A DNA stretch of 64,000 nt from Hydromonas sp. (GTDB lineage Bacteria > Pseudomonadota > Gammaproteobacteria > Burkholderiales > Burkholderiaceae), in the NCBI GenBank assembly GCA_017495165.1, contig JAFEII010000017.1, forward strand, positions 1 to 64,000, given 5' to 3'. Shown here piece by piece: positions 1 to 64,000 of the stretch. The notes beneath the pieces were generated by a model. The model had not been told where the DNA came from. It did not search any database and was given only the letters and a program-made list of their open reading frames with translations. The translations under genes were made by a program, and so were the position numbers. Numbering within the stretch: position 1 is the first letter of the stretch; each line of letters begins with the position of its first letter.

Positions 1-3
1 CCC

Positions 4-45
4 CAATCAAAAACCAGCTCGGTAAATTGAGCTGGTTTTTGATTG
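4..45. terminator. Hairpin terminator at the 3' end of the aldehyde dehydrogenase gene
   Basis: A perfect 17-bp inverted repeat (arms 4-20 and 29-45, 8-nt loop) carries A-rich and T-rich outer arms. It can therefore act as an intrinsic terminator in either direction. It lies about 50 bp past the stop codon of the minus-strand aldehyde dehydrogenase gene. Confidence 0.8.
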
Positions 46-96
46 TCAAGCCTCGCTAACTTTAAGCGAAATTAAAATCGGCGATTTTAAAAAAGT

Positions 97-1617
97 TTAA
101 AAAAATCCCAACGCATCATGCGAATAACTCACCAACATATTTTTGGTGCGCTGATAATGCGCGAGCATCATGGCGTGGTTTTCGCGGCCAATGCCTGATT
201 GTTTATAGCCGCCAAACGCAGCGTGCGCTGGATAGGTGTGGTAACAATTTGTCCACACGCGACCCGCTTCAATCTCGCGCCCAAACCGATACGCTTGGTG
301 CATGTCGCGCGTCCAAAGCCCAGCGCCCAGCCCGTACAACGAATCATTCGCAATCTGCAACGCCTCCTCGGGGGTTTTAAACGTGGTCACGGACAACACG
401 GGGCCAAAAATTTCTTCTTGAAAAATTCGCATTTTATTGTCGCCCTTAAAAACGGTGGGTTGAATGTAATAACCGCCCGCCAAATCACCGCTTTGCGCAA
501 ATGCGCCGCCGCCCGCCAATACCTGTGCGCCTTCTGCGCGACCAATGTCCAAATACGACATGATTTTGTCATGCTGCTCTTGCGAGGCTTGCGCCCCCAT
601 CATGGTGTCGGTGTCCAGCGGGTCGCCCATTTTAATTGCCGCCACGCTTGCCAAAGCGCGCTCTATAAATTGGTCATAAATGTTTTCTTGTATCAAGGCG
701 CGTGACGGGCAAGTGCACACCTCGCCTTGGTTGAGCGCAAACATGACAAAGCCTTCCACCGCTTTGTTTAAAAATGCGTCGTCGTGCTGCGCCACGCTTT
801 CTAGGAAAATATTGGGACTTTTGCCGCCCAGCTCCAGCGTGACGGGAATGATGTTTTGTGAGGCGTATTGCATAATCAAACGGCCTGTGTTGGTCTCGCC
901 TGTAAAAGCGATTTTAGAAATCCCTGTGTGTGAGGCCAGCGGTTTGCCTGCTTCAACCCCAAAGCCATTGACCACATTGAGCACGCCAGCGGGCAATAAA
1001 TCGGCAATTAATTCCACCAAAAACATAATGGACGCGGGGGTTTGCTCGGCAGGTTTGAGTACCACACAGTTGCCCGCAGCCAAGGCTGGCGCGAGCTTCC
1101 ATGTGGCCATTAAGATTGGAAAATTCCACGGAATAATTTGCCCCACCACGCCCAGCGGCTCATGAAAATGGTACGCCACCGTGTCATTGTCCAGCTCCGA
1201 AATCCCGCCTTCTTGGGCGCGAATCACTGACGCAAAGTAGCGAAAATGGTCAATCGCCAGCGGAATGTCGGCCGCCAAAGTCTCGCGCACCGCTTTGCCG
1301 TTGTCCCATGTCTCTGCCACCGCAATCGCTTCTAAGTGTTGCGCCATTCGGTCTGCAATTTTGAGCAAAATATTGGCGCGGGTTGTCACCGAGGTTTTGC
1401 CCCAAGCCGATTTGGCCGCATTGGCTGCGGCAACTGCGCGGTCAATATCAACAGATGTTGAACGCGCCACTTGGCAAAAAACCTTGCCCGTAACAGGTGT
1501 GATGTTGTCAAAATACTGGCCGTCGGCGGGTGGCTGCCATTGACCATTAATAAAGTTATCGTAACGTGCTTTAAAATTAACGAGGCTGCCAGGTAAATTT
1601 GGGGCGGTATATTTCAT
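97..1617 (-). CDS. NAD-dependent aldehyde dehydrogenase (acetaldehyde oxidation)
   Basis: This 506-residue cytosolic protein is full length for the aldehyde dehydrogenase superfamily and closest in style to the AcoD/ExaC acetaldehyde dehydrogenases. It shows the LELGGKSPN motif with the general-base glutamate, and a cysteine within [11 protein letters not shown] at the catalytic-nucleophile position. The C-terminal [12 protein letters not shown] segment is also typical. It would oxidise an aldehyde to the acid with NAD(P)+. The gene is divergent from an ethanolamine permease and eutBC, so the likely substrate is the acetaldehyde released by ethanolamine ammonia-lyase. The substrate is inferred from this context; the family call is firm. 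Confidence 0.93.
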
Positions 1618-1852
1618 GCTGATTCTCCTGTAATTGATAAAGCCGCACAGCGTGTTTTTGAGCGGTATGTTGACTGTATCAGATTTGGATATGCACCAAA
1701 ATAAAACATCACTGGCCTGGGTAGGTGCGAATTTAAATTAGGTTGAATCTAAATGTTGGATTAATATCGAAGCGTCTGGGTAAAACTCTATTTAAATTCA
1801 CATTTTGCGCGCTGCATGTGCGCTGCAATATTTAACCGCTTAGGAGAAAACA
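1618..1852. promoter_or_regulatory. Divergent control region between aldehyde dehydrogenase and eat-eutBC
   Basis: This 235-bp spacer separates two divergent transcription units. It holds a strong ribosome-binding site (TAGGAGAAAACA) for the permease. Two direct copies of GCGCTGCA lie at 1809-1816 and 1820-1827, 11 bp apart, about one helical turn, as expected for an activator binding one face of DNA. No regulator gene is adjacent, and I could not assign a clear -35/-10 pair. Confidence 0.35.
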
Positions 1853-3199
1853 ATGGGTTCAAAATTAAAAGCAACGCTCAATGGTTGGCATTTGTGGGGC
1901 TTGGCGGTCGGTTTGGTGATTTCGGGTGAGTATTTTGGCTGGAGCTATGGCTGGGACAAAGCCGGCACGCTTGGTTTTTTGGTCACCTCTATTTTGATTG
2001 CGCTGATGTACACCACGTTTATTTTTAGTTTTACCGAACTGACCACCTCAATCCCCAACGCAGGCGGGCCTTTTGCGTATGCGCGGCGCGCATTTGGGCC
2101 AAAAATGGCGTTTGTGGCGGGCTTTGCAACCTTGGTTGAGTTTGTATTTGCACCACCCGCCATTGCCATGGCGATTGGCGCGTATCTTAATGTGCAATAC
2201 CCAGACGTCAATCCAAAAGTGTTCGCGATTGCCGCTTATGTCATTTTTGTCGCGTTAAACATTGTGGGCGTGCATATTGCCGCCACGTTTGAGTTGTTTG
2301 TCACCATTTTGGCCATTGTTGAGTTGTTGGTATTTATGGGCGTGGTCGCGCCAGGGTTTTCGATGAGCAACTTTGTCGCGCATGGCTGGTCAGGCGAGCA
2401 CACTTTTAGCCTTGACTCAATGTCAGGCATTGTGGCGGCCATTCCATTTGCCATTTGGTTTTTCCTTGCAATTGAGGGGGTGGCGATGGCGGCAGAAGAG
2501 GCCAAAGACCCGCGCACCACCATTCCGCGTGCGTATATTGCGGGGATTTTAACGCTGGTGGTTTTGGCGATTGGCGTGATGGTATTTGCAGGTGGTGTGG
2601 GCGATTGGCGCACGTTGGCCAATATCAATGATCCGTTGCCACAAGCCATGAAAACCGTGGTTGGCGACAACAGCGGCTGGCTGCACATGTTGGTATGGAT
2701 TGGTTTGTTTGGCTTGGTTGCCTCATTTCATGGCATCATTTTGGGTTACTCACGCCAAATTTTTGCGCTGTCACGTGCAGGGTTTATGCCAGCGCTTTTT
2801 AGTCATGTCAATGCACGTTTTGGCACGCCGCACCGCGCGATTATTGCAGGCGCTGCGGTGGGTGTGTTGGCGATTTTAAGTGATGACGTCAAGCTCAATG
2901 ACATGAGTTTGACCGCCAATTTAATCACCTTGGCCGTGTTTGGCGCGATTGTGATGTACATCGTTTCCATGCTCAGCTTGTTTGCGCTGCGCAAAAAAGA
3001 GCCGCTGCTTGAGCGGCCATTTAAAGCGGTGGCGTATCCGTTTTTTCCTGCGATTGCCTTGGTTTTGGCGCTGGTGTGTTTGGTAACCATGATTTACTTT
3101 AACTTTGCGCTCGCGCTGATGTTTGCGGGTTTGATGGCGGCAGCGTTTGGCTATTATTGTCTGACCTCACAGCATCGTGCGGCGGCAAAAGACGCTTAA
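1853..3199 (+). CDS. eat: Ethanolamine permease (APC superfamily)
   Basis: A 448-residue integral membrane protein with about 12 hydrophobic segments. It has the N-terminal GLVISGEYFGWSYGW region and the EEAKDPRTTIPRAY loop that typify the ethanolamine permease branch of the amino acid-polyamine-organocation family. It should import ethanolamine across the inner membrane. Its start is set by a good ribosome-binding site 6-12 bp upstream. It is followed 51 bp later by eutB and then eutC, the expected operon in bacteria that degrade ethanolamine without a microcompartment. No shell protein or eutR gene is visible nearby. Confidence 0.92.
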   Translation: MGSKLKATLNGWHLWGLAVGLVISGEYFGWSYGWDKAGTLGFLVTSILIALMYTTFIFSFTELTTSIPNAGGPFAYARRAFGPKMAFVAGFATLVEFVFAPPAIAMAIGAYLNVQYPDVNPKVFAIAAYVIFVALNIVGVHIAATFELFVTILAIVELLVFMGVVAPGFSMSNFVAHGWSGEHTFSLDSMSGIVAAIPFAIWFFLAIEGVAMAAEEAKDPRTTIPRAYIAGILTLVVLAIGVMVFAGGVGDWRTLANINDPLPQAMKTVVGDNSGWLHMLVWIGLFGLVASFHGIILGYSRQIFALSRAGFMPALFSHVNARFGTPHRAIIAGAAVGVLAILSDDVKLNDMSLTANLITLAVFGAIVMYIVSMLSLFALRKKEPLLERPFKAVAYPFFPAIALVLALVCLVTMIYFNFALALMFAGLMAAAFGYYCLTSQHRAAAKDA

Positions 3200-3250
3200 A
3201 AAATATACGCGCGCATTGCGTTAATTGAATGATGTTTAATAAAGGCTTTT

Positions 3251-4636
3251 ATGTTTCAACACAGCATTGGATTGCAAAACTATCAGTTTGCCAGCCTCAA
3301 AGAACTCATGGCCAAAGCCACGCCAGAGCGCTCAGGCGATATTTTGGCGGGCGTGGCCGCACACAGTTACAGCGAGCGCATGGCGGCGCGCATGTGTTTG
3401 GCCGATGTGCCGCTCAAGCGGTTTTTGGACGAGCCGCTGATTGCGTATGAGGCCGATGAAGTGACGCGGCTGATTGTTGATACGCACGATGCGCAGGCGT
3501 TTGCGCCGATTGCGCATTTGACTGTGGGCGATTTTCGCGATTGGCTGCTCAGTGACGTGGCGAGCAGCGCCATGCTCACACAAGTGGCCAAAGGCATTAC
3601 GCCCGAAATGGCGGCAGCTGTGAGCAAAATCATGCGCAACCAAGACTTAATTTTAGTTGCGCAAAAATGCCGCGTCGTCACCGCGTTTAGAAACACCATA
3701 GGGCTGGCAGGGAGCTTGTCCAGCCGATTGCAGCCCAACCATCCCACCGATGATGTGCGCGGGATTGCCGCCAGCGTGCTCGATGGTTTGCTTTATGGCT
3801 CAGGCGACGCGGTGATTGGCATCAATCCAGCGAGTGATAATTTGGCAACGCTCAAAACCCTGTATCACTTGTTGGACGATGTGATTGAGCAATACGCCAT
3901 TCCCACGCAGTCCTGCGTTTTAACTCACGTGACCAATCAAATTGAACTGATGAATCAAGATGCGCCGCTGGACTTGGTGTTTCAGTCCATAGCAGGCACA
4001 GAGCAAGCCAATGCAAGCTTTGGGATAAATTTGGCACTGTTGGCCCAAGCCGAACAAGCCGCAAAATCTCTGGGGCGCGGCACAGTTGGCAGCAATGTCA
4101 TGTATTTTGAAACAGGCCAAGGCTCAGCGCTGTCCGCCAACGCCCACAGCGGCGTGGATCAGCAAACCTGCGAAGTGCGGGCGTATGCGGTGGCGCGGCA
4201 TTTTTCACCCTTGCTGGTCAATACCGTGGTCGGATTTATTGGCCCGGAGTATTTATACGACGGCAAACAAATCATTCGCGCGGGTTTGGAAGACCACTTT
4301 TGCGGCAAACTGCTTGGCCTACCGCTGGGCTGTGACGTGTGTTACACCAACCATGCCCAAGCGGATCAAGACGACATGGACACGCTCATGACCTTATTGG
4401 CCGCAGCAGGATTGACGTTTATTATGGGGATTCCAGGTTCGGACGACATCATGCTCAACTACCAAACCACGTCGTTTCATGACACTCTGTATTTGCGCAA
4501 AGTCATGGGGCTAAAGGCCGCGCCTGAGTTTGAATTGTGGTTACAAAACATGCAATTGATGAACCAGTTTGGACAATTGCAACCAGTTGATGCAAATCAC
4601 GCCATGCTCAAACAATTGCCCAAATTTTTACGCTAG
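3251..4636 (+). CDS. eutB: Ethanolamine ammonia-lyase large subunit
   Basis: A 461-residue protein of normal length for EutB, the catalytic (beta/alpha)8-barrel subunit of adenosylcobalamin-dependent ethanolamine ammonia-lyase. Recognisable family segments include the FRNTIGLAGSLSSRLQPNHPT region, VCYTNHAQADQDDMDTLM, and FIMGIPGSDDIMLNYQTTSFHD near the C-terminus. With EutC it converts ethanolamine to acetaldehyde and ammonia. The gene sits between the permease and eutC, with only 3 bp before eutC, so the two subunits are probably co-translated. The enzyme needs vitamin B12; no B12 genes are in the window. Confidence 0.96.
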   Translation: MFQHSIGLQNYQFASLKELMAKATPERSGDILAGVAAHSYSERMAARMCLADVPLKRFLDEPLIAYEADEVTRLIVDTHDAQAFAPIAHLTVGDFRDWLLSDVASSAMLTQVAKGITPEMAAAVSKIMRNQDLILVAQKCRVVTAFRNTIGLAGSLSSRLQPNHPTDDVRGIAASVLDGLLYGSGDAVIGINPASDNLATLKTLYHLLDDVIEQYAIPTQSCVLTHVTNQIELMNQDAPLDLVFQSIAGTEQANASFGINLALLAQAEQAAKSLGRGTVGSNVMYFETGQGSALSANAHSGVDQQTCEVRAYAVARHFSPLLVNTVVGFIGPEYLYDGKQIIRAGLEDHFCGKLLGLPLGCDVCYTNHAQADQDDMDTLMTLLAAAGLTFIMGIPGSDDIMLNYQTTSFHDTLYLRKVMGLKAAPEFELWLQNMQLMNQFGQLQPVDANHAMLKQLPKFLR

Positions 4637-4639
4637 AAC

Positions 4640-5419
4640 ATGATGAAACCAATTTTATCCGAAGATCCATGGCAACAATTAAAAGCATTCACCGCTGCGC
4701 GCATTGCGCTTGGCCGTGTTGGCACGAGCTTGCCCACACGTGAAATATTAAATTTTGGCGCAGCCCACGCACTGGCGCGAGACGCCGTGCACCGTCCGCT
4801 GAATGTGGAATTGATGCTCGAATCGCTCACAAAAATCGGCTTTGAAACGCAATATGTACGCAGCCAAGCAAGCTCGCGCGCGCAATATCTACTGCGCCCA
4901 GATTTTGGGCGGCGCTTAAATCAGAACGATGCGCAAAAACTCAAAGCAAACGCAGCAGCGCCAATTGATGTGTTGTTTGTGATTGGTGACGGCTTGTCGT
5001 CGATTGCGGTTGAACGTCACGTGATGCCTTTATTAAACGAGGTCAAACGCACCGCCCCTAATGATTGGCACATGAACACAGGCATTGTCGCCACCCAAGC
5101 GCGGGTCGCGCTCGGCGACGAAATTGGTGAGCTGTTGCAAGCAAAAGTAGTCGTCATGCTGATTGGCGAACGCCCAGGTTTGAGCGCGCCAGACAGCTTG
5201 GGGGTGTATTTAACTTACGCGCCCAAAGTGGGCAGCAATGACGCACAGCGCAATTGCATATCAAACGTGCGCCCAGAAGGCTTGAGCTACACGGACGCCG
5301 CGCATAAATTGCTGTGGTTGATAAAAAAAGCCATGCAGATTCAAGCGACGGGTGTGGTGTTAAAAGATGAAAGCGTTGCTCAAAATTTGGCACACCATGC
5401 GACCAATTTAATCAAATGA
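4640..5419 (+). CDS. eutC: Ethanolamine ammonia-lyase small subunit
   Basis: A 259-residue protein of usual EutC length. Diagnostic segments are the N-terminal RIALGRVGTSLPTREILNF, the central FVIGDGLSSIAVERH, and VVMLIGERPGLSAPDSLGVY with the nearby ISNVRPEGL. EutC forms the cobalamin-binding interface with EutB. Two adjacent ATG codons at 4640 and 4643 could both serve as start; the first is taken here. The gene ends the ethanolamine operon and is followed by a shared terminator. Confidence 0.95.
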   Translation: MMKPILSEDPWQQLKAFTAARIALGRVGTSLPTREILNFGAAHALARDAVHRPLNVELMLESLTKIGFETQYVRSQASSRAQYLLRPDFGRRLNQNDAQKLKANAAAPIDVLFVIGDGLSSIAVERHVMPLLNEVKRTAPNDWHMNTGIVATQARVALGDEIGELLQAKVVVMLIGERPGLSAPDSLGVYLTYAPKVGSNDAQRNCISNVRPEGLSYTDAAHKLLWLIKKAMQIQATGVVLKDESVAQNLAHHATNLIK

Positions 5420-5482
5420 GCGTCAAATGAGGCCGTGGTGAACAGTGAACAGCGCGCCCAAAAAACATAAATAAATATAAAA

Positions 5483-5509
5483 AAAGCCAGCGCAACGCGC
5501 TGGCTTTTG
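5483..5509. terminator. Bidirectional terminator between eutC and rppH
   Basis: An 11-bp perfect stem (AAAAGCCAGCG with its complement, 5-nt loop) with A and T tracts at its ends separates two convergent genes. It is suited to terminate both. Confidence 0.85.
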
Positions 5510-5514
5510 GTGGT

Positions 5515-6045
5515 TCAAACGACATCATTTGGTTCTTTTGCAGTCTGAATCGGCATTGCAGGATAGGGGCTTTTTTTGTGCAAAAAACGAGCCAATTCTT
5601 CAAGTGCGGCCTGATAAACGCCACGCTTAAAATCAATCACTTCCTCAAGCGGAATCCAATAATCACTCCAGCGCCAAGCATCAAACTCAGGTTGCTTGGT
5701 GGCGCGTAAGTCAACATGGTGATCGCTGCCCACAAGGCGCAGCAAAAACCAAATTTGCTTTTGGCCACGGTACACGGTGCGAGAATCGCGGCGAGTCCAG
5801 CGGGTTGGCACATCGTAGCGGAGCCAATTGCGGGTTCTGCCAATGATTTTGATGTGCTCCGGCAATAAACCGACTTCCTCAAAAAGCTCACGGTACATCG
5901 CTTTTTCGGGGTTCTCGCCGTATGAAATACCACCTTGCGGGAACTGCCAAGCATGCTCACGAATGCGTTTGGCCCAAAAAACTTGATTGTGTGAATTAAC
6001 CAGAATGATGCCGACATTGGGGCGATAACCTTCTTTGTCGAGCAT
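5515..6045 (-). CDS. rppH: RNA 5'-pyrophosphohydrolase (Nudix)
   Basis: A 176-residue Nudix hydrolase. It begins [13 protein letters not shown] and carries [17 protein letters not shown] followed by [11 protein letters not shown], the RppH form of the Nudix box. It removes pyrophosphate from triphosphorylated mRNA 5' ends and so triggers decay. The ATG at 6045 is chosen over an in-frame start at 6126 because the protein then begins at the conserved family N-terminus and has an AGAGGAAAA ribosome-binding site just upstream. It is divergent from proS, a pairing common in Betaproteobacteria. Confidence 0.95.
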
Positions 6046-6115
6046 TTTTTCCTCTGTAAATGATTTACAATGGCGGCAATTATACCTTTGAACGTTAACC
6101 TTAAGCGAAAGTTTT

Positions 6116-7855
6116 ATGAAAGCCACTCAATTTTTTATCTCAACCCTCAAAGAAGCCCCATCGGACGCAGAAATCATCAGCCATCAGCTCATGATGCGCG
6201 CCGGCATGATTAAGCGAATCGGCAGCGGGATTTACAGTTACATGCCCATCGCATTGCGCAGCGTGCGCAAAGTCGAGGCGATTGTGCGCGAAGAAATGAA
6301 CAAAGCGGGCGCGATGGAGATTTTAATGCCTGCCGTGCAGCCCGCAGAATTGTGGCAAGAATCAGGCCGCTGGGAAGAATACGGGCCAGAATTGTTGCGC
6401 TTTAAAGACCGCCATGGGCGTGATTTTGTGGTGGGGCCGACGCATGAAGAAGTGGTGACAGACTTGGCGCGGCGCGACATTAAAAGTTACAAGCAGCTGC
6501 CTGTGAATTGGTATCAAATTCAAGCCAAATTCCGTGACGAAATCCGCCCACGCTTTGGTGTGATGCGCGGGCGCGAATTCATCATGAAAGACGCGTATTC
6601 GTTTGATAAGGACGACGCTGGCATGCAAATTTCATACGACAAAATGTTTGCGGCCTACACCAATATTTTTACGCGCCTGGGGCTCAATTTTCGCGCCGTT
6701 GCAGCCGATAATGGCTCAATTGGCGGCAACGGCTCGCATGAGTTTCATGTGATTGCGGAGACGGGCGAGGATGATATTGTGTACAACCCAAACTCCGACT
6801 ACGCAGCCAATATGGAAGCGGCGCAAGGCATGTGCTTGATTGCGCAGCGCGCAACGTCAACGCAGGCCATGCAAAAAGTCGCCACGCCAGAGATGACCAA
6901 ATGCGAAACCGTGGCCGCGTTTTTAAATTTACCACTAACAAATTCAGTCAAATCAATCGTCATGGCGATTGACCATGCGGACGAGCAGGGCGCTTGCACC
7001 ACACAAATCGTGCTGATTTTGTTGCGCGGTGACCATGTTTTAAACGACATCAAACTGGCCAAAATCGACGGCATGGCCAATGCACGCATGGCGTCAGAGG
7101 CCGAAATCGCCGCCACTTTTAACACAACTCCCGGCTACATTGGCCCAGTTGCGCCAACGAGCCGTGTCAAGGTGATTGCGGACCAAACCGTGGCCAATAT
7201 GAGTGATTTTGTGTGCGGTGCGAATGACGCGGGTTTCCATTATGTGGGCGTGAATTGGGCGCGTGATTTGCCTGAGCCTGATTTAATCGCCGATGTGCGC
7301 AACGCCGTGGCTGGCGATCCGTCACCAGACGGCAACGGCACGGTTGAGGTGTGCCGTGGGATTGAAGTAGGCCATGTGTTTCAGTTGGGAACAAAGTATT
7401 CACAAGCCATGAAAGCGACATTTTTGGACGTCAATGGCAAGCCGCAGCCCTTGGTAATGGGTTGCTACGGGATTGGCGTCACGCGGATTTTGGGCGCAGC
7501 GATTGAGCAAAATTTTGATGCAAAAGGCATTATTTGGCCAAAAAGCATAGCACCATTTGAAGTCGTCATTTGCCCAGTTGGTATGGACAAAAGCGATGCC
7601 GTGCGCGATGTCGCGACCCAGTTGTACAACGAATTGTTGGCCGCTGGCGTGGACGTGATTATGGACGACCGCAACGAGCGCCCTGGCGTGATGTTTGCCG
7701 ATTGGGAGTTGATTGGCGTGCCGCACCGTGTGACGATTGGTGACCGTGGCTTAAAAGAAGACTTGGTTGAGTATCAAGGCCGCCGCGATGAGCAGGCCGT
7801 CAAAATCGCGCCCGCAGATATTTGTGCGCACGTTTTGGCGCAAGTTGCGGTTTAA
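6116..7855 (+). CDS. proS: Prolyl-tRNA synthetase (bacterial type with editing domain)
   Basis: A 579-residue class II aminoacyl-tRNA synthetase. Residues 1-220 contain motif 1 and motif 2 ([19 protein letters not shown]). A central insertion of about 180 residues matches the bacterial editing (INS) domain that clears Ala-tRNAPro. The class II motif 3 region ([14 protein letters not shown]) and an anticodon-binding domain ([25 protein letters not shown]) follow. The protein is complete and charges tRNAPro in the cytosol. Confidence 0.97.
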
Positions 7856-7862
7856 ACCCACC

Positions 7863-8480
7863 ATGCCTGCGTTTGCCGCGGTTGTTATGCGGCGCATGGC
7901 TCAGATCTCGCTGTTGTTCGCGTTTGGTTTGAGCCAAGTCGTTCACGCAGGCGCACAAAAAGAAGAAGCGCTGAGCGACTCGATTCGCGTGCTGTTGCGC
8001 CAATCAGTGGCAGGGCAAATGCAACAATATCGCCCATTCACCTCAAACGCAGATGAGCGCGCCTTTCTTTATTGGCGTGCCAACATGGCGCAGCGCATGG
8101 CGCGGTTTGTGGCTGAGCCTGAGTCGCGCAATCTGGTGCTCAATGCCGTTGATTATGAAGCGCGTCGTGCGGGACTTGAGCCTGCATTGGTTTTGGGCGT
8201 GATTCAAATTGAAAGTCATTTTCAACCCAGCGCCAAAAGCCCTGTTGGTGCACGCGGTTTAATGCAAGTGATGCCGTTTTGGAGCCGCACGATTGGCGAT
8301 GGCCGCATTGATGGCTTGAATGGCGTGCGCACAAATATCCGCTATGGTTGCGTGATTTTGCGTTACTACCTAGACAAAGAAAAGGGCGATTTGGTTCGAG
8401 CACTGGCGCGTTATAACGGCAGCTTGGGCAAAACGCATTATGCAGAGCAAGTGCTTCACGCCGCCGCGCAATGGCGTTAA
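7863..8480 (+). CDS. Periplasmic lytic transglycosylase (SLT domain)
   Basis: A protein of about 205 residues with an N-terminal hydrophobic export signal (AQISLLFAFGLSQVVHA) and a C-terminal SLT domain. The motif QIESHFQPSAKSPVGARGLM contains the catalytic glutamate and is followed by QVMPFW. It cleaves peptidoglycan glycan strands, leaving 1,6-anhydroMurNAc ends. The start at 7863, 8 bp after proS, gives a normal signal peptide; starts at 7887 or 7896 are also possible. The position directly after proS matches Burkholderiales gene order. Confidence 0.88.
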   Translation: MPAFAAVVMRRMAQISLLFAFGLSQVVHAGAQKEEALSDSIRVLLRQSVAGQMQQYRPFTSNADERAFLYWRANMAQRMARFVAEPESRNLVLNAVDYEARRAGLEPALVLGVIQIESHFQPSAKSPVGARGLMQVMPFWSRTIGDGRIDGLNGVRTNIRYGCVILRYYLDKEKGDLVRALARYNGSLGKTHYAEQVLHAAAQWR

Positions 8481-8553
8481 TGGCTCTGTATTAAATACAA
8501 AACACGAAGCGCTCAATCACAAGGCCGCTTGCAGAATTAAAAAAGGATTCAAC

Positions 8554-9156
8554 ATGGATTACACATTCGCATCGGCCGCCATTTTGATGTTTTTGGTGAT
8601 TGACCCGCTGGGCAACATCCCGTTGTTTAGCAGCATCCTCAAAGAATACGACCTTAAACGCCGCCGCAGGATTATCATCCGCGAGTCAATTTTTTCATTT
8701 TTCATTCTGCTTGCATTTATGTTGGGCGGTAAATCATTCTTGCGTGGCATGCATTTAACCGAATGGTCGATGCAAATTGGCGGCGCGATTGTGCTGTTTT
8801 TAATCGCCATCCGCATGATTTTTCCCAGCGAGCAAGGCATTATGGGCATTGTGAGCACGGAGCACGAACCCTTTATTGTGCCGCTGTCAATTCCTGGGAT
8901 GGCTGGGCCTTCCTCCATGGCAACCGTCATGCTGTTGTCCGCCGAAGCGCCAGAACGCAAGGGAGAATGGGTTGCCGCATTGGCCGTGGTGATGACCATC
9001 ACCGCGTTTATTTTGTACAGCGCAGATTGGATTCAACGCAAACTCGGTCACAGCTTTACGGTGGCGCTGGAGCGTTTGATGGGCATGATTTTGGTTGCAG
9101 TGTCTGTGCAAATGCTCATGAATGGCTTGTATGCGTATTACAAAGCCTTGGTGTGA
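8554..9156 (+). CDS. MarC/YhgN family inner membrane protein
   Basis: A 200-residue protein with six predicted membrane segments. The N-terminal FLVIDPLGNIPLF and the IPGMAGPSSMATVMLL region are hallmarks of the MarC family. The biochemical role of the family is not settled. The ATG at 8554, with AAAAGGA upstream, places the first membrane helix at the N-terminus. An in-frame extension back to 8440 would overlap the preceding gene and is unlikely. Confidence 0.9.
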   Translation: MDYTFASAAILMFLVIDPLGNIPLFSSILKEYDLKRRRRIIIRESIFSFFILLAFMLGGKSFLRGMHLTEWSMQIGGAIVLFLIAIRMIFPSEQGIMGIVSTEHEPFIVPLSIPGMAGPSSMATVMLLSAEAPERKGEWVAALAVVMTITAFILYSADWIQRKLGHSFTVALERLMGMILVAVSVQMLMNGLYAYYKALV

Positions 9157-10591
<1,435 letters not shown>

Positions 10592-10602
10592 AGTTTAGAT
10601 TT

Positions 10603-11451
10603 ATGACCCTCATCACACGCTCAACCCATGCCTGCTTTGGTGGCACTATGGGGTTTTATACCCACCCATCGATCGAGACGAAAACCGACATGCGCTTTTC
10701 GGTATTTGTTCCTGATGCTGCGCGACACAAGCCGCTGCCTGCATTGTATTTTTTGGCAGGACTCACGTGCAGCGAAGAAACCTTCATGATAAAAGCAGGG
10801 GCGCAACGCTATGCCGCCGAGCATGGAGTAATCCTCGTTGCGTGTGATACCAGTCCGCGTGATTTGAATATTGCGGGGGATTCTGAATCATGGGACTTTG
10901 GCGTGGGTGCAGGGTTTTATCTTGATGCGACGCAAGCACCATGGGCGAATAACTACCGAATGGGCAGTTACATCAATCAAGAACTTCCCGAATTCATCGA
11001 GGCGCACTTTCCTGTCTGCCCTTATAAACGCGGCATCTTCGGTCACTCCATGGGCGGGCATGGCGCACTTGTGACCGCACTGCGCCACCCTGAGCGTTGG
11101 CACTCGGTGTCGGCGTTTGCGCCCATCGCGAATCCGTGCGCTGTGCCATGGGGCGAAAAAGCTTTTGGCCATTATTTGGGTAGTGGCCGAGACACATGGC
11201 AAGCATATGATGCCAGTGTTCTTATGGCAAAAAGCCCACATCCAAGCGAAATATTGATTGACCAAGGACTGTCGGATCAATTCATCGACAATCAACTTCA
11301 CCCTGCTGCGCTTGAAGTGGCCGCAACCCAGTCTGGGCAGCGGCTTCGTGTGCGCCTTCACACAGGATTTGATCATTCATATTGGTTTATTCAAACGTTT
11401 GTGGCGGATCACATTGCGCACCATGCCAGAATCATTCGGTCTCTTGCCTGA
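10603..11451 (+). CDS. fghA: S-formylglutathione hydrolase
   Basis: A 282-residue alpha/beta-hydrolase of the esterase D family. The nucleophile elbow GHSMGGHGAL holds the catalytic serine, and the C-terminal TGFDHSYWFI supplies the histidine. Early segments YFLAGLTCSEETFM and ACDTSPRDLNIAGDSESWDFG are family signatures. It hydrolyses S-formylglutathione to formate and glutathione, completing formaldehyde detoxification begun by FrmA. It is the last gene of the pair. Confidence 0.96.
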   Translation: MTLITRSTHACFGGTMGFYTHPSIETKTDMRFSVFVPDAARHKPLPALYFLAGLTCSEETFMIKAGAQRYAAEHGVILVACDTSPRDLNIAGDSESWDFGVGAGFYLDATQAPWANNYRMGSYINQELPEFIEAHFPVCPYKRGIFGHSMGGHGALVTALRHPERWHSVSAFAPIANPCAVPWGEKAFGHYLGSGRDTWQAYDASVLMAKSPHPSEILIDQGLSDQFIDNQLHPAALEVAATQSGQRLRVRLHTGFDHSYWFIQTFVADHIAHHARIIRSLA

Positions 11452-11480
11452 TTGTTCTTTTATCACACATGTGCTGATTT

Positions 11481-11513
11481 ACTGGCTTGACTTTCGGAGC
11501 TTGTCAAGCCAGT
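11481..11513 (+). terminator. Hairpin downstream of fghA
   Basis: ACTGGCTTGAC and its exact complement form an 11-bp stem with an 11-nt loop, starting 30 bp after the fghA stop. There is no good U-tract, so it may be a weak or factor-assisted terminator. Confidence 0.5.
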
Positions 11514-11529
11514 TGTCGCAAAAAGTTAA

Positions 11530-11541
11530 GTGTGGGACGTA
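11530..11541. repeat. Right-hand copy of the frm-flanking repeat
   Basis: GTGTGGGACGTA is identical to 9250-9261. The next bases (ACAGGTAGGT) still resemble the left copy. Together the two copies bracket frmA-fghA. Confidence 0.4.
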
Positions 11542-11623
11542 ACAGGTAGGTAACACGCAGTACCTTTTGATTAAACTATGCGCAACGCTATCGGTTTGCA
11601 TTCATTACTCCCACGCAACCAAT

Positions 11624-11974
11624 CTAAATACCATGCGCATCAACCCATTTTTTTAATTGCTCTAAAAACCCCAATGCGGTACGGCCAAATTCAGTAATTT
11701 CATACGAAACTGCAATTGGTCGAGTATTAACAACCGTTCGAGTAATCAATTTTTGCGCCTCCATTTCTTTTAAGCGTTGAACAATCATTTTTTTACTGGC
11801 TCCCCCAAGTTGGCGACATAAATCATTAAAGCGTACTGGCTCATCCTTGAGATGCCACAAAATTGATCCTTTCCACTTAGCGCCTAAAGCGCGCATACCA
11901 CGCTCAATAGAACAGGGTTCTAAACAAAGCTTAACAATATTTTCATTTGCGTTGTTATTATCAATTGTTGCCAT
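11624..11974 (-). CDS. HxlR-family transcriptional regulator
   Basis: A 116-residue winged-helix protein. CSIERGMRALGAKWKGSILWHL and RFNDLCRQLGGASKKMIVQRLKEME match the HxlR DNA-binding domain, and YEITEFGRTAL marks the wing. HxlR proteins usually sense electrophiles or redox stress and control an adjacent oxidoreductase. Here the neighbour is a divergent nitroreductase, so it probably regulates that gene. I place the start at 11974 because AAAGG lies just upstream; an ATG at 11989 is possible. Base composition is AT-richer than the surroundings. Confidence 0.9.
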   Translation of the reverse strand: MATIDNNNANENIVKLCLEPCSIERGMRALGAKWKGSILWHLKDEPVRFNDLCRQLGGASKKMIVQRLKEMEAQKLITRTVVNTRPIAVSYEITEFGRTALGFLEQLKKWVDAHGI

Positions 11975-12013
11975 TATCTGCCTTTGCATATTAGGTTACC
12001 AAAAGTTAACTGG

Positions 12014-12042
12014 TTGACTTTAGTGCGTTACTCTACAATAAT
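12014..12042 (+). promoter_or_regulatory. Predicted sigma70 promoter of the nitroreductase gene
   Basis: TTGACT at 12014-12019 and AATAAT at 12037-12042 are separated by 17 bp. The site lies in the 120-bp divergent region next to the HxlR gene, where that regulator would be expected to bind. Confidence 0.6.
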
Positions 12043-12095
12043 TCAAACTCGAAAAGCAACATTCATGTTTAACTCATTCTACGTAAGGCACGACG

Positions 12096-12752
12096 ATGAC
12101 TCACTGTATTATTCAAGATTTACAAAAACGCTATACAGCCAAAAGATACGACCCAGTAAAAAAAGTATCTCAAGCGGACTTAGCTGTTTTTTTAGAGGCA
12201 TTACGGCTATCTGCTTCATCCATCAATTCGCAACCGTGGAAATTTATTGTCATTGAATCTGACGCAGCCAAGCAGCGCATGCATGACTCTTTCGCCAATA
12301 AATTTCAATTTAATCAAAAGCATATCAAAGCCTGCTCGCACGTCATTTTATTTGCACATAAAATCACTTATGCGCGTGCAGACTATGACTTGGTTTTAGA
12401 AAAAAATATTGAGGACAACCGCATTACGAGAGATGAAAAAGAGGCTGCTTTTGGCTCTTACGCATTCGCTGAAATAAATAAAGATGCACAGGGCCAGCAT
12501 AAAGTTTGGACAAAATCGCAAACTTACATTGCATTGGGTAATGCATTGCATACTTTAGCGCGCTTAAATATTGATTCAACCCCGATGGAGGGCGTTGATT
12601 CAACGTTATTAAGCGAGATTTTTGCGAACGAATTGGCTGGGTATCAATGCGATGTCGCATTAGCGATTGGTTACCATCATCCGACAGAAGATTACAATGC
12701 GCAATCACCAAAATCACGTAAAGCCTTAACGGAAGTTGTGCAGATTATTTAA
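12096..12752 (+). CDS. NAD(P)H nitroreductase (NfsB-like)
   Basis: A 218-residue flavoprotein of the NfsB/NfnB family. It shows the N-terminal RYTAKRYDPVKKVS segment, the FMN-contacting LSASSINSQPWKF motif, and a C-terminal ALAIGYHHPTEDY segment. It would reduce nitroaromatics, quinones or flavins with NAD(P)H in the cytosol. The gene is divergent from the HxlR regulator and shares its AT-rich codon use, which suggests recent joint acquisition. The start at 12096 has AAGG 10 bp upstream. Confidence 0.92.
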   Translation: MTHCIIQDLQKRYTAKRYDPVKKVSQADLAVFLEALRLSASSINSQPWKFIVIESDAAKQRMHDSFANKFQFNQKHIKACSHVILFAHKITYARADYDLVLEKNIEDNRITRDEKEAAFGSYAFAEINKDAQGQHKVWTKSQTYIALGNALHTLARLNIDSTPMEGVDSTLLSEIFANELAGYQCDVALAIGYHHPTEDYNAQSPKSRKALTEVVQII

Positions 12753-12789
12753 CGTCATCAAGGCTCCATTTTTGCTGAGTTAATAAAAA

Positions 12790-12832
12790 CGGGGAGTATA
12801 TGATTCTTAAGCCATGTACTCCCCGCTTTTTT
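12790..12832 (+). terminator. Terminator of the nitroreductase gene
   Basis: CGGGGAGTA and its complement form a 9-bp stem followed by CTTTTTT, about 40 bp past the stop codon. Confidence 0.85.
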
Positions 12833-12938
12833 AATTAAAACCAACGACTTTACTCACTCTTTGCATCATCCGATTAATCAAAAAGTTACTCAATTTTTCG
12901 TTAGATGTCAACGATTTCATTAGACTTGCTTAGACGTT

Positions 12939-12971
12939 AAAAAACCCGCAAAGCCTTTAAGCTAGCGGGTT
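12939..12971 (-). terminator. Terminator of the tRNA-Arg gene
   Basis: Read on the minus strand, AACCCGC pairs with GCGGGTT and is followed by a run of T. It lies about 35 bp past the 3' end of the tRNA. Confidence 0.8.
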
Positions 12972-13005
12972 ATTGTACTTCTTTAGACTTCTTAAAACAC
13001 TATAT

Positions 13006-13081
13006 TGGTGCGCCCAACTGGAATCGAACCAGTGACCCTTGGCTTCGGAGGCCAATACTCTATCCACTGAGCTACGGGCGC
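13006..13081 (-). tRNA. tRNA-Arg (anticodon CCG)
   Basis: The minus strand folds as a cloverleaf. The acceptor stem is GCGCCCG with GGGCGC pairing, the D arm contains AGCTCAGTGGATAGAG, and the anticodon loop CTCCGAA gives anticodon CCG. The T arm contains GGTTCGATTCC, and a genome-encoded CCA 3' end is present. The length is 76 nt. It reads the rare-to-moderate CGG arginine codon. Confidence 0.95.
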
Positions 13082-13123
13082 GGTGTACGTGATTTTTAGG
13101 CCGCGCAACTTCAAGATTTCAGT

Positions 13124-13152
13124 ATGATACCCGCTTTGCGGCGATTCGTCTA
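13124..13152 (-). promoter_or_regulatory. Predicted promoter of tRNA-Arg
   Basis: On the minus strand, TAGACG and TATCAT are spaced by 17 bp. Transcription would start about 35 bp before the mature tRNA. Confidence 0.5.
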
Positions 13153-13267
13153 TTTCCTCAATCAATATCGTTCTATATTTATTCATTTGAGGTGGTTATA
13201 ATGAGCGGCTGTGCGCTTTGCGTGTTTTTTACGCTGTGCGTTGACGGCTTTATTTTTATGGACTTTT

Positions 13268-14449
13268 ATGCAAAATCAATTGAATGCGGTTGTTGTGGGC
13301 GGCGGCGTGGCTGGGCATGCGAGCGCGCTGGCGTTGGCGCAGTGTGGCTTGAGCGTTGGTTTTGTGACACAGGATGCTGCGCAGGCTGTGCCGACGGCGC
13401 ATGTTGATGCGCGGGTGTATGCGCTGTCAAATAGCAATGTGCAGTTTTTGCGGGACTTGCGGGTTTGGGATGCGTTGAATCACGAGCGCACCTGCGCAAT
13501 TACGCAGATGCGCGTGTTTGGTGATGGCGGCTCCCGCCAATCGTCACAAGGCGTGTTGGATTTAACGGCGAGTAGTGCTCAGCAGATGCAGCTTGCGTGC
13601 ATGATTGAACAGTCAAATTTACAACACGTGCTGTCGCAGGCCATTCAGTTTTCGCCGAATGTTCATCTGTTTAAAAGTGCCGCCGCTCATTTAGAACAGC
13701 GTGAGACGGGTGTGAGCATTACAACAAATGACGGACAAACCCTAACGGCGGATTTGTTGGTAGGGTGCGATGGTGCGAACTCTTGGGCGCGTCAAGCGTT
13801 TGGGATTGGCATGGATGTACATGATTACGGCCAGTGCGGCGTGGTGGCTCATTTTAGTTGCGAGCGCCCGCACAATGGCGTGGCACATCAATGGTTTTTG
13901 CCAAACGCTGCGGTTTTGGCGCTCTTACCGCTGCCCAACCAACAGGTATCAATGGTGTATTCTTGCGCAACTGCCTTGGCAAGCGAGGTTGTGCAATTGG
14001 AGCCGCTTCAATTATCCAAGCTGATTGGCGGATTGTCTGGCCATGTGTTGGGAGATTTAACGGCTTTAAATGCGGCGCAATCGTTTGGGTTGACGCGTTC
14101 GTGTGCGCAGCGTTTTGTTGACAATCGCTTGGTGCTGGTGGGCGATGCGGCGCATACGATTCATCCAATGTCTGGCCAAGGTTTGAATTTGGGCTTACAA
14201 GATATTGCGTTGTTGCGTGATTTGATTGCACAACGTGCCACGCATCAGTCAATTTTTGAGCCACGTTTGCTGCGCCAATATGAGCGGGCGCGCCTCACTC
14301 AAACCGTCAAAATGCAGGCGGTCACGCACACACTCAACCGATTATTTGAACCCCATCACGTCGCGATTCAAGCCGCACGTAATCTGGGTATGAATGTATT
14401 AAACCAAGCGCCTGCGTTAAAACGCTGGCTGATTAACAACGCGCTGTAG
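13268..14449 (+). CDS. UbiH/UbiF/VisC family FAD-dependent monooxygenase
   Basis: A 393-residue aromatic hydroxylase. It has the N-terminal FAD-binding VVVGGGVAGHASAL motif, a central DG segment (LVGCDGANSWAR), and the second FAD motif VGDAAHTIHPMSGQGLNLGL. These define the ubiquinone-ring hydroxylase family. Which ring position it hydroxylates cannot be told from sequence alone. The start at 13268 puts the Rossmann motif at the N-terminus; an upstream in-frame ATG at 13211 would add 19 unlikely residues. Confidence 0.88.
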   Translation: MQNQLNAVVVGGGVAGHASALALAQCGLSVGFVTQDAAQAVPTAHVDARVYALSNSNVQFLRDLRVWDALNHERTCAITQMRVFGDGGSRQSSQGVLDLTASSAQQMQLACMIEQSNLQHVLSQAIQFSPNVHLFKSAAAHLEQRETGVSITTNDGQTLTADLLVGCDGANSWARQAFGIGMDVHDYGQCGVVAHFSCERPHNGVAHQWFLPNAAVLALLPLPNQQVSMVYSCATALASEVVQLEPLQLSKLIGGLSGHVLGDLTALNAAQSFGLTRSCAQRFVDNRLVLVGDAAHTIHPMSGQGLNLGLQDIALLRDLIAQRATHQSIFEPRLLRQYERARLTQTVKMQAVTHTLNRLFEPHHVAIQAARNLGMNVLNQAPALKRWLINNAL

Positions 14450-14510
14450 CGCATTTCTTTTAACAATGACACCTAAAATGCTCAATTTTAACCAACCAAC
14501 ACACTTGCCC

Positions 14511-15293
14511 ATGACTAAAAAAAATCCCCTTCCCATCATTATTGCCACAGGCCTTACCGCACTGGGTTTGTTTTTTGGCCTTTCAGTGCTGGCAAAAAAC
14601 CCTGCTGATGTTAAAAAAGCTGTTTTAGCGCCATCTGACCAAGAAATCAGCATTGCAAAAAACTTTGCGCTTAAATTTGAGGGCGCAGCCGTTGTATCGG
14701 TTCACAAAACCAAATTCAACGATTTGTATGAAGTCACGCTGGAGGGCAATCAGCTGGTGTATACCGATGCAAACACGTCGTTTACGCTGGTTGGCAACTT
14801 GCTTGACAATCAAACCCAACGCAACTTAACCGAGGAGCGTTTGAGCGAGCTGAACAAAGTGCCGTTCAATACATTTCCAACGCAACAAGCGTTTGTGGCA
14901 GTTAAAGGCAATGGCAGCAGAAAAATGGTGCTGTTTGAAGATCCAAACTGTGGTTACTGCAAACGGTTTAGAGAAACGATTGAGGGCTTTACGGATTTGA
15001 CGATTTACACGTATGTGGTGGATATTTTGGGCGATGACTCAACCGCCAAAGCCAAGGCGCTGATGTGCGCAAAAGACCCTGCCAAGGCTTGGGATGACTG
15101 GATGCTTCACGGCATCAAGCCTGCGAATGTGGCTGAATGTGACACCAGCGCGCTGCAAAAAAACAAGGCGCTGGCGATTAAATTGGGAATTACTGGCACG
15201 CCAACCGTGTTTTTGGAGGATGGTTCGCGTTTGCCAGGGGCGGTTAGCAAAGAGGCGCTTGAAGTTGCGCTGGCCAAGCAAGCAGCAAAGTAA
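14511..15293 (+). CDS. dsbC: Periplasmic disulfide isomerase (DsbC-like thioredoxin-fold protein)
   Basis: A protein of about 260 residues. It has an N-terminal KK plus hydrophobic export signal, a dimerisation-like region of about 100 residues, and a thioredoxin-fold domain. The redox motif CGYC lies in VLFEDPNCGYCKRF, about 147 residues in, and the cis-proline segment is GITGTPTVFLEDG. Together these match DsbC, which isomerises wrong disulfides in the periplasm. Upstream in-frame ATGs at 14466 and 14481 exist; the one at 14511 gives the most normal signal sequence. Confidence 0.88.
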   Translation: MTKKNPLPIIIATGLTALGLFFGLSVLAKNPADVKKAVLAPSDQEISIAKNFALKFEGAAVVSVHKTKFNDLYEVTLEGNQLVYTDANTSFTLVGNLLDNQTQRNLTEERLSELNKVPFNTFPTQQAFVAVKGNGSRKMVLFEDPNCGYCKRFRETIEGFTDLTIYTYVVDILGDDSTAKAKALMCAKDPAKAWDDWMLHGIKPANVAECDTSALQKNKALAIKLGITGTPTVFLEDGSRLPGAVSKEALEVALAKQAAK

Positions 15294-15301
15294 GGCTTAT
15301 A

Positions 15302-15331
15302 ATTATCTGCGCGCAGGCGCGCGCAGATAAT
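15302..15331. terminator. Bidirectional hairpin between dsbC and the M16 protease gene
   Basis: A perfect 13-bp stem (ATTATCTGCGCGC and complement, 4-nt loop) is followed by GTGTCTTTT on the plus strand. It lies 8 bp after the dsbC stop. Confidence 0.65.
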
Positions 15332-15516
15332 GTGTCTTTTATCGAACCATCAGGTTTGGTGGGGTAGAATTTTACAAAAAAACTACCCCCCAAATTCTTT
15401 GGCCTATTGACGCGGCTTTGGGTGTTTAGGTGTTTAGACCCCAAATCTTGAGCGCAATCAGCCATGAAGATTCCGAGCATTTCAGGCAGCCACTATTTAA
15501 GCGGTGCGTGTGTTTC

Positions 15517-18339
15517 CTAGCGTTTTGATTGCGGCTTGAGCACCGCCACAATCGGCCGCACGCTCAAATATTTTTGCGCGGTTTGTTGTAAATCCGCACG
15601 ACTCAATGCGGAAATATATTGCTCTTGGCGCAAAATCTCTTGTGCGTCTTGGCCGCGTTTGGCGGTGGTTTGCAGCGAGTCAACCCAGAAGCTGTTTTTC
15701 TTGAGGTTTTCGTGCAAGGCATTCACCGCCGCTTTTTTGACTTTTTCTAAATCCAATTCATCCGGGCCATTTTGAATCAGCCGCGCCAATTCTTTTTGTG
15801 CGCTTTGAATCAGCGCGTCCGCTTTGTCAGGCGCACACGGAAAGCCAATGTTAAACGAATACGCGCCGTATGGCCGCGCACGCATCTCGCCGCTGGCGTT
15901 GATGCTGTACACGCCGCCGTCCACTTCGCGCAAATGTTCGGTGAGTTTGATGGTTAAAATTTCACCCAGCAGCCGCAGCGCCAACGCGTCTTTTTGTACA
16001 TACGGCGTGTCGCCGTTGATGCTGATGGACACGACGCTTAAATTTTCAGAGCCTTTTTTAAACTCAATGGTTTGCGCGGTTTTGTCCGAGCGGTAACCCA
16101 AGTCTTTAAAGGCAGGAGTTTGCGCTTGGTCGCTGGGCAGGCTGGCCAAATACCGCTCAATCAAAGGCGTCAGTTGCGCCTCGTCAATTTTGCCCACAAA
16201 GTCAAAACGCATGCCGTTGGCATTGCTAAAACGCTGTTTGGTCACTTGATACGCCGCGTCATAATCCATCGTGTTCCATGCGGTCGCTTTTGGATACGTG
16301 CCTGCAAAACGTGGGTTGTTTTGGTTTAACTTACGCCGCACATGATCCACAAACGCCGTCATGCGGTCGTTGTCTAAGTTGGCTGTGTCATTTTTGCTGC
16401 GCAGCACAAACCGCTCAAACGCCGCCTTGTCATGGTTGAGCCCCGTCATTTGGCTGTAAATCAGCTCAAACGCGGTTTTGGCATCTTGTGGCGCAAATTC
16501 GCCTTTGACGTTTTGGCTGTCCTCATTGATGTCCGTGCCAACCGACACCACTTTGCCCGACAGGATTTTTTTGAGCTCCGTGTTGCTGTAGCCGTTAAAA
16601 CCGGCCTCGCTCACGCCATCATACGCCCACTGAGTTTTGCGCCACACGTCATCATTGACCAGCGAATAACCGCCGTCAGAATATGCGCCAAAGCTCACGC
16701 TGTTGTCATTAAAATCGGTTTTCTTCAACCGCACTTGCACGCCATTACTCAGCTGCAACGTGGTCAAATCCAGCGCCTTGTCATACGATTTTGCTGTGAT
16801 TGTGCCCGCGTTTGGCAACGTTTTGAGCAACGTTTGCTCACTCGCCTCCGTGCTCAATGCGCTGGTTTTAAGCGGCTGATTCAGCACCGCCAGCACGGCG
16901 GCCTTGTTGAGCGACGGCTTGACTTGATTGGTATTGATTAACGCGATGCGATTGTCAGGCGTAAAGTAAGTGCGCGCCAATTCGTTCAGCTGTGCCAGCG
17001 TGATTTGTGGCACAAACGTTTTGCCCGCTTCGTACTCCCAATCCAAGCTGGGCGTATTCTCCAGCTCAACCACGGCGCGAATGTATTCCTCCGCTTTGCT
17101 GGCCGACTCCACCTTGTCGCGGTTATTAAAGCTGCTTTCCAAATTGGCCAACAAATTCCGCGCCGCACGGTCAAGTTCCGCCTGATTAAAACCATGGTCA
17201 ACCACGCGCTGTGCCTCGGTGCGCAGCGCTGTTAGCGCCGCCAATTCTTGCCCAGCCATTGCGCCAGAACCCATATAAAAGCTGCGCTTGTCACGCGCCA
17301 CGCCGTACAAATAACCATTGGCGCTGTACGCTTTGTTCAACGGGGTTTTGGGGTCATCTTGCAGCGCCGCCAAGCGCTCATTCATCATCGCATTGATGAG
17401 CTGGTGTTTCATGTTTTTGACATAATCCGCCGTGATTTTATCCACATGACCGCTCGCCGCCTCTTTCTGAAACAACATCACGCTCGCATCAGGCAAATCT
17501 TTATGCGCAAACACACCCACCACCGGCTGCTCGTTGTTTGGCACCGCCGCATTGGGCAAAACTGGCCGCGTCGCAGGATTGGTTTTAGAGCCAAAATGCC
17601 GCTCAATCAACGCACGCGCCTTATCCGCGCTCACATCTCCCACCACAATCACCGCCATCATGTCAGGCCGATACCAGCGCTGATAAAATTCGCGCAGCGT
17701 CTCAGGTTTAAACGTCTGAATCACATCCATCTTGCCAATCGGCAAACGCGCTTTAAACAATGACTGATTCAACGCCACGCCAATATTTTTATCCCCAATC
17801 TCAGAGGCTGGATTTTGCGCCCGCAACCGCCACTCCTCCATCACAATTTTGCGTTCCTGGTCAATCGCCGCAGGCTCCAAATTCATGTGAAAGCCCCAAT
17901 CCTCAAGGATTTGCATCCCCGTCTCAAGGTTTTCAGGCGCATTGGTTGGAATCGGCAAAATATAAACCGTCTCCCCAAAACTCGTATACGCATTTAAATC
18001 CGCGCCAAACTGCACGCCCATGCGCTGCAACTGGTCAACCAACATCTGCTTAGGAAAATGCGTCGTCCCATTAAACGCCATGTGCTCCAAAAAATGCGCC
18101 AAGCCAAGCTGATTCTCCGCCTCGTTCAGCGAACCCGCCTTCACCACAAGACGCAACTCCACCTTTTGCTCAGGGCGCTGGTTGGGCAAAATGTAATAAC
18201 TCAACCCGTTGGGCAACGTGCCTTGCACCAGTTTTTCATCTACAGGAATCGGCGCGGATAAATCGAGTGGGGCGGCGTGAGTGAGTGGCGCAAAAGCGGC
18301 GAAGAGCAGGGCGAGGAGTAAGTTTGTTTGAATTTTCAT
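15517..18339 (-). CDS. Exported M16 family zinc metallopeptidase
   Basis: A 940-residue insulinase/pitrilysin-type peptidase with a signal peptide of about 22 residues (LLLALLFAAFAPLTHA). The inverted zinc motif HFLEH lies at residues 82-86, with the distal glutamate in the EERKIVMEEWRLR-like region (RKIVMEEW). Two M16 repeats follow: the N-terminal one is active and the C-terminal half lacks the zinc motif, as is usual. It probably acts in the periplasm on peptides or misfolded proteins. It is a single-gene unit; no partner M16 gene is adjacent. Confidence 0.92.
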   Translation of the reverse strand: MKIQTNLLLALLFAAFAPLTHAAPLDLSAPIPVDEKLVQGTLPNGLSYYILPNQRPEQKVELRLVVKAGSLNEAENQLGLAHFLEHMAFNGTTHFPKQMLVDQLQRMGVQFGADLNAYTSFGETVYILPIPTNAPENLETGMQILEDWGFHMNLEPAAIDQERKIVMEEWRLRAQNPASEIGDKNIGVALNQSLFKARLPIGKMDVIQTFKPETLREFYQRWYRPDMMAVIVVGDVSADKARALIERHFGSKTNPATRPVLPNAAVPNNEQPVVGVFAHKDLPDASVMLFQKEAASGHVDKITADYVKNMKHQLINAMMNERLAALQDDPKTPLNKAYSANGYLYGVARDKRSFYMGSGAMAGQELAALTALRTEAQRVVDHGFNQAELDRAARNLLANLESSFNNRDKVESASKAEEYIRAVVELENTPSLDWEYEAGKTFVPQITLAQLNELARTYFTPDNRIALINTNQVKPSLNKAAVLAVLNQPLKTSALSTEASEQTLLKTLPNAGTITAKSYDKALDLTTLQLSNGVQVRLKKTDFNDNSVSFGAYSDGGYSLVNDDVWRKTQWAYDGVSEAGFNGYSNTELKKILSGKVVSVGTDINEDSQNVKGEFAPQDAKTAFELIYSQMTGLNHDKAAFERFVLRSKNDTANLDNDRMTAFVDHVRRKLNQNNPRFAGTYPKATAWNTMDYDAAYQVTKQRFSNANGMRFDFVGKIDEAQLTPLIERYLASLPSDQAQTPAFKDLGYRSDKTAQTIEFKKGSENLSVVSISINGDTPYVQKDALALRLLGEILTIKLTEHLREVDGGVYSINASGEMRARPYGAYSFNIGFPCAPDKADALIQSAQKELARLIQNGPDELDLEKVKKAAVNALHENLKKNSFWVDSLQTTAKRGQDAQEILRQEQYISALSRADLQQTAQKYLSVRPIVAVLKPQSKR

Positions 18340-18400
18340 AAAGTTCTTAAGAGTTAAATCACATCCAAAGTAATTAAAATAAGTTTAGGCATGTTTTGCG

Positions 18401-18486
18401 TAGGGGTGGTTCGTGAACCGCCCTTGTTTGCGGCAGTGGTTAAAACATCACGTCACCGCACAAGGCGCCTCGCGAGGCGCCCCTAC
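18401..18486. repeat. REP pair 1 (TAGGGG-type palindromes, inverted)
   Basis: The first palindrome occupies 18401-18426 (TAGGGG then GGTTCGTGAACCGCC). Its inverted partner at 18461-18486 has a perfect GGCGCCTCGCGAGGCGCC core and ends in CCCCTAC. The same type of element recurs in the array at 41.9-42.7 kb. Confidence 0.8.
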
Positions 18487-18570
18487 AAAACGGCGCGTAT
18501 TGGAATATTTACACATAAAAACCATGTCATTGCGTTCGTGACCCGCAATCAGAGCAACACACAACACGCC

Positions 18571-18643
18571 GTAGGGTGGACACTGCCCACCGTTTTTCAA
18601 CAAGCACCGCAACTCACAAAATGGTGGGCAGTACCCACCCTAC
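18571..18643. repeat. REP pair 2 (GTAGGGTGG type)
   Basis: GTAGGGTGGACACTGCCCAC begins at 18571, and an inverted copy ends at 18643 in CCCACCCTAC, with 31 bp between. This is a second palindrome class sharing the TAGGG outer end. Confidence 0.75.
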
Positions 18644-18686
18644 AAATTGCCATTCCCACCCGCGTAAGGGGTGACGTTAAAAAATC

Positions 18687-18764
18687 GTAGGGGCGGCTCG
18701 TGAGCCGCCCTTGTAAACACATGCGCGATATTCACACAAGGGCGGTTCGCGAATCGCCCCTACG
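18687..18764. repeat. REP pair 3 (TAGGGG-type palindromes, inverted)
   Basis: Palindromes at 18687-18713 (GGCGGCTCGTGAGCCGCC core) and 18737-18764 (GGGCGGTTCGCGAATCGCCC core) lie in opposite orientation, 23 bp apart. Confidence 0.8.
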
Positions 18765-18786
18765 AGGTATTTGGCTCGAACGCATT

Positions 18787-18817
18787 AAAAAAGCATACGT
18801 AAACCGTATGCTTTTTT
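18787..18817 (-). terminator. Terminator of fabI
   Basis: A perfect 13-bp stem (AAAAAAGCATACG and complement, 5-nt loop) ends in a T run in the fabI direction, 16 bp past its stop codon. Confidence 0.9.
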
Positions 18818-18832
18818 GTTGAGCGATACGAA

Positions 18833-19630
18833 TCACTCCGCCACTTCAGTAAAATCCATCCCGCTAATCACTTGGCTAAAGCCGCCGTCCACATAGGTGA
18901 TTTCGCCCGTAATCCCGCCCGCAAGGTTGGACAACAAAAACGCGGCGGCGTTGCCGACATCCTCAACCGTCACATTGCGGCGCAAGGGCGCGTTTTGTTC
19001 CACGACTTTTAAAATATTGCCAAAGCCTTTGATGCCTGATGCGGCAAGGGTTTTAATTGGGCCGGCTGAAATACCGTTGACGCGAATGCCTTTTGGGCCA
19101 AGGCTTTGCGCGAGGTAGCGCACGGAGGCTTCGAGCGAGGCTTTTGCCAAGCCCATTGTGTTGTAATTGGGCAGCACTTTGAGCGAGCCCAAATAGGTCA
19201 GTGTCAACAATGCCGCGTCGGCTGATAACATCGGTAAAGCGGCTTTTGCCATGGCTGGAAAGCTGTAAGCCGAAATATCGTGCGCGATTTTAAAGCCTTC
19301 ACGCGATAAGCCGTCTAAAAAATCACCCGCAATCGCTTCGCGTGGCGCAAAGCCAATCGCGTGTACCAAACCGTCCAGCGTTGGCCATGTTTTTTGTAGG
19401 TCGGTAAATACCGCGTCGATTTGCGCGTCGTCTGCGACGTCGCAGTCAAACACCAAATTTGAGTTAAATTCTGCTGCAAAACCAGTAATGCGGTCTTTAA
19501 AACGCTCGCCCACGTAGGTAAATGCGAGTTCTGCGCCTTCGCGGTGGCACGCTTGCGCAATGCCGTAAGCGATGGAGCGGTTGGAAAGTAGCCCCGTAAT
19601 GAGGATGCGTTTGCCTTGTAAAAATGCCAT
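18833..19630 (-). CDS. fabI: Enoyl-ACP reductase (NADH), FabI
   Basis: A 265-residue short-chain dehydrogenase-like enzyme. It has the N-terminal [13 protein letters not shown] dinucleotide-binding segment typical of FabI. The active-site residues fall at Tyr146, Tyr156 and Lys163 (TYLG and YNTMGLAK), the same numbering as E. coli FabI. It performs the final reduction in each round of fatty acid elongation. A GGAGAAC ribosome-binding site precedes the start. It appears to be the sole gene of its unit, with a strong terminator behind it. Confidence 0.96.
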
Positions 19631-19726
19631 TTTTGTTCTCCGATGAGGTGTTTGCGAATGAAATGCCGCGCAATTATAGGGGATGCGCTTGCGCTTTGCC
19701 GCTGATTTTACGGCACGTGCGTGCGG

Positions 19727-22204
19727 TTATGACTTGGCCTTTGTTTTGGCCGTCGCTTTTGTACTTTCTTTTTTTACTGCCTGCGTGCTTGCGGTTTTGG
19801 CCGCTGCTTTTGGCGCAGTTTGTGCCGCTGCTTTTGTACTGGCTGTGGCTTTTGGGTTGGCGGTGGCCGATGCCTTGCTGCTCACTTTGGCAGCCGCCTT
19901 AGGCGCCGCTTGCGCGGTTGTTTTTGCGCTGGCTTGTTTGGTGTCGGTTTTTGCTGCGCTGGTGGCTTTGGCGGCTGTTTTTGGTTGCGCTTGTGCTTGT
20001 TTGAGTGCTGCACCTGCTGGAGCGTTGGTTTTTGGCGTGGCTTTTGTATCAGCCTTTGCGCTCACTTTTGCGCTGGCTTTTGGTGTGGCCTTTGTTGTGG
20101 TGTTGGTTTTGACTTGTGGGGCGGGCGCGCTGGTTTTTTTGGCAGATGCCAATTCAATGCGAGAGGCTGATTTTTGGGTCACCTGTTTGGTGGTGCGGTT
20201 GCTTTTTGCAACGAGTTTTTCCGATTGTGAGGTGTTTTTGGCAACGGTTACGGCAGTGTGCTTGGCTGCTGGTTTGGCCTTAACTGTGATCACGTCAGGC
20301 GTTGGCGCGGCCGCAATCACAGGCAGCTCAACAAACGGCGCGAGTATTGAGTCGGCCAGATTGGCGGTTGGCGGTGTGCTCACGTCTGCTGGCGGCATGT
20401 TGATGTCATTTGGAAAGGAAGCGGTGTTGCTTGCTGCTTGTGCTACTTGTGTTGTGGCCGTTGGTGTTGTTTGTGCGATTTGCACAGGCGAGTCGATTTC
20501 TAATGGCGCAATGGCGGGTTGCGGGCTGTCAATTGGGTCGTTTGCGGTCAAACGTTGCGACACCAATGGGCTGAACGTCTCGATGGGTGTGGCCGCCGTG
20601 GTTGCGACAGGAATAGCTTCTATAACCGTTGTTTGCGTAGGCAAAGGCATGTTGAGTGCAATTTGTTCAACCGGCGCAACAGGTGATGTTACTGCGGCTT
20701 GGAACGGGTCTGGGGTTGGTGTGACCACGAACTCTTGCGAGAAAACGGGTACGGGTGTGGCTGTTGCAGCGCCAACCACAATCGCATTCTTGCCTGTGAC
20801 GGGGTCGCTCAGGTTGTTTGCATTTTTGATGGCAAAGCCAATTTGGTCAATGTCAGCGTTGTTGTTTTGGCTGTTGATGGCCGTTTCTGTGTTGCTAAAT
20901 GATGTGTTGCTTGCGCCAATGATGCCGCTGCGCTCAGCACGGGTTGCTTCGTCCGAGGTGGCAAGGATGATTGCGGGTTGTTCGGTGAATGTGCCGCCAT
21001 CTAAACTCATGCCGTCTGTACTGGTGGACAAGCCCGCTGTGAGTGCTGCGTATGGAATGTCTTGGCTTGAGTTGTTGTCGGTGCGCGGTACGAGCAAGGT
21101 TGAGCCTGATTTGACATAGTCATGAAACGATGGAATGTTGTTCAGTGCGCGCAAATTGCTGGCTGAGGTGTTGAATTTATTGGCAATGTCATCCAAGGTT
21201 TCCGAGCTGTAGGCCGAATACGTGGTGATGCTTGACAGCGTGTCCGAGCTGTTAAATGCGCGGCGTAAATCATCCGCGCGATCCGCAGGCACTAAAATTT
21301 TGCTGCCCAAAGACGCAACAATCACTGATTTTTTGTAAGCAGGGTTGATGCGACGAAACGCTTCAACGTCCATGCCCGCCAAGCGCGCGGCTGTTGCAAA
21401 GTCAATGTCACGGGTGACGTTGACAATGTCGTGGCGCGGGCTGTTGGGAATGTTGGGCAAGGTGATGCCAAACTGTGCAGGGTTGTTCACAATGTTTTTG
21501 ATTGCTTGGAGTTTTGGGACGTATTGCTGGGTTTCAAGTGGCATTTTGATGTCGCTGTATGTGCCGGCAAGCCCCGCATTTTGAGCGCGACGCACGGCTT
21601 TGCTCACGTTGCCAGGGCCCCAATTGTAAGCGGCCAGCGCCAATTGCCAATCACCAAACTGGTCATGCAAGCGCTGCAAAAACGTGAGTGCTGCCTCGGT
21701 GGAGGCCACCACGTCATTGCGCTGGTCTGCGTAGTAATTTTGTTTGAGTTCAAAGTCTTTGCCTGTGGCAGGCATAAATTGCCACAAACCCGCCGCTTTA
21801 ACGGGCGATTGCGCCGTGGTGACAAAAGCCGATTCTACAAATGGCAGCAGCGCGATTTCGCTTGGCATATTGCGCCGCTCGATTTCGTTCATGATGTGGT
21901 ACATAAAGTCGCCCGAACGGTCTGTCATGCGCGCCACATAATCGGCGCGTTGCGCGTAGTAGGCTTCTTTTTTGGTGACTTCGGCATTGTATAAATCAGG
22001 AATGCCGTAATTGTTGCGCACACGTTGCCAAACGTCGTTGGATTGGGTTTGGGCTGTGTAACCCGATGTGCTGGTGCTGTGCGAGTTGGTATTGTTGCTA
22101 TTATTGCTGCTGCTGGCGCAAGCGCTCACCAACAAAGTGGCTGCGCATAAGCTGATGATGCGGTTGGCTTTAAAAAAAGCACGGGCTTTTTGGATAATGG
22201 TCAT
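19727..22204 (-). CDS. mltD: Membrane-bound lytic transglycosylase MltD with a long basic tail
   Basis: An 825-residue lipoprotein with lipobox LVSAC (Cys29). An SLT domain spans about 108-215, with catalytic Glu124 in LPFVESAF and AAYNWGPGNVSKA. One LysM domain lies at about 327-374. It cleaves peptidoglycan as an outer-membrane-anchored enzyme. The last ~400 residues are low complexity. The final ~190 are an Ala/Lys/Thr-rich, histone H1-like tail that should be strongly basic. Such a long tail is not part of the core family. The location next to gloB and rnhA is conserved in Betaproteobacteria. Confidence 0.92.
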   Translation of the reverse strand: MTIIQKARAFFKANRIISLCAATLLVSACASSSNNSNNTNSHSTSTSGYTAQTQSNDVWQRVRNNYGIPDLYNAEVTKKEAYYAQRADYVARMTDRSGDFMYHIMNEIERRNMPSEIALLPFVESAFVTTAQSPVKAAGLWQFMPATGKDFELKQNYYADQRNDVVASTEAALTFLQRLHDQFGDWQLALAAYNWGPGNVSKAVRRAQNAGLAGTYSDIKMPLETQQYVPKLQAIKNIVNNPAQFGITLPNIPNSPRHDIVNVTRDIDFATAARLAGMDVEAFRRINPAYKKSVIVASLGSKILVPADRADDLRRAFNSSDTLSSITTYSAYSSETLDDIANKFNTSASNLRALNNIPSFHDYVKSGSTLLVPRTDNNSSQDIPYAALTAGLSTSTDGMSLDGGTFTEQPAIILATSDEATRAERSGIIGASNTSFSNTETAINSQNNNADIDQIGFAIKNANNLSDPVTGKNAIVVGAATATPVPVFSQEFVVTPTPDPFQAAVTSPVAPVEQIALNMPLPTQTTVIEAIPVATTAATPIETFSPLVSQRLTANDPIDSPQPAIAPLEIDSPVQIAQTTPTATTQVAQAASNTASFPNDINMPPADVSTPPTANLADSILAPFVELPVIAAAPTPDVITVKAKPAAKHTAVTVAKNTSQSEKLVAKSNRTTKQVTQKSASRIELASAKKTSAPAPQVKTNTTTKATPKASAKVSAKADTKATPKTNAPAGAALKQAQAQPKTAAKATSAAKTDTKQASAKTTAQAAPKAAAKVSSKASATANPKATASTKAAAQTAPKAAAKTASTQAVKKESTKATAKTKAKS

Positions 22205-22263
22205 AAAATCTTTCGGTGAGGCTGGAGCGTACTCGACAGCGCGATTGTGTTAAACCCCATCGT

Positions 22264-22865
22264 TTAAAATTCAACACAGTGAAAAGCATCAACAGGCGTA
22301 ACAGGCGTTTGAGTGTCAGTGTGACACGCGCCCTGATGCTTGGCAAATTGGGTTAAGTCGTCAATCCATGCGACATCAAATGCAATGACGCGTAAAAAAG
22401 GATTGATGCGTTTTTCGAGCGCTAGATCAGAGGGCAAGCTTGGCAGCCCCATCGCGCGGGCGTATTTTACCTGATTGTGATGCGCTTGTGTGGCCGCGCA
22501 CGTGTTTTGTATGACCCGCGCAAACTCAAGGTTGCTTGCGTGTATTCGTAGGCACAGGCAGCCAAGGAGTGTTCGGGCAATTGCATCAGTAAACAACCGC
22601 TGTGGCTCAGTTAAATGTGGCCAACTGCGCAAGCTGTTTGGAAGTCGCACTGCGCCAAAAACCTCACCACGAAGCAATGGCAATCAATCCGCCACGCCAT
22701 CAATATGATTCGCATGATGGTGCGTGATGCGCAGGTCGGCAAGTATGAAACCGCGTTGCTCTATATAATCTCGAACGGGTTCGCTAAGGATGGATCAATC
22801 ACCCACGCATGGGTTTGATTGTGCAAAATCCAAGTGTAATGATCATGGCGGCAGACAATACAATC
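22264..22865 (-). pseudogene. gloB: Decayed hydroxyacylglutathione hydrolase gene (gloB remnant)
   Basis: The pieces of GloB are present in order on the minus strand but in different frames. Near 22800-22845 an N-terminal piece reads YTWILHNQTHAWVIDPSLA. After a frameshift comes EPVRDYIEQRGF, then the metal-binding motif as THHHANHIDG (Asp replaced by Asn), ending in a TGA near 22685. The C-terminal part at 22264-22683 keeps SNLEFARVIQ and LEKRINPFLRV, the GloB end signature. Much of the middle, including the second metal-binding region, is missing. The locus matches the usual gloB position. A non-functional gene is the clear reading; sequencing error could explain one frameshift but not the loss of the middle. 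Confidence 0.8.
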
Positions 22866-22886
22866 AAATGTGAGCATGAGGAAAAT

Positions 22887-23651
22887 ATGGAACAAAAAAA
22901 TTGGCAGAGCGTGGCAGGTCAATATCTAACCGACTGGCAACAGCGCTTATTAGACAAATGGGTTGGCGACGCGTTTGGCTATTATGCCGCACAACTGGGG
23001 CACACGTCGCGCTTGAGCGGCTTGCAAAACAACCGCTGTTCGCATCGGCTCATGCTTGAAGTTGGCCAAACACAGCCCAATCATCACCTCACCGATGAGG
23101 TTGAATCGCTGCTTGTCGATGATTTCACCGAGCTGCCCTTTGAGACCGACAGCATGGATTTATTGATTTTGCCGCACACACTGGATGACCACAAAGACCC
23201 GCACGCCGTTCTGCGCGAAGCGTATCGGGTGCTGCGCCCAGAAGGCAAAATGATTATTCTTGGCAACAACCCATTTAGTTTATGGGGCGCACGCGCCATG
23301 GTTGGGCGCTGGCTCGGTAAACCATGGTGGGCATATCAAGCGCAGGCCTTGCATTTACACCGCCTCAAAGATTGGCTCGAGTTGCTCAATTGCGACATCA
23401 CCCAAGGCAAATTTGGCTGCTACGCACCATACGTTAAAAACGCTGAATGGCTGGCGCGCTGGCTCTGGCTTGAAGCCGCAGGAGACAGATGGTGGGGCGT
23501 GGCAGGCGCAACGTATGCACTCACGGCGGTCAAACGCGTGTATTCACCGACCTTGGTTGGACGCATCAACGACAAAAGCCGCACCAAACGCTGGGCAGCG
23601 CAACCCGCCATAAACAGCGTCAACCAACACAAAGAAACGGATTTGATTTAA
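22887..23651 (+). CDS. SAM-dependent methyltransferase (class I)
   Basis: A 254-residue protein. [42 protein letters not shown] matches the core of class I methyltransferases, although the first glycine-rich SAM loop is weak (MLEVGQTQ). It is the conserved unknown methyltransferase found between gloB and rnhA in Betaproteobacteria; its substrate is unknown. The ATG at 22887 has GAGGAAA just upstream and is preferred to an in-frame ATG at 22809. The stop codon overlaps the rnhA start (TAATG), so the two are co-translated. Confidence 0.85.
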
Positions 23652-24091
23652 TGAAAACAGTACAAATTTACACCGACGGCGCATGCAAAGGCAACCCAGG
23701 CGTGGGCGGCTGGGGCGCATTACTGCGTTGCGGCACGGTTGAAAAAGAACTCTTCGGCGGCGAACCCTTAACCACCAACAACCGCATGGAGTTGCTCGCC
23801 GTGATAGAAGGCATACGGGCGCTCAAAACCCGCAGCATTGTTGAAGTCTACACCGACTCGCAATACGTCCAAAAAGGCGTGAGTGAATGGCTGGCAGGCT
23901 GGAAAAAAAATGGCTGGAAAACCGCCGCACGCAAACCGGTTAAAAACGACGACTTATGGAAAGACTTGGACGCGCTCTTAAACAACCACCAATTTAGCTG
24001 GCATTGGGTCAAAGGCCACGCAGGCCACATTGAAAACGAGCGCGCCGACGACTTGGCCAATCAAGGAGCGGCCAGCGTGGCCGGTTTGTAG
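23651..24091 (+). CDS. rnhA: Ribonuclease HI
   Basis: A 146-residue complete RNase H. The catalytic acidic residues are in [11 protein letters not shown] (Asp), [11 protein letters not shown] (Glu), [12 protein letters not shown] (Asp) and NERADDLAN (Asp). The basic handle region [22 protein letters not shown] is present. It degrades RNA in RNA:DNA hybrids. It overlaps the upstream methyltransferase gene by 1 nt and is followed by a strong terminator. Confidence 0.97.
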
Positions 24092-24116
24092 CCCAGCCTC
24101 AACCGCCCATTGATGC

Positions 24117-24144
24117 AAAACCGCCCAAAAGATTGGGCGGTTTT
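24117..24144. terminator. Terminator between rnhA and cydB
   Basis: A 12-bp perfect stem (AAAACCGCCCAA, 4-nt loop) is followed by TTTTTT. It lies between convergent genes. Confidence 0.9.
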
Positions 24145-24185
24145 TTAAATTGTAAGATGTACGAATGAGTCAACGCATTCATGTT

Positions 24186-24221
24186 ACTCACGCCACTCAC
24201 GCCACTCACGCCATTCACGTC
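24186..24221. repeat. Short tandem repeat, 9-bp unit
   Basis: Three exact copies of ACTCACGCC are followed by a diverged fourth (ATTCACGTC). The repeat is non-coding and lies between rnhA and cydB. Confidence 0.8.
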
Positions 24222-24265
24222 ACAATTATTTGTATTTGCCTCGCAAACCGCATCGGCTTTTCGGT

Positions 24266-25276
24266 CTATCTGTGCGACTGATGCAAATCGGTTTTGCCCC
24301 AAAAAACCTTATAAACCCAAGCGGTATAAAGCAAAATCATGGGCAAGCTGATACACGCGCCGACCAGTAAAATTTTTAGCGAGGACGGACTGCTGGCAGC
24401 TTGCCAAATCGTCATTTTGTCTAAAATAATAAATGGGAATAGGCTATAAGCCAGCCCCAAACCAGCGAGCAAGCAAAGCGCGATTGTTGCCGCAAAAATC
24501 AGCCAGCCGTAGCCATTTTTGAGCAAAGTTTGGCTGCCACTGACGTGCCAGATTACCGCAAGCGCAAGCACCGTTAATACGGGAATTGGCGCGAGCAGGA
24601 TGAAGCTGAACGCATCGCCAAACCACTTGCGCTCAATGGTTGGGCTGATCAATGGGGTGGCGGCAGAAATGGCCATTAAACCGATTACGACCGGAAACCA
24701 CGCCTGTCTCGCCCATTTGGCCGCTTTGTTTTGCAGCGTTGGGTTGGCAATTTTCATCATCAACCAACCTGAACCCAATAAAATATAAAAAGCGGGCAAC
24801 GTGAGCGCAATCAATGCGCAAAATAAATAATACCCAACCGTGTTGCCCATTAAACCCGCCACGTATTCGCCCAGCATCCAGCCTTGAGCGAGTGCCGCCA
24901 TCCACGAACCCAGCGTAAAACAGCGCTCCCATAACAAGCGGTGCGTGTCGTGCGCTTTAATCCGAAAATCAAACGAGACGCCGCGCAAAATCAGCCCAAA
25001 CAGCATGATAAAAATTGGGATGTAAAGCGCCGACAAAATTTGCCCTTGCGCCTGTGGAAAAGCCACCAAAAGTAAGCCAATCCCAAGCACCAACCACGTT
25101 TCGTTGGCATCCCAAAATGGCGCAATCGAGGTCATCATCAGGTTTTTTTCAGAGTGGCTGGCAAATGGCAGCAGCATGCCAAGCCCCAAATCATAGCCAT
25201 CAAGGCTCACATAAATCAGCATGGACAAGCCCATCAGCCCCATAAAAATCACGGGTAAATAGTCGTTAAAGGTCAT
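24266..25276 (-). CDS. cydB: Cytochrome bd-type quinol oxidase subunit II
   Basis: A 336-residue membrane protein with about eight helices. The N-terminal YVSLDGYDLGLGMLLPF and APFWDANETWLVLG are CydB signatures. The oxidase passes electrons from quinol to oxygen at the inner membrane. It follows cydA after 76 bp. A CydX-like small protein was not found behind it. With the short-loop CydA, the pair fits the cyanide-insensitive (CioAB) type. Confidence 0.94.
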   Translation of the reverse strand: MTFNDYLPVIFMGLMGLSMLIYVSLDGYDLGLGMLLPFASHSEKNLMMTSIAPFWDANETWLVLGIGLLLVAFPQAQGQILSALYIPIFIMLFGLILRGVSFDFRIKAHDTHRLLWERCFTLGSWMAALAQGWMLGEYVAGLMGNTVGYYLFCALIALTLPAFYILLGSGWLMMKIANPTLQNKAAKWARQAWFPVVIGLMAISAATPLISPTIERKWFGDAFSFILLAPIPVLTVLALAVIWHVSGSQTLLKNGYGWLIFAATIALCLLAGLGLAYSLFPFIILDKMTIWQAASSPSSLKILLVGACISLPMILLYTAWVYKVFWGKTDLHQSHR

Positions 25277-25332
25277 GACGTACTCCTATTGTGAGGGTTT
25301 CATGCTCACCGTTTCAAAATCTAAAATCTATA

Positions 25333-25371
25333 TTCACGTTCAAAATTTACGTTCAATGTTCACGTTTGAAC
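25333..25371. repeat. Three adjacent 13-bp imperfect repeats at the cydA/cydB junction
   Basis: TTCACGTTCAAAA, TTTACGTTCAATG and TTCACGTTTGAAC follow one another without gaps at 25333, 25346 and 25359. They cover the cydA stop codon and the start of the cydA-cydB spacer. Confidence 0.6.
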
Positions 25372-26657
25372 GCCAAATAACGCATGACCGAGATGTAAGC
25401 AAAAATCAGTGCGATATACAGCAAAACATAAAGCGTCAAACTGCCCGCAACCTTGCTTGCAGGGTGCTGCGCAACCAAATCCGCCGTGCGCAAAACCCCG
25501 TACACCAGCCAAGGCTGGCGCCCCGTTTCAGTCACATACCAGCCCGCCAGCGTGGCCAGCCAGCCCGAAAATGTCATGGCCTGCAATACCCGCAAACGCC
25601 AGCGCGGCCATGTTTGCACATCGGGCTGTCTGCGCAGTAAAAATGCAGCTGCCCAAGCCACCAAAAGCATGAGAACGCCTGTGCCTACCATAACTCGGAA
25701 TGACCAGAAAACCATGCTGACATTGGGTTTGTCCTCAAAAGAACTCAATCCTTGGACTTCGCCATCCCATTTGTGGGTCAAAATCAAACTTGAGACATTC
25801 GGGATTTCGAGCGCGTAGTCATTGCGCTGTGTCTCGCTATTTGGCAGCCCAAACAGCACCAGCGGCACGGATTTTTGTGTGTGCCACAAACCTTCCATGG
25901 CTGCGACTTTGGCGGGCTGGTGTTTGAGCGTATTCAAACCATGCAGATCGCCCATAAAAATTTGGAGCGGTACAGTGATGGCGAGTAAAACAACGCCCGT
26001 GCGAATCATTTTTGTGCTCGCGCCATCGCCGCGCCCAGCCAAAATACGCCATGCCGACAGACCTGTAATTAAAAAACCAGCCGTCACAAACGATGCCAAC
26101 ATTTTGTGGCTAAAGCGGTAAGGAAATGACGGATTAAACACAATCGCCCACCAATCGGTCGCAATAATTTGGCCCGATGGTAACAGCTCAAAGCCAGCGG
26201 GCGTTTGCATCCATGAATTTAAAGCCACAATCCAAAACGTCGACATGGATGTGCCTATCGCCACCATGCAGCTGGCAAACATGTGCACTTTGTTTGAAAC
26301 ATGCTCTTTGCCGTACAGCATCACGCCCAAAAAGCTCGCTTCCAAAAAAAACGCCGTCATGACTTCAAAGCCCAATAATGGCCCCGCAATATCACCTGCT
26401 TTTTCCATAAAGCCCGGCCAATTGGTGCCAAACTGAAAACTCATCGTCACGCCAGAAACAACCCCCAGCGCAAACGTGAGCGCAAACCATTTGACGGCTC
26501 TGTCGTATGCCTTTGCCCAAGCAATCTCTTTGGTTTGGGTAAAGCGCAGACGAAAAAACAATAAAATCCAAGCCAGCGCAATCGTAATGACTGGAAACAG
26601 AATGTGAAAACTGATATTCAGCGCAAACTGCATGCGCGATAGAGTGAGCGCGTCCAT
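25353..26657 (-). CDS. cydA: Cytochrome bd-type quinol oxidase subunit I, short Q-loop (CioA) type
   Basis: A 434-residue membrane protein with the N-terminal SRMQFALNISFHILFP helix (heme-ligand His) and the conserved WIVALNSWMQTPAG segment. The loop after GDLHGLNTLKHQPAK is short and lacks the long Q-loop insert of E. coli CydA. This is the pattern of the cyanide-insensitive oxidase branch. It would accept electrons from quinol and reduce oxygen at high affinity. It begins 12 bp after the GbsR-type regulator gene, so regulator and oxidase form one operon. Confidence 0.94.
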   Translation of the reverse strand: MDALTLSRMQFALNISFHILFPVITIALAWILLFFRLRFTQTKEIAWAKAYDRAVKWFALTFALGVVSGVTMSFQFGTNWPGFMEKAGDIAGPLLGFEVMTAFFLEASFLGVMLYGKEHVSNKVHMFASCMVAIGTSMSTFWIVALNSWMQTPAGFELLPSGQIIATDWWAIVFNPSFPYRFSHKMLASFVTAGFLITGLSAWRILAGRGDGASTKMIRTGVVLLAITVPLQIFMGDLHGLNTLKHQPAKVAAMEGLWHTQKSVPLVLFGLPNSETQRNDYALEIPNVSSLILTHKWDGEVQGLSSFEDKPNVSMVFWSFRVMVGTGVLMLLVAWAAAFLLRRQPDVQTWPRWRLRVLQAMTFSGWLATLAGWYVTETGRQPWLVYGVLRTADLVAQHPASKVAGSLTLYVLLYIALIFAYISVMRYLAFKREH

Positions 26658-26668
26658 GATGTACCCCT

Positions 26669-27244
26669 TTAAAGTGATGGCTTGCCATCTTTTTTACTTG
26701 GTCTAAATGTTAACTTGTCGGTCACATTTAAAACCCGTTGAACTTTTTTGCCAAACGTCATCAGTCGCGTCAGCTGCTCTGGTGACAAATGCTGGATTTC
26801 AGAAAACCAATTATTCGCCAGCTCAAACAAATCATGCATTTTTTGAATTTGCATCTGAGTGTACAGCTCCGCATCACTGCTCGGCGTTTCGAGCAACGAC
26901 TCGCGCAGCATCGACGCGGTTGGCTCAATTTCGCGTCGGTGACGCTCCGCAGCCACCGTGCGAAAAATTTCCCAAACATCGCCAAGGCTTGAGAAATGCT
27001 CGCGCCTGTCGCCCGGAATATGACTCATTTTAATCAAACGCCAGCTTTGTAACTCCTTCAAGCCAATACTCACGTTTGAACGTGAAAAGCCAAGCATCTC
27101 TGAAATGGTCTCGGCAACCAATGGCTTTTCGCTGACGTACAACAAGGCGTAAATTTGCCCAACCGTGCGATTGATGCCCCAGCGGCTGCCCATTTCGCCG
27201 AAGTGGCTTACGAATTTAAACTTGAGCGGGTTCGATTCCATCAT
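26669..27244 (-). CDS. GbsR/MarR-family transcriptional regulator
   Basis: A 191-residue protein with a winged-helix domain. VGQIYALLYVSEKPLVAETI, then SEMLGFSRSNVSIGLKELQSW, is the recognition region of the GbsR branch of MarR regulators, followed by a DRREHF wing and a helical dimerisation tail. It is the first gene of the cydAB operon and probably controls it and itself through the palindrome at 27300-27321. The ligand is unknown. Codons 1 and 2 are both ATG. Confidence 0.88.
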   Translation of the reverse strand: MMESNPLKFKFVSHFGEMGSRWGINRTVGQIYALLYVSEKPLVAETISEMLGFSRSNVSIGLKELQSWRLIKMSHIPGDRREHFSSLGDVWEIFRTVAAERHRREIEPTASMLRESLLETPSSDAELYTQMQIQKMHDLFELANNWFSEIQHLSPEQLTRLMTFGKKVQRVLNVTDKLTFRPSKKDGKPSL

Positions 27245-27556
27245 GTTGTTGCTCCTGTCTTTATTGATTTTGGGTTTGCGTGGTTTATGTTGATTTTGAA
27301 ATTTCAGTAATTTCTGAAATTAATGGTGAGATTTTACGTCAGTTTTTTAAAACGTGTTTTTTTTGGTAAAAAATGGCAAAAACTGGTGGGTGTTGGGAGG
27401 TTTTTGGAAGTGTTGCGGGGAGCTGGAGCAGCTGCGCCGCTGGCGTTGAAGCACTAAAACACTCAGGGATGGCTTAAAATAAGCGCTGGCTTGAGTTCAG
27501 AGAAACGTAATCACAACGAAGTGGGCTTTAAATTCGCCATTTGTTGTGCAAAGGTC
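27245..27556. other. Non-coding spacer upstream of the regulator-cydAB operon
   Basis: This 312-bp spacer contains the predicted operator at 27300-27321 and an insertion-element remnant at its right end. No gene is evident between them. Confidence 0.6.
27300..27321. promoter_or_regulatory. Predicted operator of the GbsR-type regulator
   Basis: AATTTCAG and CTGAAATT form 8-bp perfect arms with a 6-bp AT spacer, 56 bp before the regulator start codon. Size and placement suit a dimeric winged-helix autoregulator. Confidence 0.5.
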
Positions 27557-27558
27557 TC
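27490..27558 (-). mobile_element. Insertion-element remnant abutting the TonB-like gene
   Basis: On the minus strand, GAGACCTTTGCACAAC begins at 27558 and overlaps the stop codon of the TonB-like gene. It continues through CAAATGGCG and a TTGTGATT segment resembling the left part of the copies at 31636 and 51884. Only one end is recognisable. Confidence 0.5.
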
Positions 27559-28216
27559 AATTGGCAGGAATTTCCACCGTCACACGCGCAGCGTAGCCAA
27601 TGCAGGATTTATCGGTGCGCGTAAAACGGATGTTGCGCATCACTTGCTGGCGTACCCAGGCATTCAGCGCTGTGTTGCCACTTTGCGTGGTTAAAATCGG
27701 ATCTGTTGCGCGGTGGCTTGCATCGCGAATCACTTGAAAAACCAAGGTCTTATCGCTTGAATTTGGCAAGGGCGATGTGAGCGCAAGCTTATTGCTCCAG
27801 CCGCATTCTCGGCTTGGTTGCGGTTCAGGCGCACTGTTTTTTTCTGCAACGACAGGCGCTGTCTGCGTTTGATTGACTGCGTTGGTTTGTGTTGCAGATT
27901 GCGCTGTGCTTGGCGTTGTGTTTTGAGCTGAACTGCTTTTTTTTGGCTGGAAATCTGGGTTGGCCGTGGTTGGTTTTGGGGCGTCTGATGTGGTAAGTGT
28001 TGGCGTTTTTGGGCTGCTTGCTGTCGTGCGATTGACTGGCGCGGCGTTTGTGGTCACGGCAACCGCCGCAGGTTCAAGCGCAACTTGAACTGGCTGCACA
28101 ACGCGAGCAGGTTGTGTCATAAAAAAAGCAATCGCACCGATATGCAGCGCCAGCGCGCCCAAAAATACAATTGGGGCGCGGCGTTTAAAAGCATGCAAAG
28201 GCGTTGGGTGCGGCAT
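27557..28216 (-). CDS. TonB-like periplasmic-spanning protein
   Basis: A 219-residue protein with one N-terminal membrane anchor (FLGALALHIGAIAFFM), a Thr/Ala/Pro-rich linker of about 100 residues, and a compact C-terminal domain of about 85 residues (CGWSNKLALTS to VTVEIPAN). The layout resembles TonB energy transducers, but ExbB/ExbD genes are not nearby and the C-terminal domain match is weak. The stop codon is formed at the edge of an insertion-element end, so the original C-terminus may have been altered. Confidence 0.5.
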   Translation of the reverse strand: MPHPTPLHAFKRRAPIVFLGALALHIGAIAFFMTQPARVVQPVQVALEPAAVAVTTNAAPVNRTTASSPKTPTLTTSDAPKPTTANPDFQPKKSSSAQNTTPSTAQSATQTNAVNQTQTAPVVAEKNSAPEPQPSRECGWSNKLALTSPLPNSSDKTLVFQVIRDASHRATDPILTTQSGNTALNAWVRQQVMRNIRFTRTDKSCIGYAARVTVEIPAN

Positions 28217-28417
28217 GGTTTGGCGTCAGCTCGTCAATAAAATGAGCGGCAGTTTAACAAATTTATAAGCCTTGCGTGTGCGGGAAGCTTGGAATGCCTA
28301 CACAAACAATCCGCGCGGATGTGTCTAAAAACCGCATTTTGCGTTTACAATCTTGACTGCCAAGAGCGCGGCATGTGCGGGGTTAACAACGCTTTATTCG
28401 ATTAAAAAGAGAGCGAT

Positions 28418-30618
28418 ATGAAAAACATGAAAAAAATTAAAAAACTGAGCCAGTTTCCAATGCGCAGCAGCTTGGTTGCCTTGGCATTGAGCGCCGTTTA
28501 TGTGCCGCAGGTTCTGGCCAGCTTTGATATGGACGCCCCCAGCCAGAGAACCATGCGCAAATACGATTATCAGCTGGGCAATAACTTGCCCATTTTGGTG
28601 CCCAGCAATGACAACATGACCAATGTGCGGCTGTTGCAGCTTGACTTGGGCGCGCTACAAACCAAATTTAAACCGATTAAAGCGGATGAATATGTCTTTA
28701 TAGACGGGCGCGTGCCGTTTTATACCCGCGACTTTGTGCGCGTGTTGTCAGCGGCGCACCCCAAAGCCAGCTACAAAGTGAGTGATTCGCAAAGCAACTT
28801 TGCCGATGGCGAAGGCTCGCGCTGTGTGAGTCATGAAGAGGGCGCTGCTGCGTTTGCCGCTGCGTTGCGCGTTGATTCAGACGTGCCAGAGAACGAGCGC
28901 GCATTGCTGATTGAGCGGCGCGGCGCGCTCGCGCCCACGTGTGCTGCGCAAGAAAACACGGTGATTGACGAGGCTGGCATCAGCTCCGCGCACGGCTTGG
29001 CGTTTTTGCAATACCTCAAAGCGGCAAGTGCCTTTTATGACGGCAGGTTTGACGTGGCGCAAACGGGGTTTGAATCATTAAATGACGCGCCGCCAACGTG
29101 GGTGAAAAATGCCGCCAATTACATGCAATTGCGCACCTTGATTAACGCGGCGCAACAGCACGCGCTGGTTGACGGCGTGTTGGAATTCGATAAAGTGGAC
29201 GCGCCCGCGCTGGCTCAAGCCCAAGCGCAAATTGAACGCGATTACAAAGCGGACAGCGCCAAGCCTTACGTGGCCTCAGCGCGTGGTTTGCTGCGCAAAA
29301 TTTATTGGTTAACTGGGCAAATTGAGCAGCTCGATGCGCAATACGCGTGGCAGCTGGCACACGCACAATCAGCGCAAAGCAATTTGAGCGAAATGGATTT
29401 TGCCCAAGAAGTTGAAAACAAAATTTTGTCGCCCAAATATTTAAACCGCATCAAAACCCCATTGTTGCTCGCCACGCTTGATTTACAAATGATGCGCACG
29501 AGCAATCCGCAACCCAATGAGCCCTCAGCCACCGACCCACCAAAGGTGCTCAGTTTAGAAGCGCTGCAAGCGCAAAAGCCACTGTTTGCAAATGAGCCAG
29601 AATTGCATCAATATTTATTGGCGGTACATGCGTTTTATGTGGCGCATGACAATGCGCTGGCGCTCAGTTTGTTGCCGCAGGGTGCGCCAAATAAAGCGCT
29701 CACGTATTTGGAATTGAGTCAATACAGCCTAAAAGGCACGGTATTAGAAGCCATGAAAAACACCGAGCAGGCGCGCGGCGTTTGGCTCAGTTTGATGCCG
29801 CACGCAGATGAGGTTGTGCAAAAGCCATTGGTTGAACTCGCATTGGCGCTTAATTACGAACACAGCGGCCAAGTTGATAAAGTGTTTGCCGCTCAATCGC
29901 CGATTCAAGCAACGCCGTTGCGCGAGATATTGCTTGAAAAAATCGCCAGCCCGCAGTTGTTGCGCACCATCATCAAAGCGCCGCAAAACAAAGTTGAGGC
30001 GCACAAAGCCTTGTACACATTGCTGCTCAAAGATTTGTCCCACGGTCAATACAGCGATTATTTAAATGACGCAGCGCTATTGCCCAGCAATGCCGCGTCA
30101 TTAAAAAGCCCTGAACGTGGCTTTGGCAAAGAACCAAATTTGGCCATGTTTACATGGGATGGCGCGTCGGCTGACGCCAATCTTCAATGCCCAAGCATCA
30201 ACGTGGTGGCGCAAGTGTTAAGCCAAGACCCAAATTCCGCCAAAGGTTTGAGCTGCTACGCCGAGTTTCGCCGTGTCAATGGTTTGGACGAATCTGAGCG
30301 CTTTAGTTTTGAATCCGCCACCAAAATTGACCCGCGCTGGGCGGCGATATTCCAGAATTGGGGCGCTCAAGCAGTCAATTTACTGGCGCGAAACTCACGC
30401 GTGGCGGGGTGTATCAACAGCTCATCAACGCCGCCAACACACCAAACAACCTCAAAGCCTACGCGCTGTATCGCGCCGTCAATTGCTACGCCACATCGGG
30501 CGACAATCATTGCGGCGGCGCAAACGCATCGCCAAATACACGCAAAATGTGGTTTTCAACGCTCAAAAATCAATACGCCAGCACGCCATGGGCAGCCACG
30601 CAGAAGATTTACTGGTGA
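28418..30618 (+). pseudogene. Exported helical-repeat protein, frameshifted near its 3' end
   Basis: About 730 residues. It has a signal peptide (MRSSLVALALSAVYVPQVLA) and long alpha-helical stretches consistent with TPR-like repeats. The family is known only as hypothetical proteins encoded next to DUF3142 lipoproteins. The natural C-terminus, AYALYRAVNCYATSGDNHCG through RKMWFSTLKNQYASTPWA and ending KIYW, is in a different frame, reading to a TGA at 30616-30618. The shift lies at about 30370-30390. Without it, the open frame continues in a non-homologous sequence to 30712. A sequencing error is possible. The following gene overlaps the natural stop, which supports this end. Confidence 0.6.
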
Positions 30619-31370
30619 GGGTGTGCCGTTTTTTTCACTGGGGTTTGTGCGCGCTGATGGGCGCGTTAACCTGTGTTTTGTGCGGCTGTCAACCCAAGCC
30701 GCACACCGTTGACGCCGCGCAATACGACGCGTTTTGGCTGTGGGGTGGCGTTGCGCCGCAACCTGTTTTAAAGCAAGCGCGCACCTTGTATGTGTTGCAA
30801 GGCGAAATCGCCCCCAACCCGCGCCAGCCAGCCATCAGCCGTTTGACCGCGCAAGGGGTTTCTGTCACATCCATGCCGCACGCAGATATTTGGCTCGTGT
30901 ACCGCGCCAACACCTTGCATTGGTCGGCACGTGAGCGTGCGCAAATCATCTTTCAACTCACGCGCTGGCAGCAAGCAGGCAACCGTGTGTTGGGTGTGCA
31001 AATTGACTTTGACGCCCAAACCCGTCATTTGGACGAATATGTGCAGTTTTTGGCGCAGTTGCGTCAAGAATTGCCCGCCAATTATCAGCTGAGCATCACG
31101 GGTTTGCTTGATTGGGCGAGCAATGCGGATGCGGGCGCAATCAATCAACTCAAACCCATCATCAATGAAGTGGTGGTTCAAACCTACCAAGGCAAAAGCA
31201 CAATTGCCAATTATCAAGCGTATTTGAGCCGCTTGGCGCGCCTTGAAGTGCCGTTTAAAATCGGCTTGGTACAAAACGGCCAATGGGACGCGCCGCGTCA
31301 GTTGAGCAGTCTGCCAAATTTTAAAGGCTACGTGGTTTTTTTGGTCAACCCAAATAACGCATCCAAGTAG
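30615..31370 (+). CDS. DUF3142 domain lipoprotein
   Basis: A protein of about 251 residues, probably starting at GTG 30615, which overlaps the preceding natural stop codon (GTGA). It begins with a basic, hydrophobic segment ending in a lipobox-like LCGC. The body (DAFWLWGGVAPQ, VLGVQIDFDAQTRHLDEY, YQLSITGLLDWASNAD) matches DUF3142, a TIM-barrel-like domain of unknown function. The conserved pairing with the upstream helical protein suggests that they work together at the outer membrane. ATG 30657 is an alternative start. Confidence 0.75.
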   Translation: MRVCRFFHWGLCALMGALTCVLCGCQPKPHTVDAAQYDAFWLWGGVAPQPVLKQARTLYVLQGEIAPNPRQPAISRLTAQGVSVTSMPHADIWLVYRANTLHWSARERAQIIFQLTRWQQAGNRVLGVQIDFDAQTRHLDEYVQFLAQLRQELPANYQLSITGLLDWASNADAGAINQLKPIINEVVVQTYQGKSTIANYQAYLSRLARLEVPFKIGLVQNGQWDAPRQLSSLPNFKGYVVFLVNPNNASK

Positions 31371-31397
31371 CGCATCCAAATAAAGAGAGGAATTGAC

Positions 31398-31628
31398 ATG
31401 CTCACACAAGAAGCGCTGCGTGCCTTGGTCACGCAAACCATGCCGTATGGCAAATACAAAGGCATGCTGCTGGGCGATTTGCCCGGTCATTATTTGGCGT
31501 GGTTTGTCCGCCAAGGTATGCCAAAAGGCACGTTGGGACAGCTTTTAACGCTCTCGCACGAGCTTGACCATAATGGCTTGCGTCATTTGCTTGACCCGCT
31601 GCGCACGGGCGCACCACGCAAACGATAG
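31398..31628 (+). CDS. DUF3820 family small protein
   Basis: A 76-residue complete protein. MPYGKYKGMLLGDLPGHYLAWF is the DUF3820 signature (also called QSregVF_b), which also occurs at the C-terminus of some exonuclease X proteins. GKYKG and a YLAWF segment are the core. The cellular role is unknown. An AGAGAGGA ribosome-binding site precedes the start. Confidence 0.85.
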   Translation: MLTQEALRALVTQTMPYGKYKGMLLGDLPGHYLAWFVRQGMPKGTLGQLLTLSHELDHNGLRHLLDPLRTGAPRKR

Positions 31629-31635
31629 ATGTGTT

Positions 31636-31800
31636 GAGGCCTTTGCGCCACAAAGTAAGCCCCTATTTTGTGGCGATTCGATAAAAATTTTTTGGGAAAT
31701 CCGAACAAATTTTAGGCAAAAAAATGAATAATCTGCAGTCACCGTAATTTTTCAGTCTCCAAAAATAGAGGCGGTTGAATTGGTTGGTTATGTGTTTAGT
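31636..31800 (+). mobile_element. MITE copy A (degenerate)
   Basis: The left end GAGGCCTTTGCGC and the right part (CCAAAAATAGAGGCGGTTG to GGTTGGTTATG) match the copy at 51884-52052 over about 165 bp. An internal hairpin is kept at 31684-31713. The extreme right end is decayed. No coding capacity. Confidence 0.75.
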
Positions 31801-31891
31801 GATGCAAAACGTTTATGCTTTAAAACAGCCGTGCGCTTGCATGGCTGTGCTAAAATCGCCCCTTTTTTAATTCAACTTAAGTAGATGTAAT

Positions 31892-34096
31892 ATGACCCCA
31901 CCAAAACCTCAGGCTCGCATGATTGCCGCCTTACTTGCCGCGCAAATGCTGGTATTGCCCGCAGCGCATGCTCAAATCGCCAAACAACCCACCATTGGCT
32001 TGGTTTTGGGCGGCGGCGGCGCACGCGGTGCCGCGCACGTGGGTGTGATTCGCAAACTCGAAGAGTTGCGCATTCCGATTAGCTGCGTGGTGGGTACAAG
32101 CATGGGCGGCTTGGTGGCAGGCGCGTACAGCACCGGTATGGATTCTGCCCAAATGAGCCAAGCGCTCAATACCGCCGATTGGCGTGATATTTTTCAAGAC
32201 GCGCCCAATTTTACGGAACTCTCAACGCGCAACAAAAAAGTGGTGCAAGACTACATCCCCGGCCTTGAAGTGGGCGTAAAAGACGGGAAAGTCAAAGCCT
32301 CCCCAGCCGTATTGGGCGGCCAAAAAATCAAGTTTTTTATCAACAAACTGGTGCGCGCCGACCAAGCTGAACAACGGATAGACGCGCAACAGCTGCCGCT
32401 CGCACTGATTGCCACAGACATTGTGTCAGGCAAAAAAGTGGTGTTGAATAAAGGCGATTTGCCCAGCGCCATGCGCGCCACCATGTCTGTTCCTGGCGCG
32501 ATTGCGCCAGTGAAATACAACGGACACACCTTGGTTGACGGCGGCTTGGTTGACAACGTGCCTGTGGGCGAAGCGCGCACGCTGTGCCAGCCCGATGTCA
32601 TTATTGCGGTGAACGTCGGCTCGCCGCTACTCAAAGAGGAGGACATCGAAACCTCGCCATTGTCTGTCACCGCCCAAATGCTCAATATTTTGACTGAACA
32701 AAACGTCGAGCGCTCGTTGGCGCAGCTCAACCCGAAAGTCGATGTGTATATCAGACCCGAGCTCAAAGACATCACCGCCACTGATTTTTTACTCAGTGCA
32801 AAAACCATTGAAGAAGGCTACGCGGCGGCCAATGCGCTCACGGACAAGCTCAAAACACTGTCCGTATCAACCGAGCAATACGCGGCATGGCAAGCCACCA
32901 TGGCGCAACGGCGCATTGAGCCAAAGCCGATTGATGCGGTGCAAATTGTGGTGGGCGATAAAGAGCAAACCCGCGAATTTCAAGCGCAATTGAGCCAGCC
33001 AATCGGCGCGCCGCTCAATACGCCTCAGCTTGAAGCCGATCTGCTCAAAGCCTACGGCACGGGCAAATACGCCAATATGGATTACCAATTGGCCACAGTC
33101 AAAGACAAAAACATCCTGCGCGTCACGCCCGCTGAAAAAGCATGGGGGCCAAACTACATTCGCTCAGGGATTAACTTGGCGTGGGAAAATAGCGGCGAAT
33201 CTGATTACAATTTGCGCATGGCATATCACATGACGCAGCTCAATAAGCGCGGCGGCGAGCTAATAGCCACGGGGCAAATTGGTACGAACAATCAATTGGG
33301 ACTCAATTATTACCAGCCGTTTAGCGCAAACCAGCGTTGGTTTACCGAGTTAGACGGCAGCTTTGCCAACAATAGAACTGATTTCTACCAAGACAACAAA
33401 ATCCAAACCAAATACAGAACCGGCCAAACCGAGCTCAACGCCGCGTTGGGCTACAACTTTGAGCGCTACGGCACGTTTAAAATTGGTGCAGTACAGCGCT
33501 GGCAAACTGCCGATTTAAACATCGGGCCTCCCGAAATTTTTGACTCAAGCTATCACAAAAGCACCCAAGGCTGGTATGCCAGCGCGCAATTTGACCGCAC
33601 CAACCAATTGTATTTCCCAACAAAAGGCTGGAGCGCGCGCATGCAATATTTTGGCGCGAGTGATTACAGTAAATTGAGCGCTGAGCTGATGGGCGTTTAC
33701 AGCCTGAGCGATTTTGTATTTACAGGCAAAGCCGCTTATGTTGGTTCGCCCAAAGGCGATTTGCCGTTTCTTGATGGGGCACGCTTGGGCGGCGTCAACT
33801 TTTTATCAGGTTTGAGTAGCGGCCAAATGCGCGGCGGCGATTTAAAATACGCAGGCTTACGCGTGGAGCGGATTATCGGTAAAATGCCGCTGGGGATTCG
33901 GGGCGACTTGCGTTTAGGCCTTGGCGCAGAAGCAGGCAAAATGGAACAACGCTACAGCGAAACCCAACGCGCAGGTTGGGTGCGCTCATTGGGCCTGTAT
34001 TTGGGCGCAGAAACGCCAATTGGCCCAGCGTATTTGGGCGTCGCAAAAGCCAATGGCAGCGACACACGGGTGTATTTGTTTATCGGCACCCCGTAA
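31892..34096 (+). CDS. Patatin-like phospholipase with beta-barrel domain (PlpD-like)
   Basis: A 734-residue exported protein. After a signal peptide (to about residue 28) comes a patatin domain with oxyanion loop GGGGARG (40-46), nucleophile Ser70 in GTSMGG, and dyad Asp216 in DGGLVDNVPV. A POTRA-like domain follows at about residues 345-410, and a C-terminal 16-strand-type barrel resembling BamA/TpsB runs to the end. This is the layout of PlpD, a type Vd autotransporter whose lipase is moved to the surface by its own barrel. It has phospholipase A activity in known members. It appears to be monocistronic. Confidence 0.92.
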   Translation: MTPPKPQARMIAALLAAQMLVLPAAHAQIAKQPTIGLVLGGGGARGAAHVGVIRKLEELRIPISCVVGTSMGGLVAGAYSTGMDSAQMSQALNTADWRDIFQDAPNFTELSTRNKKVVQDYIPGLEVGVKDGKVKASPAVLGGQKIKFFINKLVRADQAEQRIDAQQLPLALIATDIVSGKKVVLNKGDLPSAMRATMSVPGAIAPVKYNGHTLVDGGLVDNVPVGEARTLCQPDVIIAVNVGSPLLKEEDIETSPLSVTAQMLNILTEQNVERSLAQLNPKVDVYIRPELKDITATDFLLSAKTIEEGYAAANALTDKLKTLSVSTEQYAAWQATMAQRRIEPKPIDAVQIVVGDKEQTREFQAQLSQPIGAPLNTPQLEADLLKAYGTGKYANMDYQLATVKDKNILRVTPAEKAWGPNYIRSGINLAWENSGESDYNLRMAYHMTQLNKRGGELIATGQIGTNNQLGLNYYQPFSANQRWFTELDGSFANNRTDFYQDNKIQTKYRTGQTELNAALGYNFERYGTFKIGAVQRWQTADLNIGPPEIFDSSYHKSTQGWYASAQFDRTNQLYFPTKGWSARMQYFGASDYSKLSAELMGVYSLSDFVFTGKAAYVGSPKGDLPFLDGARLGGVNFLSGLSSGQMRGGDLKYAGLRVERIIGKMPLGIRGDLRLGLGAEAGKMEQRYSETQRAGWVRSLGLYLGAETPIGPAYLGVAKANGSDTRVYLFIGTP

Positions 34097-34161
34097 TGTA
34101 AAATGGCTTTGTCTTTCAAAAAGCCGTGAATACACTCAAATTGAGGCGGCAAACTTAAACG

Positions 34162-34185
34162 TGTAGGGCGGGCACTCATGCCTGC
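34162..34185. repeat. REP element, GTAGGGCGGGC type
   Basis: GTAGGGCGGGCACTCATGCC starts a 24-bp imperfect palindrome between plpD and gnd. It is the same class as the element at 49753-49776. Confidence 0.7.
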
Positions 34186-34309
34186 CAACCCGCGCACAAA
34201 ACCTGCCGATACGGCGGACATAGAAGCAACGCATCAAACACAGTCTTATTTAACAACCTTCAATTCATCAGCCAAAAACGGCGTGGAGCGAACCAACAGG
34301 AGCAACACA

Positions 34310-35824
34310 ATGACAACAGCAGATATTGGTTTGGTGGGTTTGGCCGTCATGGGTCAAAACTTGGCCTTAAACATCGCCGACCACGGCTACACCATCGCCG
34401 TATACAACCGCAGTTTTGAACGCACCAAAGACTTTACCGCGCACTGCGCCGCGCACGAACCATCGCACGCCCGCGTATTGGGCTTTGAGGCGATTAGCGA
34501 CTTTGTCAAATCCATCAAACGCCCACGCAAAATCGTCTTGCTCGTCAAAGCAGGCGCGGCAACCGACGCCACGATTGACGCACTCATTCCGCACCTAGAA
34601 GCCGACGACATCATCATTGATGGCGGCAACGCATTATGGACAGACACCATCCGCCGCGAAAAAGCACTGTCCGCGCAAGGCTTTGCGTTTATTGGCTCGG
34701 GCGTATCGGGCGGCGAAACTGGCGCACGCTTTGGCCCCTCACTCATGCCTGGTGGCTCAGCCACCGCTTGGGCATCGCTCGAGCCGATTTGGCGCGACAT
34801 CGCCGCCAAAGTTGACCCAGTCACAGGCAAGCAATTAGACGGCGCAACCCCCGGCAACCCAATCGCAGGCGGCGTGTCATGCACCGCGCACGTGGGCACA
34901 GACGGCGCAGGGCATTACGTCAAAATGGTGCACAACGGCATCGAATACATTGACATGCAACTCATCTGCGAAGCCTACAGCCTCATGAAAACCATGCTGG
35001 GCATGAATGCAGGCGAAATCGGCAAGGTATTTGAACAATGGAATCAAGGCAAACTTGCCAGCTTCCTGATAGAAATCACCGCCGACATTTTGCAACAAAC
35101 CGACCCCGCCGACGCCACAGGCAACACATGGTTTGTCGACAAAGTCTTAGACACCGCAGGCCAAAAAGGCACAGGCATGTGGACAGCCGCCAACGCGCTT
35201 GAATTGGGCGCACCCGCCAACGCGATTGCCGAAGCCGTATTTGCCCGCGCCTTGTCAGCCCTCAAAGAGGAGCGCGTCGCCGCCAGCGCGATTTTAAAAG
35301 GCCCGAGTTTGCCCGTTGAAACCGACCGCGCCAACATCATCAACGCCATTGGCGACGCGCTGTACAGCTCCAAAATTTGCGCCTACGCCCAAGGCTTTCA
35401 GCTCATGGTACAAGCGCAAAAAGAATACAACTGGACGCTTGATTTTGGGACGATTGCGCAAATTTGGCGCGGCGGCTGCATCATTCGCGCCGATTTCTTA
35501 CAAAAAATCACCGACGCATATCGCAACGATGCAGGTTTAAAAAACCTCATGCTCGACAGCTATTTCACCAACGCCTTGCACGATGCCCAAAACAACTGGC
35601 GCGAAGTCATCGCGCTGGCCACCCGCCACGGCATTCCCGTGCCAGCGTTTGGTTCGGCACTGGCGTATTTTGACGGCTACCGCAGCGCAACTTTGCCCGC
35701 CAACTTGCTGCAAGCGCAGCGCGACTACTTTGGCGCGCACACCTATGAGCGGATTGACGCGCCACGCGGCGAGTTTTATCATGTGGATTGGCCACAAATG
35801 CCACGCGTGCAAAGTAAAATGTAA
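34310..35824 (+). CDS. gnd: 6-phosphogluconate dehydrogenase, decarboxylating
   Basis: A 504-residue enzyme of the pentose phosphate pathway. It has the N-terminal [18 protein letters not shown] Rossmann loop, the substrate motif [19 protein letters not shown] with the catalytic lysine, and ILKGP later. It converts 6-phosphogluconate to ribulose 5-phosphate with NADP+ reduction. The start at 34310 has CAGGAGCAACACA upstream and matches the family N-terminus; the frame is open further upstream through a REP element but is not conserved there. It is followed by a strong terminator. Confidence 0.96.
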
Positions 35825-35839
35825 TGTGTTGTTCGCACT

Positions 35840-35866
35840 ATAAAACCGCCTGTGTGGCGGTTTTAT
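35840..35866 (+). terminator. Terminator of gnd
   Basis: An 11-bp stem (ATAAAACCGCC and complement, 5-nt loop) lies 16 bp after the gnd stop, with a T-rich right arm. Confidence 0.85.
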
Positions 35867-35918
35867 ATTAACCTCGTTTCTCATTTAGAATGCCTGTTTA
35901 AATCCTCTGGAGCCCACC

Positions 35919-36881
35919 ATGAAAACCCTATCCAAACACCTCATCAGCCTGATCGCAGCCTCATTATTGCTCGGCTGTTCAAATGAGCCCAAAACAGCCG
36001 AATCAAAAACCACGCCAATCAGCAATGCCAAACCAATTGTCGTGGCCTCTAAAATTGACACCGAAGGTGGCTTATTGGGCAACTTAATGCTGCTCACATT
36101 GGAGTCAAAAGGGTTGGCGGTGACCAACAAAGTCGCATTTGGCGTCACGCCAATTGTGCGCAAAGCGTTGCTCGCGGGTGAGGTGGACATCATTGCCGAT
36201 TACACGGGCAATGGGGCGTTTTTGTTTGCGGGTTTGGAGCAACACCCAGATTGGAAGAATTTAGACAAAGGCTGGGCATTGGTCAAAAAGCAAGATTACG
36301 CCGCCAATAAAGTGGTCTGGCTCACGCCGTCGCCCGCTAATAATACGTATGCATTGGCGGTGCGTGAAGACGTTGCCACGCAATATCAGCTCAAAACCAT
36401 GAGCGATTTTGGGGCGTGGGTCAGCAAAGGCGGCCCAGTCAAACTCATCGCCTCGCAAGAATTTGTCAATTTTGGCGGCGCGTTACCTGAGTTTGAAAAA
36501 AACTATGCGTTTAAAATGCAGCCCAATCAAATGGTGGTGGTTGCAGGCGGCGATACCGCCAACACCATCAAAGCGGCTGCCCAACAAATCAGCGGTGTGA
36601 ATACCGCCATGGTGTATGGCACCGACGGCGGGATTGCCGCCTCAAAACTGGTGGCGTTAACCGATGACAAAAACACCCAGCACGTGTACGCACCTGCGCC
36701 GATTGTGCGCGAAGAGGTCTTAAAACTGCACCCCGAAATTGAAACCGCGCTTGCGCCCGTGTTTCAATCGTTAACCGTTGAGGTGTTGCGTGAGTTGAAT
36801 GCGCGGATTCAGCTGGGCGGCGAATCTGCACATGACGTGGCGCATGCATACCTGCTTGAAAAAGGCTTTATCTCCAAGTAA
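35919..36881 (+). CDS. osmF: Osmoprotectant (glycine betaine-type) ABC transporter substrate-binding lipoprotein
   Basis: A 320-residue lipoprotein with lipobox LLGC. IVVASKIDTEGGLLGNLMLLTLESKG and DIIADYTGNGAFLF are typical of the OpuAC-like proteins of the OsmF/YehZ type. It would capture glycine betaine or a related quaternary amine in the periplasm and deliver it to the permeases encoded next. The gene order (binding protein, permease, ATPase, permease) is the same as yehZYXW of E. coli. The actual ligand is not deducible from sequence. Confidence 0.9.
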   Translation: MKTLSKHLISLIAASLLLGCSNEPKTAESKTTPISNAKPIVVASKIDTEGGLLGNLMLLTLESKGLAVTNKVAFGVTPIVRKALLAGEVDIIADYTGNGAFLFAGLEQHPDWKNLDKGWALVKKQDYAANKVVWLTPSPANNTYALAVREDVATQYQLKTMSDFGAWVSKGGPVKLIASQEFVNFGGALPEFEKNYAFKMQPNQMVVVAGGDTANTIKAAAQQISGVNTAMVYGTDGGIAASKLVALTDDKNTQHVYAPAPIVREEVLKLHPEIETALAPVFQSLTVEVLRELNARIQLGGESAHDVAHAYLLEKGFISK

Positions 36882-36960
36882 CCCGATGTACTTTTGCGCA
36901 GCGCGAGGCACCTCGCGTGGCCAGAGCGTTCAAACGGTATTTTAAAAAGGCAGCGCCCCA

Positions 36961-38133
36961 ATGAAACCAGCCCGTATTTTTCTGCACCTCGCTCAATTTA
37001 GTCGCTTGGCTGCGTGCTTGGTTGGCGTGTCTGTGGCCGCTGTTTTGTGGCTGCCTTTTGTATCGGTTAAAGCCAATCGGATTGCGCTGGGCGATGCGTA
37101 TGGCTTATTCCAACTGCTGCCGCAGCCGAGCGTGCAGCTTTTGTTATTGGTGCTTTCCGTGTGGGCGCTGGCGGCTTTGTTTGTAACCAGTCCGCGTTGG
37201 CGCTTGTTGGCCGCTTTACTCGGATTGCTCGCTTTGGTGGCGGCATTGGGCGACGTCGCACACCATGCACTCACCGATACACGCGTGCGCGTCACGGCTG
37301 CGCCCGCTTTTTGGCTGCTTTTGCTGGCCATTTTATTGGCGGCAACCGATGCACGCCTCTCGTTGACGCTGTCCCCGCTGGGCAAATTGTTGTGGCTGCT
37401 TTTCAGCGCCGCCGCAATCGGCTTGGTGCTCAAAAGCCCTTTGCTCGATGGCTTGGCGGTCATGAATGAGTTCCGCGCCAATCAAACCCAGTTTTGGGCG
37501 CAGCTGTTGCGCCATGTACAGCTCACGTTTGGCGCGCTGGCTGCTGGGTTGTTGTTGGGGTTGCCGCTGGGCGCTGCGTGTTTTTTGTTGCCCAAAATCC
37601 GCCAAGCGGTGCTGTACGGTTTGAGTTTGGTACAAACCATTCCCAGTTTGGCGCTGTTTGGTTTGTTAATGGTGCCTTTGGGCTTTTGGGCGCAGAACAG
37701 CGCTTGGGCGCGTGGAGTTGGCATCAGCGGGATTGGCGCCGCGCCCGCCTTGATTGCCTTGATTTTATACAATCTGTTTCCGATTGTGGCCAACACCGTC
37801 GCAGGCTTGCATCAAGTGCCAGCGGCGGTGCGCGATGCGGCGCGTGGGTTGGGCTTGACGCGCCAACAAATTTTTAGACAAATTGACATACCGCTGGCCG
37901 CGCCTGTTGTTTTAACGGGCGTGCGCGTTGCGCTGGTGCAAACCATTGGCATGGTCACGGTGGCCGCCATGATTGGTGGTGGTGGCTTGGGCGCATTTGT
38001 GTTTCAAGGCTTGGGGCAAACCGCCACTGACTTGGTTTTGTTGGGCGCATTGCCCACGGTGGCCATGGCGTTTTTTGCCGCCACATTGCTGGATATTTTG
38101 ATTCAAACCATCTCATTGAGGAGCAAGCCGTGA
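36961..38133 (+). CDS. yehY: Osmoprotectant ABC transporter permease (YehY-like)
   Basis: A 390-residue membrane protein. The first half has five or so hydrophobic helices specific to the YehY type. The second half is a standard binding-protein-dependent permease domain, including the EAA-like loop AARGLGLTRQQIFRQIDIPLAAP that contacts the ATPase. It overlaps the ATPase gene by 4 nt, so subunits are coupled. It forms the inner-membrane channel with the second permease. Confidence 0.9.
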   Translation: MKPARIFLHLAQFSRLAACLVGVSVAAVLWLPFVSVKANRIALGDAYGLFQLLPQPSVQLLLLVLSVWALAALFVTSPRWRLLAALLGLLALVAALGDVAHHALTDTRVRVTAAPAFWLLLLAILLAATDARLSLTLSPLGKLLWLLFSAAAIGLVLKSPLLDGLAVMNEFRANQTQFWAQLLRHVQLTFGALAAGLLLGLPLGAACFLLPKIRQAVLYGLSLVQTIPSLALFGLLMVPLGFWAQNSAWARGVGISGIGAAPALIALILYNLFPIVANTVAGLHQVPAAVRDAARGLGLTRQQIFRQIDIPLAAPVVLTGVRVALVQTIGMVTVAAMIGGGGLGAFVFQGLGQTATDLVLLGALPTVAMAFFAATLLDILIQTISLRSKP

Positions 38134-39104
38134 GCCATTCCCCCAACACCATTGCGCTGCACAACGTGAGCAAATACTACAACGATGTGGCGGCCGTCAA
38201 GCACGTGAGCATGACGATTGCGCCCGCGCAAATCACCGTGATTGTCGGCACATCAGGTTCAGGCAAATCAACCTTGTTGCGCATGATGAATCGGCTCGTG
38301 CCCATGAGCGAGGGGCAAATCACCCTCAATGGCGCAGACATTACCCAGCAATCCCCAACCCAATTACGCCGCCAAATGGGGTATGCGATTCAAGGCAACG
38401 GTTTGTTTCCGCACCGCACCGTGGCGCAAAATATCGGCACTGTGCCGCAATTATTGGGCTGGCCGCGTGCGCGCATCCATGCGCGGGTGGAAGAGTTGCT
38501 TGAATTGTTTGATTTACCGCCCGCGCAATACGCCCGCAAAATGCCGCACGAATTATCAGGCGGCCAGCAGCAACGCGTCGGCGTGGCACGGGCGCTGGCG
38601 GCAGAACCAGAAATTTTACTCATGGATGAGCCGTTTGGCGCGCTCGACCCTGTGATTCGCGCCAAAGCACAAATGGATTTGCTCAAAATTCAACACCAGC
38701 TCGGCGTCACCATCGTACTGGTCACGCATGACATGGACGAAGCGTTTTTGCTTGGCAACACCATCGCCATCATGCACCAAGGCGCGCTGCGCCAATACGC
38801 CACGGCGCACACCATTTTGACCCAGCCGGCCGATGATTTTTGCCGCCAACTCACCAGCACCAATGACCGCGCCCTCAAACTGCTCGCGCTCAGTCAAATT
38901 GCCCCGCACATGCGCCCGGTCACGCACGGATTGGCGCACAGCATCAGCGGCACGCGCACCCTGCGCGAAGCATTGTCAGAAATGCTTTGGCATCATGAAG
39001 ATGCGCTGGCCGTCACCGATGCGCACGGCCAAACCATCGGCGCCATCACCCTAGAACAAGTACGCAGCTTGGCAACCGTCGGCCACAATCAGGTGCAGCC
39101 ATGA
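38130..39104 (+). CDS. yehX: Osmoprotectant ABC transporter ATPase (YehX-like)
   Basis: A 324-residue ABC ATPase. It has Walker A GTSGSGKST, the Q-loop in MGYAIQGNGLF, signature LSGGQQQRVGVARALA and Walker B ILLMDEPFGALDP, with the H-loop in VTHDMDEA. The C-terminal ~80 residues look like a partial CBS-type regulatory domain, as in OpuCA. It powers uptake by ATP hydrolysis on the cytosolic side. It overlaps both neighbouring permease genes by 4 nt. Confidence 0.93.
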   Translation: MSHSPNTIALHNVSKYYNDVAAVKHVSMTIAPAQITVIVGTSGSGKSTLLRMMNRLVPMSEGQITLNGADITQQSPTQLRRQMGYAIQGNGLFPHRTVAQNIGTVPQLLGWPRARIHARVEELLELFDLPPAQYARKMPHELSGGQQQRVGVARALAAEPEILLMDEPFGALDPVIRAKAQMDLLKIQHQLGVTIVLVTHDMDEAFLLGNTIAIMHQGALRQYATAHTILTQPADDFCRQLTSTNDRALKLLALSQIAPHMRPVTHGLAHSISGTRTLREALSEMLWHHEDALAVTDAHGQTIGAITLEQVRSLATVGHNQVQP

Positions 39105-39841
39105 AACACATCGCCCACCTGATACGCGCCAGTTTATTGATTTTGCTCGGCACATTGTTATTTGCCCCACACACATTGCAACCCGTATTTGCCCCATTTG
39201 CGCCCAGCCCAGACGTGGCGATGTACACCCAAAACAGTCTGGCCATGCTCACCGCGCAGCACTTGATTTTGGTGTTTAGCTCACTGCTCATCAGCGTGGT
39301 TTTTGGCGTGGGCGCAGGTGTTTTTGCCACCCGACCCAGCGGGCGGCCATTTTTGCCGCTCTCACGCGCCATCGCCAATATCGGCCAAACCTTTCCACCC
39401 GTCGCCGTACTCGCGCTCGCCATCAGCGCGGTTGGCTTTGGCTTTTATCCCGCCCTCATCGCCTTGAGCCTATATGGTTTATTGCCGATTTTTGAGCACA
39501 CCGTCACAGGGATCGAGCAAACCAGCCCGCTCGTCATAAACGCCGCCCAAGGCATGGGCATGACACCCGCGCAACAGCTCTACCGCGTTGAGCTGCCGCT
39601 CGCCTTACCCCTCATCATCGAGGGCATCAAAACCGCCACCGTCATCAACATCGGCACCGCCACCATCGGAGCCACCGTCGCCGCCAAATGTCTGGGCGAA
39701 GTCATCATTGCCGGCCTACAAATCAACAACACCGCCTACGTGCTGCAAGGCGGCTTGATGGTTGGCTTGATTGCGGTATTGATTTATGATGCGATTGGCT
39801 GGCTCCAAAAACGCCTAACCCCACAAATGAGTCAAGGATAA
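39101..39841 (+). CDS. yehW: Osmoprotectant ABC transporter permease (YehW-like)
   Basis: A 246-residue permease with about six membrane helices. Its coupling loop is AAQGMGMTPAQQLYRVELPLALP, and TVINIGTATIGATVAAKCLGEVI is typical of the OpuCB/YehW family. It pairs with the larger permease in the complex. Its start overlaps the ATPase stop, and a truncated ORF follows 2 bp after its end. Confidence 0.92.
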   Translation: MKHIAHLIRASLLILLGTLLFAPHTLQPVFAPFAPSPDVAMYTQNSLAMLTAQHLILVFSSLLISVVFGVGAGVFATRPSGRPFLPLSRAIANIGQTFPPVAVLALAISAVGFGFYPALIALSLYGLLPIFEHTVTGIEQTSPLVINAAQGMGMTPAQQLYRVELPLALPLIIEGIKTATVINIGTATIGATVAAKCLGEVIIAGLQINNTAYVLQGGLMVGLIAVLIYDAIGWLQKRLTPQMSQG

Positions 39842-39843
39842 AC

Positions 39844-39939
39844 ATGTTCAAACAGCTGAAAGAAATCGCCATCAGCCTCGCACTGCTCGCCAGTACGATT
39901 GGAAATGCACAAAGCGCAGACACGTTGAACGGTATATAA
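39844..39939 (+). pseudogene. 31-codon remnant of a fifth operon gene
   Basis: With a good ribosome-binding site (AAGGATAAAC), the frame reads MFKQLKEIAISLALLASTIG and then NAQSADTLNGI before a stop. This looks like a complete signal peptide plus a few mature residues of an exported protein, possibly a second substrate-binding protein of the transporter. The remainder is absent; the pckG promoter begins inside its last codons. It may still be translated as a short peptide. Confidence 0.5.
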
Positions 39940-39953
39940 AAATTCGTTATGAT
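39925..39953 (+). promoter_or_regulatory. Predicted sigma70 promoter of pckG
   Basis: TTGAAC (39925-39930) and TATGAT (39948-39953) are spaced 17 bp apart, 64 bp before the pckG start. The -35 box lies within the end of the truncated ORF. Confidence 0.65.
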
Positions 39954-40016
39954 GCGTTAGAAAATCAGCGCCACACGCAACGCCCGCACCCGTTTTTTTA
40001 ACTTAAGGAGTCACCC

Positions 40017-41846
40017 ATGACCGCACCATTCAACCCACCCAGCCATATCCAGCACCCGCAGCTTCTTGCATGGGTGCGCGCCCAAGCCGCGCTGCTTGAA
40101 CCCGCCAACATCCATTGGTGCGATGGTTCTGAAGATGAGTACAACGCCTTGTGCGCCCAAATGGTGCAATCAGGCACGCTCAAACGCCTCAACCCCGCGC
40201 TGCGCCCCAATTCATACCTTGCCTGCAGTGACCCATCCGACGTGGCGCGGGTGGAAGACCGCACGTATATTTGTTCATTGAACAAAGAAGACGCGGGCCC
40301 AACCAATAATTGGATGCATCCAGATGACATGCGCGCCACCTTAAACCCATTGTTTAAAGGCGCAATGCGCGGGCGCACGATGTATGTGGTGCCATTTTCC
40401 ATGGGGCCGTTGGGCTCACAGATTGCGCATATTGGGGTGGAGTTGTCCGACAGCCCGTATGTGGCAGTCAATATGCGCCTCATGACCCGCATGGGCAACG
40501 CGGTGTATGACGTATTGGGCACAAACGGTGAATTTGTACCGTGCATTCACACCGTTGGCGCGCCGCTCGAATCAGGCCAAACCGATGTGGCGTGGCCGTG
40601 CAATCGGGACACCAAATACATTGTGCATTACCCCGAAACCCGCGAAATTTGGTCATACGGCTCAGGCTACGGCGGCAACGCATTGCTTGGCAAAAAATGC
40701 CTCGCCTTGCGTATTGCATCAACGATGGGGCGCGAGCAAGGCTGGCTGGCCGAACACATGCTGATTTTGGGCGTGACGTCGCCGCAGGGCAAAAAACACC
40801 ACATCGCCGCCGCGTTCCCATCGGCCTGCGGCAAAACCAACTTTGCCATGCTGATTCCACCCGCAGGTTTTGACGGCTGGACAGTGACCACCATCGGCGA
40901 TGATATTGCATGGATTAAACCCGCCGCCGACGGCAAGCTGTACGCGATTAACCCAGAAGCAGGGTATTTTGGCGTTGCCCCTGGAACCAATGAGCAAACC
41001 AATCCCAACTGCATCGCCAGCCTAAAATCAGACGTGATTTTTACCAATGTTGCGCTCACCGACGACGGCGACGTGTGGTGGGAAGGCTTGACCGACACCG
41101 CGCCCGCGCATCTGATTGACTGGCAAGGCAACGATTGGACGCCTGATTGCGGGCGCAAAGCCGCGCACCCCAATTCGCGTTTTACGGTTGCCGCCGCCAA
41201 CAATCCAGCGCTGGACGCGCAATGGGACAACCCCAACGGCGTTGCGATTGACGCGTTTATTTTTGGCGGCCGCCGCGCCAACACCGTGCCGCTCGTCACC
41301 CAAGCGCGCAGCTGGGTAGAAGGCGTGTATATGGCCGCAACGATGGGGTCTGAGACCACCGCTGCCGCCTTCGGCGCGCAAGGCGTGGTGCGGCGTGACC
41401 CATTCGCCATGTTGCCATTTATGGGCTACAACATGAGCGACTACTTCGCGCATTGGCTCAAAATTGGGCAAAATTTAGGCAAAAATGCCCCGCAAATTTT
41501 CTGCGTCAACTGGTTTCGCAAAAACGCGCAAGGCCAATTTATTTGGCCGGGTTTTGGCGAGAACATGCGCGTACTCGCGTGGATGTTAGCGCGTGTGGAA
41601 AATGACGCACAAACGGCACAAGGCGTAGAACACCTGTTCGGTATCAGCCCGCAATACGCCGACCTCAACTGGACGCAATCTGACTTTAGCGCAGCGCAGT
41701 TTGACCAAGTCATGAGCATGGACAAAACCGATTGGCAAACCGAGCTGGCATTGCACGACGAGCTGTTTGAACTGCTCGCGCACCACATGCCTGCCGAGTT
41801 AATCGCCCACAAAACCGAGCTTAAAACGCGGGTGAATGCGTTGTAA
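40017..41846 (+). CDS. pckG: Phosphoenolpyruvate carboxykinase (GTP)
   Basis: A 609-residue enzyme of normal length for the GTP-dependent class. It has the P-loop [13 protein letters not shown] with the reactive cysteine, the nucleotide-specific [14 protein letters not shown], and [22 protein letters not shown] near the C-terminus. It converts oxaloacetate to PEP for gluconeogenesis. The start follows a TAAGGAG ribosome-binding site. It is probably a single-gene unit with its own promoter. Confidence 0.97.
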
Positions 41847-42870
41847 AAATAGGGCGAGGCACTCAACCCGATTGAGCGTGATGAATCCTGCCCCTACGAA
41901 AGCGGTGGGATGCTTGGTCGGGGCATTTGTGGTGGTGTTTTTATCGTAGGGGCGGCTCGCGAGCCGCCCTTAATCACACCGCAGCACCATTTCCATGGGC
42001 GGTTCACGAACCGCCCCTACGAAAGCGTTGAGATGCCACAATGCCTGCCCCTAGGTTCTACAATTTCTTGGAATGCAATTGGCTTGGTCGTGGCATTTGT
42101 GGTGATGTTTGTTTTTATCGCAGGGGCGGCTCGCGAGCCGCCCTTAATCACACCGCAGCGGCATTCCCATGGGCGTTTCACGAGTCGCCCCTACGAAAGC
42201 GTTGAGATACCATATTGCATGCCCCTAGGTTTCACAACCTCTGGGAATGGCAATTGGCTTGGTCGGGTCATTTGTGGTGATGTGTGTTTTTATTGTAGGG
42301 GCGGCTCGTGAGCCGCCCTTAATTACACCGCAGCGCCATTCCCATGGGCGGTTCACGAACCGCCCCTACGAAAACGGTGAGATGCCACAATGCTTGCCCC
42401 TAGGTTATACAACCTCTGGGAATGCAATGGGCTTGGTCGGGGCATTTGTGGTGACGTGTGTTTTTATCGTAGGGGCGGCGCGCGAGCCGCCCTTAATCAC
42501 ACCGAAGCCTTTCCCATGGGCGGTTCACGAACCGCCCCTACGAAAGCGTTGAGATGCCACAATGCCTGCCCCTAGGTTCTACAACCTCTGGGATGCAATG
42601 GTCTTGGTCGTGGCATTTGTGGTGATGTGTGTTTTTATCGTAAGGGCGGCTCGCGAGCCGCCCTTAATCACACCGCAGCGCCATTTCCATGGGCGGTTCA
42701 CGAACCGCCCCTGCGAAAGTGAGATGCCGACCAAGCGCGATTTACATCCCGCACCGCCATCCGCGCTTTGCAAGAATATATGGCAACGACGTGAGAATTT
42801 GGGAGGGGATGCAGGTAAAATGGCGGGCAATTTTTGCGGTACAAAATACAACGACAACAGGGAGTCACGA
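41847..42870. other. Long non-coding region with tandem repeat array
   Basis: About 1,020 bp between pckG and abiH. Most of it is the repeat array given separately. The last ~150 bp hold the leader of the abiH gene, with an AGGGAG ribosome-binding site. Several frames stay open through the repeats, but I see no sign that they are translated. Confidence 0.75.
41890..42720. repeat. Tandem array of ~173-bp units, each with two palindromes
   Basis: Each unit contains a palindrome (GTAGGGGCGGCTCGCGAGCC core) and a spacer with TTAATCACACCGCAGC. A second palindrome in opposite sense (GGGCGGTTCACGAACCGCCC) follows, and then a ~100-bp segment with CCCCTAGGTT and GGCATTTGTGGTGATGTGTG. CGAAAGCG/CGAAAACG junctions recur at 42019, 42195, 42368 and 42541, giving periods of 176, 173 and 173 bp. 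Five palindrome pairs are present; the first and last units are incomplete. The palindromes are the same type as the REP pairs at 18.4-18.8 kb. Confidence 0.9.
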
Positions 42871-44208
42871 ATGACAATTGAATACAAAAAAATCCTCATC
42901 ACAGGCAATGGCTTTGATTTGAGCTTTGGCTTGCCCACGGCGTATAAAGATTTTGTGGATGCGATGGAGGTTTTACGCCAGGCTGGGGATGATTTAAGTA
43001 AATTTGCGCTGGCAAAATTGCTACCTGAAAAATTTGCAGGGGCAACGGCAACCGTTGATTTGTCATTGTTGACTCAACCAATTAGCGCAAAAAATGCGCC
43101 AGACAGAACGCCGCTGGATAATATTTGGATTAGTTACTTTATTCAACGGCTCAGAAAAATGCCAATAATCGCGCGGTGGGTTGATTTTGAAGCGGAAATT
43201 CGCGTGGTGTTGAATGCGTTAAGTCAATTGATTAAAGCGGAATCAATGCATTCGCAAAGAACAGGGAATAAATGTTTTAGGTATGTTGCCTCAAATGTTA
43301 GCGACGCTAACTGTGAGCAGCTTGAGCCGAAGTACATTGAGCCGTTGCAAGCGATTGGTATATTGGAGAATTTGACTAGCACTACTTATAAGGTAAAGCA
43401 TCCCACAAACAATTCAGACCAATCAAACCAAACCCTTCTTGAGTTGGGTATTGTTGACTCGTTAAACTCCCAACTGATTGAGTTGTGTTCAATCTTCGCT
43501 TATTTTTTGACTCAAGTGCTAGAGCCTATTTACAATGAAAAACTCAAAAAGGTGAACAAGGGGTTTTTCACTGATTTTTCTGAGGTTTATACTTTTAATT
43601 ACACAAGGACTTTTGAAAAGCTCGGTTTAAGTCAATCGGTGCAACATCTCCATGGTGACTTGGGCACGTCAGAAGCCTCAAGCGAGCTATCAAGTTATGG
43701 CACAAAAGTGGTCTTGGGCGTTGATCATGCAGATGATTTCATTGACTTGTTGGGAACCGAGGTTTTGTCGTTAACGAAATACTTCCAAACCTTGTATAAA
43801 GGGACAGATGCATCGGGTTTTTTAAAGGACAAAGTATATGAATTGAATCTTAGCGATTTAAACATCACTGATTTGCCTATAGTAAACGCGGATAAAGGCG
43901 GTATTTCAGAAATAAAGCCCATTCACTTCCACATTTGGGGACATTCACTCGACTTATCCGACCGCAAATACATCTCGCGTATTTTTGAGTTGATGTGGAA
44001 AAAAGATGGTACAAAAAGCGACAACAAAATCACCATCTACTATTACGACAACTCCAGTCGCGCCAGCTTGTTACGCAATATTTTAGACGCACGCATGTTG
44101 GGCGATGCTGGCAAAGAAAAAATTGAGCTGTTGGTGTATCAAGGCCGATTGACATTTGAGCCAAATCCATCCGTTTTCAAAGAGGCAAACACCGATGCAA
44201 AACCCTAA
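42871..44208 (+). CDS. abiH: AbiH-family abortive phage infection protein
   Basis: A 445-residue protein. The N-terminus ILITGNGFDLSFGLPTAYKDF is the AbiH hallmark (GNGFD at 12-16, GLPT at 20-23). RWVDFEAEIRVVL, YTFNYTRTFEKL (about 240) and QHLHGDLG (about 259) are further conserved points, with a second HFHIWGHSLD near 350. AbiH was defined in Lactococcus as an anti-phage abortive infection gene; its biochemical activity is not established. The gene is AT-richer than its neighbours and overlaps ispD by 14 nt, which suggests insertion into the operon. A frame extension upstream through the repeats is ignored because of the AGGGAG site before 42871. Confidence 0.88.
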   Translation: MTIEYKKILITGNGFDLSFGLPTAYKDFVDAMEVLRQAGDDLSKFALAKLLPEKFAGATATVDLSLLTQPISAKNAPDRTPLDNIWISYFIQRLRKMPIIARWVDFEAEIRVVLNALSQLIKAESMHSQRTGNKCFRYVASNVSDANCEQLEPKYIEPLQAIGILENLTSTTYKVKHPTNNSDQSNQTLLELGIVDSLNSQLIELCSIFAYFLTQVLEPIYNEKLKKVNKGFFTDFSEVYTFNYTRTFEKLGLSQSVQHLHGDLGTSEASSELSSYGTKVVLGVDHADDFIDLLGTEVLSLTKYFQTLYKGTDASGFLKDKVYELNLSDLNITDLPIVNADKGGISEIKPIHFHIWGHSLDLSDRKYISRIFELMWKKDGTKSDNKITIYYYDNSSRASLLRNILDARMLGDAGKEKIELLVYQGRLTFEPNPSVFKEANTDAKP

Positions 44209-44911
44209 CCCAACCATCGCCCTCATCTGCGCCGCAGGTGTGGGCGCGCGTGCAGGCGGCGATGTGCCCAAGCAATATCAAACCTTGCAGCATCGGCCGC
44301 TGTTGGTGCATACCATTCACGCGTTTGCGGCAAGCCCTCAAATTGAACACACATACGTCGTCATTGCGCCTGATGATGCGTGGTATGGCGAGCTGATTGC
44401 GCCGCATGTGGGCGAATCGGTGACGGTGTTGCGGCTGGGTGGCGCGACGCGGGCGCAGTCGATTTGCAACGCGCTGGCGCATTTGGATGATTTGTTTGAT
44501 GCCGCGTGGGTGATGGTGCATGACGCGGCGCGCCCATGCATTACGCCTGATTTGATTGCGCAGCTTCATCACGCCGTGACGCAAAATGGCTCAGAGGCGG
44601 GCGGCTTGCTGGCGCTGCCCATGACCGACACGGTCAAATCATCCGATAACGGTCAAACCATCAAAAAAACCGTGCCGCGCCAAAAATTATATTTGGCGCA
44701 AACCCCGCAAATGTTTCCGCTGCACGTTCTGTATAATGCGCTGTCCGACGCGCTGGTCGATGATGCAGCCGCAGCACTGATTACGGATGATGCCAGCGTG
44801 ATGGAGCGCGCAGGTTTTGACCCGTTATTGGTGCAAGGCCATGCGCGCAACTTAAAAGTCACGGTTGCGCACGACTACAAACTGGCAGAATTTTGGCTCG
44901 CTCAGGTTTGA
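44195..44911 (+). CDS. ispD: 2-C-methyl-D-erythritol 4-phosphate cytidylyltransferase
   Basis: A 238-residue enzyme of the MEP isoprenoid pathway. It has the CTP-binding [18 protein letters not shown] motif, VHDAARPCI and the LAQTPQMF segment. It couples MEP to CMP. The start at 44195 matches the family N-terminus and lies within the end of abiH. ispF follows 49 bp later, as usual. Confidence 0.95.
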
Positions 44912-44960
44912 TTGCCAAACTCTGCAAGCGATTAAAAACCACACACAACGAAAATATCTG

Positions 44961-45461
44961 ATGAATCCGCTCACACAACCCATCCGCATTGGCCAAGGCT
45001 TTGATGTTCACGCCTTGGTCGAGAATCGTCCCATGATTATTGGCGGCGTGACCATCCCGCACCCACAAGGTTTATTGGGGCATTCAGACGCAGACGTCTT
45101 GCTGCACGCGGTGATTGATGCGCTGCTTGGCGCATTGGCGCTGGGCGATATTGGCACGCATTTTCCCGACACCGATGCGCAGTTTAAAGGCGCAGACAGC
45201 CGTGTTTTATTGCGCCATGCCTATCAATTGGTGCAAGCGCAAGGCTACGAATTGGGTAATTTAGACGCGACCATCATCGCGCAAGCCCCCAAAATGGCGC
45301 CGCATATTTTGCCCATGCGCCACAACATTGCGGCAGATTTAAAGGCAGATATGAGTCAAATCAACGTCAAAGCCAAAACCTGCGAAAAGCTCGGATTTTT
45401 GGGACGCAGTGAAGGAATTGCCTGCGAAGTGGCGGTTTTATTGTATCGGGTGCAATCATGA
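44961..45461 (+). CDS. ispF: 2-C-methyl-D-erythritol 2,4-cyclodiphosphate synthase
   Basis: A 166-residue enzyme with [11 protein letters not shown] and [19 protein letters not shown], which carry the zinc-binding Asp/His residues. The C-terminal [19 protein letters not shown] is also characteristic. It forms the cyclodiphosphate in isoprenoid synthesis as a trimer. Its stop codon overlaps the tsaB start (ATGA). Confidence 0.97.
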
Positions 45462-46201
45462 GCGCGCTTAAATTATTGGCAATCGACACCTCAAACCAAC
45501 ATTGCTCGGTTGCGCTGTGGCACAACGGCACCGCATTTGAGCGGCACGAACGCGCCGAAATGCAACACTCCGAAACCGTGCTGCCGCTGGTGCGCGAAGT
45601 CTTAAACGCCCAAGGCTTAAGCCTGCATGACCTTGACGCATTGGTGGTGGGCACTGGGCCGGGCGGTTTTACGGGCGTGCGTTTGGCGGTTGCGGTTGCG
45701 CAAGGTTTGGCATTTGCCACCGACAAAAAAGTCATTGCGTTGTCCTCTTTACTCGCCATGGCATACGCCGCATTTACCGCGCAATCGAACGCAGGCGCGC
45801 CGCTCACCGTCACCGTGGCAATGGACGCGCGTATGCAAGAAATCTATTGCGCCACGTATCACATCACCCATGACGGTTTTATAACCATTCAAGCGCCTAG
45901 TTTATTGCCCGTGGCTGATTTTATGGCGCACAATTTACACGGTTTAACCCAACCCAATCATGTGCTGGTGGGCAACGCCGTTGCGGCATTTAGCGATTTG
46001 GCACAGTGGTGCGCGGCGCATCAAATCCATATTGCCAATATTGACCACACCGCGCCACACGCCGCAGATTTGATGCCCGCCGCGCAGCTGGCATTCCATG
46101 CAGGGCAAGCGATATTGCCCGACAACATTGCGCCGCTGTACGTTCGTGATAAAATCGCGCTCACCTTTGAAGAGCGCGCCGCGCTCAAAGCCGCCCAATG
46201 A
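45458..46201 (+). CDS. tsaB: tRNA threonylcarbamoyladenosine biosynthesis protein TsaB
   Basis: A 247-residue protein of the ASKHA fold. It has [15 protein letters not shown], the HSETVLPLV segment and [21 protein letters not shown]. TsaB works with TsaD and TsaE to place the t6A modification at position 37 of ANN-decoding tRNAs. It overlaps the downstream rimI gene by 4 nt; the tsaB-rimI pair is widely conserved. Confidence 0.95.
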
Positions 46202-47238
46202 CACACGCGGTGACATTTAGACGGCTGCAACCCACAGATTTACCCGCCGTTGCCGCCCTAGAGTCTGCCTTGCATATTCATCCATGGTCGTCCGCGCAAA
46301 TTCACGCAGTGGCGCAGCAACTTGCCGCAAATTATGTGGCATGGGTGGGCGAGCAGGGCGGTGGCGTTTGCGCGTACCTCATCATGCAAACCGCCTTTGA
46401 CGAGTGCGAAATTTTAACCATCGGCGTGGCGCAACACCTACAAGGTCAAGGCATTGGGCAACAATTATGGCAACACGCATGGCATGATGTGCGCCAAGCG
46501 CAGCCACTGATTACCACCTGTTTTTTAGAAGTGCGCGCCAGCAACCTCGCCGCCCAAGCAATGTACCAAAAGTGCGGCTTTCGCAACGTTGGCACGCGCA
46601 AAAATTATTATTCACAGCCCAACTCAACCCATCGAGAAGACGCTTTTATATGGCAAAAAATGACCCAGCAGCCCCACTACCCTGAACAACACGCCCAATG
46701 GCTCAAGCAAATGGGCATCACGCGCTGGCACGCAACAGGCGCAATTGCGCTGGACGCAGATTTGCCCGCGCCAACTGTTGCGGATGAAACCGTCACGCCA
46801 AACCCAATTCCTACACCAGCGATTGAGCCGCCAACCTACCCGCTTCCCAGCGCAGTGCGCGCCGCTCAATACTGGCTGATTGGCCAATCAGAACTAGACG
46901 CCCCCAGCGCAAACCTGCTCGCGCACATCCTCAACGCCATTGGCGCAAGCATCGAGCAAGTGGTATACAGCTTTGCCAGCGAACAGCACGCCACCGAACC
47001 TGCCTCCAAAACCGTGGTCACAGGCGTGCCGAGCTTCTCAAATATATTGTCCATCGCCTTGCCAGCGGATGCATTAGCCCGCGCCATAGAATTGCCCAGC
47101 ACCACCCAGCTCATTGCCTTGGGCGTATCAACCCCGCAATGGAATGGCGCGCAAACCCAAACCCCAAGCCTCGCCGACATGCTCGCGCAACCACTCAAAA
47201 AACGCGACGCGTGGCAAGTGCTTAAAAAAATACTGTAA
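46198..47238 (+). CDS. rimI: RimI-type N-acetyltransferase fused to a UDG-fold or HolD-like domain
   Basis: 346 residues. Residues 1-155 form a GNAT domain like RimI, which acetylates ribosomal protein S18, with the acetyl-CoA loop HLQGQGIGQQLW and RASNLAAQAMYQKCGFRNVGTRKNYY. RimI alone is about 150 residues. The extra ~190 include QWLKQMGITRWH, a Pro-rich linker, YWLIGQSELDAP then LLAHILNAIGASIEQVVYSF, and PSLADMLAQPLKKRDAWQVL. This tail resembles both the DNA polymerase III psi subunit (HolD), whose gene neighbours rimI in E. coli, and a family 4 uracil-DNA glycosylase lacking its catalytic motifs. The GNAT call is firm; the tail identity is inference. Confidence 0.8.
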   Translation: MTHAVTFRRLQPTDLPAVAALESALHIHPWSSAQIHAVAQQLAANYVAWVGEQGGGVCAYLIMQTAFDECEILTIGVAQHLQGQGIGQQLWQHAWHDVRQAQPLITTCFLEVRASNLAAQAMYQKCGFRNVGTRKNYYSQPNSTHREDAFIWQKMTQQPHYPEQHAQWLKQMGITRWHATGAIALDADLPAPTVADETVTPNPIPTPAIEPPTYPLPSAVRAAQYWLIGQSELDAPSANLLAHILNAIGASIEQVVYSFASEQHATEPASKTVVTGVPSFSNILSIALPADALARAIELPSTTQLIALGVSTPQWNGAQTQTPSLADMLAQPLKKRDAWQVLKKIL

Positions 47239-47280
47239 CGTTTGTTTGGTTCTCGTCCGGCAGCACGGTAGTCTCACAGA

Positions 47281-47308
47281 AAAAAGGCGCAACTAATTGC
47301 GCCTTTTT
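47281..47308. terminator. Bidirectional terminator after rimI
   Basis: A 12-bp perfect stem (AAAAAGGCGCAA, 4-nt loop) flanked by A and T tracts lies between convergent genes. Confidence 0.9.
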
Positions 47309-47317
47309 GCATGGATT

Positions 47318-47341
47318 GGGCTTGATGAGTCAAGCCCCTAC
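47318..47341. repeat. REP element, GGGCTTGA type
   Basis: GGGCTTGATGAGTCAAGCCC followed by CTAC is a palindrome sharing the CCCCTAC outer end with other classes in this window. A second copy lies at 52159-52182. Confidence 0.65.
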
Positions 47342-47360
47342 GGGTTAATGAAGCCATGTT

Positions 47361-49715
47361 TTATGCCGCCTCAGACTTCATCCAATTAGAAATAAACACA
47401 ATCGCCAGCCACGTCGCGCTCATGCCAACGGCCAAACTTAAGCCCAAAGTATGCAAAGCGGGCGTGCTGGACAGCGTGAGCGTGCCCAGCGACAAAATCG
47501 TACTCCATGCGCTCAAACACACTGTCATCCATAAGTTTTGTTGCTCTTTTGCATGTTCAACCAAGAAAATGCCGTAATCAACGCCCATGCCCAAAATGAG
47601 CAGCAGCGGCAAAACGGTAAACAATTGCAGCGGAATGTGTAGTAGCCCAAGCAGCGCCACAGTCAATACGCTTGCCAGTGCAGGCGCAGCCAGCACCCAC
47701 AAAGATTTACGTCGATAGCGCGGCCACAGACATGCCGCAACCACCAAATGCGCCAGCGCGAGCATCCACAGCATTTTGTTGCGATACAACTGCATGATTT
47801 GATTGTAGTTCTCAACTTGGTCAATCCACAGCACGGTTGGCTGACTTTTTGCGAGTGCGGCAAAGGCTTGTTTGTTTTTCTCTGTCACTTCGCCTGTGAG
47901 CGAGACCACGCTTGCCCAGCGCCCATCGGCTTGTTGACCCAGCCATTGGTTTTTGAGTGCGCCTGAGAATGGCTGCGCCAACCATGAGTCCATACTGATT
48001 TGGCTGGATGTGACGGTGGGAATGTCCATGCCAATTTTGGGCGCAATCGCAGCGACTTTGTCTGTAACCAGTATTAGGTTTGCTTGCTGGCGCAAGATGG
48101 ACGGCACCCATTCTGAAATGGCGCGGTAGTGGAATGTTTGACCAGCGGCGTTGAGCGCATCGAGTTGGTCGCGCAAAGCCTCTTCTGACTCAAGCAAGTC
48201 CTGCTCGTTTTTGGCGGTGACTAAGAAATACTGCGTATTTGACTCGCCCAATAATTTGCCCGCTTTGACTTGCTCTTGCATCAGCCAATTGGGCGAGTTT
48301 TGAAAGGCGCGTAAGTCGTCTTTAAAACTCGTGCGGCTCAAGCCAAAAATCACCAATATGAGCAGCAGCGCCGTGCTGATTTTGCGGTACATGATAGGCA
48401 GTTTGGCTTGTTTTAGACGCAGCCACCATTTGGGAAACATGCGGCTAAATGCCGACTCGGGCGGTAATTTTTGGAACACATGCGGAAACAAAAGCATGAC
48501 GGTCAACCATGAACCAACCAACCCAATCACGGAAAAAAACGCCAGCTGGCGCAACCCAGGAAATGGCGGAATCGCCAAGCACGCGTAAGTAAATACAGTG
48601 GTGAGTAGTGCAAAAAACAGACCTATCCACAAATGGCGGCGCACGTTCCATACAGAGTTGGCGGCTTCTTTTTGGCGAAATGCCAAGAAATGCAAGCCGT
48701 AATCTTGCGCCACGCCCGTCAAGCTCACACCAAACACCAACGTGATTAAATGCACCTGCCCAAAAGCCCAATAGGTCAATACAAACGCCATGCCCAAACC
48801 TATAGCCAAACTCAGCGCAATCATAAATACGGCTTTTAGGTTGCGAAATGCCAACGCGATGAGCAGCACAATTCCGATCATTGAAAGCGTACCAAACACG
48901 CTCACCTCATGCTTTGCTTGCTCTGTTGCGGCGGCGGCGTGCAGCGGAATACCTGCGGCAATAATTTGCACGCTCGAGTCAATCTGGGCTGCGGCGGCTT
49001 TTGCATTGTTATAGGTTTGAATCAGTGGGGTTTTGTCATGTAAATCAAAGCCAGATTGCACGGTTTGATACACCAATGCGTCGTAAATTTGGCCGTCGCT
49101 GCTCACTTGCAATTGGCCATTGTCATTTGGCGTGAGTTTGGTTTTGTCCAGTTGCGCGAGCAGCCATGTTTGCAAATTGCCCAGTGGGTCGTCCGATACG
49201 GATAAGCCGATTGAAACAGGGCGCATGGCGTTGCTGATGATTTGGTTTTGCCATTGCTCGTTCGTTTGTGAGGTAATTTTGTTGCGCTGCTCAAAGGTTA
49301 ACATGGCCGCTTGATGCGGCTGATAATACGTAAGAAAGTCTTGTAAGCCCGACTGATTCAAAGCGGCCACGGGCTGAATCTGTGTGTTTTGGCGCAATTG
49401 CTCAGTGACTGCGGTTTTGGCTTGCTCGCGCGTGGCATCATCTTGTGCGCTGACCAAAAACACAATCTTGTCCGACACAGATTTTGATTGTCGTTCGTTG
49501 GCGGTTTGCACCAAACCCCAGTCGTGTGGCGCGATTTTTGCAAATTCGCGCGGCAAAAGCTGCAGCGGGTCGCGGTTGATGCTGTTAAGCAATGCGCCGC
49601 GCGCTAGGATGGCGTATGCGAGCAAGCCTAAAACCAGCGTTAAGAACAAGCCGCTGGCAATTAAGCTGATTTTGGATGCGCGTTTGTGTGTGGTTGGATT
49701 CATGGTGGTTGCCAA
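47361..49715 (-). CDS. MMPL/RND-type exporter of the aryl polyene cluster
   Basis: A 784-residue membrane protein with about 12 helices in two halves, each with a large periplasmic loop. This is the layout of MMPL-family lipid exporters. Segments FGVSLTGVAQDYGLHF and LLLILGMGVDYGIFLVEH are the paired family motifs. In APE clusters such a protein is thought to move the lipid-linked polyene across or out of the inner membrane. It follows the LolA-like gene, as in other APE clusters. A second ATG at 49703 is possible. Confidence 0.88.
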   Translation of the reverse strand: MATTMNPTTHKRASKISLIASGLFLTLVLGLLAYAILARGALLNSINRDPLQLLPREFAKIAPHDWGLVQTANERQSKSVSDKIVFLVSAQDDATREQAKTAVTEQLRQNTQIQPVAALNQSGLQDFLTYYQPHQAAMLTFEQRNKITSQTNEQWQNQIISNAMRPVSIGLSVSDDPLGNLQTWLLAQLDKTKLTPNDNGQLQVSSDGQIYDALVYQTVQSGFDLHDKTPLIQTYNNAKAAAAQIDSSVQIIAAGIPLHAAAATEQAKHEVSVFGTLSMIGIVLLIALAFRNLKAVFMIALSLAIGLGMAFVLTYWAFGQVHLITLVFGVSLTGVAQDYGLHFLAFRQKEAANSVWNVRRHLWIGLFFALLTTVFTYACLAIPPFPGLRQLAFFSVIGLVGSWLTVMLLFPHVFQKLPPESAFSRMFPKWWLRLKQAKLPIMYRKISTALLLILVIFGLSRTSFKDDLRAFQNSPNWLMQEQVKAGKLLGESNTQYFLVTAKNEQDLLESEEALRDQLDALNAAGQTFHYRAISEWVPSILRQQANLILVTDKVAAIAPKIGMDIPTVTSSQISMDSWLAQPFSGALKNQWLGQQADGRWASVVSLTGEVTEKNKQAFAALAKSQPTVLWIDQVENYNQIMQLYRNKMLWMLALAHLVVAACLWPRYRRKSLWVLAAPALASVLTVALLGLLHIPLQLFTVLPLLLILGMGVDYGIFLVEHAKEQQNLWMTVCLSAWSTILSLGTLTLSSTPALHTLGLSLAVGMSATWLAIVFISNWMKSEAA

Positions 49716-49752
49716 GAGTTTTAATTATTGGAGCACAGGGCGCCAAATCAAT

Positions 49753-49776
49753 GGCGGGCATGAATGCCCGCCCTAC
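49753..49776. repeat. REP element, GGCGGGCAT type
   Basis: GGCGGGCATGAATGCCCGCC plus CTAC is a near-perfect palindrome in the spacer between the LolA-like and exporter genes. Confidence 0.7.
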
Positions 49777-49844
49777 ATATTTGAACTTGTTTGTACCGAG
49801 TGCTTTGCTGGAAAAGATGCTGAAGATGACGTTGAAAATAATGC

Positions 49845-50465
49845 TTAAAACGACACGCTCGCAGGGCTAATGGCTTGGGTTTGGCTAAACGTAATCACGC
49901 TTTGGTCACCGTTGGTCTCGCTGATGCGCACGGACTGAATATAACGCGCGCCGCTTACTTGGATTTGCATAATGGTTTGCTTCATATTCGGGCTACTTGG
50001 GATCAAAGTCAGACTCCATGCGCCTTTGCTTTGCGCGCTGCCTGTAATATTAAAATACTGTTGCAGCACGCCAAAGTTACCCGTCAAAACGCTTGAAAAA
50101 ATGGTGTTGACGGTTTTCGTACTCGAACCATTGCCAATACTGGTGTTGGTGCCACCGCGATTTTCGACCATGCCGTTGGGCGTGATTTTGAGCGTGGACG
50201 CGCTGGGGCTTTCGGTAATCCACAGCATGCCTTTGTTGTTCACCGCAACCAATTTACCCGTTGAAACCATGCTGGTGCGAAAGCCGCGAATCTGTTTGAC
50301 CTGTCTAAACTGCGCTTGCAAGCCTTCTGGGCGACTCAGGCTGCTCGATACGGTTTGTAATAATTGTTGCGTGCTTTGGGCGTAACTGCTGGGCGCGGCT
50401 GCGCACAAGGCCAGCGCTGCGATGGATGCCAATAATTTACGGTACGTTTTAAATGCAATACTCAT
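49845..50465 (-). CDS. LolA-like outer membrane lipoprotein carrier protein (APE cluster)
   Basis: A 206-residue protein with a signal peptide (LLASIAALALCAAAPSSYA). The LQAQFRQVKQIRGFRTSM and GMLWITESPSASTLKI segments match the LolA fold, used to carry lipophilic cargo across the periplasm. In APE clusters it likely ferries the polyene lipid. The ATG at 50465 gives a normal signal peptide; an in-frame extension to 50585 would overlap the thioesterase gene. Confidence 0.85.
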   Translation of the reverse strand: MSIAFKTYRKLLASIAALALCAAAPSSYAQSTQQLLQTVSSSLSRPEGLQAQFRQVKQIRGFRTSMVSTGKLVAVNNKGMLWITESPSASTLKITPNGMVENRGGTNTSIGNGSSTKTVNTIFSSVLTGNFGVLQQYFNITGSAQSKGAWSLTLIPSSPNMKQTIMQIQVSGARYIQSVRISETNGDQSVITFSQTQAISPASVSF

Positions 50466-50484
50466 GGCGGATAACTTTCTTTGG

Positions 50485-50940
50485 TTAAATTGTAATGTCT
50501 TGATTTTGAATGCACGCATTGATTTTTTGCAGCAGCACGTCTGGGGATTGATAACACATTTCAAAATTACGAATGGCCACCGCAACTTGCGTGGTGTACG
50601 CCCGATGCAGCACGCGCATGGTTTGTGCGTCTTTGATTTCGTAGTTGATTTTTAAACGATTTTCCCACTCGGTAATCGCGCAGGCCACAATCACGGGTTG
50701 CGCGTACGCAATCGGGCGAATGTATTTAAGGCGCATGTCCACAATAGGCCACGCGTAGCCAGAGGCTTGCATTTGTGGGTAATCATAATCAATGGTTTGC
50801 AACAGTGCGCACCGTGCAACTTCTAAGTATTTGACGTAATTGCCATGCCAAACAATATTCATCGGGTCAAGGTCGTGAAACTGCGGCTGAATCACAGTTT
50901 CTGTGTAGGCAGGAAATTGAGATAAGTTCTTAAGCTTCAT
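50485..50940 (-). CDS. Hotdog-fold acyl-CoA/ACP thioesterase (APE cluster)
   Basis: A 151-residue 4HBT-type thioesterase. QFHDLDPMNIVWHGNYVKYLEVAR holds the catalytic Asp and the following helix. It may release or edit acyl-ACP or acyl-CoA intermediates in polyene synthesis. Its ATG overlaps the stop of the acyltransferase gene (ATGA), so the two are co-translated. Confidence 0.88.
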   Translation of the reverse strand: MKLKNLSQFPAYTETVIQPQFHDLDPMNIVWHGNYVKYLEVARCALLQTIDYDYPQMQASGYAWPIVDMRLKYIRPIAYAQPVIVACAITEWENRLKINYEIKDAQTMRVLHRAYTTQVAVAIRNFEMCYQSPDVLLQKINACIQNQDITI

Positions 50941-51863
50941 TTGTACGCCCGCCAAAAATCGAAAAAATTAAACCATTCCAAAGGGTGTTTGTGGCACGCC
51001 TGCGCCAAGCGGTGCGCGTATTGTTGCGCGTAACCTTGCAATGCGGCGGCGCGATTTTGGCGCGGCAGCTCGATTTTGTCGGCCAATACCTCGTATTCCA
51101 CCGTGTAACCAAGTGCGCTTTTGCAGCAAAACATCAACAAAATGGGACAATTAAACATAAACGCCAGCAAATATCCCCCAGTTGGAAAATACGCGGTTTG
51201 CCCCAAAAAATCACACGGCACCGCGTGTTTGCCGTCATCTGGCACTGGCACTCTATCGCCCGCCACCGCAATAATTTCGCCATTTGCCACTTTTTCGGAC
51301 AGCTTAATAGATAGCGCTGGGTCAAACTGCGAGGTTTCAATTAAATTGAAAGTGGTGTTTGGATTGAGTTTTTTTAAAATCGCCATAAATGATTGGCTAT
51401 TTTTGGTGTGCGTGAGGACATTTAGCGGGCGATTGCTTAATTTGGCAATCGTGCGCGCCACTTCTGCTGTGCCAAGATGTGATGTGAGTATCAAAAAGCC
51501 TTGTTTTTTGTCGAGCAATTGCGTGGCCAACTCACGGTTGTAAATAGCAGCCACAGGCGCTTTAAAGTCAGGTGTATTGGCCAATAGTTTGTCCAACAAA
51601 CCATCTGCAAAATGCACAAAATGGCGAAAAGACGTGCGCAGATTTGGCTTTACAACGCTGCCACTGAGCTGCATGCGCTGCAAATACGCGAGCGAAGCGC
51701 GCCGAGCACTGGCGCTGGTTATAAAATAAAAACCCACCACGGGGTACAGAAATAACTTAAATGGCCATGCGCCCAGTAAGCGGTACACATGCAGCAGCAA
51801 TAAAATGCCGCTGGCAAATGTTTTTTCTCCGATGGTGGCCCAATGGCGAGTTGGCTGGCGCAT
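50937..51863 (-). CDS. LpxL/HtrB-like lysophospholipid acyltransferase (APE cluster)
   Basis: A 308-residue inner-membrane protein. HLGTAEVARTIAK matches the H-x4-[DE] active-site region of the LpxL family, and AVAGDRVPVPDDGKHAVPCDFLGQTAYFPTG is typical of this APE-associated branch. It likely attaches an acyl or polyene chain to a lipid anchor. In several APE clusters this domain is fused to a family 2 glycosyltransferase; here the glycosyltransferase is a separate gene at 52932-53693. The start at 51863 has GGAA upstream and lies 21 bp from a MITE end. Confidence 0.85.
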   Translation of the reverse strand: MRQPTRHWATIGEKTFASGILLLLHVYRLLGAWPFKLFLYPVVGFYFITSASARRASLAYLQRMQLSGSVVKPNLRTSFRHFVHFADGLLDKLLANTPDFKAPVAAIYNRELATQLLDKKQGFLILTSHLGTAEVARTIAKLSNRPLNVLTHTKNSQSFMAILKKLNPNTTFNLIETSQFDPALSIKLSEKVANGEIIAVAGDRVPVPDDGKHAVPCDFLGQTAYFPTGGYLLAFMFNCPILLMFCCKSALGYTVEYEVLADKIELPRQNRAAALQGYAQQYAHRLAQACHKHPLEWFNFFDFWRAYK

Positions 51864-51883
51864 AACGTTCCATTTGTTTAAGT

Positions 51884-52052
51884 GAGGCCTTTGCACAACA
51901 AATTAAAAACCTACTTTATTGTGACTCGACAAAACTTGTTGGGGAAGCCCGAACAAGTTTTGGATAAAAAGCATGAAAAAATCCCAATTGCCCGTCATTT
52001 TGCAGCTTCCAAAAATAGAGGCAGTTGAATTGGCTGGTTATGCAAAGTCCTC
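51884..52052. mobile_element. MITE copy B, complete with terminal repeats
   Basis: The element is 169 bp. The left end GAGGCCTTTGCACAAC and the inverted right end GAGGACTTTGCATAAC match at 14 of 16 bases. TAAGTGAG occurs at both borders (51879-51886 and 52053-52060), consistent with target-site duplication of 5 to 8 bp. An internal hairpin (51931-51961) has arms AAAACTTGTT and AACAAGTTTT plus an inner GGG/CCC. There is no transposase gene, so it would need one in trans. Confidence 0.8.
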
Positions 52053-52158
52053 TAAGTGAGATTACTCGCGGCGAGCGCGAGCGGTTGGCATTATAACCTA
52101 CTGAAGGCTTTATTTACAGTTGGTTCGCGTCTGTGCACTTGTTTGGTGCGCGCGGGTT

Positions 52159-52182
52159 GGGCTTGGTGAATCAAGCCCCTAT
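52159..52182. repeat. REP element, GGGCTTGG type
   Basis: GGGCTTGGTGAATCAAGCCC plus CTAT is an imperfect palindrome like that at 47318-47341. Confidence 0.6.
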
Positions 52183-52245
52183 GGTTGAATGTATCGGTTG
52201 AGTTTAACGGTTTGCGTTAAATTTTTATTGGTTCTGCGCTCAAAT

Positions 52246-52275
52246 AAAAAGCCTTCCATTCATGGAAGGCTTTTT
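52246..52275 (-). terminator. Terminator of the OmpA-like gene
   Basis: AAAAAGCCTTCCAT with its complement (2-nt loop) is followed by a T run, 22 bp past the stop codon. Confidence 0.9.
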
Positions 52276-52296
52276 GGTGTAACCAATACAAACAAG

Positions 52297-52836
52297 TTAC
52301 TTTTGCAAAACCACCTCAACGCGGCGCGCTTGCGCATCGTTACCCGTGCCTTGTGCAGATTCTGGTTTTTTCATTTCAATCAAGTCTTGGTTGATGCCCA
52401 AGGCAAGCAAGCTGTTGTACACCGATTCAGCGCGTTGTTTAGACAGCGCTTCATTGGTTTTAAGGTCGCCCGTTGAGTCATGGTAGCCAGAAATCGTGGC
52501 TTTTTTGCCCGCTTTAAGCCCAGCAATCACGTCTTTTAAAGCATCGTTTGCATTGCCCGCCAAATCAGCTTTGCCGCTGGCAAAGTAAAATTTCACCACG
52601 CCGTCTTCAACCACAACGCTCGCTTGTGCGTCAGAAATTACGGCCGTTTTATTGGTGTGTGCGGCGTCAGCGTTTGTGGCGCTCGTTGCGTGTGCTTTGG
52701 TGTCCGTTGTGCTTGAACCACTGTTCATGCCCCAATAAATACAAAAACCAACAATCGTGCTGATGATGAAACCAACAATAATGCCCACAATGCCCAAGGC
52801 AAAGCGTTGTTCGTCGTCTTGATGTTCTGTTGTCAT
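52297..52836 (-). CDS. OmpA-family peptidoglycan-binding membrane protein
   Basis: A 179-residue protein with one N-terminal membrane helix (FALGIVGIIVGFIISTIVGF), a Thr/Ala-rich linker, and an OmpA C-terminal domain (VVKFYFASGKADL, GYHDSTGD and LSKQRAESVYNSLLALGI). It should be anchored in the inner membrane and bind peptidoglycan in the periplasm. It has its own -10 element and terminator and is not a known APE gene, yet it sits between two APE genes. Confidence 0.88.
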   Translation of the reverse strand: MTTEHQDDEQRFALGIVGIIVGFIISTIVGFCIYWGMNSGSSTTDTKAHATSATNADAAHTNKTAVISDAQASVVVEDGVVKFYFASGKADLAGNANDALKDVIAGLKAGKKATISGYHDSTGDLKTNEALSKQRAESVYNSLLALGINQDLIEMKKPESAQGTGNDAQARRVEVVLQK

Positions 52837-52873
52837 GCTATTTTCTCCAATAGGGGTTAAAAAAACTGGGCAA

Positions 52874-52879
52874 ATTATA
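52874..52879 (-). promoter_or_regulatory. -10 element of the OmpA-like gene
   Basis: A perfect TATAAT on the minus strand (in CACGTATAAT) lies 38 bp before the start codon. No good -35 is present, so strength is uncertain. Confidence 0.5.
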
Positions 52880-52931
52880 CGTGAGTTTGGGGCAAAAAAC
52901 TCATATTCAACGTGATTAAACGCTGCATGAT

Positions 52932-53693
52932 TTAGTCATCAAATTTTGGTTTGTCAGAAAAGAAACGGCGCAATAACTTGGGCAGGCGCGGCAACATGCC
53001 AAAAAACAACCGCGTGTGCATGAGACTGATATACACATTGTCACGCACCGATAAAAAATGCGACACGCCATCGGCGGGGTAATGAACTTGCGTGGGCACA
53101 TTGATCATTGACACACCCGCCCAGTCCGCGCGCACAAGCAATTCGGTTTCAAAACTCATGCGCGGGTACATGTTGTAACGCTCGATTATCGGCAACAATG
53201 GCGCGAGCGGGTACACGCGAAAGCCACACATCGAGTCTTTAATCCGCAACGACACCGTGTTAATCCATACCCAAACGTGGGTCAAATACCGTGCGTATAA
53301 ACGGTGTTTGGGCACGGTTGCATCATAAATCGGGCAACCGCAAATAATATCGGCAGGATGTGCCTGAGCCAAACGGATAAAATTCGCAATATCGCCCAGC
53401 GCGTGTTGTCCATCTGCATCGACTTGCAGCACATGTGTAAAACCAAGCGACGCGGCAGTGCGAAAACCTGTTTGAATACCTGCGCCTTTGCCTTGATTGT
53501 GCGCATGCGCCACCAGTTGCACGCGGGCTTGCACCAAACTTTGTAACACCTCAGAACACGCCGCATCACTGCCGTCATTGATTAAAATAATCGGTAAATC
53601 TGTGGTGCTTAAAATAAACGCCACCGTCTGCCCAATGGTTGCGCCGTGGTTAAACACAGGAATAATAATCGCGGGGTTAAATGAAATCGTCAT
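52932..53693 (-). CDS. Family 2 glycosyltransferase (APE cluster)
   Basis: A 253-residue GT-A glycosyltransferase. It has IIIPVFNHGATIG, ILINDGSD (substrate Asp), VLQVDADGQH (DxD-type metal site), and a C-terminal SFETELLVRADWAGV like dolichyl-phosphate mannose synthases. It may glycosylate the polyene or its lipid carrier. The ATG overlaps the upstream ligase stop (ATGA). Homologues in several APE clusters carry the acyltransferase on the same chain. Confidence 0.88.
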   Translation of the reverse strand: MTISFNPAIIIPVFNHGATIGQTVAFILSTTDLPIILINDGSDAACSEVLQSLVQARVQLVAHAHNQGKGAGIQTGFRTAASLGFTHVLQVDADGQHALGDIANFIRLAQAHPADIICGCPIYDATVPKHRLYARYLTHVWVWINTVSLRIKDSMCGFRVYPLAPLLPIIERYNMYPRMSFETELLVRADWAGVSMINVPTQVHYPADGVSHFLSVRDNVYISLMHTRLFFGMLPRLPKLLRRFFSDKPKFDD

Positions 53694-55381
53694 GCGTCGC
53701 TCCAAATCAGCGTGCCAGAAGCGTGTGTGCCTAAATCAGAGGTGTAGCTAAAATCCACTTTTTGATTGTTTAATGTGAGCTGCAATCTGACTTGCGCGGC
53801 AGGCGAAATAATCTTTTTGAACTTGAGTTTTTTAAGTTCAATCGTAAGTGGTGCATCGGGCAGTTGCGCGCCAAAAAAAAGCTGGCTGTAGCGTTGCGCC
53901 CACTCAATTTGCACCACACCCGGTAAAATCGCTTGCTCCGCAAAATGTCCTTGGAAATATTGCAAATCAACGGGAATGACAAGGTCTAATTGCGCGCATG
54001 CCTCGTCAATTATTTGGCTGACAATCTGCGGCAAGGTACAGATTTCAGGCGCATTTAATAACTGCAATAGCGTTTTTTGTTCCAGCTTGCCTTGGCTGTT
54101 TAGCGGCATCTGAGCCACAAAACGCCAGCGTTTGGGAATGGCAATGCGCTCGATGGTGTTTTTGAGCGGCAGTTTGAATTCATCGATCAATGCACGCCGC
54201 CCTATGCTTGCCAAACGTGTTGCACCAGCCGCATTTAAACACAACACCGCGCCCAGCGTGGTCCGTGCAGACTCAAGCACCGTAATCTGCGCATCGTCAA
54301 TCAACTCATGGTTTTGCAGCAAGGCTTCAATCTGCGTGAGCGAAATGCGCTTTTCTTCAATTTTGACCAAGCGGTCTGTGCGCCCGCGTAACGCAAACTT
54401 GCCACACGAATCAATGCGCGCCAAATCAGAGGTAATAAACATCGGCTCATCGACATCTAAGTAATCACTGCGCACGCACAGTTGTTGCGCCTCATCGACT
54501 GAAACCTGCACTGTGGGCAACGGCGCAAACAGCACATCAGCTTGTCGATACGCCACCGCACCTGTTTCGGTACTGCCATAAATTTCAATCGGCGCGCAAT
54601 CCCATAATGCACCAATCTGCGCGCTATCCGCTGTTTTCAAAATCCCACCTGCAGAAAAGACAACCTGCGGGCGCGGCAAATCTGACCAATCAGAATCGGC
54701 ACTGGCGCGGCTTAAAAACGCAGGGCTGCTAATCAATGTGTATGGCGCATGCGGCAACGCAAGCAGGTTTTCTGGGTAGTTGAGCAAGCGGTTAGAAATG
54801 GCGCATCGTCCAATGAGTGGCAGCAACAATCGAAAAATAAAGCCATAAAAATGCTGGTGCGAGACGCTCGCATAGACGGGATGTGTGGCGAGTTGTGCGC
54901 CAAACTGTTGTTGCAAAACCTGCACTTCCGTTAATAACTGCCGCATGGTTTTAGCAATCGGGCACGGTTTACCCGTTGAACCAGACGTAAAGAAAAACGT
55001 GCGCACCGTGGGGGCAATATGCTGCGCTGTCAACGTGGGCGCGCACAGTTGAATGTCCGCCGCAGACAATTGACTCAGCGCAAAATCGCCCGCAAACGCC
55101 ACGTCGTATTCGTGTAATGACGCAACGGTTGCGGGCAAGGCATCACTGGGCAAATAAACATGTTTGCCCGCTTGCCAGGCGCCCAACAATGCCGCCAAAA
55201 ATACGCCCGTATCCAAGCAATACAATGCCCAAGTCGCCTCAGGGCGCGCGGCAAACGCCATGCGCCATGCCTCGATGGACAGGCGCAACTCATGCCACGT
55301 CACATCGCGCTCGGGGTTGGTCAGCGCAACGCGGGTGCCGCTTTGGTTTAAGAGATGATTGAATGATTCAAGGGTGTGCAT
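53690..55381 (-). CDS. Fused AMP-dependent acyl-ACP/CoA ligase and hotdog dehydratase (APE cluster)
   Basis: A 563-residue two-domain protein. Residues 1-440 form an adenylating enzyme with the P-loop FFFTSGSTGKPCPIAKT, EIYGSTETGAVAYR, and SDLARIDSCGKFALRGRTDRLVKI. Residues ~445-563 form a FabA/FabZ-like dehydratase with LQYFQGHFAEQAILPGVVQIEW, including the active-site His. The ligase probably loads the aromatic starter acid onto an ACP; the dehydratase removes water during chain extension. These two activities are usually separate genes (ApeH, ApeI) in described APE clusters. The start overlaps the upstream gene by 14 nt. Confidence 0.88.
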   Translation of the reverse strand: MHTLESFNHLLNQSGTRVALTNPERDVTWHELRLSIEAWRMAFAARPEATWALYCLDTGVFLAALLGAWQAGKHVYLPSDALPATVASLHEYDVAFAGDFALSQLSAADIQLCAPTLTAQHIAPTVRTFFFTSGSTGKPCPIAKTMRQLLTEVQVLQQQFGAQLATHPVYASVSHQHFYGFIFRLLLPLIGRCAISNRLLNYPENLLALPHAPYTLISSPAFLSRASADSDWSDLPRPQVVFSAGGILKTADSAQIGALWDCAPIEIYGSTETGAVAYRQADVLFAPLPTVQVSVDEAQQLCVRSDYLDVDEPMFITSDLARIDSCGKFALRGRTDRLVKIEEKRISLTQIEALLQNHELIDDAQITVLESARTTLGAVLCLNAAGATRLASIGRRALIDEFKLPLKNTIERIAIPKRWRFVAQMPLNSQGKLEQKTLLQLLNAPEICTLPQIVSQIIDEACAQLDLVIPVDLQYFQGHFAEQAILPGVVQIEWAQRYSQLFFGAQLPDAPLTIELKKLKFKKIISPAAQVRLQLTLNNQKVDFSYTSDLGTHASGTLIWSDA

Positions 55382-55925
55382 GAGTACGACGATGGTATTG
55401 GCGGTAAAGCCATTCAGCCGCAAACAAGGCGGCAGTTAATAAATAAGCAATCAAGCCGTTGTACAACGCCCAAATTTGCGCGTCGCCGTACAGCGTCGTG
55501 GCAATTGCCAGTGCGCCATTGACGATAAAAAAGCCGCACCACAAAATAGTTACTTTGCGGGTATATGCAACCGCGTGCGGTGGTATATTAGGTTCGGTCA
55601 GTCGCGCCAGCCGCTCAATGGCAGTTTGCGGCGTAGCCAAACTTCGGGCAAAAAATACCAAAAAAATCAAATTTACAATCGCGGGATACCACAGTAATAA
55701 TGCGTCGTTATTGGAAGTGTACGTCACCAACACCAACAGCGCGCCGCCCGCCAGCCACCATCGCCCAACCGGCGTTTGAAAACCCAGTAAATAGGCGCGA
55801 ATAAAAATCACGCCAAACAATACCAGACTCATTTGCATGGGCGAATAATATTGCCGCCCAAAATACAGGGCAAACGGATATGCCGCTGTGATAACCGCAA
55901 GTATGACTTTGAGCAACGACTTCAC
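55368..55925 (-). CDS. APE cluster integral membrane protein (COG4648-like)
   Basis: A 185-residue protein with about six hydrophobic helices. WWLAGGALLVLVTYTSNN, LLLWYPAIVNLIFLVFFARSL and KVTILWCGFFIVNGALA match the unknown membrane protein found between the ACP and ligase genes of APE clusters. It has no enzymatic motif; a role in membrane handling of intermediates is inferred only from position. Confidence 0.8.
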   Translation of the reverse strand: MKSLLKVILAVITAAYPFALYFGRQYYSPMQMSLVLFGVIFIRAYLLGFQTPVGRWWLAGGALLVLVTYTSNNDALLLWYPAIVNLIFLVFFARSLATPQTAIERLARLTEPNIPPHAVAYTRKVTILWCGFFIVNGALAIATTLYGDAQIWALYNGLIAYLLTAALFAAEWLYRQYHRRTHAHP

Positions 55926-55928
55926 GAT

Positions 55929-56168
55929 TTATTTGGCGGACTCAAGCGCGGTAATCACATCGCCAATGGTGCGCACGGATTTAAACATTTCGGGCTCAAC
56001 TTTTTTGCCCGTGATTTTGCGCATTTTGATGATTAAATCAACCGCATCAATGCTGTCAATGTCAAGGTCTTCATATAAGCGTGCTTCAAGCGTGATTTTG
56101 TCGGCAGGAATGTCAAATAACTCTTGCAAAGTTTTGGAAATAGCGGGGAGTAAGTCTTGGTTGTTCAT
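55929..56168 (-). CDS. Acyl carrier protein 1 (APE cluster)
   Basis: A 79-residue ACP with YEDLDIDSIDAVDL; the serine of DSID is the phosphopantetheine site. It carries growing polyene intermediates as thioesters. It lies 3 bp before the COG4648-like gene and 16 bp after the second ACP gene. Confidence 0.93.
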   Translation of the reverse strand: MNNQDLLPAISKTLQELFDIPADKITLEARLYEDLDIDSIDAVDLIIKMRKITGKKVEPEMFKSVRTIGDVITALESAK

Positions 56169-56184
56169 AGAAGTCTTTTCGGGT

Positions 56185-56445
56185 TTAAATCGTGCGTGTG
56201 TCATGAACCATTTGCGCCAGCGTGCTGATGCTGGTGAAGTGTTTTTGGGTGTCTTCAGAGTTGGCAGAGATTTGCACGCCGTATTTTTTTTGCAGCGCAA
56301 CGCCCAATTCGAGCGCGTCAATCGAGTCCAAGCCCAAGCCTTCGATAAACAAGGGGGCTTGCGTGTCAATCTCGGCGGGCGCGATGTCCTCAAGCATAAG
56401 GGTATCAATAATCAGTTGTTTGAGTTCTAATTCGAGTTCTGGCAT
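56185..56445 (-). CDS. Acyl carrier protein 2 (APE cluster)
   Basis: An 86-residue ACP with FIEGLGLDSIDALEL around the phosphopantetheine serine. Two different ACPs are standard in APE clusters. Its start overlaps the upstream acyltransferase stop. Confidence 0.93.
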   Translation of the reverse strand: MPELELELKQLIIDTLMLEDIAPAEIDTQAPLFIEGLGLDSIDALELGVALQKKYGVQISANSEDTQKHFTSISTLAQMVHDTRTI

Positions 56446-57218
56446 GGTTGATTTTTTCTAAAATAATGTGTCAATTGCTTGGTTAATAAACGGGCAGACA
56501 GCCCTTCGGTGGGTGATAGCGCGCTCGCAATCAAAAAATCATTTTGCACATCAAATGTAAAGTGCATTTTTTTAGGGGGCGTATTGTACCATTTGTGCGC
56601 CTTTGATAAGCTCGAAGGTGTGCATGAAATCAAAATCGGGGTTGGGTTGATATTGCCGCGCACCGCGATATTTGCCGCGCCGCGCTTAAGGGTGACAGGT
56701 TGCCCCACAACGGTGCGCGTGCCTTCGGGGAACACAATCAAATTACTGCCATTTTGAATCCGCTCAATACACTGTTTGACCAAACCTTCCGCATCATCAG
56801 AGCGGTTTGGAATATAACGCGCCGTGCGGGTTGCGCCAAACATAAACGGGTTGTTAAACAAACTTGCTTTGACAATGCAATCGGCCTGATTGATAAACGC
56901 GACCAAAAAAACCACATCAAGTAACGTCGGATGATTGGGAATAATCAACAAGCCATTGCGCTGATTTATTTTGTCAAAGCCCGACACATCGTAAGTGAGC
57001 ACGCCAAAAAACCGCATAAAGCCAATAAAAATGCGGAACGTGCGCTGTATGACGCTGCGCGCTATTTTTTGGCGACGCGCCAAGTTTGGGATGATGAGAA
57101 AACAAGGAAACACCAGCAAACCTAATATCAAACCGCCCACGCCAAATAGCGCAAAGCTCAATGCCGTAAAAGCAAATCGCCAATGGTAATTGAAACGGGT
57201 TAAGATAAATGCGACCAT
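56427..57218 (-). CDS. 1-acylglycerol-phosphate-type acyltransferase (APE cluster)
   Basis: A 263-residue PlsC-like membrane acyltransferase. It has the NHPTLLD motif (H-x4-D), FPEGTRTVV and an N-terminal membrane helix region. It likely transfers an acyl chain when building the lipid anchor of the polyene. The ATG at 57218 overlaps the end of the preceding gene by 19 nt; the frame is open further upstream but is not conserved. Confidence 0.87.
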   Translation of the reverse strand: MVAFILTRFNYHWRFAFTALSFALFGVGGLILGLLVFPCFLIIPNLARRQKIARSVIQRTFRIFIGFMRFFGVLTYDVSGFDKINQRNGLLIIPNHPTLLDVVFLVAFINQADCIVKASLFNNPFMFGATRTARYIPNRSDDAEGLVKQCIERIQNGSNLIVFPEGTRTVVGQPVTLKRGAANIAVRGNINPTPILISCTPSSLSKAHKWYNTPPKKMHFTFDVQNDFLIASALSPTEGLSARLLTKQLTHYFRKNQPCQNSN

Positions 57219-57907
57219 TGCCACTCCACGCCGTCCACCACATAATTCAATGCAGATTGTTGATTCAGTACAAATGCCAAAAACGCCAAATCGTTGGGCA
57301 AGGGTGCATTTGTATCGGTTTGATGCGCTGTTTGCCAATGAAGCGCGTATTGATTGCCGCGCGTGATTTTAAGTGCAAACGCGTACGGTGCTTGGCGGGG
57401 CTGATTGAGCGCGTGATACATCTCGGGCATCATGTCGTCATACACCACCAGCACCACTTGCTCATATTCAACCAAATGGTTTAACGCCTCCATCATCGCC
57501 GCGCCAATGCGGTTTTGCCCCGCCGCCAATGAGGTAATCGGCTGTGTATTGTTTTGTAAAATACTCACGCCGCCGCCCACCGCATTGTGTACAGACAACG
57601 CAAAATTGCTCGATGACAGCGGCTCATGCGTTGCCAATTGTTGAAGTAATTTTACCGTGCGGTCAAGGTCTCCATGACGCGCACAAAAAATCTGCGGCAA
57701 ATGCGCACTGTTCTCAATTGCTTGCGTCACCACATACGCCATGCGGCTTAAGCGATTCATACGGCGGCGTTGCATGGCAGGAATTTCGGGGACATCAGGC
57801 GTGCCATCCACATTGGGCAAATAGGGTGATTTTGCCCACGCCAGCCAAGCGGCGGGTGTGGTTAAATCAGGCGCCCAAGCGGCGGTTTGTGCAATCGAAA
57901 AATTCAT
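57200..57907 (-). CDS. Short beta-ketoacyl synthase-like N-terminal domain protein (APE cluster)
   Basis: A 235-residue protein. AAWAPDLTTPAAWLAWAKSP, VPEIPAMQRRRMNRLSRMA and FALSVHNAVGGGVSIL match the stand-alone ketosynthase-like N-terminal domain found in APE clusters. It lacks the second half and the catalytic Cys-His-His set of a full ketosynthase, so a chain-length or partner role is more likely than condensation. Confidence 0.8.
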   Translation of the reverse strand: MNFSIAQTAAWAPDLTTPAAWLAWAKSPYLPNVDGTPDVPEIPAMQRRRMNRLSRMAYVVTQAIENSAHLPQIFCARHGDLDRTVKLLQQLATHEPLSSSNFALSVHNAVGGGVSILQNNTQPITSLAAGQNRIGAAMMEALNHLVEYEQVVLVVYDDMMPEMYHALNQPRQAPYAFALKITRGNQYALHWQTAHQTDTNAPLPNDLAFLAFVLNQQSALNYVVDGVEWQWSHLS

Positions 57908-57927
57908 GCGTTTATCCAAAATAAGTC

Positions 57928-58563
57928 TTATGCGCCATGCGTCGCCACCGCGCACATGTGTTGCGCGGTGGTTGAATGCGTGATGCAAATGCCATCCGCC
58001 GTGCGCCACTGTGTGCGGTTTATGTCAATCAATGATTCCGTGCGCAATGTTGCACTCGTTAGGCCAGTGCCGCGCAGTTTGCCCACAGCTTCTTTTGCGC
58101 ACCACAGCTGATAAAACGCGGCTAATGGCTGTGCTTGTGTGTGCCACCAATTCAATTCAGCCGTGGTGGCAATATGCGCCACCAAATCAGCCAAATTGTT
58201 TAAACGCGCACGCGGGCGAATCTCTTCAATGTCCACGCCCAACGCACCCGCGTGGTTCAAACCAGCCAAAACCATGGTGCGGCTGTGGCTAATGCTCACG
58301 CCAGCCGCACATAATTCGCCGTGCAAAAACGCTTGCGGCGCACCTGTTGCGCTGGGCAAAATAGACCAGTCTAAAAAAAAACCGCCCATGTCTTGCATGA
58401 GCAAGTTTTTAAGCACCCAGCGACCCGCGATGAAATTGTGTTGTTGCTTGATACAGGTGCGACGGTTCAATAAATCACGCTCAGACGCAGTCAAAAAATC
58501 CACGCCGTGCGCGGCATTGACCGCGTCATTGATGCTCAAAAGGGCGGTCAATGGCGTGGACAT
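57928..58563 (-). CDS. 4'-phosphopantetheinyl transferase (APE cluster)
   Basis: A 211-residue Sfp-type transferase. It has ALGVDIEEIRPRAR with the magnesium-binding acidic pair and FYQLWCAKEAVGKLRG. It attaches the phosphopantetheine arm to the cluster ACPs. An ATG at 58575 is also in frame, but 58563 starts right after the upstream stop. Confidence 0.88.
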   Translation of the reverse strand: MSTPLTALLSINDAVNAAHGVDFLTASERDLLNRRTCIKQQHNFIAGRWVLKNLLMQDMGGFFLDWSILPSATGAPQAFLHGELCAAGVSISHSRTMVLAGLNHAGALGVDIEEIRPRARLNNLADLVAHIATTAELNWWHTQAQPLAAFYQLWCAKEAVGKLRGTGLTSATLRTESLIDINRTQWRTADGICITHSTTAQHMCAVATHGA

Positions 58564-58565
58564 GA

Positions 58566-59792
58566 TTAGCCCCAACGTTTAAAAATCAGTGATGTATTGA
58601 TGCCACCAAACGCGAAGTTATTGCTCATCACGTATTCGATGTTCGCATTACGCATGCCTTGTTGCAAAAATCCCAGCGCAGGCAAGCGTTTGTCAATATC
58701 GGTTAAATTGATAGTAGGTGCAAACCAACCCTCGCGCATCATCAAAATGGAGATCATTGCCTCGAGCGCGCCGCACGCGCCCAGCGTATGTCCCATATAG
58801 CTTTTAAGCGAGCTGATCGGTACGTCACGCTCAAACACCGACCACGTCGCTTGTGATTCGGCAATGTCGCCTTGTTCTGTCGCTGTACCGTGCGCGTTGA
58901 CGTAGCCAATTTGAGCCGCACCAATCTGCGCATCTTTGAGCGACAAATGCAACGCTTGTGCCATGGTTTCGGTTTGTGGGTGCGTGACGTGTTTGCCATC
59001 GCTATTTGTACCAAAACCAACCAGTTCGGCATAAATGTTTGCGCCACGCGCGATTGCGTGTTCGTACTCTTCTAATATCAACGTGCACGCGCCTTCGCCC
59101 AAGACCAAGCCGTCGCGCTTGCTGTCAAACGGGCGCGGCGATAAATGCGGAAATTTATTTTGGGTGCTGGTGGCAAATAAGGTGTCAAAAATCGCCGCTT
59201 GTGTCACGTCCAGCTCTTCTGCGCCGCCCGCAACCATTGCAACTTGACGGCCTGAGGCAATCGCTTCATACGCGTAACCCACGCCTTGACTGCCAGACGT
59301 ACAGGCGCTGGACGTGGTAATAATCCGCCCAGTGATGCCAAAAAACACGCCAATATTGACCGCTGCCGAGTGGCTCATCATGCGGATATACGTGGTGGCA
59401 TTGATGCCCTCGACTTTTTTGTCAATGCGCATTTGCCCAAAATCGCTGATTGCGTTGGGAGAGCCTGATGATGAGCCGTACGAAATTCCAACCTCGCCTG
59501 ACTTGAGCCATTCATCGCCCAAAAGCCCCGCGTCTTGTAGCGCCAATTCAGACGCGCGCACCGCCATGAGCGCCACGCGCCCCATGCCGCGCGTGGCTTT
59601 TCGGTTGTAATGCGCGGGCAAATCAAACGCGGCGGCAGGCGCACCGATGCGGGTATTCAGGTCACTGTATTCTGCCCACGAATCTATAAATTGCACGGCA
59701 TTGGTTTGTTGTTGCAGGCGCGCCAACATGGTCGCCCAATCATTGCCGATGGGGCTAATGCCCGCCATGCCTGTGACGACAACACGTTTCAT
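58566..59792 (-). CDS. Beta-ketoacyl-ACP synthase (APE cluster)
   Basis: A 408-residue full-length ketosynthase of the FabF type. It has the active Cys in TTSSACTSGSQG, one His in YVNAHGTATEQGD and the second in SYMGHTLGACGA, so the catalytic triad is complete. It should condense malonyl units during polyene growth. Its start overlaps the ketoreductase stop (TAATG). Confidence 0.9.
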   Translation of the reverse strand: MKRVVVTGMAGISPIGNDWATMLARLQQQTNAVQFIDSWAEYSDLNTRIGAPAAAFDLPAHYNRKATRGMGRVALMAVRASELALQDAGLLGDEWLKSGEVGISYGSSSGSPNAISDFGQMRIDKKVEGINATTYIRMMSHSAAVNIGVFFGITGRIITTSSACTSGSQGVGYAYEAIASGRQVAMVAGGAEELDVTQAAIFDTLFATSTQNKFPHLSPRPFDSKRDGLVLGEGACTLILEEYEHAIARGANIYAELVGFGTNSDGKHVTHPQTETMAQALHLSLKDAQIGAAQIGYVNAHGTATEQGDIAESQATWSVFERDVPISSLKSYMGHTLGACGALEAMISILMMREGWFAPTINLTDIDKRLPALGFLQQGMRNANIEYVMSNNFAFGGINTSLIFKRWG

Positions 59793-60517
59793 TAGCACAT
59801 CCCTCCATTGACGCAAATCACTTGGCGCGTGATATAAGCCGCTTCGTCAGACATTAAAAAATTCACCACGCCCGCGACTTCGGCAGGCGTACCCATGCGC
59901 TGAACGGGGATGATTTTGAGTGCCTCCTCTAGTACGTGCGGCTCTATCATGTCCGTGTCAATCAAGCCAGGGGCGATGCAATTGACGGTGATTTTGCGTT
60001 TGGCAAGTTCCACTGCCAATGCCTTGGTCGCGCCAATAATCCCAGCTTTCGCCGCGCTGTAATTGACTTGACCACGATTGCCCGTTACGCCAGATACCGA
60101 TGAAATCGTCACGATGCGCCCCGCTTGGCGGGTTTGTATCATGGGCATGGTGAGCGGGCGCAAAATATTATAAAAACCATTGAGGTTGGTTTGAATCACA
60201 CTGTCCCACTCCGCATCGGTCATGGCAGGAAACGCGGTATCCTGTGCAATTCCTGCGTTACACACCACGCCATAATAACAACCGTATTGTTCAATATCGG
60301 CTTCAAGCATGGTTTGAGCCGTGGCGCGGTCAGCAATGTCAAATGCCAAATAGCGCGCAGTAACGCCTTGCGCCGTAAAATCATCGCACAACGCTTGCAA
60401 CGCGCCCGCGTGTCGTCCGTGCAACACAATTGCATAGCCCGAAGCCGCCAAACGCTGGGCAATGCTTAAGCCAATGCCGCGCGATGAGCCTGTAATGAGG
60501 ATGATTTTGGTGGTCAT
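59792..60517 (-). CDS. 3-oxoacyl-ACP reductase, FabG-like (APE cluster)
   Basis: A 241-residue short-chain dehydrogenase with the TGSSRGIGLSIA cofactor loop, NAGIAQDT, the catalytic YSAAKAG, and a C-terminal VNGGMC. It reduces the beta-keto group after each condensation, and the dehydratases then form the double bonds. Confidence 0.93.
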   Translation of the reverse strand: MTTKIILITGSSRGIGLSIAQRLAASGYAIVLHGRHAGALQALCDDFTAQGVTARYLAFDIADRATAQTMLEADIEQYGCYYGVVCNAGIAQDTAFPAMTDAEWDSVIQTNLNGFYNILRPLTMPMIQTRQAGRIVTISSVSGVTGNRGQVNYSAAKAGIIGATKALAVELAKRKITVNCIAPGLIDTDMIEPHVLEEALKIIPVQRMGTPAEVAGVVNFLMSDEAAYITRQVICVNGGMC

Positions 60518-60552
60518 ATCAATATCGCTTTAAAACAAAAATGGGGCAAAAA

Positions 60553-60978
60553 TCAATGGTTGGGTTGAAAAACAGTCAGCGATGCGCGGGCAATAATTCT
60601 GCCGTCGCGCTCAATCGAACAGTCAAACGAGCTCATGCCGTCGGCTGATTGGAGTAAACACGCCACCACAACCGTCAACACATCGCCCACACTAAAAAAC
60701 GCGCAGTCCGATTGATAGTGGCGCGTACCCAATAACATGCCGATGGGGCTGGGCGTTGAACCGTGTTTGTTGTTGTAACCGGACCAAGCCGCCGCGGATT
60801 GCGCCATGTACTCAATCCCCACCAGTACACTGATGCGCTGTTGTGCATCCAAAAATAAACTCTCTGGCGTAATGGTTACACGCGTTGTGGCGGTTTGCTC
60901 ATCACACGCGATGATGTCGTCAATCAACGCCATCGGCAAATCATGCGGCATATACGGGCGGGCGCAAGTGGGTAGCAT
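60553..60978 (-). CDS. FabZ-like 3-hydroxyacyl-ACP dehydratase (APE cluster)
   Basis: A 141-residue hotdog protein. PHDLPMALIDDIIACD and GIEYMAQSAAAWSGY match the second dehydratase of APE clusters. With the fused dehydratase domain at 53690-54050 it gives two dehydratases, consistent with a fully unsaturated chain. Confidence 0.85.
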   Translation of the reverse strand: MLPTCARPYMPHDLPMALIDDIIACDEQTATTRVTITPESLFLDAQQRISVLVGIEYMAQSAAAWSGYNNKHGSTPSPIGMLLGTRHYQSDCAFFSVGDVLTVVVACLLQSADGMSSFDCSIERDGRIIARASLTVFQPNH

Positions 60979-61009
60979 TAAAGCACCTCAATATTATTAA
61001 AAAACGCCA

Positions 61010-61130
61010 TCATTCCCGCGCAAACTCGAGTCCATGCGTCGTGTAATGCACGACTTGGCTGATTGAATGATGCACAACGGCACAAACGCGTTGCGTTTGG
61101 TTTGGATTCCGACCTACGCAGGAGTGATGG
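61010..61130. repeat. Pair of degenerate TCATTCCCGCG-type palindromes, inverted
   Basis: TCATTCCCGCGCAAACTCGA begins at 61010. A reverse-sense copy at 61103-61130 reads TGGATTCCGACCTACGCAGG and onward. Both are decayed forms of the widespread element with an ATTCCCGCG...GGGAAT core. They lie in the 175-bp gap between the dehydratase gene and the next ketosynthase gene, along with a 6-bp GTCGTG/CACGAC hairpin (61038-61054). Confidence 0.55.
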
Positions 61131-61153
61131 GAAAAATTGTATCGGCCGCATAA

Positions 61154-62338
61154 TCAAACCCGCGCAAAAATCAAGCTGGCATTGCTACCGCCAAAACCAA
61201 ATGAATTGCTCAACACATAACGCGCATGTGCGCGGGTGGCATCGGTGACAAAGCGCAATTCAGGTAAACGCGAGTCGCGCACGCCATCCCACACGTGCGC
61301 TGGCAAACGTTGGTTTTGAGCGGTCAAGGTCAAGTAACAAAACGCAGCCTCAATCGCACCTGCTGCGCCCAATGTATGCCCCGTGAGCGACTTGGTTGAG
61401 CCAGCCCAAGGCTGACTTGGGAATACGCGCGATACCGCTGCGGCTTCCATCGCGTCATTTTGCGCCGTTGCCGTGCCATGCAGATTGATGTAATCAATTT
61501 GCGATGCATCCAAACCTGCTTTATGCAACGCTTGCGACATACTGGCAAACGCGCCGTTGCCATCGGGTTGCGGCGCAGACATGTGGTGCGCATCCGCGCT
61601 CTCGCCCCAGCCGCGCAACTCAACCGCGCTGGGCATGCGGCTCAAAATAAACAACGCACACGCCTCGCCCAAATGAATGCCGCTGCGATTGGCGGAAAAC
61701 GGCAATGAGCGCGCGGCAGAAATCGCCTCCAGCGACATAAAACCATTCACCGTGAGTTGTGACAACGCATCCGAGCCGCCGACCAAAACCACATCGCACA
61801 AACCCGCCTGTATCAAGCGCGCGCCACTGATAAATGCTTTCGCGCTCGATGAGCAAGCGGTTGAAATCGTATACGCAGGGCCAGAAGTCTGTAACAAATA
61901 CTTTAAATACAGCGCAGGCGAACCGTATTCTTGTTGCTCGTATAAGTAACCCGCAGGCAGCGCCTGTGTGGCGTGCAATTTCGCCAAAGCCAATTCGCCT
62001 TGCTCAATTCCTGAATTGCTCGAACCCACCACAATCCCAATTCGGGTGGGCGCGCAACTCGCAGTTGCGGCGTGCCAGCTGTCTTTTATTGCCTGAAATG
62101 TTTGGTACATCAAGCCATTATTGCGACTGTGAAAAGCGAGCGGCGTATCGGCGGGCAGGGTGCACGTTGACGGCGCGCCGCTTAAGTAGATTGGTTTACC
62201 CGCAGAATATTGCTCAGACATGCCGCCAAAATCAGTCGCACTCGGCGTGAATAAATGTGCCGCAATCGCCGTCATGCCATGGCCCAGCGAGCAAATGGCG
62301 TTTAAGTCTTGAATATAAATTGGAGCAGATGTGGTCAT
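61154..62338 (-). CDS. Beta-ketoacyl-ACP synthase 2 (APE cluster)
   Basis: A 394-residue ketosynthase with the active Cys in TISTACSSSAKAF, His in NLHGTATAQND, and His in KSLTGHTLGAAGA, all intact. It differs enough from the ketosynthase at 58566 to suggest a separate step, such as initiation. It is coupled to the upstream DUF3261 gene by a 4-nt overlap. Confidence 0.9.
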   Translation of the reverse strand: MTTSAPIYIQDLNAICSLGHGMTAIAAHLFTPSATDFGGMSEQYSAGKPIYLSGAPSTCTLPADTPLAFHSRNNGLMYQTFQAIKDSWHAATASCAPTRIGIVVGSSNSGIEQGELALAKLHATQALPAGYLYEQQEYGSPALYLKYLLQTSGPAYTISTACSSSAKAFISGARLIQAGLCDVVLVGGSDALSQLTVNGFMSLEAISAARSLPFSANRSGIHLGEACALFILSRMPSAVELRGWGESADAHHMSAPQPDGNGAFASMSQALHKAGLDASQIDYINLHGTATAQNDAMEAAAVSRVFPSQPWAGSTKSLTGHTLGAAGAIEAAFCYLTLTAQNQRLPAHVWDGVRDSRLPELRFVTDATRAHARYVLSNSFGFGGSNASLIFARV

Positions 62339-62907
62339 TGAACGGCGCGCGAGACGATGGTCATGCGGTAGTTAAATTGGGTATTGGTAAAAATGGCGGT
62401 TTGCCCGTCAAGCTCAGGTTGGCTGTATTCAATCGAGCTGATTAAAGCATCGTTCAACCACAGTGCACGGTGATTGCTGGACTCAACCAGGCGATAGCCC
62501 TCAGGTAGTTGCGCCGTAATACTCGCTGTAGGCCAAAACGCCAGCTGAATGCTCGACAAAATCTGTTCGGGCTTGATTTGCTCAGGCACATGTGGGTTTT
62601 TGGTGACGTTTAAATTCTGCCCATCATCACTCATTGTGACCACGCGTTGTCCAAACTTCATCAATGCCACGTTGATTTGTTGTGGGTCAATTTCGATTAA
62701 ACCGTCGAGCTGGTGCGTCGCACCGCTGTACTCAACCGTGATTTGTTGGGTCAAGCTGATTGAGCGGTTAAATGAGGCGGGCGATAAACGCAGTGCCAGT
62801 GGCGGGATTTGCGCCGTCGCATTTTGCGCAGGCGCAACAGGCGCGTGTTGACACGCGGTTAAAACAACCGTGGTACACGCAATAAAAAAATGATTTAATC
62901 GACGCAT
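62335..62907 (-). CDS. DUF3261 lipoprotein (APE cluster)
   Basis: A 190-residue protein with a lipobox (VVLTAC) and a beta-rich body; LRLSPASFNRSISLTQQI and GEQILSSIQLAFWP-like segments fit DUF3261. The family is found in APE clusters and resembles LolB, so it may accept lipid cargo at the outer membrane. It overlaps the upstream oxidoreductase gene by 13 nt. Confidence 0.8.
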   Translation of the reverse strand: MRRLNHFFIACTTVVLTACQHAPVAPAQNATAQIPPLALRLSPASFNRSISLTQQITVEYSGATHQLDGLIEIDPQQINVALMKFGQRVVTMSDDGQNLNVTKNPHVPEQIKPEQILSSIQLAFWPTASITAQLPEGYRLVESSNHRALWLNDALISSIEYSQPELDGQTAIFTNTQFNYRMTIVSRAVQ

Positions 62908-64000
62908 AAAGCCTTTAGGGCAGTTAAACGTTGCTTGGCTTTGGCAACCAACGGATTGCTTTTGTCCCACGCATAACCCGCCAAAATCGACGAAATCATC
63001 ATCTGAATGTCATTATTGTAGTCGCGCTCGTTAAATATAATCGCTTGAAAGTCGCCCTGATACCATGCCTCAACATAGATGCGGAACGTGTCCACGCCAA
63101 AGCGCAAGGTTTCTTCAAAATCCACTGTCCAATTGACCGCTTCGCCCGCGTAGTGCTTGTTGATGCAGTTCGCAGCCAAACTCGCGGACTTCATCGCAAT
63201 CGTAATGCCTGATGAGAATACAGGGTCTAAAAACTCACCCGCATTGCCCAGCAGCGCGTAGCCATCGCCCACCAATGATTTGACGTTAGCAGAGTAGCCC
63301 GTAATTGTTTGTACGGGAATTGGATAATCTGCGTTTTGTAATAATGTGGCAAGTGACGGCGTTTGCGAAACCAGCGTAGCGAGTTGCTCAGCAGGCGTGC
63401 CAGCGTATTGCGCCAAAAAGTCGCGCTCGGCGACTACGCCTAATGAACAGCGCCCATTTGAAAATGGAATCAACCAAAACCACACATCCATAAAATCAGG
63501 ATGCACTGTAATCAAAATTTTGTTGCGGTCAAACAATGCAGGGCTAATATTGTCATTGACGTGCGTAAAAATCGCTTGGCGTACAGGGAAGTTTGACGGC
63601 ACTTCCAAATCAAGTAAGTGCGGCAATACGCGCGCAAAGCCACTGGCGTCTAACACAAAATCCGCCTCAACCGTGTATTCGGCTTGACTGGTTAAATCAC
63701 GAACGCGCACGGTATTGGTTTTGCTCTGAGCGTTATATTCAATACCCAAAACCTCTTGCTCAAACTGTACATCAGCGCCTTGACGCAGTGCTTCGTTGAC
63801 CAAAATTTGGTCAAAACTGGCTCGGTCAACTTGATAGGTCGTGCCCCAGCCTGCGCTGAATTTTTTGCGAAAATCAAATGCGAGGAACTTGTCGCGCCAC
63901 GCAAATTGCGCACCATTTTTGTGCTGAAAGCCGTGTTCAACCACGGCTTTGAGCATACCAGCTTCTTCGATATACGCCATGCTTTGCGGCAACAAGCTCT
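62895..64000 (-). CDS. FAD-dependent oxidoreductase, halogenase/geranylgeranyl reductase-like (5' end beyond window)
   Basis: At least 366 residues are visible; the gene runs off the right edge, so the N-terminal GxGxxG FAD loop is not seen. DFVLDASGFARVLPHLL and GDGYALLGNAGEFLDPVFSSGI are the downstream FAD motifs of the tryptophan-halogenase-like family that occurs in APE clusters. It may oxidise or reduce the polyene or its aryl head. Function is inferred from cluster membership. Confidence 0.82.
   Translation of the reverse strand, partial: SLLPQSMAYIEEAGMLKAVVEHGFQHKNGAQFAWRDKFLAFDFRKKFSAGWGTTYQVDRASFDQILVNEALRQGADVQFEQEVLGIEYNAQSKTNTVRVRDLTSQAEYTVEADFVLDASGFARVLPHLLDLEVPSNFPVRQAIFTHVNDNISPALFDRNKILITVHPDFMDVWFWLIPFSNGRCSLGVVAERDFLAQYAGTPAEQLATLVSQTPSLATLLQNADYPIPVQTITGYSANVKSLVGDGYALLGNAGEFLDPVFSSGITIAMKSASLAANCINKHYAGEAVNWTVDFEETLRFGVDTFRIYVEAWYQGDFQAIIFNERDYNNDIQMMISSILAGYAWDKSNPLVAKAKQRLTALKALCVD

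Follow-up and report, generated by a model that had tools for sequence, protein, structure and literature searches.

The window, by which we mean the whole analysed stretch of 64,000 nucleotides, carries at 51884-52052 a 169-bp element whose ends are GAGGCCTTTGCACAAC and, inverted, GAGGACTTTGCATAAC, terminal inverted repeats of about 16 bp (Table 1). These ends, an internal hairpin and a nearby acyltransferase start had been named in the original prediction and are all present in the sequence, the ATG of the PF03279 gene (51863, minus strand) lying 20 bp from the element. The genes at 49845-55423 surrounding it read as LolA-like, thioesterase, Lip_A_acyltrans, OmpA, glycosyltransferase and AMP-binding with an ApeI-like domain, an ensemble that we take to resemble an aryl polyene type cluster.

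Table 1. Features of the window, and genes flanking copies of the double-hairpin module in the genomes analysed.
Feature or flanking genes	Position, or locus (genome)	Strand	Basis
Composite MITE, 169 bp	51884..52052	+	sequence and genome copies
Target duplication TAAGT (5 bp), left copy	51879..51883	.	
Target duplication TAAGT (5 bp), right copy	52053..52057	.	
Left terminal inverted repeat; inner 6 bases double as outer arm of hairpin 1	51884..51899	+	
Right terminal inverted repeat	52037..52052	-	
Hairpin 1 of the double-hairpin module; family form 12 pairs, loop AAAACC; imperfect here	51894..51923	+	
Hairpin 2 of the module, the stem named in the original prediction	51930..51962	+	
Third hairpin, weak; no pair changed on both sides in 15 copies	52003..52024	+	
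Copy A, degraded second copy without right end; 2 broken pairs in hairpin 2	31636..31792	+	
MITE fragment, left end and degenerate hairpin 1; extent set by eye	27510..27558	-	
End-like sequence, isolated	9264..9284	.	
Acyltransferase gene (PF03279), MITE in its upstream region	50937..51863	-	
iscS/iscU	L193 (G217), L099 (G026, element in opposite orientation)		Pfam
iscU	L142 (G364)		Pfam
iscS	L245 (G000)		Pfam
atpD/atpC	L156 (G320)		Pfam
atpC	L139 (G283)		Pfam
ATP synthase alpha/beta gene	L175 (G004)		Pfam
rpsG/fusA	L075 (G001)		Pfam
rpoB/rpoC	L158 (G004)		Pfam
Thiolase/3HCDH	L159 (G004)		Pfam
sdhA/sdhB	L166 (G004)		Pfam
rpoA	L160 (G004)		Pfam
Aconitase large and small domains, leuC/leuD type	L130 (G244)		Pfam
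fabH/fabD	L101 (G026)		Pfam
groEL	L152 (G038)		Pfam
fusA end	L084 (G005)		Pfam
pheT	L071 (G005)		Pfam
iscS-iscU	L188 (G334), L098 (G083)		flank sequence alone
atpD-atpC	L140 (G200)		flank sequence alone
groEL	L136 (G320)		flank sequence alone
rpsG-fusA	L093 (G004)		flank sequence alone
rpoB-rpoC	L097 (G002)		flank sequence alone
fabD	L102 (G083)		flank sequence alone

A non-autonomous MITE-like element and the probable origin of its ends

When the whole genome (G000, 2.12 Mb in 36 contigs) was searched, 27 places matched the element, 16 of them over more than 100 bp. Among the 14 copies with both ends readable (L008, L009, L011, L014 and L016 have no readable end and were omitted), nine are flanked by an exact 5-bp duplication, compared with 0 of 182 exact matches when flanks were swapped as a control; the remaining copies agree at four of five bases in one case, at three of five in two, and at none in two. 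The border repeat had been put at 8 bp, and this length has to be corrected: the duplicated target is TAAGT, and the GAG extending it on the right side is present in just three of the nine duplicated copies (L001, L005 and L035). Three short derivatives, of 97 bp (L035), 62 bp (L022) and 67 bp (L026), keep related ends and exact 5-bp duplications, which indicates that the mobile unit is defined by its ends. The element is a non-coding, non-autonomous, MITE-like insertion present in many copies.

For a parent element with the same ends, also envisaged in the original prediction, a broken candidate lies in a relative (G001); none was found in the genome itself, where the profile DDE_Tnp_1 (PF01609), the one searched, had no match at E 0.001. 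The relative's element (L061, 1501-2712) is 1,212 bp long and ends in GAGACCTTTGCACAAC and, inverted, GAGACTTCTGTACAAC. Its transposase is frame-broken; two pieces match PF05598 and PF01609 above their cut-offs, and score 67 and 98 bits against NF033581 (IS5_4), below the cut-off of 140. Together, the ends and the transposase matches of this element suggest an IS5-type origin for the ends of the MITE. The likeness to the IS5 family lies in these common ends; the MITE differs in its 5-bp duplication and in carrying the double-hairpin module described below. IS5 subgroups are known for target duplications of lengths other than 5 bp, and no target duplication was seen at the 1,212-bp element. The same relative also holds a 292-bp element (L063 1501-1792, contig C9) with perfect 16-bp ends, GAGACCTCTGCACAAC, akin to the left part of the 1,212-bp element; no 5-bp duplication was seen there.

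A double-hairpin module with covarying arms

With copies aligned in one orientation, a first hairpin stands directly behind the left MITE end, and the stem noted originally follows it as hairpin 2. In the copies from relatives, hairpin 1 has the core AAAGTA-loop-TACTTT with variable outer arms, and hairpin 2 a GG-loop-CC core, likewise with variable arms. The pair of hairpins is also found without MITE ends, in the genome itself, elsewhere in its genus, in a sister genus and in five more families of the same order. One such copy of the genome itself (L245) lies upstream of a gene reading as iscU. Among 24 module copies of relatives, the left end occurs near one (L069, at most two mismatches) and is absent from 23, and a right-end-like string was seen near another (L083). 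It follows that the structure does not belong to the MITE exclusively.

A covariance model built from 20 copies (R1) matched six of six genomes of the genus at E 0.1, with 2-37 matches each, antisense echoes included, and nine of 150 genomes of the family, all within two genera. A model of 50 copies (R2) picked up 22 of the 399 genomes scanned in the order (E 0.01), the genome itself included. Its matches in G382, G498, G362 and G304 look like ordinary hairpins or like nothing, and were rejected as modules; without these four and the genome itself, 17 positive genomes are left, in families f3, f8, f20, f23 and f38. A third model (R3) matched two of 41 genomes of the order and one of 274 of the class, the genome itself; scans of more than 40 genomes score few candidates, and such match counts do not show absence elsewhere. 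The module measures about 75-100 bp and is dispersed, mostly beside genes, with one tandem occurrence (L189); copies with a listed GC content reach at most 62 percent. Loops, inner pairs and a tail after hairpin 2 are conserved across families, tail columns reaching 97% A and 95% C, which argues for a recognised structure.

Three side observations concern occurrence. The metagenome-assembled genome JAIRPA01 (Cf509_bin15) has 15 copies in 29.6 kb, amid other repeats (L118, L121, L125, L126); these four loci were picked for holding a copy, and without the four copies so chosen the density is 11 copies, or about one per 2.7 kb. The double-hairpin pattern also occurs in two IMG/VR viral contigs (L228 and L229). 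A plasmid search with one query returned a single 21-base match in Phaeobacter, at E 0.9.

The arms of both hairpins change sequence while their pairing is kept. In a MAFFT alignment of 20 copies (A1), 94.4% of 519 cells are paired, against 78.9% after shuffling, with covariation scores of 0.419 and 0.116. Fifty copies fitted to the model, and hence leaning towards it (A3), gave 94.8% of 1,297 cells against 70.1%, and 0.588 against 0.139, with slid versions at 0.119 or less. For 40 copies picked by hand and aligned by MAFFT (A6; four from Cf509, the remaining 36 from 14 genomes in other families), the values were 96.0% of 1,040 cells against 76.7%, and 0.512 against 0.146, with slid versions at 0.094 or less. 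On each of five measures, all three alignments surpassed every one of 500 shuffles, and they surpassed the slid versions too; the shuffle counts ignore the relatedness of copies and are not probabilities.

Within the genome itself, 15 MITE copies (A7, omitting L016) scored 0.186 against 0.113 and had changes on both sides in 25 cells, where shuffles gave 8.4; none of 500 shuffles reached either value. Two further measures were unexceptional: the nine pairs changed on both sides were equalled in 27 of the 500 shuffles, and the number of pair types in 130. All nine pairs fall in hairpins 1 and 2; the terminal repeats and the third hairpin have no such pair. The covariation test on genome copies proposed in the original prediction is thus positive for its hairpin, and likewise for the second one beside the left end, which it had missed.

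The particular change on which that prediction was founded does not hold. A compensatory replacement of C-G by T-A had been read in copy A; the C-G pair at 51935/51957 corresponds there to A.A (31687/31709), and a second mismatch, T.C at 31690/31706, stands for G-C at 51938/51954. Across the 15 copies the first of these pairs is UA in seven, AU in four, CG in three and otherwise in one. Selection on structure and not on ends alone, as had been proposed, thus draws its support from pairing kept through change of both arms in other copies; as the hairpins also occur outside MITE ends, it would concern the module, and template switching is an alternative cause of the same pattern.

Placement of the module, and possible constraint on DNA or RNA

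According to a crude gene call, 107 distinct copies of the module divide into 26 sense and 29 antisense copies in spacers between co-directional genes, 10 between divergent and 10 between convergent genes, and 32 without a clear class. Thirty flanking proteins, chosen by eye and not as a random sample, were scanned, and gene names were read from Pfam families (Table 1). Five of the 29 antisense copies sit in rRNA operons; these five, all antisense to the rRNA, belong to four genomes of family f8 (G204, G353, G439 and G467) and occupy tRNA-Ile/tRNA-Ala or tRNA-23S spacers (L132, L133, L134, L137), with two in one spacer in G467.

Such placement bears on whether the pairing matters in RNA. Stem-loops in polycistronic transcripts could stabilise mRNA or guide its processing, and selection on RNA pairing would give covariation. 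In line with this, copies lie in the spacers of iscS-iscU, atpD-atpC, rpoB-rpoC, sdhA-sdhB and rpsG-fusA, as well as in those of rRNA operons, and the element folds better as RNA than its shuffles (z -3.3). Orientation is mixed, with 26 copies sense and 29 antisense to co-directional neighbours, and at iscS-iscU it varies between genera, both of which speak against a role in RNA.

The mismatches within the stems offer a further criterion, on the premise that selection on one RNA strand leaves G-U in excess of A.C on that strand. The counts of G-T and A.C are 14 and 11 in A1, 31 and 30 in A3, 20 and 16 in A6, and 55 and 47 in a 66-row alignment (A4), from which six matches, antisense echoes or large inserts, were left out. 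By context, G-U and A.C number 19 and 16 in sense copies, 12 and 20 in antisense copies, 3 and 5 between divergent genes, 7 and 7 between convergent genes, and 38 and 21 in the group of ambiguous context. Read along the direction in which co-directional neighbours run, G-U stands at 39 and A.C at 28, a lean towards RNA and not a result. The near balance overall contrasts with the control of 24 tRNA acceptor stems, with nine G-U and no A.C, and favours a constraint on DNA or on both strands. We consider it more likely that the constraint acts on DNA, or equally on both strands, or that template switching recopies the arms; a role in RNA as the cause of the covariation seems unlikely, if worth keeping in view.

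Template switching during DNA replication can keep arms matched (PMC8794818, as far as the available part of that paper goes) by copying one arm onto the other, with no selection on pairing. Many double changes could not have passed through a single G-T pair (200 of 272 in A3 and 96 of 183 in A6), as this process would have it, and in one subfamily (L008, L012, L015) neighbouring pairs and the loop have changed together, GGGTTTCCC standing for GGGAAACCC. Against it, the third hairpin and the terminal repeats lack double changes, with the proviso that they are weaker or far apart, and template switching alone fails to explain the conservation of loops, inner pairs and tail across families. As the whole explanation, we find it improbable. 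A reading of hairpin 2 as a bidirectional transcription terminator within the MITE is very improbable: its GC core is flanked by an A run and a T run, but a terminator scan lists no site in 51600-52400 (a weak test, which misses a terminator-like hairpin at about 52246-52275), and copies lie inside operons and rRNA operons, with just 10 of 107 between convergent genes.

Proposed capture of a REP-like repeat

Among published repeats, the nearest is the beta-proteobacterial repeat element (BRE; Hot et al. 2011, PMC3110155), which measures about 90 bp (75-91) and is scattered over Betaproteobacteria, mainly between genes. The available text of that paper calls its function unknown and reports up to 29 copies, sometimes in tandem, with 63.7-78.9 percent GC for Bordetella BRE. 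The likeness, judged by description and not by comparison of sequences, extends to size, betaproteobacterial dispersal, intergenic and tandem occurrence and copy number, whereas the GC content of Bordetella BRE exceeds the 62 percent or less of module copies from other genomes; structure and covariation, which the module has, and capture by a MITE, which is proposed for it, are not described in that text (PMC3110155).

REP and REPIN sequences, as portrayed in the parts of PMC3733652, PMC3116915 and PMC8266576 available, resemble the module as short dispersed palindromes in spacers, in both orientations, some of them co-transcribed. In contrast, the module has two different hairpins in fixed order, and inspection of the alignments by eye showed the base of the stem to lack both the GTAG and the CGTC tag; on the opposite strand, GTAG falls, again by eye, inside hairpin 1, paired with arm and loop. 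Against Rfam 15, no family scored above its gathering threshold (weak overlaps below it were Flavo-1, E 0.58, and Thr_leader, E 0.084), and six core strings of hairpin 1 had no occurrence in the literature text searched.

Y1_Tnp matches occur in six of six genomes of the genus. A link of the module to RAYT was not borne out by the loci examined: within 1.5 kb of 34 Y1 or RAYT loci there was no R2 match at E 0.1 and no mobilising factor for the module was found, nor did R1 match in 11 such loci. The Y1 protein of G004 was matched in 26 of 27 genomes with the module and in 23 of 39 others, 49 of 66 in all; this association ignores kinship, and the protein is also present in 15 of 18 module-negative genomes of the family to which G000 belongs. 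As a separate observation, a single Y1_Tnp-like protein of about 220 amino acids is encoded in the genome itself (contig C29, 95582-96226) and in relatives (L198-L206). It is kept in all nine examined genomes of the two genera that have the module and in 40 of 57 others, and its gene adjoins an apparent prmC in at least four genomes of the genus.

We favour a composite origin, to which we give a probability of roughly 0.6: a MITE moved by an IS5-type transposase has captured a double-hairpin module, perhaps a REP-like repeat tolerated or kept in spacers. The composite anatomy itself is well supported. The MITE would have been moved in trans by a transposase apparently no longer encoded in its own genome, and upon capture the inner bases of its left end would have become the outer arm of hairpin 1. 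We hold at a little under even odds that the module is one of the REP-like dispersed repeats and that some factor responsible for spreading or copying it recognises it in the form of a folded DNA strand or a cruciform. The module would be tolerated or kept in transcribed intergenic spacers, where its hairpins would form in mRNA too and, leaving transcription to continue, might tune how the message is processed or how stable it is.

Several observations sit less easily with the composite origin, namely the absence of module copies around the Y1 or RAYT loci, which yielded no mobilising factor, the 1,212-bp element without target duplication, the disregard of relatedness in the shuffles, the two measures on which the MITE copies were unexceptional, the capacity of template switching to match arms without selection, and the lean towards RNA of 39 G-U to 28 A.C.

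Taken further, and decidedly tentatively, the module may represent a dispersed bacterial repeat of a class of its own, separate from the GTAG- and CGTC-tagged REPs, that is recognised as folded DNA by some factor, has been placed or retained repeatedly in core-operon spacers across the order, and can be taken up and spread anew by a MITE of IS5 type, the end of which turns into one arm of a hairpin.

The element would provide an example of a MITE picking up a structured repeat, and the layout of the module makes it findable across the order by a covariance model. Should BRE prove to be the module, BRE may gain an anatomy of two hairpins in fixed layout with conserved loops and tail. The near balance of G-T and A.C and the recurrence in operon spacers make it testable what spreads such repeats without a linked transposase and whether hairpins placed in spacers tune the output of operons.
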